A DNA stretch of 35,579 nt. Origin: Spirochaetes bacterium ADurb.Bin218 (lineage in GTDB: Bacteria; Spirochaetota; UBA4802; UBA5550). Within the stretch, counting starts at the first letter, position 1. Every line of letters begins with the position of its first letter. The DNA lies in assembly GCA_002069965.1 (NCBI GenBank), contig MWCI01000032.1, positions 1 through 35,579 on the forward strand. Reading direction: 5' to 3'. Position numbers and translations under genes: made by a program. Below are positions 1 to 35,579 of this stretch, in pieces. Under the pieces are notes generated by a model that searched no databases, was not told the DNA's origin, and saw only the letters and a program-made list of their open reading frames with translations.

Positions 1-2
1 TT

Positions 3-1319
3 GATTTAGATGGAGATGCTGTTAATATTATAACGATGCATGCAAGTAAAGGTCTTGAGTATCCAATAGTTTTTTGTCCTTATCTATCTGATATAGGAAA
101 GCTATCTCAGGATTTTTTTGTCTATCACGATCCAGATAATTCTTATAAGCCTGTTATGTTTATAGGAGATTCAAAAGATGGTGGGGATGGTAGATCTCTT
201 GCTGATAAAGAAAGGCTGGCTGAGGATCTGAGGCTTATGTATGTTGCACTGACAAGAGCAAAGTCGCAGTGCAGAATTTATATACTTAACCACAGAGATT
301 TTTATAGATCGGCGTTGGCTTGTCTTTTTGCCTCAGATTGCAGCAAGGAAAAGTTTGATTTTAATCAAATAATAAAAACATTATTCTATATACAAGGAAA
401 GTCAGGTGGATATATAAATTTTTCTTATCTTAGAGAAGATGATATAAGTATAAGATTCACAGCACAGGAAATGGGACCTGAGAACTTGCAATGTAAAATT
501 TTTAATGGAACAATTAAGAAAAATTGGTCTATTCAAAGTTATAGTTCCATTGCCAACCGTTTCAGTGACGAGAAAGGAGAGCCAGATGCAAAAAAATTTT
601 TAGATATTCAAAATAATATTTTCCCATCAGGGACAAAGGCTGGGCTTTGCATTCATGAGATATTTGAGAAACTTGATTTTAACCAGAGAGATGATGTAAC
701 GCTCACTGAGACCATAAGACCTCTGTTGAGAAAATACGGATTTGATGATAAATGGGTAGATTATCTAAAAAATATGTTTATAGCCACAACAGATTGTCCT
801 TTACCAGAGGCGAATATAAGACTTTCATCTATTGATAAATCTCATCGCATCAGCGAACTGGAATTTAATTTCCCACTTAATGGATTTTCATTTTCTGAAT
901 TCAGAAAAATATTTCACAATGCTCCTTCATATTCTGGGATGATTTATAATATACTGTCTGACAATGATGAGACTTTTGCTGGTTTGATGAAAGGATTCAT
1001 AGATTTACTCTTTATGGTAGGGGATAGATATTATATAATTGACTGGAAGTCCAATCTTCTGGAGTTTTATACTCAGGATAATATTGAATCAGAGATGTCC
1101 TTGCATAACTATTATTTGCAGTATCATATATATACACTGGCACTTCATAGATATCTCAAGTGGCGAATGGGAAGTATTTATAGTTATGATAAAAATTTTG
1201 GAGGGGTTTTTTATATATTTGTGCGCGGTATATCTCAAAATGGCAATGGCATATTTTATGATCTGCCAGATAGCTCTGTAATAAATAATATGGATAAACT
1301 TTTCACTGGTGAGTTTTAA
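3..1319 (+). CDS. recB: RecB, C-terminal part (exonuclease V beta subunit), cut by window start
   Basis: This is the C-terminal end of the RecBCD helicase-nuclease beta subunit, which unwinds and degrades DNA from double-strand ends and loads RecA. The frame is open to the left window edge, so the N-terminal helicase core is missing. It begins in late UvrD-family helicase motifs (VNIITMHASKGLEYPIVF, then LMYVALTRAKSQ). The C-terminal PD-(D/E)XK nuclease domain is clear: a histidine in GLCIHEIFEKL, an aspartate in KGFIDLLF, the core DWKSN, and the RecB signature LQYHIYTLALHRYLK. That last block separates RecB from UvrD, PcrA or AddA. The stop is separated by one base from the recD start, so the two genes are co-transcribed; recC is presumably upstream, outside the window. 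Confidence 0.93.
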   Translation, partial: DLDGDAVNIITMHASKGLEYPIVFCPYLSDIGKLSQDFFVYHDPDNSYKPVMFIGDSKDGGDGRSLADKERLAEDLRLMYVALTRAKSQCRIYILNHRDFYRSALACLFASDCSKEKFDFNQIIKTLFYIQGKSGGYINFSYLREDDISIRFTAQEMGPENLQCKIFNGTIKKNWSIQSYSSIANRFSDEKGEPDAKKFLDIQNNIFPSGTKAGLCIHEIFEKLDFNQRDDVTLTETIRPLLRKYGFDDKWVDYLKNMFIATTDCPLPEANIRLSSIDKSHRISELEFNFPLNGFSFSEFRKIFHNAPSYSGMIYNILSDNDETFAGLMKGFIDLLFMVGDRYYIIDWKSNLLEFYTQDNIESEMSLHNYYLQYHIYTLALHRYLKWRMGSIYSYDKNFGGVFYIFVRGISQNGNGIFYDLPDSSVINNMDKLFTGEF

Positions 1320-1320
1320 T

Positions 1321-3144
1321 ATGAGTGCTTTGATTGAAAAAATAAGATCCTCAGAGATTTTTGAAAAGATTGATATATATCTTGCTGATTTTATATATAG
1401 CAATAGTAGAGATAAATCGGATATCATTTATATTCTTGTAGCTTTGCTTTCTTACAGAATAAGGAGAGGTGATATATGCCTTGAGATTGAAAAGATTGCG
1501 GGAAAGGATCTGAATGAGTTACTTGATGAGAGGTTGTCTGATGAAATTATAAAAATCCCTTCTATAAAACAAATACTGTCTGTGCTTAATAAAAGTGAGG
1601 TTGCAGGCTCAATAGCAAAAAGATTCCCTTTAATTTTAGATCTTGATCGAATTTATTTTGAAAAATATTTTTTCTTTGAACATGGGCTTGCAGAGATGAT
1701 TAAAAATAAACTCTCAAATAAAAATCATGCGGCAGATCTGAAAATTAATAAATCGCTTTTTTGCAAATTATTTGCATTTGATAATGAGATAAATTGGCAG
1801 GCTATTGCAGCTATATCATCTTTGAGTTTTAACTTCTCTGTAATATCTGGAGGTCCAGGCACAGGGAAAACCTCCACTGTTTTAAAAATAATAGCACTTA
1901 TGCTTGATCAAAATCATGACTTAAAGATAGCTCTGGCAGCTCCCACAGGTAAGGCTGCTTCAAGATTAAAGGATTCCATTGCATCTCAAATTAAAAGCCT
2001 TGATATAGATGAGACAATTGCCCAAAGGATTCCAACAGAAACCTTTACTATCCATAGGCTGCTTGGAACAAGAATTGGCTCTCATGAATTTATACACAAC
2101 AAGAGCAATCCTCTTGATTATGATGTCATTGTTGTTGATGAGTGTTCTATGGCAGATTTAGCTTTAATGTATAGATTGTTTTCTGCACTAAAAGAAGATT
2201 CAAAGATAATACTTCTTGGAGACAGAGATCAACTGGCCTCTGTTGAGGTAGGTGCTGTCTTTGGAGATATTTGTGATAGAGGAAAAATTCATGGATATAG
2301 CTCTCTTTTTGCTGGTCAAATTTGTTCCCATATAGGTCAGTCATATAAGGATCAAATAGACATTGATGAAAATGCAACAGCTCTTGCAGATGCTTTGACA
2401 ATACTAAAAAAAAGTTACAGATTTGGCAGTGATAGTGGCATAGGAAGGCTTTCCATTGCCGTAAGGAATGGTGATACAAAAGAAATAGAAAACTTAGCCA
2501 GAGAGCATAATCTTGAGGATATATCTATTATAAAATGTGATTATAGTGAAATCAAAAAAATTTATAGGGAGAAGGCTTTAAATTTTACTTTTCATGTTGG
2601 AGCAATTCATGAAGAAATCTTATCGTTTATAAAAGGCTGTTGTATTCTCACTGCCACAAGGGTCGGGATATATGGATTGCAAGCTATGAATAGATTGGCA
2701 GAGAATATTCTTTCAATGGAAAACATCATTGCTCCATGGAACAATTTTTATCCTGGACGACCTATTATGATAACAAGCAATGATTATAATCTTTTGCTTT
2801 TTAATGGAGATATAGGAGTTATTGCCTCTGATGGGCAAGACTTTAAGGCAATTTTTGAAAGGTCAGATGGTTCTGAATTTAAAGTGAGTCCCGCAAGGCT
2901 GCCAGAGCATGAAACAGCTTTTGCAATGACTGTGCATAAAAGTCAGGGTTCGGAGTTTGATGAGGTGATTGTTGTTTTACCAGAGAGTCAAAGCCTGATT
3001 ATGACAAGGGAGCTTTTATATACTGCAATAACAAGAGCAAAGAAAAAAGTTATTATTGCTGCAGATCTAAAAACTATAAAAGAAATGTCTCAAAGGCCTA
3101 TGGAGAGAATGACTGGCTTGAGAGATAGATTGTGGAATCTATAG
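1321..3144 (+). CDS. recD: RecD, exonuclease V alpha subunit (5'-3' SF1 helicase)
   Basis: This is the fast 5'-3' helicase motor of RecBCD. The 607 residues match RecD length. An N-terminal helical region precedes the Walker A motif GGPGTGKTS at about residues 177-185. The Walker B-like VVDECSMADL is near 271, LLGDRDQLASVEVG follows, and the C-terminal 2B/SH3-like segment holds TVHKSQGSEFDEV and LLYTAITRAKKK. I chose ATG 1321 because the Shine-Dalgarno-like GGTGAG (1308-1313) sits seven bases before it; the in-frame GTG at 1309 would overlap that site. The start follows the recB stop by one base. The 3' end overlaps the convergent HEAT-repeat gene by 6 bp, leaving no room for a terminator. 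Confidence 0.93.
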   Translation: MSALIEKIRSSEIFEKIDIYLADFIYSNSRDKSDIIYILVALLSYRIRRGDICLEIEKIAGKDLNELLDERLSDEIIKIPSIKQILSVLNKSEVAGSIAKRFPLILDLDRIYFEKYFFFEHGLAEMIKNKLSNKNHAADLKINKSLFCKLFAFDNEINWQAIAAISSLSFNFSVISGGPGTGKTSTVLKIIALMLDQNHDLKIALAAPTGKAASRLKDSIASQIKSLDIDETIAQRIPTETFTIHRLLGTRIGSHEFIHNKSNPLDYDVIVVDECSMADLALMYRLFSALKEDSKIILLGDRDQLASVEVGAVFGDICDRGKIHGYSSLFAGQICSHIGQSYKDQIDIDENATALADALTILKKSYRFGSDSGIGRLSIAVRNGDTKEIENLAREHNLEDISIIKCDYSEIKKIYREKALNFTFHVGAIHEEILSFIKGCCILTATRVGIYGLQAMNRLAENILSMENIIAPWNNFYPGRPIMITSNDYNLLLFNGDIGVIASDGQDFKAIFERSDGSEFKVSPARLPEHETAFAMTVHKSQGSEFDEVIVVLPESQSLIMTRELLYTAITRAKKKVIIAADLKTIKEMSQRPMERMTGLRDRLWNL

Positions 3145-4443
3145 TGAGACCTTTTGAATGTATTCTCTCAGGTATTCTCTCAATAGCTCTCGCAGGACAG
3201 GATCTTTTTCACTGGAGTATATGTCAAATAAATGAATTATGTCCTTTGAGTTTTTGATGCGCTGCAAAGAAAATAAAGCAGCAGTGCGGACATACCTTGA
3301 GGAGTCATTTTTGAGTTGATTAAGAAGTATTTCTGATTTTTGAGCGTGCCTTAAGTTTCCAAGAGAGTTGCAAGCCTCGGCTCTGATTCTGTAGTCGTTG
3401 TCATTCAGACAGTCAATGAGGGCATTAAAGGCCTGCTCCTTTTCACTTATAACCCCGAGGCAGTATATGGCCTTTATTCTAATATCAAAATTTTTTTCTG
3501 ATTTTGCTATAAAGGTGATTCCAGATATATTGCCGCTTTTGCCAAAGGTGATTATTGAATCAAGGATAGCTTTTTTTATATCGTCATCTTTTTCTGTTTC
3601 AAGCATTTGGGATAAAGTTGCAGCAGCCGAGGAGATTTTTAAAATCCTCAGGGTTTGAATTGATGTCAGAGTGAGTTCTTTATTCCCTTCTTTGATTATG
3701 GACAAAAGTATAGGTGCAGATTGAGTATCTTTAAATAAAGCAATTGCCTCAATAGCTCTTTTTCTTGCCTCTAAGTTTTCATCGCTTTTTGCAATCTGTT
3801 TTATTTTCGTTAAAGACTCTTTGATCTCATTTTCTGTGGCGCACTTTATTGCATATATCCTGACAGATTTATTTTCATCATTAAGGAAGGATATTACAAG
3901 ATTTTTGAATCTTACATCATAGAGGTAGTTTAGAGCCTCTAAAAGATAAATTCTTTCAACAGGATTTTGGCTTTTGCTTAAAATTAAGAGCTTTGGCAGA
4001 ATTCGGTCGTTCCCTTCTTTTTTGAGGAGCGATGCAGCTTTTTGTCTAACCTCAGTTGATGGTGAGATAAGTTTATCAGCTATATGGAGAGTAAAAATTT
4101 TCTCAGTATGTAGATATTCAAGAAGATCTATTTCAATTTTGGAGTTGTTGGTTTTGCTAAGTATTTCTATCCATGTACCTGCGATCTCTGTTGATGGATA
4201 AAGTTTTAGAGTTTCGATAATTCTCATTCTCACGAGAGAATCGTCATCATCGAGATATTCATCTCTCAGAAGAGATGGAATGTCTTCTGGATGATTTTCT
4301 TTTATATAAGAAAGAGCTTCTTCATAAGCAGGAGATTTGCCTTTTATTATTGCTTTAATAATCTTCTTTTGCTCCATGGCAAAGGAAGAAAGGCTCCCCG
4401 TAGCAATTAAAAATAGGGCTATTACTAATTTCGATAGCTTCAA
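3139..4443 (-). CDS. Exported HEAT-repeat protein
   Basis: A 434-residue protein of unknown specific role. The N-terminus is a classic signal peptide (positively charged MKLSK, hydrophobic core, SLSSFA cleavage region), so it is probably periplasmic. The rest is a tandem array of about 35-residue alpha-helical HEAT/PBS-lyase-like repeats, recognisable by recurring units such as EVRQKAASLL, SVRIYAIKCA, RIRAEACNSLGNL and YVRTAALFSLQRI. Such repeats form a curved superhelix for protein binding and carry no catalytic residues, so scaffold or chaperone roles are possible but not shown. The start lies 2 bp after the stop of the upstream TetR regulator, so the two form an operon. The family assignment is secure; the function is unknown. 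Confidence 0.82.
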   Translation of the reverse strand: MKLSKLVIALFLIATGSLSSFAMEQKKIIKAIIKGKSPAYEEALSYIKENHPEDIPSLLRDEYLDDDDSLVRMRIIETLKLYPSTEIAGTWIEILSKTNNSKIEIDLLEYLHTEKIFTLHIADKLISPSTEVRQKAASLLKKEGNDRILPKLLILSKSQNPVERIYLLEALNYLYDVRFKNLVISFLNDENKSVRIYAIKCATENEIKESLTKIKQIAKSDENLEARKRAIEAIALFKDTQSAPILLSIIKEGNKELTLTSIQTLRILKISSAAATLSQMLETEKDDDIKKAILDSIITFGKSGNISGITFIAKSEKNFDIRIKAIYCLGVISEKEQAFNALIDCLNDNDYRIRAEACNSLGNLRHAQKSEILLNQLKNDSSRYVRTAALFSLQRIKNSKDIIHLFDIYSSEKDPVLRELLREYLREYIQKVSL

Positions 4444-4445
4444 TT

Positions 4446-5054
4446 TTATTCGTAAACTCCATGAAGATATGTTATTGCAATAGCCTTGGTTATGGTTTTG
4501 TCAAGGGAAGTTTGATTTTTTTTGATAAATTGATACATTATCATCATGATTGCACCTACAAGCATTGATGCAGCAACAGATGGCTCAATATCTCTTTTGT
4601 AAACTCCGAATTTTTTTAAGGTTTCAATCTCCTTTGAAATTATTTCAATGACCCGTGCAATAAAAACAGAAACCTTGTCAGATACCTCATCATCAATACC
4701 GGAAATGTCTCTGTATATTAATTTGATAACAATTGGCTCATTTGATAAAATGGAAAGGCAGGCTGCTATTCTGTTATCGACAAAATCTATAATCTTATTG
4801 CTATCTGCCTTTTTATCCAGAAAGTCTTTAAGATCATCTGGATCAAGAACCTCTTCAATATCATCACAGACGTTTTCAAGAATTGCATATAAGATTTCTT
4901 TTTTATTGCTGAAGTATTGATATACAGTTCCTCTTGCAATATCAAGATGATCACAGATCTGCCCAATGTGAGTGCTCTGGAAGCCCTTTGTTAGAAACAT
5001 TTCTTTGGCAGTATCTATTATTTGTTGCTTCCTTTTTTCGCCTTTAGGTGGCAT
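4446..5054 (-). CDS. TetR/AcrR-family transcriptional regulator
   Basis: A 202-residue TetR-type repressor. The N-terminal DNA-binding domain is textbook: KRKQQIIDTAKEMFLTKGF, then the recognition part DIARGTVYQYFSNKKEILYAI at roughly residues 38-58. The C-terminal helical ligand domain has no recognisable ligand class. The ribosome-binding site GAGGT lies eight bases before the ATG. The gene is first in an operon with the exported HEAT-repeat protein, two bases downstream, which suggests it controls its own operon or an envelope function. Upstream, between 5080 and 5092, TTGTAT occurs twice with a five-base spacer, a possible operator or part of the promoter; this is only suggestive in such AT-rich DNA. 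Confidence 0.9.
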   Translation of the reverse strand: MPPKGEKRKQQIIDTAKEMFLTKGFQSTHIGQICDHLDIARGTVYQYFSNKKEILYAILENVCDDIEEVLDPDDLKDFLDKKADSNKIIDFVDNRIAACLSILSNEPIVIKLIYRDISGIDDEVSDKVSVFIARVIEIISKEIETLKKFGVYKRDIEPSVAASMLVGAIMMIMYQFIKKNQTSLDKTITKAIAITYLHGVYE

Positions 5055-5117
5055 TGGTTTTACCTCATAGATTGTATAATTATTGTATTCAAATTTGTGC
5101 TTTTAAAGAGATTAAAC

Positions 5118-5249
5118 CTATATTTTACGTCCCTTTGTATTTTTATTGCCCATGGATCTAAGCCTTTCAAGCTCTTCTCTTATGGGGATCAAGGCTTCAT
5201 TTAATTCCTGAATCATCTGTTCTGCTTTGTCCTGTAATTCCTTGCTCAT
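5118..5249 (-). CDS. Possible small charged coiled-coil protein (43 aa)
   Basis: An uninterrupted 43-codon frame from ATG 5249 to TAG 5118. The start is preceded by an AAGGTG ribosome-binding site four bases away. The product is one long charged amphipathic helix (units such as LQDKAEQMIQELNEAL and IREELERLRSM) followed by a basic tail ending in KGRKI. The heptad-like pattern and acidic/basic content look like protein rather than random AT-rich translation. It lies 63 bp upstream of the tetR start on the same strand and could be the first gene of that unit. I do not recognise a family. Confidence is moderate because short frames occur by chance. Confidence 0.5.
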   Translation of the reverse strand: MSKELQDKAEQMIQELNEALIPIREELERLRSMGNKNTKGRKI

Positions 5250-5456
5250 ATACACCTTTATTTTGATAGAACCAGCAAATTTATTATTTATATAACATTA
5301 TCGTAAAAATAATGGAAATACAGGAATTTTTTATTATCTATATAATTTAAAATAAATAATGTGTTTTTATTTTTTAAAAAAATAAAATTTTATTCTTAAA
5401 GGTCAATAAATTTTTTGGGGTATTTGAAAAAATGGAGCGTTTTGTGGAGCTTAGAA
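5250..5456. other. AT-rich intergenic stretch, no gene seen
   Basis: About 200 bases of very AT-rich DNA between the 43-aa frame and the 3' end of the 90-aa gene. I see no reading frame with a credible ribosome-binding site. It probably carries the promoter for the leftward 43-aa/tetR/HEAT unit, but AT content makes any individual -10 call meaningless. Confidence 0.5.
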
Positions 5457-5492
5457 GGTTAACAGGAAAGTCCTCAGGCCATCCTGTTAACC
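5457..5492 (-). repeat. Perfect 11-bp inverted repeat at the 3' end of the 90-aa gene
   Basis: GGTTAACAGGA (5457-5467) and TCCTGTTAACC (5482-5492) are exact reverse complements around a 14-base loop. The hairpin spans the stop codon of the leftward 90-aa gene. No run of T follows on the minus strand, so it is not a standard intrinsic terminator; it may stabilise the transcript end or act in a factor-dependent way. Confidence 0.7.
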
Positions 5493-5746
5493 AATTTTCC
5501 GGTTGCCTCACTTTCCGGTTTTAGCTTTATTTCTGAGCCTATGAGCATAAATAGAAAATTCTTGATCTCATTTATATCCATAGTTGTTTCTTCAAGGATT
5601 TCCCTTTTAAGCTCTATTTCTTTCTGGCTTATATTTAGATCATTCTTTGTTGCAGGAGTAGCGATAATAACATCCCTTCCTCCCTGGGCAGATCCTCTGC
5701 TTGCAATTAAGTCCGGAAAGTAGTTGTTATTCAAGTTGATATTCAT
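5474..5746 (-). CDS. Hypothetical 90-aa protein
   Basis: I do not recognise this protein. The start at ATG 5746 is fixed by a strong AAGGAGG site eight bases upstream; a further in-frame ATG at 5767 would put this site inside the coding region. The N-terminal half is polar and low in structure (MNINLNNNYFPDL, then GSAQGGRD). The C-terminal half looks helical, with a conserved-looking core MDINEIKNFLFMLIGSEIKL. It has no signal peptide, membrane segment or cysteines. It is transcribed away from tldD. The small size and the disordered-then-helical plan resemble anti-sigma factors or export substrates, but I have no motif for either. Confidence 0.65.
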   Translation of the reverse strand: MNINLNNNYFPDLIASRGSAQGGRDVIIATPATKNDLNISQKEIELKREILEETTMDINEIKNFLFMLIGSEIKLKPESEATGKLVNRMA

Positions 5747-6063
5747 CTCATGAACCTCCTTGTTCATGTTTTGCTATAATATCGGTAACTTTTTAAATAT
5801 TGATAAGATTTTTTTGTAAATTTTCACTAATTATTCCTAAATATAATTTTTAGTGTAAAATTAAGAAAATATTATCTCCGCCGCATTCGGGGGTGGGGAT
5901 AATAGAGTATTTTTATTTTAAAAAAGTTAAGGGGTAAATACTGGTAAATTTTTGAATTTGAATATAGGAGTCAAATATAGCACTTAGGTATTTTTTTAAA
6001 TCTTGACATTGGGAGTTAATTTTTTAATCATTTGTTAAGCATTTAGCTATTTTAGAGGTTTTT
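5747..6063. other. Divergent intergenic region upstream of tldD
   Basis: This 317-bp stretch separates the leftward 90-aa gene from tldD. It holds the hairpin motif at 5871-5903 and a good -35 hexamer TTGACA at 6003-6008, but only a weak -10 (around 6025-6031) follows it. No reading frame of note is present. Confidence 0.5.
5871..5903 (+). repeat. Hairpin motif, copy 1 (TATCYCCGCYGCWTTCG family)
   Basis: Bases 5871-5882 pair with 5892-5903 over 12 bp, including two G-T wobbles, leaving a nine-base loop. Its 5' half (5873-5889) matches 14 of 17 bases of the element at 35045-35061. It is GC-rich in an otherwise AT-rich region, 161 bp upstream of tldD and 125 bp upstream of the divergent 90-aa gene. 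It could be a structured RNA leader, a protein-binding palindrome or a dispersed palindromic repeat; strand is nominal. Confidence 0.6.
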
Positions 6064-7446
6064 ATGTCACAATTGGAAGAAATTGCTTCGGGGTTGAGCC
6101 TTTTGCTGCAAAATTTAAAGTGCGATTTTGCAGAAATCAGGTTAACTCAAGGTGTTGGTCAGTCTATATCTCTGGCAATGGATCAGGTGGATTCCATCTC
6201 CTCTGGAGAAGTTGTTGGAGGTTCTGTGAGAGTTTTGAAAAATGGATCATGGGGATTTGTAACATTCAACGATCTTTCTAATATAGAGAGCTTTGTAAAA
6301 AGCGCAATGGATTGTGCCTCCTTAAGCCCTTCAGGTAAGTCCGGGGTTGCAAAATACAGTGCTTCTGTAAAAAATTTTTCAACACCCTTTGTGGAAGATC
6401 TAAAATCAATTTCTTTTGAAGAGAAGTTTGAGATTATTTCTAAATATAATGATATAATAAAAAATTCTCCAAAGATACAGACCACGAAGTCTATCTACAG
6501 AGAGTCCACTGGCAAATATATTTACCTGAACAGTGAAGGGACGCAGCTTTCTTATGATAGAATGCACTGTGGAATATCATTGACTGCTGTTGCAAAAGAT
6601 GGAACAATTATACAACCCTTTCATGATTCAATCTCTGGATATGGTGGATTTGAAATCGTCCGTCATCGTGAGGCTATGGCAGAGAGGGTTATCAAAATTG
6701 CCATTGATATGCTTGAAGCAGAGCCTCTTGCTGGAGGAGTTTATAATATAATTGCAGATCCGAGGTTAAGTGGAGTTTTTATTCATGAGGCCTTTGGGCA
6801 TCTATCCGAGGCAGATTTTGTCTATGAGAATGAGTCCATGAGAAAGCAAATGGTTCTGGGCAGAGAGTTTGCCTTGCCAGATTTCACAGTTGTAGATGAT
6901 GGAGGAATTGAATCTTTATCTGGATATATCCCTTTTGATGATGAGGGAATTGCACCTCAAAAAACCTACCTGATAAAAAATGGAATACTGACAGGCAGGC
7001 TCCATTCAAGGGAAACAGCCTTTAAGATGAATGAAGAGACTACAGGCAATGGACGAGCAATAGGTGTTATGCGCCAGCCAATAGTGCGAATGACCAATAC
7101 ATATATAGAAAATGGACCTTATCAGAAAGATGATCTCTTTGCAGCTATGGATGATGGCATATATGCCCTTGATGTTATAGGAGGCCAGACAAATCTTGAG
7201 ATGTTTACCTTTACAGCAGGTTATGGTTACAGAGTAAAAAATGGCAAGCTTGGGAAGATGTTTCGAGATGTTGTCCTTTCGGGAAATGTTTTTACCACTT
7301 TAAAAAATATTTCAATGATTGCAAATGATCGGCAGATGTTTGGAGGCCTTGGAGGATGCGGAAAAGGGGGTCAGAGCCCATTACCTGTCTCTTACGGTGG
7401 ACCTCATGTTTTTATAAAAGATGTTTTGATTGGTGGAAAACAATGA
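6064..7446 (+). CDS. tldD: TldD, metalloprotease subunit of the TldD/TldE protease
   Basis: TldD is the catalytic half of a heterodimeric metalloprotease that cleaves unfolded or small modified peptides, known for microcin B17 maturation and CcdA turnover. The 460 residues are normal for the family. The zinc site HEAFGH occupies residues 241-246 in the conserved setting FIHEAFGHLSEAD. The C-terminal glycine-rich signature around GGLGGCGKGGQSPLPVSYGG is also characteristic. A ribosome-binding site TAGAGGT lies five bases before ATG 6064. The stop overlaps the start of its partner in an ATGA, giving translational coupling suited to a 1:1 heterodimer. No microcin-like precursor gene is visible nearby. 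Confidence 0.95.
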   Translation: MSQLEEIASGLSLLLQNLKCDFAEIRLTQGVGQSISLAMDQVDSISSGEVVGGSVRVLKNGSWGFVTFNDLSNIESFVKSAMDCASLSPSGKSGVAKYSASVKNFSTPFVEDLKSISFEEKFEIISKYNDIIKNSPKIQTTKSIYRESTGKYIYLNSEGTQLSYDRMHCGISLTAVAKDGTIIQPFHDSISGYGGFEIVRHREAMAERVIKIAIDMLEAEPLAGGVYNIIADPRLSGVFIHEAFGHLSEADFVYENESMRKQMVLGREFALPDFTVVDDGGIESLSGYIPFDDEGIAPQKTYLIKNGILTGRLHSRETAFKMNEETTGNGRAIGVMRQPIVRMTNTYIENGPYQKDDLFAAMDDGIYALDVIGGQTNLEMFTFTAGYGYRVKNGKLGKMFRDVVLSGNVFTTLKNISMIANDRQMFGGLGGCGKGGQSPLPVSYGGPHVFIKDVLIGGKQ

Positions 7447-8759
7447 AAGAAATAAAAGATATACTCGATCCAGAAAATATAAAATCCTTTGTCCCTGGAA
7501 ACTACAGGTGGTTTGATGTTTTATATGTCTCTGGTCAGAGCACGCCCATAAGCTTTAAGAACAATCGACTGCATTCCATAAACCAGAGTCAATCATCGGG
7601 AATTGGCGTTAGAATCAATCGTGATGGGAAAACAGGTTTTTCTTACACAAATAATTTGCAACATGTTAAAGAGACTTTTATTAGAGCCTATGAAATTTCG
7701 CGCTATTGCGAGGAGGAGGGATTTGATCTTCCAGGGGATACAAAGGTTTTATTTGAGCCCTTTAATCCAGAGATAGATAATTTTGATCCCCTGATGGAGA
7801 TAGAACAGGCCAGGGAGTTTATAGCTTCCATGGAAAAGGATTTTAATGATATTTCTATTGATATAGGAATAAATGCTGCAAAGGGGTTTGTGCACCTTGT
7901 AAATTCCAATGGCCTATCGCTGTCTTACAGGGATTCATATTACTCCGCCTCAATATCCACAACTCTTATTCTTGATAAGGGAGTGAGACTTGATTTATGG
8001 GATAGCAAGTCAGAGTTAAGGCCAGTGAGATGGGATGAACTGAGGCTAAAACTTACAGATAAAATAAAAAGGGCAATCACTATTGAGAAAATATCAAGTG
8101 GCCTCTATCCTGTGATTTTCCCCCCTCAGGCCTTCGGGAGTTTACTTGGGATAGTCCTTTCAGGACTCAATGGCGTTGCAATATGGAAGGGGATATCTCC
8201 CTTTTGTGGAAAAATAGGGGAAAAGCTTTTTGCTAATCGCCTGACAGTCTATGATGATCCCTTTATTGAAGGTTCACCTTTCCAGATCCCCTTTGATGCT
8301 GAGGGACTTTCTGTAAGCAGAAAAAAACTCATAAATGAAGGGGTTGTGGAGAGATTTATAACTGATCTTAAATATGGCGAAAGGCTGGGGGTAGGTTCAA
8401 CAGGTAATGCCTCCAGGGGCTATTCATCTATACCTTCGCCATCTTTTAATGGGATTGTTGTTGAGCCAGGGGATGAGCCTTTTGAATCACTAATTAAGGG
8501 TATAAAAAGAGGAATTATTGCAGAGCAGTTTATAGGACTGGGGCAGTCCAATACCTTACTTGGTGATTTTTCTGCTAATTTAGATCTTGCCTATCTTGTT
8601 GAAGATGGGGAGATAAAGGGGAGAGTAAAGGACTGTATGATCTCTGGCAATATCATAGATTTGCTTAAGGGAGAGTTCTATTTATCCAGTGACAGAGAAA
8701 GGAAGGGATCTTCTCTGTTGACCTATGCAATGTTCCCAGCAATTAATATAGTAGCCTGA
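7443..8759 (+). CDS. pmbA: PmbA/TldE, partner subunit of the TldD/TldE protease
   Basis: PmbA is the non-catalytic partner of TldD; it shares the fold but lacks HExxxH, and none is present here. The true start is ATG 7443, which overlaps the tldD stop as ATGA and follows a GGTGG site, giving 438 residues. Upstream in-frame codons from 7356 only re-read tldD in another frame. Family features include an early NRLHSINQSQSSGIGVRI block, the mid-protein GLYPVIFPPQAFGSLLG, and a C-terminal LGDFSANLDLAYLVEDGEI block typical of PmbA. The gene ends one base before the convergent holA stop. Confidence 0.93.
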   Translation: MKEIKDILDPENIKSFVPGNYRWFDVLYVSGQSTPISFKNNRLHSINQSQSSGIGVRINRDGKTGFSYTNNLQHVKETFIRAYEISRYCEEEGFDLPGDTKVLFEPFNPEIDNFDPLMEIEQAREFIASMEKDFNDISIDIGINAAKGFVHLVNSNGLSLSYRDSYYSASISTTLILDKGVRLDLWDSKSELRPVRWDELRLKLTDKIKRAITIEKISSGLYPVIFPPQAFGSLLGIVLSGLNGVAIWKGISPFCGKIGEKLFANRLTVYDDPFIEGSPFQIPFDAEGLSVSRKKLINEGVVERFITDLKYGERLGVGSTGNASRGYSSIPSPSFNGIVVEPGDEPFESLIKGIKRGIIAEQFIGLGQSNTLLGDFSANLDLAYLVEDGEIKGRVKDCMISGNIIDLLKGEFYLSSDRERKGSSLLTYAMFPAINIVA

Positions 8760-8760
8760 G

Positions 8761-9810
8761 TTATTTTAGCATGAGAATCTCTGTGGAGAGTATAAAAGCA
8801 GGGTTAGATAATAAGTTTGTCTTTGCACTTCCACTTTTTGCAAGATATTCAGCTTTTGCTGCAATGGCAAAGATTGTTTTTATCTTTTCATCATTAAATA
8901 GGCGAGTGCTATCTATAAATTTTTCTTTTTTGAGCTTGCCCTGGATTCCGATTTTCTTTAACACTTCATCCTCTGCTAATCCTGATTTTATAAGCAGAAA
9001 GTATTTATCCAGAAACTCAAGCTGACGTATAATCATATTTATTATAAAAAGGGTTTCGGTCCCTTCATTTAAGAGCTTTTTAAGGATTGCAAGAGACCTT
9101 TTTTCTTTTAAAAAAAGTGAGTCTGTAAAGTCAAAGATTGTAACATCTTTTATATCACCAGCAAGATCTCTGATTAAGGATTCAGTAATTTCAATATCCT
9201 TTGAAAGGGAGAGATATTGCACCATGTCAAGGATTGTGTCTATTTTTTTTATATCGTTTCCAGCAAGCTCCAGTATTAGGTAGATAAATTTTTCCTCAAT
9301 AGGTATTTTTTTGTTTTTGGTCTCCACTTTGATATAATTTATAAGGTCGCTATCAAATTGTTTCCAGAATTGAAACACAGCCATTTTGCTTTCTGGAATA
9401 TGGGAAAGATATGATGGCACATCCTTTGATGATATTGTAATTATAAGCATTGTGCTTTCTGGCAGCTCCTCTGTTAGCTCCTTTATGAGTTTTTTATTTT
9501 TATCATTTGTTTTGATATTATCAAGATTTCTAATTATGCAGGCTTTTTTTGGAGAAAACATGGAAAAGGAAAGGGCAAAATCTACAGCAGCAAGAATTTC
9601 ATCATCAGAGCTTCTGTCTTCAAAAATAAAAAATTTTCCTGTATTGTTATTCTTATCCTCTTCAGATTGAAAAAACATTGAAAGCAGGGCGTTTATTGCT
9701 TTGTCTTTATCACCTTCAGCTTCTCCAGCAAAGAGATATATGTTGTGAGTTATTCCCTTTTTTATATTCTGGAAAAATTGCTTAGAGTTTGGAAAATTTT
9801 TTTGCGACAA
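8761..9810 (-). CDS. holA: DNA polymerase III delta subunit
   Basis: HolA is the clamp-loader subunit that opens the beta sliding clamp. The 349 residues equal the family norm. The recognisable sections are the N-terminal NIYLFAGEAEGDKDKAINAL, the region KKACIIRNLDNIKTN, the middle segment LAGNDIKKIDTILDMVQYL, and DLAGDIKDVTIFDFTDSLF before the C-terminal collar helices. As expected for delta, the Walker motifs are degenerate. The start is TTG at 9810, supported by AAGGAG six bases upstream and no better ATG nearby. It is convergent with pmbA with a single base between the stops. Just upstream lies decayed restriction-modification DNA, so its promoter abuts the accessory island. Confidence 0.9.
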   Translation of the reverse strand: MSQKNFPNSKQFFQNIKKGITHNIYLFAGEAEGDKDKAINALLSMFFQSEEDKNNNTGKFFIFEDRSSDDEILAAVDFALSFSMFSPKKACIIRNLDNIKTNDKNKKLIKELTEELPESTMLIITISSKDVPSYLSHIPESKMAVFQFWKQFDSDLINYIKVETKNKKIPIEEKFIYLILELAGNDIKKIDTILDMVQYLSLSKDIEITESLIRDLAGDIKDVTIFDFTDSLFLKEKRSLAILKKLLNEGTETLFIINMIIRQLEFLDKYFLLIKSGLAEDEVLKKIGIQGKLKKEKFIDSTRLFNDEKIKTIFAIAAKAEYLAKSGSAKTNLLSNPAFILSTEILMLK

Positions 9811-9879
9811 GGTTTTCTCCTTAAATATTAATTAATCGAATATAAAATCATCATGGCATATTTTATCAGGTGCAGAGTT

Positions 9880-10035
9880 TCACTCCCCCCTCACCCTATC
9901 AATCACCTGTTTAATCTTCTCCTCGTAAGTTTTCACCATCTCCCTCAGGCTGTCTATCACCTTCCGCTCGGATGTGAGTTTATCCACAATACGGCTCTGG
10001 ACTTCAACATCACTATAGTTCTTTCTATCGAACAA
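9880..10035 (-). pseudogene. Remnant A: C-terminal tail of a type I restriction-modification subunit (HsdS/HsdM-like)
   Basis: An orphan frame with no start codon or ribosome-binding site of its own reads about 50 residues to a TGA at 9880. It contains DVEVQSRIVDKL, close to the EVQ-x-IV-x-L helix that ends target-recognition halves of type I specificity subunits, and finishes TYEEKIKQVIDRVRGE. The fragment starts exactly where the upstream ASCH gene ends, so nothing else of the original gene remains. Base composition is GC-richer than the surroundings, consistent with foreign origin. HsdS is more likely than HsdM from the EVQ-type helix, but the piece is too short to be sure. Confidence 0.55.
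9881..9933. repeat. Direct repeat, left copy (about 52 bp)
   Basis: This block matches 12010-12061. After a one-base indel in the C-run at the outer end, about 42 consecutive positions agree apart from one (CACCCTATCAATCACCTGTT at its start, CTTCTCCTCGTAAGTTTT at its end). On the minus strand both copies encode TYEEKIKQVIDRV. The two copies bracket the PIN/ASCH gene pair. Confidence 0.9.
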
Positions 10036-10036
10036 A

Positions 10037-10399
10037 TTATAAGTAAAAAAAAGATTGAGGTGGTTTTTTCCCTAATTTTTCAATACTTATAGGATTTTCA
10101 TATAAGCATAATTTTCCAATTTTGATAGCATAACCTAGTTTAACACCATCAAAATATCGACAGAAGAAATCTTTATCTATTCCTGAATACATATGTGTTT
10201 CTTGCCATAATATATTCAATTCCTTTTCGATAATATCGTCTATTAAAAATTCACCAATAACAACCTTCCAAGGAGAAGACGCATATATTATAACACTTTC
10301 AACATCTTTTTTAAAGATCCGTCTCCTATATTCAAATTTTTTCTCTCCTGTAATAATCTTTTCAATAAATTCCGGTTTAATAGATAATAAAACTTTCAT
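10037..10399 (-). CDS. ASCH-domain (PUA-like fold) protein
   Basis: A 120-residue single-domain protein of the ASCH superfamily, beta-barrel folds related to PUA and EVE domains that bind RNA or modified bases. The family hallmark is at the N-terminus: LLSIKPEFIEKIITGEKKFEYRR, i.e. IKP followed by a GEKK-x-E-x-R turn; VIIYASSPWKVVIGEF follows as the next strands. ATG 10399 has an AAGGAGG site ten bases upstream and overlaps the last 23 bp of the PIN-GNAT gene in another frame, so translation is probably coupled. The 3' end abuts a restriction-modification remnant. Its role is unknown; partner, antitoxin or RNA reader for the neighbouring protein are reasonable ideas. Confidence 0.85.
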   Translation of the reverse strand: MKVLLSIKPEFIEKIITGEKKFEYRRRIFKKDVESVIIYASSPWKVVIGEFLIDDIIEKELNILWQETHMYSGIDKDFFCRYFDGVKLGYAIKIGKLCLYENPISIEKLGKKPPQSFFYL

Positions 10400-11927
10400 C
10401 GATATTTGCCTCCTTAATTATAGTTATGAAATTCTCTTTTGTTATCTCTTTTAAACCTCTTAACTCATTTTCTTCACCAGTTAAAATATTAAGCTCTAAC
10501 AGTCTTTTTCTTATCAACTTACTTCTTTGCTCAGATGTTAGAGAATAAATATGAAGAAAATTAATCAAAAAAGAACCATTATTTTGATTATCGTTCCACA
10601 TTTTTTTTAATTCTTCATCAGAGAAAATACTTCTTTTTCTTGCTTTTTGAATAAATTCTATTTCACTTGTAATATTATCAATTTTCTCTTCAACAAGAGC
10701 TATCGTAGTTATTAGTGCTGAGTAATAAGCTGATTTATCTTTTTCTTTTGTCCGATAAAAAAGTAGAATATCACCTTTTTTGATATCTCGATTTAATGAG
10801 CGAGAAATATAGGTTTTTGATATAGCGTTACGATGTGGTTTGTCTTCCTTAAAATTATCTGGTGATTCAGTTCTCAAAATAGAGTCTGGAAGTAACTCAG
10901 TATGATAATCTGGCCATATTGGAACAATAAAAATTTTGTTATTTGCATTATGTGATATAAATGGATAAGTTTTCCTCGGATAATTTATATCAAACTTTGG
11001 AGTAAAGTCTCTTACATAAACAAGCTCGCCCGTACTTTTTTTGATCCCCCATTTATTAAACCCCCATTCCTCCAATAAATTAATTAATCTTTTTTGCTCA
11101 TCTCTTTTGTCAAATATGGTAACATAAATTTCATTTACCTTTTGCTTAATGGCATTATCAAAAACAATCTTTAAAAATCTTTCTGCCAATCTGTAACCAT
11201 TTAATGCTACTTTAAATGTTCCAATTTTTAATCTCTTTTCCTTTTGAGAAAAAATTGGTTCTATGTCATTATAGTTTTCGTCTTTTTCTTCGATTTTGAG
11301 ATACAAAAAAGAGCATACTTTACCATCAGCCATTGAAATATATACAGGTTCATTTGATTTTTTATTGAACCAAGTTCCAAACTCTGGATAATCTTCTTTA
11401 AATGAATCAAAAAAAGTATCCTTTAAATCAATTTTTCCGAAATAAGACTTTTCTACACTTAATACTTTATAATCTGTAAGATCTGGAAATTCTCTGTTTA
11501 CAAGCTCTAAAAAACTTTCGATTGTAAAAACTTTTTCCGAAATATTTAACAAATTAGCTTTTTGGTGTATTTTTTTATCTTCTGTTAAAAGGATATCAAC
11601 TGTACCTCTGAAAACTTCATTTAATAACAATGTATCATTTTTATCATTTTCGTTTTTATCATATCTTATTGATATACTTTCAACTTCTTGTTCAAGTTTA
11701 TTTAATGTTATTAATTCATTATAAGCATCCAACTTAATACTAAATGTATTTTTCTTATCTTTATCTTTTAATTTATTAATTTCTTGTTTTGTTATTTGAT
11801 GGATGAATTTTTGAGCGTTTATTTTATCGAGCCAATTAAATAATTTACCTATATCAGAATTAATTATTTTTTCGGTTTCGCGATGGATAATGATGTTTGT
11901 GTCAAGAAGTATTTTTACATTTTTCAC
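10377..11927 (-). CDS. PIN nuclease - GNAT-like - PUA/EVE-like fusion protein
   Basis: A 516-residue three-part protein. Residues 4-140 form a PIN domain, with acidic positions D9 (LLDTN), E49 (KQEINKL), D98 (KNDTLLL) and D111/D117 (VDILLTEDKKIH), so metal-dependent RNase activity is plausible. Residues about 150-310 resemble a GNAT acetyltransferase (NGYRLAERFLKIVFDNA, then LLEEWGFNKWG), although the acetyl-CoA loop is degenerate. Residues about 370-510 look like a PUA/EVE-type reader (KKGDILLFYRTKEKDKSAYY). The start is GTG 11927, because an AAGGAGG lies 11 bases before it and the PIN fold begins immediately; the upstream ATG at 11987 has no such site. It is coupled to the ASCH gene by a 23-bp overlap. 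A role in defence or toxin-antitoxin biology is inferred. Confidence 0.8.
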   Translation of the reverse strand: MKNVKILLDTNIIIHRETEKIINSDIGKLFNWLDKINAQKFIHQITKQEINKLKDKDKKNTFSIKLDAYNELITLNKLEQEVESISIRYDKNENDKNDTLLLNEVFRGTVDILLTEDKKIHQKANLLNISEKVFTIESFLELVNREFPDLTDYKVLSVEKSYFGKIDLKDTFFDSFKEDYPEFGTWFNKKSNEPVYISMADGKVCSFLYLKIEEKDENYNDIEPIFSQKEKRLKIGTFKVALNGYRLAERFLKIVFDNAIKQKVNEIYVTIFDKRDEQKRLINLLEEWGFNKWGIKKSTGELVYVRDFTPKFDINYPRKTYPFISHNANNKIFIVPIWPDYHTELLPDSILRTESPDNFKEDKPHRNAISKTYISRSLNRDIKKGDILLFYRTKEKDKSAYYSALITTIALVEEKIDNITSEIEFIQKARKRSIFSDEELKKMWNDNQNNGSFLINFLHIYSLTSEQRSKLIRKRLLELNILTGEENELRGLKEITKENFITIIKEANIDESFIIY

Positions 11928-12008
11928 AAATTGAATGTCCTCCTTATATATGTTAATTAGAGATAAACTTCTTGTTATTTCGACCATACTTTTATACAGT
12001 CATTTCTC

Positions 12009-12115
12009 TCACTCCCCCACACCCTATCAATCACCTGTTTTATCTTCTCCTCGTAAGTTTTAATCAGTTCCCATATAAACTGATCTCTTTTGTCAATATA
12101 GGATTTTAAAAATAT
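12009..12115 (-). pseudogene. Remnant B: second type I restriction-modification tail
   Basis: On the minus strand this reads a short segment (YIDKRDQFIWELI) running into TYEEKIKQVIDRVWG, the same tail as remnant A but with a different sequence before it. Compared with copy A, one G is missing just before the end, so the natural GAG-TGA stop is out of frame and the reading continues to a TAA at 11975. A TAA at 12116-12118 closes the frame upstream. It has no start and is clearly non-functional. The two tails probably come from two different hsd genes or from a duplication followed by divergence. Confidence 0.5.
12010..12061. repeat. Direct repeat, right copy (about 52 bp)
   Basis: Partner of 9881-9933 in the same orientation, about 2.13 kb away. 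The interval between the copies contains exactly the PIN-GNAT-PUA and ASCH genes. The length is sufficient for RecA-dependent excision or duplication of the cassette. Confidence 0.9.
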
Positions 12116-12134
12116 TTAGAGGATATCTTCTTTT

Positions 12135-12285
12135 TTAAAGCTGTTTTTGCCTCTCTTTACTAAAGTCTCTATAGTAAATTTCATCATTGATCTGTATCGA
12201 ATATAGCAGGAATGCCATAGGACTCTATTTCCTCATTTAGTGCTGATATGGCATTTCTGCATCAAGCATGGCTTCTCCATTTATA
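12135..12285 (-). pseudogene. Decayed coding remnant, possibly IS3-family transposase OrfB
   Basis: One minus-strand frame (12184-12252) reads ALNEEIESYGIPAIFDTDQ and then stops. This resembles the segment before the second catalytic aspartate of IS3-type DDE transposases (usually YG-x-P-x-IFNTDQG). An overlapping shifted frame (12135-12191) reads NDEIYYRDFSKERQ, which could match the EEIY segment further downstream in such transposases, implying an internal deletion. Stops, frameshifts and the tiny size show it is dead. The assignment rests on one short motif and is weak; a third frame, MKFTIETLVKRGKNSF, is also open here. Confidence 0.35.
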
Positions 12286-12318
12286 AATAACTTTCTTTTT
12301 TTAGCACATTGAAAAACC

Positions 12319-12385
12319 TGTCGAAAATTTTCGATTTTTTCGACATGTTAAAAAAATGTGTCGAAAGTTTTTGATTTTTTCGACA
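12319..12385. repeat. Two tandem palindromes TGTCGAAA...TTTCGACA downstream of fic
   Basis: Two 27-bp units (12319-12345 and 12359-12385) repeat with a 40-bp period. In each, TGTCGAAA or its near-copy is mirrored by TTTCGACA, so each can form an 8-9 bp hairpin. On the minus strand, the direction of fic, each hairpin is followed by a run of T, so they could act as double terminators. Their sequence conservation is higher than a terminator needs, so regulator or recombinase binding sites are the alternative. Confidence 0.75.
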
Positions 12386-12402
12386 TGTTTTCTCAGAAAC
12401 AA

Positions 12403-13485
12403 TTATATCTCAGAAGTTAAATCAAAGTTTTTAAACAAAAGAAACAAAGGTTCATTGATAAAATAGTTATTTTTCCCCACTTTTTCCTTTTTTAGTAGTC
12501 CCCCTTTTACTAATTCATCCAGATAGCTTGCTGCAGTTTGTCTATGAATATTCAAATCTTGCTGAAGATACTCAATCTTTGTATAAGGATGTTTAAAGAG
12601 GTTATTGAGTAAATCCTGAGAATAGAATTTATAATTGCTTCTAATCGTATGCTTATATTTTATCATTAGTTTTGATATTTCATTGATAAGATATATCGTG
12701 CCTTTAGATGTAATTTCTATTCCTTTAAGCATATATAAGATCCAGTCTTCCCAGTTTCCTTTATCTCTTACTTCCTGAAGCAACCGATAGTAATCGGATT
12801 TTGTTTTAATAATATAGCTACTTAGATAAAGTATTGGCAAATCAAGTAATCCCTTTTGCACAAGATAGAGAATATTCAGCATTCTTCCTGTTCGTCCATT
12901 TCCATCATAAAATGGATGGATCGATTCGAACTGAAAATGAATTATCGCCATTTTAATTAAAGGATCGACAGGATGAAGGTCGTCATTATTTATGTATTCT
13001 TCGAGATTTTGCATGAGTCGGACAATTGTGTCATAATCCTGAGGTGGAACATATACGGTTTCACCAGTTGATGTATTTTTAAGTTCTGTTCCCGGCAGCT
13101 TTCTATATCCTGCGTTGTGAGAGACTATAATTTCCTGAATATTTAAAATGATTCTATTGGTAAGTAGCAGCTTGTTTTTTAGAGCATCAAATCCCATTTT
13201 CAAAGCTTTTGCATAATTTTGAACTTCTTTTGCATTGGGATTTGATATAAAATTTTCAAAAAGATCTTCCTTATAAATTTCATCATGAGTTGTAATAATA
13301 TTTTCAATTGCAGAGCTATCCTTAGCTTCAAGTAAGGGTAGAGTATTTATTAGAATGGCTTCATTGGGAATTATTTTAGAAATACCTTTTAATTCTGCTA
13401 AAAAACGATAGGTCTGGGGAAGTTGTTTTAGAACTGCCTTAGTTTCGACATCAGCTTTTGGTGGCAGAATATTTAACTTGCTCAT
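12403..13485 (-). CDS. Fic-domain AMPylase-like protein, class II, with C-terminal winged helix
   Basis: A 360-residue Fic protein, a family that usually transfers AMP to hydroxyl side chains of target proteins. The catalytic loop HPFYDGNGRTGR at residues 190-201 is intact, including the active histidine. The inhibitory helix motif S57-x-x-x-E61-N62 (SSAIEN) lies N-terminal to the Fic core, which makes this a class II enzyme that restrains itself without a separate antitoxin. The C-terminus has a helix-turn-helix (IHRQTAASYLDELVKGGLL) and a wing, suggesting DNA binding and autoregulation. I chose ATG 13485 because AAGGGG lies about eight bases upstream; an in-frame ATG at 13509 has none. It stands alone, flanked by decayed genes. 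Confidence 0.93.
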   Translation of the reverse strand: MSKLNILPPKADVETKAVLKQLPQTYRFLAELKGISKIIPNEAILINTLPLLEAKDSSAIENIITTHDEIYKEDLFENFISNPNAKEVQNYAKALKMGFDALKNKLLLTNRIILNIQEIIVSHNAGYRKLPGTELKNTSTGETVYVPPQDYDTIVRLMQNLEEYINNDDLHPVDPLIKMAIIHFQFESIHPFYDGNGRTGRMLNILYLVQKGLLDLPILYLSSYIIKTKSDYYRLLQEVRDKGNWEDWILYMLKGIEITSKGTIYLINEISKLMIKYKHTIRSNYKFYSQDLLNNLFKHPYTKIEYLQQDLNIHRQTAASYLDELVKGGLLKKEKVGKNNYFINEPLFLLFKNFDLTSEI

Positions 13486-13515
13486 AATAGTTTCCCCTTT
13501 ACACCACAAATTTAT

Positions 13516-13706
13516 TCAGTGGCATATTGTCTTTTTTTCAGGTTTATTCCAGAGAGATCTAATTTCATAAATGATTACCATGTATTTTTCTATTTTAAAA
13601 GCCAGATCAACCTCATTGTGCATTTTTAATCGGAGGTCATTGCTTTTCTATAAAGGCTTTTAATTCTTTTTCTATTACGTTTAGTTTCTATATCATTAAA
13701 ACTCAT
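13516..13706 (-). pseudogene. DUF3024 protein, broken by two frameshifts
   Basis: The reading starts MSFNDIETKR at ATG 13706, shifts frame to IEKELKAFIEKQ, meets an in-frame TGA just before PPIK, then shifts again to MHNEVDLAFKIEKYMVIIYE followed by IRSLWNKPEKK and a TGA at 13516. Joined together these give the order of a DUF3024 domain (family pattern: IEK...RPP...LDL-x-F-x-I-E...EIRP-x-W-x-x-P). The second half of the family is absent, so the gene is also truncated. It lies just upstream of fic on the same strand and marks this region as one of ongoing gene loss. Confidence 0.72.
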
Positions 13707-13815
13707 AATACCTTGTTTTCATTCTTTTATTATTTAGTTTACTTTTATTCTCAAAGAATTCATCATAGCAACAATCTCTTATGCCAAGAGCTTTTCATAT
13801 TGGAATTTCATTCAT
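13696..13815 (-). pseudogene. Small broken frame with a strong ribosome-binding site
   Basis: An AAGGAGGTGA Shine-Dalgarno sequence stands upstream of ATG 13815. The frame reads MNEIPI, an in-frame TGA, then KALGIRDCCYDEFFE and onward to a TAA at 13696 that overlaps the start of the DUF3024 pseudogene. I do not recognise the family. The strong site implies it was once translated. A CTCTT-GGCAT-AAGAG hairpin follows the TGA, but decay of the neighbouring gene makes simple inactivation the likelier reading. Confidence 0.35.
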
Positions 13816-14261
13816 TCTCTGGCTTCACCTCCTTAAAATAAGGCACAGATTGCCAGCTGGAAATTTTGCACTTTTTGCATATAACTGCTTAACCTTTGAA
13901 TTGTATATTGTATATATACTCCTTTATAGTTCTTTTTTTGCTGCTGTCAACTGTTTTGTGTAAAGTTATAAACGTTTAAAATATTTTAATTTTTATAATA
14001 TCGCAATATACTTAGCCCAAAAAATAGAACGTATATTTTCAGTTAAAAGAGGCTGAGCCTTTGTATGAGGTTTTTCCTGAGCACCTAAGTATCGCACTTT
14101 ATAATTGAATTTGCCATATTATTGCCATAGCCTTGAAAAAAATGTTTGACTCAAATTTACTATATGAATTGATAGTTAAAAATATTCTTTAATATAAGAA
14201 TAAGAAAATATATTTATTTAAATATAAAATTTTTAATTATATTTTTATAAGGGGTAGCGGT
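13816..14261. other. Intergenic region between the accessory island and tig
   Basis: No credible gene is visible in these 446 bases. Notable pieces are TTGTATATTGTATATATAC (13901-13919), which ends in a 10-bp palindrome and lies upstream of the broken small genes; a short AGGCT-G-AGCCT palindrome near 14050; and two copies of TTGCCATA spaced 11 bp apart near 14111-14129. The promoter of the tig operon should lie at the right end. Confidence 0.5.
14146..14176 (+). promoter_or_regulatory. Weak candidate promoter for tig-clpP-clpX-lon
   Basis: TTGACT at 14146-14151 is a good -35. The best -10 is GATAGT at 14171-14176, at a longer than ideal 19-bp spacing. It lies about 85 bp upstream of the tig start. 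No CIRCE-type heat-shock operator is visible. Confidence 0.3.
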
Positions 14262-15608
14262 TTGAATATTTTAAGTGAAAAAAAATTAGATAATGCTGTT
14301 GTAGAGTTTGAGATTGAAGTTCCAGCGGAAACTGTTGCTGAAGAATATAAGCAGGTTTTTAGCAAAATACAGAAGCGAGTTGCAATAGATGGATTTAGAA
14401 AGGGAAAAGCACCTCTTCAAATTGTTGAAGTAAAGTATAATGACTATGCTGGCGAGGAGGTAGCAGAAAATCTCGTAAGGAGATCCATAGTAGATGCCCT
14501 TGAAAAGACCTCCCATATACCTATAGCTGAACCAAGATATAGCTATGATACAATTGATAAGAACTCTCCTTTTAAATTTAAGGCCTTTATTGAGGTTATG
14601 CCTTCTATAGAAATTGGAGATTACAAAGGCATAGAAGCTAAGGAATATAGTTATACCATAAAAGAAGAGGATGTTGACTTTGAAATAGATGCAATTCGTG
14701 AGAGATATGCAGAGATCGAACCTGCAGGGGAAGATGCTGTTGTTGAAAAGGGAAATCTTGTTAGCATAAGGATTAAGCGAATTGATGAGACAGAGGGGGA
14801 TCCTGATGCTGTAGGTTTTAGAGAATATTCATCTGTTATTGGTAAGACAAAGGATGAGTATTCCATAGAAAATCAGGTTATAGGAATGAAGGCAGGAGAG
14901 GAAAGGAAAATTAAGCAGACCTATCCAGAAAGCTTTCCTGTAAAAGAGTTTGCTGGCAAAGAAGTAGAGTTTTTGGTGCAGATTAAAGGCATTAATAAGC
15001 TTGTTCTCCCAGAATTAAATGATGAATTTGCCTCTAAAGTGGGATATAAGTCTGTAGAAGAGATGAGAAGTAAGATAAGAGAAAATCTCGAAAAATATGT
15101 AAAAGATAAGACTATAAATGACGCAAGAAGTACTGTAATGGCAGGAGTTGTTAAAAATACAAAATTTGATATTCCTACTTCAATGGTTCTTAAAGAGATG
15201 TCTGCAATTTTTGAAAGGACTCAGCAGAGGATGGGTTATAGAGCAGAGAGCCTTGAGGAATTTGCAGAAATAATGGGACTTGATCCTCAGGAATATGCCC
15301 AGAGGCTGAAAGAGGCTGCGGAGCTGTCAATAAAGCATACTCTTGTGCTAAATGAGGTTTCAAAGAAAGAAAATCTGACAGTTTCTGAGGATAAGTTTAA
15401 ATCTCAGATTAATGAGCTTGCAAAGGCTATGGGAAAAACTCCAGAGGAGATTGAAAAAGCCATAGAAGAAAATAATTCAAAAGAATCAGTTGAGAATGAA
15501 ATTTTGCTTGAAATGGCTATGGATTTCCTCTATGATAATGCAAAGATTACAAAGGTTCAGCTTAATGCTTTGACTGATCTTGTTAATAGAGTTGAGGAGC
15601 AGAGTTAA
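14262..15608 (+). CDS. tig: Trigger factor
   Basis: Trigger factor is the ribosome-associated chaperone and peptidyl-prolyl isomerase that meets nascent chains. The 448 residues are normal. The ribosome-docking signature GFRKGKAP is at residues 44-51. The FKBP-type isomerase domain follows at about 160-245 (EKGNLVSIRI ... VIGMKAGEERKI), then the long helical C-terminal chaperone arms with ELNDEFASKVGYKSVEEM. The start is TTG 14262, seven bases after AAGGGG; the translation begins MNILSEKKLDNA, which aligns with the family's N-terminus. It is the first gene of the proteostasis operon with clpP, clpX and lon. Confidence 0.95.
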   Translation: MNILSEKKLDNAVVEFEIEVPAETVAEEYKQVFSKIQKRVAIDGFRKGKAPLQIVEVKYNDYAGEEVAENLVRRSIVDALEKTSHIPIAEPRYSYDTIDKNSPFKFKAFIEVMPSIEIGDYKGIEAKEYSYTIKEEDVDFEIDAIRERYAEIEPAGEDAVVEKGNLVSIRIKRIDETEGDPDAVGFREYSSVIGKTKDEYSIENQVIGMKAGEERKIKQTYPESFPVKEFAGKEVEFLVQIKGINKLVLPELNDEFASKVGYKSVEEMRSKIRENLEKYVKDKTINDARSTVMAGVVKNTKFDIPTSMVLKEMSAIFERTQQRMGYRAESLEEFAEIMGLDPQEYAQRLKEAAELSIKHTLVLNEVSKKENLTVSEDKFKSQINELAKAMGKTPEEIEKAIEENNSKESVENEILLEMAMDFLYDNAKITKVQLNALTDLVNRVEEQS

Positions 15609-15617
15609 ATCTGCTCC
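15596..15617 (+). promoter_or_regulatory. Hairpin across the tig stop codon
   Basis: GGAGCAGA (15596-15603) pairs perfectly with TCTGCTCC (15610-15617); the six-base loop GTTAAA holds the tig stop codon. A-run rather than T-run follows, so it is not an intrinsic terminator. It may be a processing site or stability element that sets tig apart from clpP expression. Confidence 0.6.
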
Positions 15618-15638
15618 AAAAAATTACAGGAGTTTCTC

Positions 15639-15755
15639 TTGCATATAACTTTAAGCAGAAAAATATTTAACATACTGGCCGATAATATTACTAATAATTC
15701 AGATGAATTTATTCATCCGCTCTTTATGCGCATATCTTTATATAACCAAATTTAA
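15639..15755 (+). CDS. Possible 38-aa small protein between tig and clpP
   Basis: A 38-codon frame begins at TTG 15639, six bases after ACAGGAG, the same ribosome-binding site that precedes clpP. The product starts MHITLSRKIFNILADN and ends SLYNQI at TAA 15755, 15 bases before the clpP ATG. It would be transcribed with the operon. The leader-like position and the good site argue for translation; the short length and lack of a recognised family argue for caution. TTG starts are used by tig and holA in this window, so TTG itself is not a problem. Confidence 0.4.
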   Translation: MHITLSRKIFNILADNITNNSDEFIHPLFMRISLYNQI

Positions 15756-15770
15756 CAGGAGTTTAAAATA

Positions 15771-16358
15771 ATGAGTCTTGTACCAATTGTTGTAGAACAG
15801 ACAAGCAGAGGGGAGAGATCCTATGATATTTATTCAAGGCTTTTAAAAGATCGCATTATCTTTCTTGGAGAGCCAATAGATGATCATATCTCAAGCCTTG
15901 TCATTGCACAGCTTCTATTCTTGGAAGCAGAAGATCCAGACAAAGATATATTTTTATATATAAATTCTCCAGGTGGGGTAGTTACCTCAGGACTTGCAAT
16001 ATATGATACAATGCAGTATATCAAGCCAGATGTTGCAACTATCTGCCTTGGTCAAGCAGCTTCAATGGGTTCATTGCTTTTAGCAGCAGGAGCTCCTGGC
16101 AAGAGATCAGCTCTGCCAAATGCAAGAATTATGATTCACCAGCCTTCTGCAGGGTTTCAGGGTCAGGCCACTGACATAGAGATCCATGCAAAGGAAATTC
16201 TTAGAATCAAATCTAAGCTAAATGAGATCTACTCTCTTCACACAGGTAAGCCTGTTGATAAAATTGAGCAGGATATGGAAAGGGATAACTTTATGTCTGC
16301 TGCTGAGGCTGTGGAATATGGGCTTATCGATAAGGTAATTATGAGAACAGATAGATAG
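15771..16358 (+). CDS. clpP: ClpP, ATP-dependent Clp protease proteolytic subunit
   Basis: ClpP forms the two-ring serine protease chamber fed by ClpX or ClpA. All 195 residues fit the family. The catalytic triad is visible as S98 ([14 protein letters not shown]), H123 ([13 protein letters not shown]) and D172 ([12 protein letters not shown]). The N-terminal [20 protein letters not shown] lies next to the short propeptide region, so processing is minimal. The ATG has ACAGGAG upstream. The stop is followed within eight bases by clpX, its unfoldase partner. Confidence 0.97.
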
Positions 16359-16366
16359 GTGAAAAT

Positions 16367-17626
16367 ATGTCAGGTAAGAGAAAAAGTCAACTTCCACCAC
16401 TTACATGCTCTTTCTGTGGGAAGAGCCAGGATGTGGTAAAAAAGCTTGTTGCAGGTCCAGATGTATATATTTGCGATGAGTGTATTGAGCTATGCAATCA
16501 GATTCTCCTTGATGAAGAAAACCATCAGTTGGAAGATAATATTACTAATCTTCCAAAGCCAAAGGAGATAAAGGCTATCTTAGATCAATATGTTATTGAT
16601 CAGGAAGAGGCAAAGAAGATTTTATCTGTTGCAGTTTATAATCACTATAAGAGAATTTTTTCAAATAGAAATCCTAAAAAGAATGATGTGGAGCTTGAAA
16701 AGAGCAATATAATACTTGCTGGCCCAAGTGGAAGTGGAAAGACTCTACTTGCTCAAACTCTTGCAAGAATGTTGAAGGTGCCCTTTGCAATTGTTGATGC
16801 TACTTCTCTTACTGAAGCTGGATATGTTGGTGAGGATGTTGAAAATATACTACTGCGCCTTATACAAAATGCAGATGGTGATATAAAAAAGGCAGAGATT
16901 GGAATAATCTACATTGATGAAATAGATAAGATTGCTCGTAAGGGTGATAATCCTTCTATTACAAGGGATGTTTCCGGTGAAGGGGTGCAGCAGGCTCTGC
17001 TCAAGATAATTGAAGGGACAATAGCTAATGTTCCTCCTCAGGGCGGAAGAAAGCATCCTCATCAGGAATTCATTGCAATAAATACAAGCAATATTCTCTT
17101 TATTGTAGGTGGCGCTTTTATTGGCCTTGATAAGATTGTTAAAAATAGGCTTGGTAATAAGACCCTTGGTTTTGGAGCAAAGATCCAGAGTTCAAAGGAT
17201 ATAGAAGATATAGACATAGCAAAACACCTCACTCCAGAGGATTTTATTAAATTTGGCTTGATCCCTGAATTTGTTGGCCGCCTCCCTGTAATTGCTCATC
17301 TCCATGGCTTGAGCAAAGAGGCCTTAGTGAGAATTCTCACTGAACCAAAGAATTCACTTGTAAAACAATACCAGAAGATTTTTTCTTTTGAGGATATTGA
17401 GCTTGAATTTGAGAATGAAGCTCTTGAAGAGATTGCAAATATAGCCTTTGAGAGAAAGACTGGAGCAAGGGGATTGCGTTCAGTACTTGAACATCTTATG
17501 CTTGATTTAATGTATGAGGTTCCTTCAGATAATGATAATATCTATAAGATAGTCATAACCAGAGATATGGTTTTGAAACAGGGGAAACCTGTAATTCACT
17601 ATAAAAAGAAGGAAAAGACAGCTTAG
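16367..17626 (+). CDS. clpX: ClpX, ATP-binding unfoldase subunit of ClpXP
   Basis: ClpX is the hexameric AAA+ unfoldase that delivers tagged substrates to ClpP. The N-terminal zinc-binding domain uses C14, C17, C36 and C39 (CSFCGKS ... YICDEC). Walker A GPSGSGKT is at residues 119-126, Walker B IIYIDEID includes D184 and E185, and the ClpP-docking loop is in the segment [13 protein letters not shown]. Length, 419 residues, is standard. AGGTG lies at the end of clpP, just before the ATG, so translation follows directly from clpP. Confidence 0.97.
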
Positions 17627-17652
17627 TCTATTACTTTTGTAAAGAGGAAACA

Positions 17653-20112
17653 ATGGCAGGAAAAAATATAGATTTTGATAAGGTTTACCCACTTCTTCCT
17701 TTGAGGGATGTTGTGGTTTATCCCCATGTTGTGATGCCTCTTTTTGTTGGTAGGGAAAAGTCAATCAATGCTCTTGATAAGGCAATGAAGAGCGATAGGT
17801 TAATTATTCTCCTTACGCAAAAGGATCCGCAGAATCCTTCTCCAAAGAGAGAGGATCTCCATGAGGTTGGAACTATTGCTGAGATATTACAGCTGCTTAA
17901 ACTCCCTGACGGAACAATTAAGGTTTTAGTGGAGGGGATTTCCAGGTGTTTTATCTCTGATTTAATTGATGAAGAGGAACATCTATCTGCTTCGGTTAAG
18001 CGTATTGAGAGACATGTAGATATTGACGCTGATAAGTCACTGTTAAAGTCAGAGCTTCTTGAGGTTTTTGATAAGTATATAAAGCTAAACAAAAAAGTCC
18101 CAAAAGAGGCTCTTACCTCTGCAGAGAGCATTGATGATTTATCTCAACTTGCTGATGTAATTGCTTCTCACATTGAGATGAGGCTTGAGTATAGACAGGC
18201 AATTCTTGAAATTGGAAATCCAGTGGATAGAATCAATAAACTAATTGAGCTCATCAATGGAGAGATTGAGGTAATGTTCATTGAGAAGAAGATCCAGAAT
18301 CAGGTGCGCAAGCAGATGGAAAAAACTCAAAAGGAATATTACCTTAATGAGCAGATGAAGGTCATAAGAAAGGAACTTGGTCAGGGAGACTATGAGGTCG
18401 ATGAAATAACTGACTTGAGAAATTCCATTGAAAAGGCTAAACTGCCAGAAGAGGCCAGGACTAAGGCTTTGCAGGAACTTAAACGCCTTGAAAAAATGCC
18501 ACCTATGTCTGCTGAATCTGCTGTTGTAAGAAGCTACATTGAATGGCTGCGCGATGTCCCATGGCATAAAAAGACAAGGGACACTCGAACAATCGAAGAA
18601 GCCATAGAGATTTTAAATCAAGATCACTATGGCCTTGATGAAGTCAAAGAGCGAATTATAGAATATATAGCTGTAAATAAACTTTCCAAAAAGCTCAAGG
18701 GACCTATTCTGTGCTTTGTTGGACCTCCGGGAGTTGGTAAAACCTCTCTTGGCAGATCTGTTGCCAATGCCTTGAACAGAAAGTTTGTCAGGATGTCTCT
18801 TGGTGGAGTAAGGGACGAGGCTGAGATCAGAGGTCACAGGCGAACATATGTCGGTGCTTTACCTGGTAGAATTATACAGATGATGAAAAAGGCAGGCACT
18901 GTAAATCCTGTTATACTCCTTGACGAGATTGACAAGATGTCAATGGACTTTAGAGGAGATCCCTCCTCTGCGCTGTTGGAGGTGCTTGATCCTGAGCAGA
19001 ATAATTCCTTTGTGGATCATTATATGGAAGTGCCATACGATCTGTCTGATGTAATGTTTATCACAACGGCAAATGCTCAGCATAATATACCATTGCCTCT
19101 ACAGGACAGGATGGAGATAATTGAGCTCTCCAGCTATACAGAGCCAGAGAAGCTGCGTATTGCCATTGACTTTCTCCTTGGAAAACAAATAGAAGAAAAT
19201 GGATTAAAGCCAGAAAATATTGATTATCCAGAAGATGCAATGCTTTTTACAATACGACACTATACACGGGAGGCTGGAGTGCGAAGCCTTGAGCGTGTAA
19301 TTGCAAAGGTCTGTCGTAAGGTTGCCCGTGAGGTTGTTCAGCATGGTCCTCTTTTTAAGAAGAAGATTACAGAGGATGTTTTAAAAAGCTATCTTGGTCC
19401 AATAAGGTTTAAATACGGTGTAATAGAAGAAAAGAGTGAAGTGGGACTTGCCAATGGTCTTGCATGGACAGAAGTGGGTGGCGATATTCTCAATATTGAG
19501 GCTTCTCTCATAAAAGGGAAGGGTGATCTTAAACTTACTGGTAAGCTGGGCGAGGTTATGCAAGAGTCTGCTCAGGCTGCTTTTACTTATGTAAGGGCAA
19601 ATCAACAGTTTTTTAATATTGATGAAGAGCTCTTCAAAAATTTTGATGTTCACCTCCATGTTCCAGAAGGGGCTATTCCTAAGGATGGACCTTCTGCTGG
19701 TATTACAATGGCTGTTGTCCTTGCATCTCTTTTTAGCAAAATTCCTGTTCGCAGGGATATTGCAATGACAGGGGAGATTACTCTAAGAGGAAAAGTTCTG
19801 CCTATTGGTGGACTTAAAGAAAAGGTTCTGGCTGCTCATAGAGCAATGATAAAGCATGTAATATTGCCAAAGGAGAACGAAAAGGATCTTGAAAAGATAC
19901 CTGAGTATGTAAGAAATGAAATGGCATTCCATCCAGTATCCACAATGGAAGAGGTTCTGTTCCTTGCTCTTGAGTCTCCAGAAAAATTTTTTAGAGATTC
20001 ATCTTTAACCAAAAATCTCTATAATAGATGGAAGGAAACTATACCTGATTGGACAATAAATATAAATGAAATAACTGAAGTTTCAATAGAAGAAAAGCCT
20101 GCAGCAATGTAG
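17653..20112 (+). CDS. lon: Lon ATP-dependent protease
   Basis: Lon is a hexameric AAA+ serine protease for damaged and regulatory proteins. The order is an N-terminal substrate domain ([20 protein letters not shown]), a coiled region ([19 protein letters not shown]), Walker A GPPGVGKT at 357-364, Walker [11 protein letters not shown], and a C-terminal protease domain with the Ser-Lys dyad S681 (KDGPSAGIT) and K724 ([13 protein letters not shown]), spaced 43 residues apart as in E. coli. The 819 residues are typical. It starts 26 bp after clpX with an AGAGGA site and is the last gene of the operon, followed at once by a terminator. Confidence 0.97.
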
Positions 20113-20118
20113 GCTTTT
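20093..20118 (+). terminator. Intrinsic terminator of the tig-clpP-clpX-lon operon
   Basis: AAAAGCCT (20093-20100) pairs with AGGCTTTT (20111-20118) around a ten-base loop, and a T-rich tail follows. The hairpin overlaps the lon stop. Because the left arm is preceded by A-rich sequence, it could also stop the convergent methyltransferase transcript. Confidence 0.8.
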
Positions 20119-20871
20119 TTATTCTTTTTTAAAAACAATTAGCATCTTGTTTGAGTTTTCTGTGAAGGGCTCTTTTTTGCTATTGGCAAAAACATCAGTC
20201 AAGATTAGACCATTGTTTTTTATAAAGCTTTTGACCTCATCTATGCTGAAGGCCCTCATGGTATGTGTGTCTGTATAGAGGAGAGTTCCTTTTGGTGATG
20301 AAACTATGTATCTATAGTTTACTTCTGCGATGCTTTTTGTCTTATTTATCAATTCAAATCCCCTTTCTCTTTCTATTACAAGGTCCTGATATTTAGTTGT
20401 GGAAACGTGAGATAAGGGTTTATTTTTTATTTTTTGAACAGGTATTGAGTTCCATATTTCAAATATACCTGTGGCTCCTGATTTCATGGATTTCCATGTA
20501 TTCCAGAATAGCATATCCATATCTTTGTCGTTTATTAAATAGGCAATGGAACCAAACAGAGATATAACAAGATCAAATTCCTGATAAAAATCGAAGCTTT
20601 TGAAGTTCATATTTATAAACTTTATTCCATCAGGAAATCTCTCTCTGGCTATTTGAAGCATCTCAGGGCTGTTATCAATACCAACGCATTTTTGCACTCC
20701 GAGTTTTTTTATTGAGTCAAGGTGTTCTCCAGTGCCACATCCTATATCAAGAACTGAGGGGTTTTGGTATTTTGAGAGATATGAATTTATAAACTGAATA
20801 TCAAATACTATATTTCTATGATTTGATTCAATTGCAAAATAATATTCAGCAAGCTCTTTGTATAGTTTCAT
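20119..20871 (-). CDS. SAM-dependent class I methyltransferase
   Basis: A 250-residue methyltransferase with a clear S-adenosylmethionine site: motif I VLDIGCGTGEHLDSI near residue 40, acidic motif II CVGIDNSPEMLQIA, and motif IV FDLVISLFGSIAYL. The C-terminal sheet includes YTDTHTMRAFSIDEVKSFI. Substrate is unknown; small molecules are as likely as proteins. The ATG overlaps the ptsI stop as ATGA, so translation is coupled to enzyme I, an unusual pairing. The 3' end converges on lon and shares its terminator region. Confidence 0.87.
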   Translation of the reverse strand: MKLYKELAEYYFAIESNHRNIVFDIQFINSYLSKYQNPSVLDIGCGTGEHLDSIKKLGVQKCVGIDNSPEMLQIARERFPDGIKFINMNFKSFDFYQEFDLVISLFGSIAYLINDKDMDMLFWNTWKSMKSGATGIFEIWNSIPVQKIKNKPLSHVSTTKYQDLVIERERGFELINKTKSIAEVNYRYIVSSPKGTLLYTDTHTMRAFSIDEVKSFIKNNGLILTDVFANSKKEPFTENSNKMLIVFKKE

Positions 20872-22616
20872 TTTAGAATAAGATCTGGAAATTTTTTAAA
20901 AACTACATCGTTAAAAATCTGCTCTATCTCTTCCTGTTTTTTTAGCGAAAGAACATGGTGAGTAAAATTTTGGCATTCTTCCATTGAAACAGATCGAATA
21001 ACATTTTTTACCAGATATAGATTTTTAGAACTCATGGAAAGCTCAAGAAATCCAAGTCCAAGCAAAAGCATGGTGTATTTAGCTTCTCCAGCCATTTCCC
21101 CACAAATGGATATAGGGATGGAATATTTATGAGAAGTATCAGCCATCATTTTAAGAAATCTTAGCACAGATATATCAAGAGGATTATATATATCTGCTAT
21201 TTTTTCGTTTGATCTATCAACAGCAAGAATATATTGAACTAAATCGTTTGTGCCAACAGAAAAAAAGTCAGCTTCCTCAGCAAGTATATCAGCAGCAATA
21301 ACAGCAGATGGAACCTCTATCATTATCCCCAGTTTAACATCTGGATCAAAGGGAATCCCGCTTATCCGTAACTCATCCATTACATCGTGAGTAATTTTCT
21401 TTGCCTCAATAAGCTCACTCAGGTTTGAGATCATAGGAAACATGATTTTTATTTTTCCAAAGGCGCTTGCCCTGAGAATAGCCCTTAGTTGTGTTTTGAA
21501 TATTTCTATGTTGCGCAGGCTAAATCTTATAGATCTACAACCTAAGAATGGGTTCATCTCTCTTTGGAACTTCATGGATCCTGGTATTTTATCTCCTCCA
21601 AAATCCAGAGTCCTTATTGTGACAGGGTAGGGATTAAAAAATTCCACAACCTTTTTATATTCTTGAAACTGTGATTCTTCATCTGGAAGATTTTTCCCAA
21701 GAAATAAAAACTCAGTCCTAAAAAGTCCAACTCCATGAGCTCCATGATTTTTTATATTTTCCATCTCGTCAGGAATTTCAAGATTGCCATAGAGAAAAAC
21801 TTCTATGCTGTCAGTTGTAACAGATGGGAGAGTGGTGAGCTTTGAAAGCTCTTCTTCAATTTTTTCCAGCTCCAGTTGATATTTCTTGTATTCTCCTATT
21901 TCTTCCTGTGATGGATTTATTATAATTTCTCCATGGATTGCATCAACTATAACATAATCGTCATTTTTAACATAAGATGTTATATCGTCCATACCAACAA
22001 TTGCTGGTATATCCATGGATCGAGCCATGATGGCAGTATGGGATGTTTTGCCACCATGATCTGTAACAAAGGCAAGTATATATTGCCTGTTTAAAAGTGC
22101 TGTTTCTGAGGGGGTAAGATCAGAGGCAAATAGAATACTATACTCATTTATGTCAGAAAGGTTTACCTTATTTTTTTGCTGAAGATTACTTATTAGGCGT
22201 TTGTTTATGTCAGAAACATCTACTATTCTTTCCCTTAGATACTCATCATCTATCTGACTGAGAGAATTTATCAGTTCAATTGATATATCATTGATTACCC
22301 ATTCTGCATTTCTCTGTTCCTGCCGTATTTTTCTCCTTGCTCTTTCTATGAAGTGAGGATCTTCAAGAGCCATTATATGGGTGGAAAAAATATCTGCCAG
22401 ATCATTAAATTTTTCTTCTGCAATTTTATTTTGTATTTCTATAATTTCTTGTTTTGTTTTGTTTAGTGCATCGTTAAAGCGTTCTATTTCTTTTTCTAAA
22501 TTGGCCTCATTTATGTGATATTTAGGTATTTTGATTTCATCACCGCGAAAAACTATTGCTTTTCCCATTCTGATACCAGGGGAAGCGATGATTCCTTTCT
22601 TTATTCGCTTTGACAT
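20868..22616 (-). CDS. ptsI: Phosphoenolpyruvate-protein phosphotransferase (PTS enzyme I)
   Basis: Enzyme I takes phosphate from PEP and passes it to HPr. The 582 residues and domain order are standard. The phosphorylated histidine is H193 in GGKTSHTAIMAR. The PEP-binding TIM barrel contains GIMIEVPSAVIAADIL, ADFFSVGTNDLVQYILAVDR and the catalytic cysteine in SICGEMAGEA. No HPr or EII gene is seen here, so the system may be mainly regulatory, as in many related bacteria; that part is inference. A consensus-like promoter lies about 50 bp upstream. The stop overlaps the methyltransferase start. Confidence 0.94.
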   Translation of the reverse strand: MSKRIKKGIIASPGIRMGKAIVFRGDEIKIPKYHINEANLEKEIERFNDALNKTKQEIIEIQNKIAEEKFNDLADIFSTHIMALEDPHFIERARRKIRQEQRNAEWVINDISIELINSLSQIDDEYLRERIVDVSDINKRLISNLQQKNKVNLSDINEYSILFASDLTPSETALLNRQYILAFVTDHGGKTSHTAIMARSMDIPAIVGMDDITSYVKNDDYVIVDAIHGEIIINPSQEEIGEYKKYQLELEKIEEELSKLTTLPSVTTDSIEVFLYGNLEIPDEMENIKNHGAHGVGLFRTEFLFLGKNLPDEESQFQEYKKVVEFFNPYPVTIRTLDFGGDKIPGSMKFQREMNPFLGCRSIRFSLRNIEIFKTQLRAILRASAFGKIKIMFPMISNLSELIEAKKITHDVMDELRISGIPFDPDVKLGIMIEVPSAVIAADILAEEADFFSVGTNDLVQYILAVDRSNEKIADIYNPLDISVLRFLKMMADTSHKYSIPISICGEMAGEAKYTMLLLGLGFLELSMSSKNLYLVKNVIRSVSMEECQNFTHHVLSLKKQEEIEQIFNDVVFKKFPDLILK

Positions 22617-22665
22617 ATTGCACCAGACATTTTATATTTTGCTATCATCAAGTTTAATAAACAGT

Positions 22666-22694
22666 AACATAAATATCGGAATTTTTCTTGTCAA
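22666..22694 (-). promoter_or_regulatory. Likely sigma-70-type promoter of ptsI
   Basis: On the minus strand a perfect -35 TTGACA (22694-22689) is followed after exactly 17 bases by TATGTT (22671-22666), a four-of-six -10. It sits in the 84-bp gap between argC and ptsI, pointing to ptsI, and implies ptsI has its own transcript separate from rnr-argC. Confidence 0.5.
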
Positions 22695-22700
22695 GATAAA

Positions 22701-23744
22701 TTAAGGGAACATTGGATTAAGCATAAGCCCCGTTGTTTCCTCAAAACCAAGGATAATATTTGCATTTTGAACTGCATTACCAGATTGGCCTTTCATTAAA
22801 TTATCAATTGCAGCACAAATAAAGAACTTTCCAGTTCTTTTGTCAATAGCAGGCCTTATTATGCACCTGTTTGTCCCTCTGACATCTGCTGTTGAGATTG
22901 AATTTTTGCTTATTGCAACAAAAGGAGAATTTTTGTAATAGAGAGTGTAAATCTCTATAATCTCATCTGTGGTGAGCTTTTCTTTTGGATCTCCATACAT
23001 TGAGACAAGTATTCCTCTATTCATGGGAACAATTTGTGGCACAAAGAGAATTTTTTTATTCTCCGATGAAAAACGGTTAAGTATATTTTCCACCTCAACA
23101 AGATGCTGATGAGTGCCTTCCCTATAGGTATTGGTATTTTCATATCGAAGAGGGTATGAGTTGGCTCTGCCTGGATTAACACCTGCTCCAGAGACTCCTG
23201 TTTTCCCATCGCAGAATATTGTTTCACTGGCAATTAAGTTCTTTTCTATGGCAGGCAAAAGAGCAAGGATCATTGTTATGGCAAAGCATCCTGGATTTCC
23301 AACTATCTTTGCTTTTTTTATCTCTTCGCTAAACTTCTCTGGGAGTCCATAAACAGCCTCTGGCAGTAGAGAAGGCTCATAATGATTTATATCCATTGAT
23401 TTATTTGCTGCATAAAGTTCATAATCTTTAAGGGAGTTAAATCTAAAGTCTCCACTAAAATCAATTACAGGTATTCCTTTGTCTGTAAATTTTTTTATCA
23501 ATTGCATTCCTGCCCTATCAGGTGTTGAGAAAAAGGCTATATCTATATTGTCTATTTGCATTTCATCTGGAGAGCATACAGGGAGATCACAAATCCCCTT
23601 AAGATGCGGATATAGGTCAGAGATTTTTTTTCCGTGGTCAAGGGCCACAAGGCCTGCTATTTCTAAACCTGGATGGCGGGATATAATATCTATGAGCCCT
23701 ATCCCTCCAAATCCTGTAGCTCCTACAATCAATGCTTTTTTCAT
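22701..23744 (-). CDS. argC: N-acetyl-gamma-glutamyl-phosphate reductase
   Basis: ArgC makes N-acetylglutamate semialdehyde from the acyl phosphate with NADPH, the third step of arginine synthesis. The nucleotide-binding motif GATGFGGIGLI is at the N-terminus and the catalytic cysteine is C153 in VGNPGCFAITMILAL. The conserved VSGAGVNPGRANSY and the histidine segment THQHLVEVENIL are present. Length, 347 residues, is normal. The ATG overlaps the rnr stop in an ATGA, so an amino-acid enzyme is translationally linked to an RNase. No other arg gene is in the window. Confidence 0.95.
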   Translation of the reverse strand: MKKALIVGATGFGGIGLIDIISRHPGLEIAGLVALDHGKKISDLYPHLKGICDLPVCSPDEMQIDNIDIAFFSTPDRAGMQLIKKFTDKGIPVIDFSGDFRFNSLKDYELYAANKSMDINHYEPSLLPEAVYGLPEKFSEEIKKAKIVGNPGCFAITMILALLPAIEKNLIASETIFCDGKTGVSGAGVNPGRANSYPLRYENTNTYREGTHQHLVEVENILNRFSSENKKILFVPQIVPMNRGILVSMYGDPKEKLTTDEIIEIYTLYYKNSPFVAISKNSISTADVRGTNRCIIRPAIDKRTGKFFICAAIDNLMKGQSGNAVQNANIILGFEETTGLMLNPMFP

Positions 23745-25879
23745 CTTTTCTTCCTCTTGCGTTGTTTTTTTGATAGCTCAGCAGGCTCAAAGTCAATGCG
23801 CATTGTGTCAATATCGGATGCTGTGAGCCTTACCCTTATTTTATCGCCAAGAATAAATTTTCTCCTGTTTTGTCTTCCTGTAATCATAAAGTCTTCTTCT
23901 CTGAAGACATAAAAGTCATCTGTAATGTTTCGTAAAGGGATCATGCCTTCAACTGGAATTTCATTTAGCGTTACAAAAATTCCAGATTTTGTAAGTCCAC
24001 TTATAATGGCGTCAAATTCCTGTCCAATAAAATTTTTCATAAGTCTGCATGCTTTTATTTTTATGAAATCCCTTTCGGCCTTTTGAGCTACTCTTTCCAT
24101 TTGTGAGGACTTTTCTCCAATTGCATTTAACTCCTCTGTGTTATATGGAGGTTGACTATTATCCATTAAGCTTTTTAAGCATCTGTGAACTATAAGATCT
24201 GGATATCTTCTGATAGGAGAGGTAAAGTGAGTATAATCTGGAAATCCAAGTCCAAAGTGACCCAGAGGAACTGTGCCATAATAGGCCTGCATCATTGATC
24301 TAAGAATAACAAAATTGACCACCTGCTGGTAATCCTTCCCAGATACTTCTTTCAATACTGTCTGAATGCTTTTTGCCAGATTCTTTTCATCCTTTAGCTT
24401 AAGTCCAAGTGTTTTAAGAAAATTTTTGAGGGATATTATATTTTCTTCACTTATCTTTTCATGAACTCTATATAGCGCAGGTATAGAATTTTCTTTAAGC
24501 CTTCGTGAAACAGCTTCATTGGCACTGAGCATAAATTCTTCTATGAGGCTTTGACTCTGTAATTGAGATACAAAACGAATCTCTTTGACCTTGCCATTTT
24601 CATAAATCAGTTCCTGATCCGTAAGGTTGAGATCAATTTTTCCTTCTTTTATTCTTTTTTTTCTAAGAATGGCAGCAAGTCTCATCATTTGTTTAAGCTT
24701 TTTCCCGAGGGCAGTTGCAGATTTATCTTTCAGCAATTCCTCTGCCTTTTTATAAGTGAGCCTTTTATTTACTTTTATAATTCCCCGATAGGATTCAAAT
24801 TTAGTCATATTGCCACTGGAGTCAAAGGTCATCTCTGCTGTTAAAGAGAGTCTCTCTTCCCCTTCTCGTAAAGAGCATAGATTATTGGAAAGCACCTCTG
24901 GAAGCATTGGTATTACACGATCCCCAAGATAATAGCTGGTTCCTCTTTTGTATGCCTCAAGATCTATTTCTGAGGATTGGAAAACATAGGCAGATACATC
25001 TGCTATATGTACATATAGCTTTATGCTTTTTTTATTTTCCCTGATGGATATTGCATCGTCAAAGTCCTTGGCTGTATCACCATCAATTGTGATAGTAAAA
25101 AGCCTCCTATAATCCTTTCTGTTTTTGAGTTCATTTTCTGGAACTCTTATTTCACTTGCACTTAAGGATTTATGATGAGGATCTGGCAGTGAGTGTTTTG
25201 TTCTTATTCGTAAAAAATCAAAGGTCTCATCATCTTCTTTGAAATATTCAAGAGCCTTAGCCTCAATCATCCCAGAGAATTTTTTATTTGTAAGCTCCAA
25301 AGCTGCATATTCCCAATTCTCTGGAGTTTTTTCATCATTGTTTATATAGACTTTAGTTTCGTTTGGGGTATCAAGTAGTGTAAGTGTTGTTATTGATGAG
25401 CTTCTGGAAATAACTCTGCCAACAAAAATATTTTTAAGCCTTTTTAAGACAGAGTTGACTCGTCCAAAAAAGTATCCTTTTCTAAAATCTGTAATCTCAA
25501 TGAAACAGAGATCGCTATTTTGGGCAGTGTTCAGGTCTTCTCTTTTAATTATAATCTCAAGTCCATTGAAAAGAGCATAGGCATCATTTCCTTGTGAAAC
25601 AGTAACAGTTCCTTCAAAAATAAGATCATTGTTTTTGTGGTAGGTTTTTTTCTCTTTTGTAACAAAGCCACAGGAGATTAGATGATTTAGAATACTATCA
25701 GCTTCAGAGAAATCAAGTGAAGCATTGACTTTCTTGCTTTTTTTTTGCCTTTGCCTTTGGCCTCTACTTTTATCTTTTTGGCTTTCGTATTTTATGATTC
25801 TGCTGTATAGTTCATCTTTTGTAAAGGATGAGTCTACTTCCCTGAGGGCTTGGATTATGGTTTTTGTTTTGATGGGCAT
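23741..25879 (-). CDS. rnr: Ribonuclease R (RNase II/RNB family exoribonuclease)
   Basis: RNase R is a processive 3'-5' exoribonuclease that degrades structured RNA. The product of 712 residues starts with a winged-helix-like segment, then cold-shock domains (FEGTVTVSQGNDAYALF), the RNB catalytic core with its aspartates in TIDGDTAKDFDDAIS, and the RNB signature YKRGTSYYLGDRVIPMLPE. An S1 domain (IISGLTKSGIFVTLNEIPVE) and a lysine/arginine-rich tail KKQRKRKKR follow, which favours RNase R over RNase II. I chose ATG 25879, one base after the upstream gene's stop, since the frame further upstream to 25972 merely overlaps that gene. Confidence 0.93.
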   Translation of the reverse strand: MPIKTKTIIQALREVDSSFTKDELYSRIIKYESQKDKSRGQRQRQKKSKKVNASLDFSEADSILNHLISCGFVTKEKKTYHKNNDLIFEGTVTVSQGNDAYALFNGLEIIIKREDLNTAQNSDLCFIEITDFRKGYFFGRVNSVLKRLKNIFVGRVISRSSSITTLTLLDTPNETKVYINNDEKTPENWEYAALELTNKKFSGMIEAKALEYFKEDDETFDFLRIRTKHSLPDPHHKSLSASEIRVPENELKNRKDYRRLFTITIDGDTAKDFDDAISIRENKKSIKLYVHIADVSAYVFQSSEIDLEAYKRGTSYYLGDRVIPMLPEVLSNNLCSLREGEERLSLTAEMTFDSSGNMTKFESYRGIIKVNKRLTYKKAEELLKDKSATALGKKLKQMMRLAAILRKKRIKEGKIDLNLTDQELIYENGKVKEIRFVSQLQSQSLIEEFMLSANEAVSRRLKENSIPALYRVHEKISEENIISLKNFLKTLGLKLKDEKNLAKSIQTVLKEVSGKDYQQVVNFVILRSMMQAYYGTVPLGHFGLGFPDYTHFTSPIRRYPDLIVHRCLKSLMDNSQPPYNTEELNAIGEKSSQMERVAQKAERDFIKIKACRLMKNFIGQEFDAIISGLTKSGIFVTLNEIPVEGMIPLRNITDDFYVFREEDFMITGRQNRRKFILGDKIRVRLTASDIDTMRIDFEPAELSKKQRKRKKR

Positions 25880-25880
25880 T

Positions 25881-26216
25881 TTATTCGTTCTTTTCCGCTG
25901 AATTATTAGTTTCTGTTCCTTGATTGAAGAGATTATTTTTTGCCTCATCATATTTTTTCTGGAGTTCAGCAATATCTTTTTTTATTGATTTGATCTTTTC
26001 AGCATGAAAAGCTATAACGTCATCATCTATTTTCATTTGATTTTCAAATTGGCCTATTACATAATCGCCAATTTCGCTTTTTATATGAGTTATCTCAATT
26101 TCCTTTTTTTTAAGTGCAACTTTATATTTTGCAACTTGAATCGCTATTTCTGACTTGTGTAAAGCAATTTCACCATATTTATAGATATTCCTTTTGATTT
26201 CAGTCCACAGTGACAT
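25881..26216 (-). CDS. Hypothetical coiled-coil protein (111 aa)
   Basis: No family recognised. It is almost entirely helical and charged: SEIAIQVAKYKVALKKKEIE, then AEKIKSIKKDIAELQKKYDE, typical of an antiparallel coiled coil, followed by a polar tail ending SAEKNE. It has no signal peptide or membrane segment. The ATG has a GAGG site eight bases upstream. Its stop lies one base before the chosen rnr start, so it is the first gene of the rnr-argC unit and might act with the RNase, though this is only context. Confidence 0.75.
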   Translation of the reverse strand: MSLWTEIKRNIYKYGEIALHKSEIAIQVAKYKVALKKKEIEITHIKSEIGDYVIGQFENQMKIDDDVIAFHAEKIKSIKKDIAELQKKYDEAKNNLFNQGTETNNSAEKNE

Positions 26217-26246
26217 AGCATAACCTCGTTTTTTTATTATATTATG

Positions 26247-26276
26247 AAATTAATCAAAAGGCTTGAGTTTTGTCAA
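26247..26276 (-). promoter_or_regulatory. Weak candidate promoter of the 111-aa/rnr/argC unit
   Basis: Perfect -35 TTGACA (26276-26271, minus strand) with a weak -10 TAATTT 18 bp downstream. The -35 is convincing in position, 31 to 60 bp upstream of the start codon, but the -10 is poor. Confidence 0.33.
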
Positions 26277-26334
26277 TAATTACTTTAAAGCTTTATGTAA
26301 ATCCTATTATATTAAATGAAGTCAAAATTTTTTC

Positions 26335-26362
26335 TTGAATTTTTATTTTTTTAGTCTATAAT
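26335..26362 (+). promoter_or_regulatory. Sigma-70-type promoter of amrS
   Basis: TTGAAT (26335-26340), a 16-base spacer and a perfect TATAAT (26357-26362). The implied start site leaves a leader of only about 15 bases before ATG 26384, carrying the ACAGGAGG ribosome-binding site. Confidence 0.62.
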
Positions 26363-26383
26363 AGTTTCATCACAGGAGGCTTT

Positions 26384-27379
26384 ATGGCATATAAGGAGGC
26401 TCAGTATTTTTTACAAAAAGATGATTATGTCCAATGCCTTTTATGTCCTCACAGGTGCCATATCAATTCAGGCAAAAAAGGCCTTTGTGGAGTAAGAGAA
26501 AACAAAGATGGAGTTTTATATAGCACAATTTATGGAGAAGTCTCCTCCATGGCAATGGATCCAATAGAAAAAAAGCCTCTCTATCATTTTTATCCAGGAA
26601 CTGAAATTTTTTCCATAGGAACAAAGGGATGTAATCTCCGCTGCCCCTTTTGCCAGAATTGGTCTATTTCGCAAGATCTCTCTGCAAGAACCTATTATAA
26701 GGCTCCAGAGGAAATTGTTTCTATGGCTATTACCGCTGACTCAATTGGTATAGCCTATACTTATTCTGAGCCAACTATATGGTTTGAGTTTGTAAAGGAT
26801 TGCTCAAAACTTGCCAGGGAGAAGAAACTAAAAAATGTTCTGGTTACCAATGGCTTCATAAATCCTGATCCTCTGGTTGAGATGACAGAGTTCATTGATG
26901 CAATGAATATTGATCTTAAATGCTTTAACGAGAAAACTTATAAAAATGTGCTCAAGGGTGATCTTGAACCTGTTAAGGAATCGATAAAAATTGCCTATGA
27001 GAAAGGCTGTTTTTTAGAAATAACCACTCTTATTGTTACAGGGCTAAATGATAACATGGGAGAGCTCATGGCGATTGCTGAGTTTATTGCCTCCATTGAT
27101 AAAAGAATTCCATGGCATATCTCACGCTATTATCCCTCATACAAATATGATAAGTCTGCAACAGATGTAAATTTCATTACAGAGGTATGGGAGTCTGGAT
27201 TGAAAATTCTTGACTATGTTTTTACTGGTAATGTTCATCCCTTTTATTCCCGCAGTGATACTGTTTGTCCATCCTGTCATGGAGTTGTCATTACTCGCAA
27301 GGGATACCATACAGTCATAAAGGAACTGGAAGAAGGCAGGTGTGCTCTCTGTGGATATGATCTTGGAATAATTACATAA
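26384..27379 (+). CDS. amrS: AmmeMemoRadiSam-system radical SAM enzyme
   Basis: A 331-residue radical SAM protein of the group formerly annotated as pyruvate-formate-lyase activating enzymes. The 4Fe-4S cluster cysteines are C83, C87 and C90 (GCNLRCPFCQNW). An N-terminal cysteine set (CLLCPHRCHINSG ... GLCGV) precedes the barrel, and a C-terminal CPSCHG ... CALCGYDLG zinc-like pair closes the protein; both are typical of AmrS. The family usually neighbours AmrA and a Memo-like AmrB; neither is here. The natural reaction is not established. The start at ATG 26384 has the strong site ACAGGAGG. Confidence 0.9.
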   Translation: MAYKEAQYFLQKDDYVQCLLCPHRCHINSGKKGLCGVRENKDGVLYSTIYGEVSSMAMDPIEKKPLYHFYPGTEIFSIGTKGCNLRCPFCQNWSISQDLSARTYYKAPEEIVSMAITADSIGIAYTYSEPTIWFEFVKDCSKLAREKKLKNVLVTNGFINPDPLVEMTEFIDAMNIDLKCFNEKTYKNVLKGDLEPVKESIKIAYEKGCFLEITTLIVTGLNDNMGELMAIAEFIASIDKRIPWHISRYYPSYKYDKSATDVNFITEVWESGLKILDYVFTGNVHPFYSRSDTVCPSCHGVVITRKGYHTVIKELEEGRCALCGYDLGIIT

Positions 27380-27487
27380 CTCTATTTTTTTTCTTTACAC
27401 CAGAGACAATATTTAAGAAAAATGTTTTGAATTAAGAGAAGGCAGATTTCGGTCACTTTTATTTTAGCTTATTCAGAGGAATTTTAT

Positions 27488-28540
27488 ATGAAGATACTTG
27501 TAACAGGAACAGCAGGCTTTATAGGATCTTTTGTAGCAAAAAAGCTGGCACAAAGAGGGGATATAGTTTTTGGTATAGATTCAATTAATGACTACTACGA
27601 TGTGAGTCTAAAATATTCCCGTCTTTCTGATAGCGGCTTTGATAGAGCTGATGTTGATTCTGGCAAAGTAGTCAAGAGCTCTCTTTATCCAGACTATAGG
27701 TTTTGTAAAATTTCTCTGGAGGATCAGCTCTCAATTAAGAGCCTTTTTGAACAGGAAAAATTTGACATGGTTTGCCATCTTGCAGCTCAAGCAGGAGTGA
27801 GATATTCTTTGACAAATCCTTATGCCTATATGGATTCAAATATCATAGGATTTATGAATATTCTGGAAAATTGCAGACACAATGGAATAAAGCACCTTGT
27901 TTTTGCAAGCAGTTCCTCTGTCTATGGCTTGAATGAGAAGATGCCCTTTGCAACTACGGATAATGTGGATCACCCTGTGAGCCTGTATGCTGCTACAAAG
28001 AAAAGCAATGAGCTTATGGCTCATGCCTACAGTCACCTTTTTGGAATTCCTGTCACAGGTCTTAGATTTTTTACAGTTTACGGCCCATGGGGAAGACCAG
28101 ATATGGCTTATTTTAAATTTACAAAGGCAATAGCAGAGGGTAAATCAATAGATGTATATAATAATGGAGATATGCTCCGGGACTTTACATATATTGATGA
28201 TATAGTTGAAGGAGTAATACGCACCATAGATCTTATACCAAAGGGTAATCCTGCATGGAGTGGATTAAATCCAGATCCAGGTTCTTCAAAGGCTCCCTAT
28301 AAAATTTATAACATAGGCAACAATAATCCTGTTAAACTCCTTGATTTTATAAATATCATAGAAAAAGAAATGGGTAAAGTAGCACAGAAGAATTTCCTGC
28401 CAATGCAGCCAGGGGATGTTTATGCTACTTATGCAGATGTTGATGATCTTGCAGCTGATACAGGATACAGACCCTATACTCCTGTAGAAGAAGGAATTGC
28501 AAAGTTTGTTAAGTGGTATAGAGACTATTACAAAGCGTAA
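27488..28540 (+). CDS. NAD-dependent epimerase, UDP-glucuronate 4-epimerase-like
   Basis: An extended short-chain dehydrogenase of 350 residues that interconverts nucleotide sugars for surface polysaccharide. The NAD-binding motif TGTAGFIGS is at the N-terminus, followed by [18 protein letters not shown], characteristic of UDP-glucuronate/galacturonate epimerases. The catalytic YxxxK is Y167 and K171 ([11 protein letters not shown]), with the serine in [28 protein letters not shown] is the subgroup signature. Start ATG 27488 follows an AGAGGA site. It appears monocistronic; no glycosyltransferase neighbours are present. Confidence 0.9.
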
Positions 28541-28545
28541 TAGTC
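28523..28545. terminator. Hairpin between convergent epimerase and 1202-aa gene
   Basis: GACTATTAC (28523-28531) and GTAATAGTC (28537-28545) form a perfect 9-bp stem with a five-base loop across the epimerase stop. There is no long T-run on either side, so efficiency as an intrinsic terminator is doubtful, but position between convergent genes supports the role. Confidence 0.5.
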
Positions 28546-28551
28546 TTGCCC

Positions 28552-31500
28552 TTAGAAAGAGATGCCTAAGATTCTGTGTTCAACCTTGTCATTAATTTCT
28601 ACTCTCTTGTATATAAATTTAAGTATGCTGAGTTTTGAGAAGTTGGTCTCTGATTCTGTCTCGTATTGCCATAGCAATCCCCACAAACTTCCAAAGGATT
28701 GGTAGCCTCTTTCTGGCCTCTGGATTTTATAATAGGGTATTCCAAGCAATAGGGCCTGGATATCGCTATGCTCCTTGGACTCATAATTTCTGAACCATAT
28801 AGCTCCAAGAGCCCATGCCTGTAATCTACTATCGTCATTATCCTTGCTATCCCATGTTAGGAGTGGAGGAATTATGAGAGTATAGGAGTCTTCAAAACTT
28901 TCATAATACCAAAAAGGAATAAATTTATTTTTATAGTAATTTTCCCGTGATGTAATGCCTGCAAGATAGAATAGAGCATTAAACTCATAGCTATTGCTTG
29001 ACCATTGAAGATCTGTAAGAAATCCCCATAAGGCACAAAAGCGTTTTACCTCAGGATGGATTTCAAGCTTAAGAGTTTTAAAGGCCAGAGAAAATTCTTC
29101 TTTGTCATTTGCCGAATCTTTTATGTGATCATAGAGATATAGAAAATTTTCTCTGCTGTAATTTTGAGCATTCTTTAGATAGAGTCCAAGAATAAATTTA
29201 GTAGATTCATTTTCTTTATTGTTCCAATCATAGAAAAATATAGGAGCAATGTGAAAGTAGCCATTGTCCCCTGTTTTTGAAAATATAAATGGCAGGAACC
29301 AGATCCTTGTGCTTTTATCTAATTGGTCATATCCGTAATCCAGGAGCCACAGAATATTCCAGTGAGTTGAACTCTCATCTGAATGTTTATAAAAGAGAGG
29401 AACTATTGGAATCCAGAAAGTTTTTTCTATAGGAGAATTATTGTTATAATGTGTGAAGTGATAGTGCAGTGGTGAAACAGTGAGTGTCTCTGAGAATTCA
29501 AAATCGCTTTTATCAGGTTCTATTTTACTATAATAGAAAAAGGGCACCAGCCATAGCTCGCTCTCTGAGGCATCTGAAACACTATAGGTTTTGTTATAGC
29601 TATAGTGATACTTAAAATGGGTAATTGAGTTGTTATATATCCAGTAAAATAAAGAGAATGATGAATCTCCCTTTAAGCTGTTCTTTGAAAAAGAAGTAAG
29701 TCCAAGCAGCAATGAAAAATCAAAGGAATCTTTATTGGAATTATAAATATATAATGGTATTGCTCTGTTTGTGAAATTACCATTGATGTTAGAAACATTA
29801 ATCAGGCTGTATAGGAGGGAGAAGGAGTAGTCTTTGCTTTCATAATAATTTGAATATTCCCACAGGCCAAAGAGAAAACTTTTATTGACCATTGAATCTG
29901 ATTTTTTTTGGTAATAGCCCAAAAGAAAAATTTCACTCTTCTGTTGACTTCTGTTTTCTTTGAGATAAGAATCTTCTGTTGAGTTGTAATAAAGGAGAGG
30001 AAGTCCATAAAGTGTATAAGTTGTTGTTATAGAATTGTTCCCTTCATCCCTTGTTTTATTTTTAAAGGAGATATAAAAAGGGAGAAGCCAATCTGTCGTT
30101 TTTGTTTCTTCAACTCTGTATTTTTTTATAACAGTCAAATTTTCTGCAGGCTTTTTCTTTTTTGTTTCTTTAGTCTCTTTTATTTCTGTTGCCAGAGGGA
30201 TCTCGTATGTAGAGTTAATTGTTTCTTCATTATGATAGAGCAAAGGGATTATGCTAAACCATGTGGTTGATGAGTAAGAAGCATCGCTTTTCAAGTGATA
30301 ATAATGAAGAAGGCTTATTGTAAGCCTTTGTGAAATTTGATTATCAGTTACTTTTTTTTCTTCTCTGTCAATAAAGAGAGTGGTGTATGTTGAGCTGTAT
30401 ATAACATCGCCTTCAATTTTCTCTTTGTGCCAGATTAAGGGTATAATTCTATAGCCACTCTTATCAGGTGAGCTATACCAGTTTATAAATGGCCATAGTA
30501 TTGTATATTCCTTCATATTTTTTTCATGGTCATATTCTATCCACAAGCAGTTGAGCATAAAACCCTTTTTATAGGAACTGGCAATTTTTTGATAACCATA
30601 AAAAGGGAAAAATACTATATATTCGGATTCATCATCTTTATAGGAGATATAGTTTAATATAACCTTTAATCTATTGTCAGATTCGCTATCCCATGTGAGC
30701 CATGATAAAGGCAAAATTCTTAGATGGCGCTTTGTATCAGCTTTTTCAAAGGCAACAAGCCCATAGAGCAAGTGGAATCCCCAAAAATTAAGGGAGTTTT
30801 CTCTACTAACGCTTGGATCTTTAGAAAGGGTAATTTCGCCAGTTGCTATCTCTGACTTGAATTTGGATTCCTCATCTCTGGTCATTGGAACAGTAACGCG
30901 TGAGGAGAGGCTTACCATATCAATAAGCCATGATATATCAATATCCATATATATCCCACGGTTGTTTATTCCAAGGCTTGTATCAATAACAGGGTTTATC
31001 CCAGAGGCTATTGAACGGGAGTATCCAAGAATGTTTATATATGTGCTTCCACTTCCGTCTTTTTTTGTTGTTTCAAAGTAAAGAGGTAAAAATAGAGTTG
31101 AATTTCTTTTGCTTGTTTTTATGTTCCAGTATATTGGGTTTATAACTCTGGCAAAGTATCCACCACTTTCAAGACTGTTGTGATAATAATATAAAGGAAA
31201 AAACAACAGGGTTTCTTCATCCTCTTCCAAAGAGGAGTAGAAAAGTGGAATGATAGGTGCCCAGTATTCTGATTTTATTTTGTTGATTTTGTTTATATCA
31301 CTATAGGAACTGTTATAGCAAAATAACAGTGATCTAAAAGAATCAGTGTATATATCTGAAGTTTGTTTATTGTGATAACTGAATTCTCTATCAAGGGATC
31401 TCTTAAAAATTGGGAAAAGGCTCAGCCAGTATTCTCCATTTGAATGTCTGTTATAAAGAAATATTGGCGGAAGAATATGAGTATAGCCATTGTCTCCCAC

Positions 31501-32160
31501 CTGGTGAAGGATCAGTGGGAAAAACCAGAAATCGTTTAAGACGTCATTTCCTGATGAGTCTTTATGCCACGAATAGTCCATGAGCCACAATATATTCATG
31601 TGGCCACCATTTTGATCTGTACTCCTAAAGATTAGAGGAATTATAGGTGCCCACCATGTTTTTTCAGGTTCTTTAAACGTTGCTTTGTTATAAAATGAGT
31701 AGCCATGGAATAGTGACAGGGTGTAGATCTCTGTTGTATTGTCATTGTATTTTATATTCCCAGACACAAAAAGTGGATTTATTTTAAAATCTTCTTTGTA
31801 GTAGCTATCTTCGTCATGTTCCCAATAGGTTAATGCTATAGGAATAAAAGAAAGGGAACGATTATCCTTCTTGCTTTGAAGTCCATAATAAAATGGAAGA
31901 ATTCTTATGGATTTATATGAAGGATAGTCTGTATATTTAAATAGCCAGAAGAACATAAAGGAGTAGTGGTTATCCCATGACTCCCTCTGCAGAAAGAACA
32001 TATCTGGATTATATTTTTTTTCCTTTTCACTCCCAAAGATGTGCTCATCCTCTTTGTGAAGATCATTCCACTCCCTTGAAAAGGCAGGGAGTGGAATGAT
32101 TGTAAGTGATAAAAAGACAATTATAATTAAAGCCTGGATAATGGATGTTTTTTGTTTCAT
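28552..32160 (-). CDS. Large exported aromatic-rich repeat protein (1202 aa)
   Basis: I do not recognise this family. A signal peptide (MKQKTS, hydrophobic stretch, IPLPAFS) directs export. The mature part is rich in tryptophan, tyrosine, phenylalanine, serine and asparagine, organised as many short strands of the type FFPLYYY, ILPLSWLTW, IIPLIWHKE, each followed by a polar charged turn. Such a pattern fits amphipathic beta-strands, for example an outer-membrane or beta-solenoid protein. Residues about 168-250 and about 912-995 are clear duplicates (APIIPLIF / IPIVPLFY, then HMNILWLMDY / HWNILWLLDY, then VGDNGYTHI / TGDNGYFHI). No catalytic motif is seen. It begins 13 bp after the 346-aa gene, without a good ribosome-binding site. 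Confidence 0.85.
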   Translation of the reverse strand: MKQKTSIIQALIIIVFLSLTIIPLPAFSREWNDLHKEDEHIFGSEKEKKYNPDMFFLQRESWDNHYSFMFFWLFKYTDYPSYKSIRILPFYYGLQSKKDNRSLSFIPIALTYWEHDEDSYYKEDFKINPLFVSGNIKYNDNTTEIYTLSLFHGYSFYNKATFKEPEKTWWAPIIPLIFRSTDQNGGHMNILWLMDYSWHKDSSGNDVLNDFWFFPLILHQVGDNGYTHILPPIFLYNRHSNGEYWLSLFPIFKRSLDREFSYHNKQTSDIYTDSFRSLLFCYNSSYSDINKINKIKSEYWAPIIPLFYSSLEEDEETLLFFPLYYYHNSLESGGYFARVINPIYWNIKTSKRNSTLFLPLYFETTKKDGSGSTYINILGYSRSIASGINPVIDTSLGINNRGIYMDIDISWLIDMVSLSSRVTVPMTRDEESKFKSEIATGEITLSKDPSVSRENSLNFWGFHLLYGLVAFEKADTKRHLRILPLSWLTWDSESDNRLKVILNYISYKDDESEYIVFFPFYGYQKIASSYKKGFMLNCLWIEYDHEKNMKEYTILWPFINWYSSPDKSGYRIIPLIWHKEKIEGDVIYSSTYTTLFIDREEKKVTDNQISQRLTISLLHYYHLKSDASYSSTTWFSIIPLLYHNEETINSTYEIPLATEIKETKETKKKKPAENLTVIKKYRVEETKTTDWLLPFYISFKNKTRDEGNNSITTTYTLYGLPLLYYNSTEDSYLKENRSQQKSEIFLLGYYQKKSDSMVNKSFLFGLWEYSNYYESKDYSFSLLYSLINVSNINGNFTNRAIPLYIYNSNKDSFDFSLLLGLTSFSKNSLKGDSSFSLFYWIYNNSITHFKYHYSYNKTYSVSDASESELWLVPFFYYSKIEPDKSDFEFSETLTVSPLHYHFTHYNNNSPIEKTFWIPIVPLFYKHSDESSTHWNILWLLDYGYDQLDKSTRIWFLPFIFSKTGDNGYFHIAPIFFYDWNNKENESTKFILGLYLKNAQNYSRENFLYLYDHIKDSANDKEEFSLAFKTLKLEIHPEVKRFCALWGFLTDLQWSSNSYEFNALFYLAGITSRENYYKNKFIPFWYYESFEDSYTLIIPPLLTWDSKDNDDSRLQAWALGAIWFRNYESKEHSDIQALLLGIPYYKIQRPERGYQSFGSLWGLLWQYETESETNFSKLSILKFIYKRVEINDKVEHRILGISF

Positions 32161-32173
32161 TAATATTAGAGTT

Positions 32174-33214
32174 TTATTCCCACCATTTGTAGTCTTTGTA
32201 TATCATAAAAGGTTCAGGAGTATCTGGCAATTCTCCCAATCTCCACTTTGGTCCCTTTTGTTCGTTTTTATAGATGTCATAGAGATTTTTTGCAAAGAGA
32301 GATTTTTCAATAAAAGACATCTTCATAAACTTTGTTCCATCGAGTTTATTTTTCTTTGCAACCTCGTCGTAGATTAATATTGATTTAATTGTTTTTCCCA
32401 TAGAGAAGTCATATTTTTTCAATCCATTCCATGGAACATTATCTCCATATTCTATTGTAATAGTCTCGGATGGCATGACGTTAAAGCTTTTGAGATCAAC
32501 AGAGCACTTTTGATAAACAGTCTTTGCCATGTTGTCGCTATCACCCTGGTAAGAATAAGTCGTGACTTCTACAGCAGGAGGTACTGAGCCTATCGTCTTT
32601 TTGACACTAATAGGTCTTCCTTTGTTGTCTCTCTCGATTTTTGTTGAATTAGCTACAGCCATGTTTAAGAGAAGAGAATCAACGTTTATGTTTTTCTCCT
32701 CTATTTCAATTAGCCTTCCATTGGTATCATATTTGTAAGAGTAATCAGTTTTTAGAATAAACACTCCCATTACAGGATAGGATGTATAACCACGGCATAT
32801 CACATAAACAGGTAGTCCTTTTTCGTTGTAATTAACTATTCTCACGCTTTTTAATCTGAAACCATCTTTTTCTATATTGAGATTAACTTCAGACTCATCT
32901 TTAATCTTTTTTTCAGCAAGCATTGTCTCATATTTTTTAGCCAGAGCGGTGTCTGTGAAGATATTTGAGTTTTCTTTTTTGTCTTTATCTTTTTTGTCAA
33001 TAGCCTCCCAGTATTCGCCACGAACCTTCAGGTTGTCCTTGTAGAAGTATATTATTTTACCTATGATTTTCTCGTCTTTTTTAAGCTCTATGACTTCTGT
33101 ATTATCTTTGGCTATGGCTTTTTCTTTTGAATTTTCTGCAAGTAAATTACCTTGAAGTAAAAAGAGTGTAATTGGAGCATATAAAAAGCCAAGAGTTCTT
33201 TTTGCAAAAGTCAT
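32174..33214 (-). CDS. Exported hypothetical protein with YD-type repeats (346 aa)
   Basis: Signal peptide MTFAKRTLGFLYAPITLFLLQ with cleavage near LLA-EN. The mature protein has scattered short units of the form YNEKGLPVYV, YDTNGRLIEIEEK and RDNKGRPISVKKT, which resemble the YD/RHS-like beta-hairpin repeats found in wall- and surface-associated proteins, but too few for an RHS barrel. The N-terminal mature part is lysine- and glutamate-rich. A good AAAGGAG site precedes ATG 33214. It lies between the histidine kinase and the 1202-aa repeat protein on the same strand; with the latter it makes a two-gene secreted unit. Function unknown. Confidence 0.75.
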   Translation of the reverse strand: MTFAKRTLGFLYAPITLFLLQGNLLAENSKEKAIAKDNTEVIELKKDEKIIGKIIYFYKDNLKVRGEYWEAIDKKDKDKKENSNIFTDTALAKKYETMLAEKKIKDESEVNLNIEKDGFRLKSVRIVNYNEKGLPVYVICRGYTSYPVMGVFILKTDYSYKYDTNGRLIEIEEKNINVDSLLLNMAVANSTKIERDNKGRPISVKKTIGSVPPAVEVTTYSYQGDSDNMAKTVYQKCSVDLKSFNVMPSETITIEYGDNVPWNGLKKYDFSMGKTIKSILIYDEVAKKNKLDGTKFMKMSFIEKSLFAKNLYDIYKNEQKGPKWRLGELPDTPEPFMIYKDYKWWE

Positions 33215-33291
33215 AAGATTCTCCTTTAGGTGTAGTTTATTTTATGTGATGTTTTTTGTAATGATGAACAGGCTTAGTCAAGAGAAAAATT

Positions 33292-34689
33292 TTATATCCG
33301 AAAGTTTATTACTATGTTTGCACCATTTGAGTTAAATAGATCAATGTTTCCTTCAATTTGTTCTACAAGGAGCATAACAAGATTTAGTCCCATGCCATTT
33401 GACTTTTTTATATCAAAGTTTTCAGGTAATCCCTTACCATTATCAGATACATGTAAGGTGGCCTTATCTGAATGTCTGGAGAGGGATATTTTTATCTCAC
33501 CATCACCATTATGAGGGAAGGCATATTTTATTGAATTTGTTATAAGCTCATTTAAGATTAGTCCAAGTGGAACTGTTTTTCTTAAATCAAGGTAAAGCTC
33601 ATCCAGAGCAGTCTGTAAAGAGATCTTTCCTTTGCTAAGGCTATATGTCTGGAGGATCATCTTTGCCAGATCCTTAAGATATATTGAGAGATTTACATTG
33701 TTTAGATTTCCAGAGCTATATAGGTGTTCATATATAGTGGACATTGAAAAGATCCGGTTTCTGGCATTTAAAAATATCTCTTTAGAATAGTCGTCTTTGA
33801 GTTTTGAAAGCTCAAGGGAAAGGAGGCTTGATATTATTCCAAGATTATTTTTTACTCTGTGCTGAAGCTCAACCATCAAAATTTCTTTTTGTTTTATAGA
33901 TTCCTTTAAGGCTATTTCAGTTTTTTTTCTTTCGGAGATATCTCTAAGAGAACCCTCTATTCCTATTATATTACCGTGATTGTCATAAAGTAGATGGGAG
34001 TTTGTTGATGTATAGAATTCATTGCCAAATTTATCTTTTAGCACAACCTCATAATCAATGACTTCACCTTTTTCCATGATGGCTTTTACAAGGGCGTCTC
34101 TTTTTTCTGGATTGCTATAAACATAAGTTACAGGCTTTCCAATTAGCTCTTCCCGTTTAAAGCCTGCATATCTATGAATTGATGGACTGATTTCTATGAT
34201 AGTTCCGCTGAGATCTGTTTGATAGAATATGTCCTGTATGTTTTCAAAGATTTTTTTGTATTTTTTTTCACTTTCGATAAGAGCGTTTTCGATTGCTTTT
34301 CTTTCTGTAATGTCTGTTAGAAAGTTGACAGTTGCAGGGTGACCCTGCCATGTATGGGCTACAGAGCTAAGCTCCACCCATATAATATCTCCATTGCTTT
34401 TAAGAATGCGAAATTGATATCTCTCTGGAGCTTTTTGTCCGGATATTCGTTTTTCATAATTTGAGGCAATGGCCTCTCTGTCCTCTGGATGAACAAATTC
34501 AAGGAAAGGTGTGGAATAAAGCTCTGAGTATGTTCTTCCTGTGATTTTACATGTGGCGGGGTTGATGAGTTTTAACATGCCATTTTGTGCTATAAAGATA
34601 GCTTCGCTGGCATTGTTGACCAGTGTTTTATAAGTGTCCTCCTCCAGAGGATCTTTAATTTCCTTACTTTTTGTCGTATCTATTGTCAT
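33292..34689 (-). CDS. Soluble PAS-PAS sensor histidine kinase (HisKA_2 type)
   Basis: A 465-residue kinase without membrane segments. PAS domain 1 spans about residues 18-130 and ends in VNFLTDITERKAIE; PAS domain 2 spans about 143-253 and ends GSLRDISERKKTE. Each has the PAC-type tail. The phospho-acceptor is H277 in ELQHRVKNNLGIISSLLSLE, the HisKA_2 form rather than the classic HisKA. The ATPase domain shows NELITNSIKYAFP, VSDNGKGLPENF and GMGLNLVMLLVEQI. No response regulator is adjacent, so it is an orphan. A heme, flavin or other ligand for the PAS domains cannot be read from sequence. AAGGAG lies 12 bases before the ATG, with a small GAGTC-ATA-GACTC palindrome between. Confidence 0.9.
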   Translation of the reverse strand: MTIDTTKSKEIKDPLEEDTYKTLVNNASEAIFIAQNGMLKLINPATCKITGRTYSELYSTPFLEFVHPEDREAIASNYEKRISGQKAPERYQFRILKSNGDIIWVELSSVAHTWQGHPATVNFLTDITERKAIENALIESEKKYKKIFENIQDIFYQTDLSGTIIEISPSIHRYAGFKREELIGKPVTYVYSNPEKRDALVKAIMEKGEVIDYEVVLKDKFGNEFYTSTNSHLLYDNHGNIIGIEGSLRDISERKKTEIALKESIKQKEILMVELQHRVKNNLGIISSLLSLELSKLKDDYSKEIFLNARNRIFSMSTIYEHLYSSGNLNNVNLSIYLKDLAKMILQTYSLSKGKISLQTALDELYLDLRKTVPLGLILNELITNSIKYAFPHNGDGEIKISLSRHSDKATLHVSDNGKGLPENFDIKKSNGMGLNLVMLLVEQIEGNIDLFNSNGANIVINFRI

Positions 34690-35042
34690 ATGAGTCTATG
34701 ACTCCTTTTACAAGTGGAAGATTATTAAAATATATTTTCCATAAATTTACTAAAGGCAGTTTTTGACCTTAATTAATCCTTTAGATTGAATTTTTAGATT
34801 TAATTTTTGTATATATACAAATTCACACACATGTATAAATATAAGGCAAAAATAAAAATAAACAAGATTTTATTTCAATAAATAATTTATTTTTTTTGAA
34901 AAATCGAAGTTTAAGAATGAGCATTTTTAATTGCTTTGTATATTTTTTTATGTTGATTTTCTATATACTAAGAGATTTTATATCTCAGTTGTTTATTTTT
35001 TCAATGTTAATTTCTTAATCTTTATATTGAATAAAATACTAC
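34690..35042. other. Divergent AT-rich intergenic region, kinase to thioesterase
   Basis: No gene is seen in about 350 bases. A perfect 16-bp palindrome TTTGTATATATACAAA occupies 34806-34821, about 117 bp upstream of the kinase, a possible operator. A small GAGAT-TTTAT-ATCTC hairpin occurs near 34973-34987. The rest is A/T-rich. Confidence 0.55.
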
Positions 35043-35072
35043 GATATCCCCGCTGCTTTCGCCGGAGATGTC
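35043..35072 (+). promoter_or_regulatory. Hairpin motif, copy 2, in the leader of the thioesterase gene
   Basis: GATATCCCCG (35043-35052) pairs with CGGAGATGTC (35063-35072) with one A-C mismatch and one wobble. The 5' part (35045-35061) matches the motif at 5873-5889 at 14 of 17 bases. ATCCCC in the left arm (35046-35051) can alternatively pair with GGGGAT (35091-35096), which is the ribosome-binding site of the downstream gene. A cis-acting RNA switch is therefore possible; no known riboswitch class is recognised. Confidence 0.5.
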
Positions 35073-35099
35073 GGAAATATATAAAATAATGGGGATTTT

Positions 35100-35579
35100 A
35101 TGAGTAAAGATTTTATTAAGATTCCAAATATGGAACATAATATGTGTTTTGGCTGTGGCCCTGCAAACAATCATGGGTTGAAGATGGTTTTCTGGGGAAA
35201 TGATGACATGGTTTATTCAGAAATAACTCTACCAAATCACTTTACAGGATGGCAGGGGGTTGTTCATGGGGGAATTTTATCCACACTTTTAGATGAGGTT
35301 ATGAGTTGGGGAGCTATTTTTTTGACCAGAAAATTTATTCTTACAAAATCAATGACTGTTAATTACCATAAACCTGTTTTTTCTGGTGATAAGCTTAGAT
35401 TGGAAAGTGTTGTAGAAAGTATACCTGGTGAACGTGAATGCCTTATGAAGGGTAGAATATACAACTCCTCTGGAGAAATAGCAACCTCAGCAACAGGAAC
35501 TTTTGCTGTTTTTACTATTGACAGCGTAAAAAAAATGGGGATTATGTCAGAGAAGGATATACATGATTTTGAGATGATA
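35100..35579 (+). CDS. PaaI-family hotdog thioesterase, cut by window end
   Basis: The frame from ATG 35100 stays open to the window edge, 160 codons. The N-terminus has CFGCGPANNHGL, common in a subgroup of PaaI-like acyl-CoA thioesterases. The hotdog core follows: GWQGVVHGGILSTLLDEVM (the HGG turn and the central helix with the catalytic-site acidic residue), then KSMTVNYHKPVFSGDKLRLE and a final strand TSATGTFAVF. These enzymes hydrolyse acyl-CoA thioesters; the substrate is not predictable. The ribosome-binding site GGGGA lies four bases upstream and may be masked by the leader hairpin. Confidence 0.85.
   Translation, partial: MSKDFIKIPNMEHNMCFGCGPANNHGLKMVFWGNDDMVYSEITLPNHFTGWQGVVHGGILSTLLDEVMSWGAIFLTRKFILTKSMTVNYHKPVFSGDKLRLESVVESIPGERECLMKGRIYNSSGEIATSATGTFAVFTIDSVKKMGIMSEKDIHDFEMI

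What the first reader, a model, noticed from the sequence alone, without database searches (positions are those of the whole stretch)
9880..12115. Two-gene PIN-GNAT-PUA + ASCH cassette bracketed by duplicated restriction-modification tails
Directly visible: on the minus strand a 516-aa fusion gene and a 120-aa ASCH gene, overlapping by 23 bp, fill almost the whole space between two copies of a 52-bp sequence that encodes the same TYEEKIKQVIDRV tail. From family knowledge: PIN domains are RNases, GNAT toxins acetylate aminoacyl-tRNA, and ASCH/PUA/EVE folds read modified RNA or bases. Inference: this is a compact RNA-directed defence or toxin-antitoxin module that settled in, or was shuffled with, a type I restriction locus.
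Basis: partly seen in the sequence, partly recalled or inferred. Interest (0 to 1): 0.8.

Follow-up and report, generated by a model that had tools for sequence, protein, structure and literature searches.

The report
Defence toxin pair in decayed restriction operon
Two overlapping bacterial genes, already catalogued elsewhere as a candidate anti-virus toxin and its partner, sit intact inside the wreck of a restriction enzyme operon whose own genes have shrunk to their tail ends; the pair is a known kind, but the wreck shows how such modules ride along with restriction systems and outlive them.

Summary
A 516-aa gene (10377-11927, minus) and a 120-aa gene (10037-10399, minus) overlap by 23 bp between two copies of a 65-bp, 89%-identical repeat. 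They are full-length members of PADLOC's phage-defence candidate PDC-M11 (E 2e-195 and 2e-46), the PIN-GNAT-EVE + ASCH pair that Bell et al. (2020, PMC7641849) predicted as a toxin-antitoxin linked to type I restriction. So the module is not new.

What is new here is the setting. The bracket is a decayed HsdR-SoFic-HsdMS operon: an HsdR C-terminal stub, intact SoFic, an HsdMS stub, intact M11A/M11B, a second HsdMS stub. Sister operons carry other defence cargo (DarTG, AbiD+SIR2, AIPR, Kiwa) around or before the same HsdMS tail.

Across 80 genomes every M11A with room has the ASCH gene; in this phylum ASCH also occurs without M11A but never the reverse, the asymmetry expected of toxin and antitoxin. 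All PIN acidic residues are invariant; models confirm GNAT and EVE/YTH folds. Most likely the GNAT (with PIN) poisons translation through RNA/tRNA, and ASCH restrains it. This is inferred; no activity is shown. New member of a known kind; interest modest.

The parts
13499..13534 (-). HsdR C-terminal stub (KDNMPLNKFVV*), all that remains of hsdR
   Evidence: 8 of 10 residues identical to the HsdR C-terminus of L059; only site in the window above 5 of 10; lies directly before SoFic, where hsdR ends in L059
12403..13485 (-). SoFic-type protein adenylyltransferase (Fic), intact, 360 aa; cargo between hsdR and hsdMS
   Evidence: NCBIfam SoFic 6e-114, PADLOC SoFic 2e-119; 72% identical to SoFic of L059, which lies between HsdR and HsdMS there
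12319..12385 (.). Two tandem palindromes TGTCGAAAAAATCRAAAANTTTCGACA (12319-12345 and 12359-12385), possible operator
   Evidence: 0 expected in shuffles; only 2 copies in the genome; same palindrome between SoFic and HsdMS in L059
12014..12076 (-). Upstream HsdMS C-terminal stub (ELIKTYEEKIKQVIDRVWG), stop codon lost
   Evidence: tblastn with HsdMS of L054/L059, E 4e-6 to 5e-6; 65-bp repeat with the downstream stub, E 2e-16
10377..11927 (-). M11A: PIN (about 1-145) - GNAT (about 160-310) - EVE/YTH (about 322-516) fusion, 516 aa
   Evidence: PADLOC PDC-M11A E 2e-195 over full length; PIN acidic residues invariant in 78 relatives; Foldseek GNAT and PIN and EVE/YTH; G+C 26% against 36% around it
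10037..10399 (-). M11B: ASCH protein, 120 aa, probable antitoxin/partner
   Evidence: PADLOC PDC-M11B E 2e-46; nearest solved structure ZmASCH 5gus/5guq, profile E 4e-22
9883..10032 (-). Downstream HsdMS C-terminal stub (50 aa incl. TYEEKIKQVIDRVRGE*), with the original stop
   Evidence: 79% identical over 42 aa to the end of HsdMS in L054, E 7e-15

Best explanation
The two genes are a complete PDC-M11 module (PIN-GNAT-EVE + ASCH) that was cargo of a type I restriction operon of the HsdR-SoFic-HsdMS kind. The restriction genes have been lost, leaving only C-terminal stubs; the module and SoFic stayed intact. Most likely it works as a toxin-antitoxin-type defence: the EVE domain docks M11A on RNA or DNA carrying a particular base, the GNAT acetylates a target (best guess charged tRNA, as other GNAT toxins do) and the PIN domain cuts RNA, stopping growth of the infected cell; the ASCH protein, translated from the overlapping start, holds M11A inactive until infection disturbs the balance. 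Shown by sequence: module identity, folds, conserved PIN site, obligate partner, one-way dependence, decayed operon. Inferred: toxicity, target, restraint by ASCH, trigger.
For: Full-length PDC-M11A/B matches. ASCH directly downstream in 78 of 80 loci, the other two at contig ends, 23-bp overlap in 49. In the phylum all 13 genomes with M11A have M11B, while 7 of 20 genomes with M11B lack M11A; in two of these (G116, G319) the ASCH gene overlaps a stand-alone GNAT, so GNAT + ASCH looks like the core. Prophage psiM100 has PIN-GNAT-EVE (ORFD) overlapping ORF5, the expected ASCH position, by 23 bp; its record says ORF5 is shared with phage psiM2 whereas fragment IFa, which holds most of ORFD, is an insertion relative to it. 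Phage PhiR47_2's GNAT-EVE/ASCH pair is annotated GevT toxin/GevA antitoxin and matches the same PADLOC models. PIN D12, E20, D98, D101, D120 invariant in 78 relatives. Folds: GNAT incl. toxin AtaT2, PIN, EVE/YTH. Hsd genes 30/284 within two genes versus 3/415 further away, odds ratio 16, p 1e-9. Stubs and sister operons.
Against: No experiment is available here. The acetyl-CoA loop of the GNAT is atypical (N-G-x-R/K-L-G/A instead of R/Q-x-x-G-x-G/A), and the window copy has A251 where 77 of 78 relatives have G, so acetylation is not certain. The only biochemically studied relative of the ASCH partner, ZmASCH, is reported as an RNase (PMC5615036), not an antitoxin. The toxin/antitoxin label in GenBank is a depositor's word; no paper on it was found.
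Confidence: 0.55

Rival explanations
1. The GNAT acetylates a DNA or RNA base and the EVE/ASCH domains read that mark: a modification-based restriction or self-marking system rather than a toxin-antitoxin (the view of Iyer et al. 2013, as reported by Bell et al. 2020).
For: EVE/YTH fold is closest to readers of modified bases, YTH-McrB and THYN1 with 5mC DNA; close link to DNA methylases; proposal cited in PMC7641849.
Against: The window module has outlived its methylase and specificity genes; GNAT-EVE pairs are common in prophages without restriction genes; an invariant PIN site points to RNA.
Confidence: 0.14
2. PrrC-like guard: M11A is kept silent by the type I enzyme and released when a phage inhibits restriction.
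For: Often directly between hsdM and hsdS (L078, L082, L091, L105); PrrC is a precedent in a type I locus (PMC12707154).
Against: Here hsdR and hsdMS are stubs and no other HsdMS with this tail is in the genome; most M11 loci have no Hsd gene nearby by these profiles. Strict dependence is unlikely for this copy.
Confidence: 0.1
3. Counter-measure: PIN-GNAT-EVE destroys acetylated tRNAs made by phage GNAT-EVE proteins, so it is a protector, not a toxin (suggested by Bell et al. 2020).
For: GNAT-EVE occurs in phages, PIN-GNAT-EVE mostly in hosts.
Against: PIN-GNAT-EVE also occurs in prophage psiM100; the one-way dependence on ASCH is then unexplained.
Confidence: 0.1
4. The ASCH protein is an enzyme that undoes the GNAT's acetylation (YqfB-like amidohydrolase) or is itself the effector RNase (ZmASCH-like).
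For: ZmASCH is a PDC-M11B homologue (E 9e-28) with reported RNase activity; Y39 and S116 (ZmASCH Y47, S128) nearly invariant; K20 and R25 match essential Lys21 and Arg26 of YqfB by spacing.
Against: The YqfB nucleophile Thr24 is an invariant Glu here (E23); the ZmASCH Lys53 position is Lys in only 15% of relatives.
Confidence: 0.12

Closest known systems
PDC-M11 (PADLOC-DB 2.0.0 phage defence candidate, M11A + M11B)
   Same: Both proteins match over full length, same order, same overlap
   Different: Nothing in the proteins; here the surrounding restriction genes are stubs
PIN-GNAT-EVE / ASCH predicted toxin-antitoxin of Bell et al. 2020 (PMC7641849)
   Same: Domain order, ASCH partner, type I restriction association
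   Different: That paper did not, in the passages read, describe decayed operons, HsdMS tail duplication, or GNAT-only partners of ASCH
GevT/GevA of Escherichia phage PhiR47_2 (GenBank PV340567)
   Same: GNAT-EVE + ASCH, overlapping genes, same PADLOC families
   Different: No PIN domain; prophage location beside cI
DarTG2 embedded in a type I operon of E. coli (PMC12255303)
   Same: Toxin-antitoxin pair carried inside a type I restriction operon; DarTG also follows HsdMS in sister locus L165
   Different: Unrelated toxin and antitoxin; restriction genes intact
ZmASCH (PDB 5gus, 5guq)
   Same: Closest solved relative of M11B; reported single-strand RNase
   Different: Lys53 position not conserved across M11B; partner gene of ZmASCH not examined here

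Membership tests
PDC-M11 (PADLOC) | M11A matches the family model over full length | tested here: met
   PDLC04422, E 2e-195, residues 8-518 of the 519-aa query
PDC-M11 (PADLOC) | M11B adjacent and matching | tested here: met
   PDLC04425, E 2e-46, overlapping by 23 bp
PDC-M11 (PADLOC) | Protects against phage | not testable with these tools
   The family itself is only a candidate
PIN-GNAT-EVE + ASCH (Bell et al. 2020) | PIN, GNAT and EVE domains in this order plus separate ASCH gene | tested here: met
   Foldseek hits to GNAT and PIN, EVE/YTH, ASCH
PIN-GNAT-EVE + ASCH (Bell et al. 2020) | Association with type I restriction genes | tested here: met
   Odds ratio 16, p 1e-9, in 80 loci; stubs in the window
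Toxin-antitoxin system | Toxin gene never without its partner, partner may stand alone | tested here: met
   0 of 13 versus 7 of 20 genomes
Toxin-antitoxin system | Toxicity neutralised by partner | not testable with these tools
   Needs expression experiments
GNAT toxins (AtaT/TacT kind) | GNAT fold | tested here: met
   Many GNATs incl. AtaT2 7f37, E 4e-4
GNAT toxins (AtaT/TacT kind) | R/Q-x-x-G-x-G/A acetyl-CoA loop | tested here: inconclusive
   N-G-x-R/K-L-G/A; last G is A251 in the window
GNAT toxins (AtaT/TacT kind) | RHH-type antitoxin partner | tested here: not met
   Partner is ASCH
PIN ribonucleases | Conserved acidic active site | tested here: met
   D12, E20, D98, D101, D120 conserved in 77-78 of 78
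YqfB-type ASCH amidohydrolase | Thr-Lys-Glu triad with Thr24 nucleophile | tested here: not met
   K and R kept by motif spacing, Thr replaced by invariant E23
PrrC-like restriction guard | Cognate restriction enzyme present | tested here: not met
   hsdR and hsdMS reduced to stubs; no other strong match to the tail in the genome

The most novel reading that the evidence does not exclude
The 3' end of hsdMS is a recurrent exchange point where defence modules enter and leave a type I restriction operon, leaving a second copy of the gene's last 60-150 bp as a footprint. In this phylum such tails lie on both sides of M11 (window) and after an intact hsdMS and AIPR/AbiU (L054), and orphan tails follow a nickase-like gene (L055), Kiwa (L057) and a glutamine amidotransferase (L167); other copies of the operon carry DarTG, AbiD+SIR2 or PDC-S05.
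Probability: 0.3. Interest if true: 0.6.

Novelty: new member of a known kind. Interest (0 to 1): 0.38.

Why it matters
PDC-M11 pairs are widespread across bacteria and archaea, but no experimental study of them was found here. The window gives a natural test: a module kept intact with a ruined restriction operon, so it should work alone. The one-way dependence and the GNAT-only/ASCH pairs name the probable toxic core. The repeated hsdMS tails offer a marker for finding defence cargo and for asking how it is swapped.

Tried and rejected
Transposition with target-site duplication: rejected, since the repeat is a coding gene end (65 bp, 89%), unequal in length, and no transposase lies between. 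Hidden large remnants of hsdR/hsdMS: tblastn of 9701-14300 found only the C-terminal stubs. Intact HsdMS with this tail elsewhere in the genome: not found; three other N6_Mtase-domain matches, best 68 bits in a 565-aa frame, were not examined. Tail peptide in plasmids: no match. Sequence search of M11A against PDB: none. YqfB-type antitoxin: nucleophile missing. Literature on GevAT and PDC-M11 in the open library: none; the 2013 paper was not held; the first PADLOC paper search returned only unrelated papers. Family III upstream protein (23 loci) and its PADLOC/Pfam identity: none found. The empty site could not be shown cleanly: same-genus genomes have other genes upstream of holA, so the islet lies at a rearrangement point.

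Full report
Observation. The window holds, on the minus strand, a 516-aa gene (GTG 11927, stop 10377) with a good ribosome site and a 120-aa gene (10399-10037); they overlap by 23 bp. Two copies of a 65-bp sequence, 89% identical, flank them; it is the strongest direct repeat of the window.

Identity. The proteins are full-length matches to PADLOC's PDC-M11A (E 2e-195) and PDC-M11B (E 2e-46); Pfam alone sees only weak PIN, EVE and ASCH signals. A model of M11A from a 7-sequence alignment (pLDDT 74.5) matches GNAT acetyltransferases, including the toxin AtaT2, and PIN proteins. A model of residues 322-519 (numbering of the 519-aa query) from 68 relatives (pLDDT 85.9) matches EVE/YTH readers of modified bases: YTH-McrB, THYN1 with 5mC DNA, 2eve, YTHDF2. 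PIN acidic residues are conserved in 77-78 of 78 relatives. The ASCH protein's nearest solved relative is ZmASCH (profile E 4e-22), itself a PDC-M11B homologue with reported single-strand RNase activity (PMC5615036). Bell et al. 2020 (PMC7641849) already described PIN-GNAT-EVE + ASCH as a predicted toxin-antitoxin near type I restriction systems, with GNAT-EVE in prophages. So the module is a known kind.

Spread and context. A scan of 84,980 species genomes returned 80 loci from Bacteroidota, Brachyspira, Paenibacillus, archaea and others. All have the ASCH gene except two cut by the contig end; 49 share the exact 23-bp overlap. Hsd genes occur at 30 of 284 positions within two genes of the pair and at 3 of 415 positions four or more genes away (odds ratio 16, p 1e-9); upstream neighbours are often HsdM, downstream ones HsdS, and AAA_17 kinases are common. 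In 23 loci an unnamed protein of mostly 330-370 aa lies directly upstream.

One-way dependence. In 393 genomes of the phylum, 13 have M11A and all 13 have M11B; 20 have M11B at E below 1e-14, and 7 of these lack M11A. In two of the seven the ASCH gene overlaps a stand-alone GNAT. In prophage psiM100 the PIN-GNAT-EVE gene overlaps ORF5 by 23 bp, and the record calls the fragment holding most of the fusion an insertion relative to psiM2, which has ORF5; that ORF5 is the ASCH gene is inferred from position and was not tested. An Escherichia phage record names its GNAT-EVE/ASCH pair GevT toxin/GevA antitoxin. Together these point to a toxin-antitoxin logic with GNAT + ASCH as the core and PIN and EVE as added parts. 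This is inference; nothing was tested for toxicity.

The bracket explained. The repeated peptide is the C-terminus of HsdMS, a fused N6-methylase and specificity protein of 813-878 aa. In L059 of another family of the phylum the order is HsdR-SoFic-HsdMS. The window keeps the same order: an HsdR stub KDNMPLNKFVV* (13534-13499; 8 of 10 residues identical, no other window site above 5 of 10), intact SoFic (72% identical to that of L059), an HsdMS stub, M11A, M11B, and a second HsdMS stub. The M11 genes have 26% G+C, below every same-length window outside the islet (31-42%), while the stubs have 41-46%: different origins. Restriction is gone, yet the cargo genes are open; the module therefore probably works without the restriction enzyme.

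Other cargo. Sister HsdR-HsdMS operons carry PDDEXK_3 (L164, L054), AbiD and SIR2 (L168), PDC-S05 (L169) and DarTG (L165). A second, short HsdMS tail follows AIPR/AbiU in L054; orphan tails follow a nickase-like gene (L055), Kiwa (L057) and a glutamine amidotransferase (L167). DarTG2 inside a type I operon has been studied in E. coli (PMC12255303), and PrrC is the classic embedded guard (PMC12707154). Whether the tail is a true exchange point or only debris is open; several of these loci end at contig ends, and only one sister contig has both tails.

Mechanism. Best reading: M11A is an RNA- or tRNA-directed toxin aimed by its EVE domain, with GNAT and PIN activities, held by M11B. Caveats: the acetyl-CoA loop is atypical and the window has A251 where nearly all relatives have G. 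M11B keeps the Lys and Arg of the YqfB site by spacing but has Glu for the Thr nucleophile, which speaks against reversal of acetylation by the YqfB chemistry. Confidence in identity is near certain; in the mechanism about one half.

Noticed in passing
window 12319-12385: Two tandem palindromes TGTCGAAAAAATCRAAAANTTTCGACA just after SoFic; unique in the genome, and the same palindrome lies between SoFic and HsdMS in L059 (2563-2589). L075 has a different palindrome pair, 42 bp apart, after its SoFic. Possible operator of the SoFic C-terminal HTH.
   Followed up: partly
L072-L149, gene directly upstream of M11A (e.g. L149:7949-9004): A family of mostly 330-370-aa proteins (MDNSFFIF..IERFHICTWEF) precedes M11A in 23 of 80 loci, in many overlapping it by 4 bp; no Pfam or PADLOC match in the members scanned. 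Possible third component.
   Followed up: partly
L184:1017-1499 with ASCH from about 1494; L185 likewise: Stand-alone GNAT overlapping an M11B-type ASCH gene, without PIN or EVE: perhaps the minimal form of the module.
   Followed up: partly
L165:8822-10504: DarT and DarG directly after an intact HsdMS.
   Followed up: yes
L172 (psiM100) 1362-1736 and 1554-4346: The record marks three 125-bp repeats at the left edge of the inserted fragment that holds most of the PIN-GNAT-EVE gene.
   Followed up: no
window 28552-32160 and 32174-33214, minus: A 1202-aa and a 346-aa protein of unknown family, not examined.
   Followed up: no
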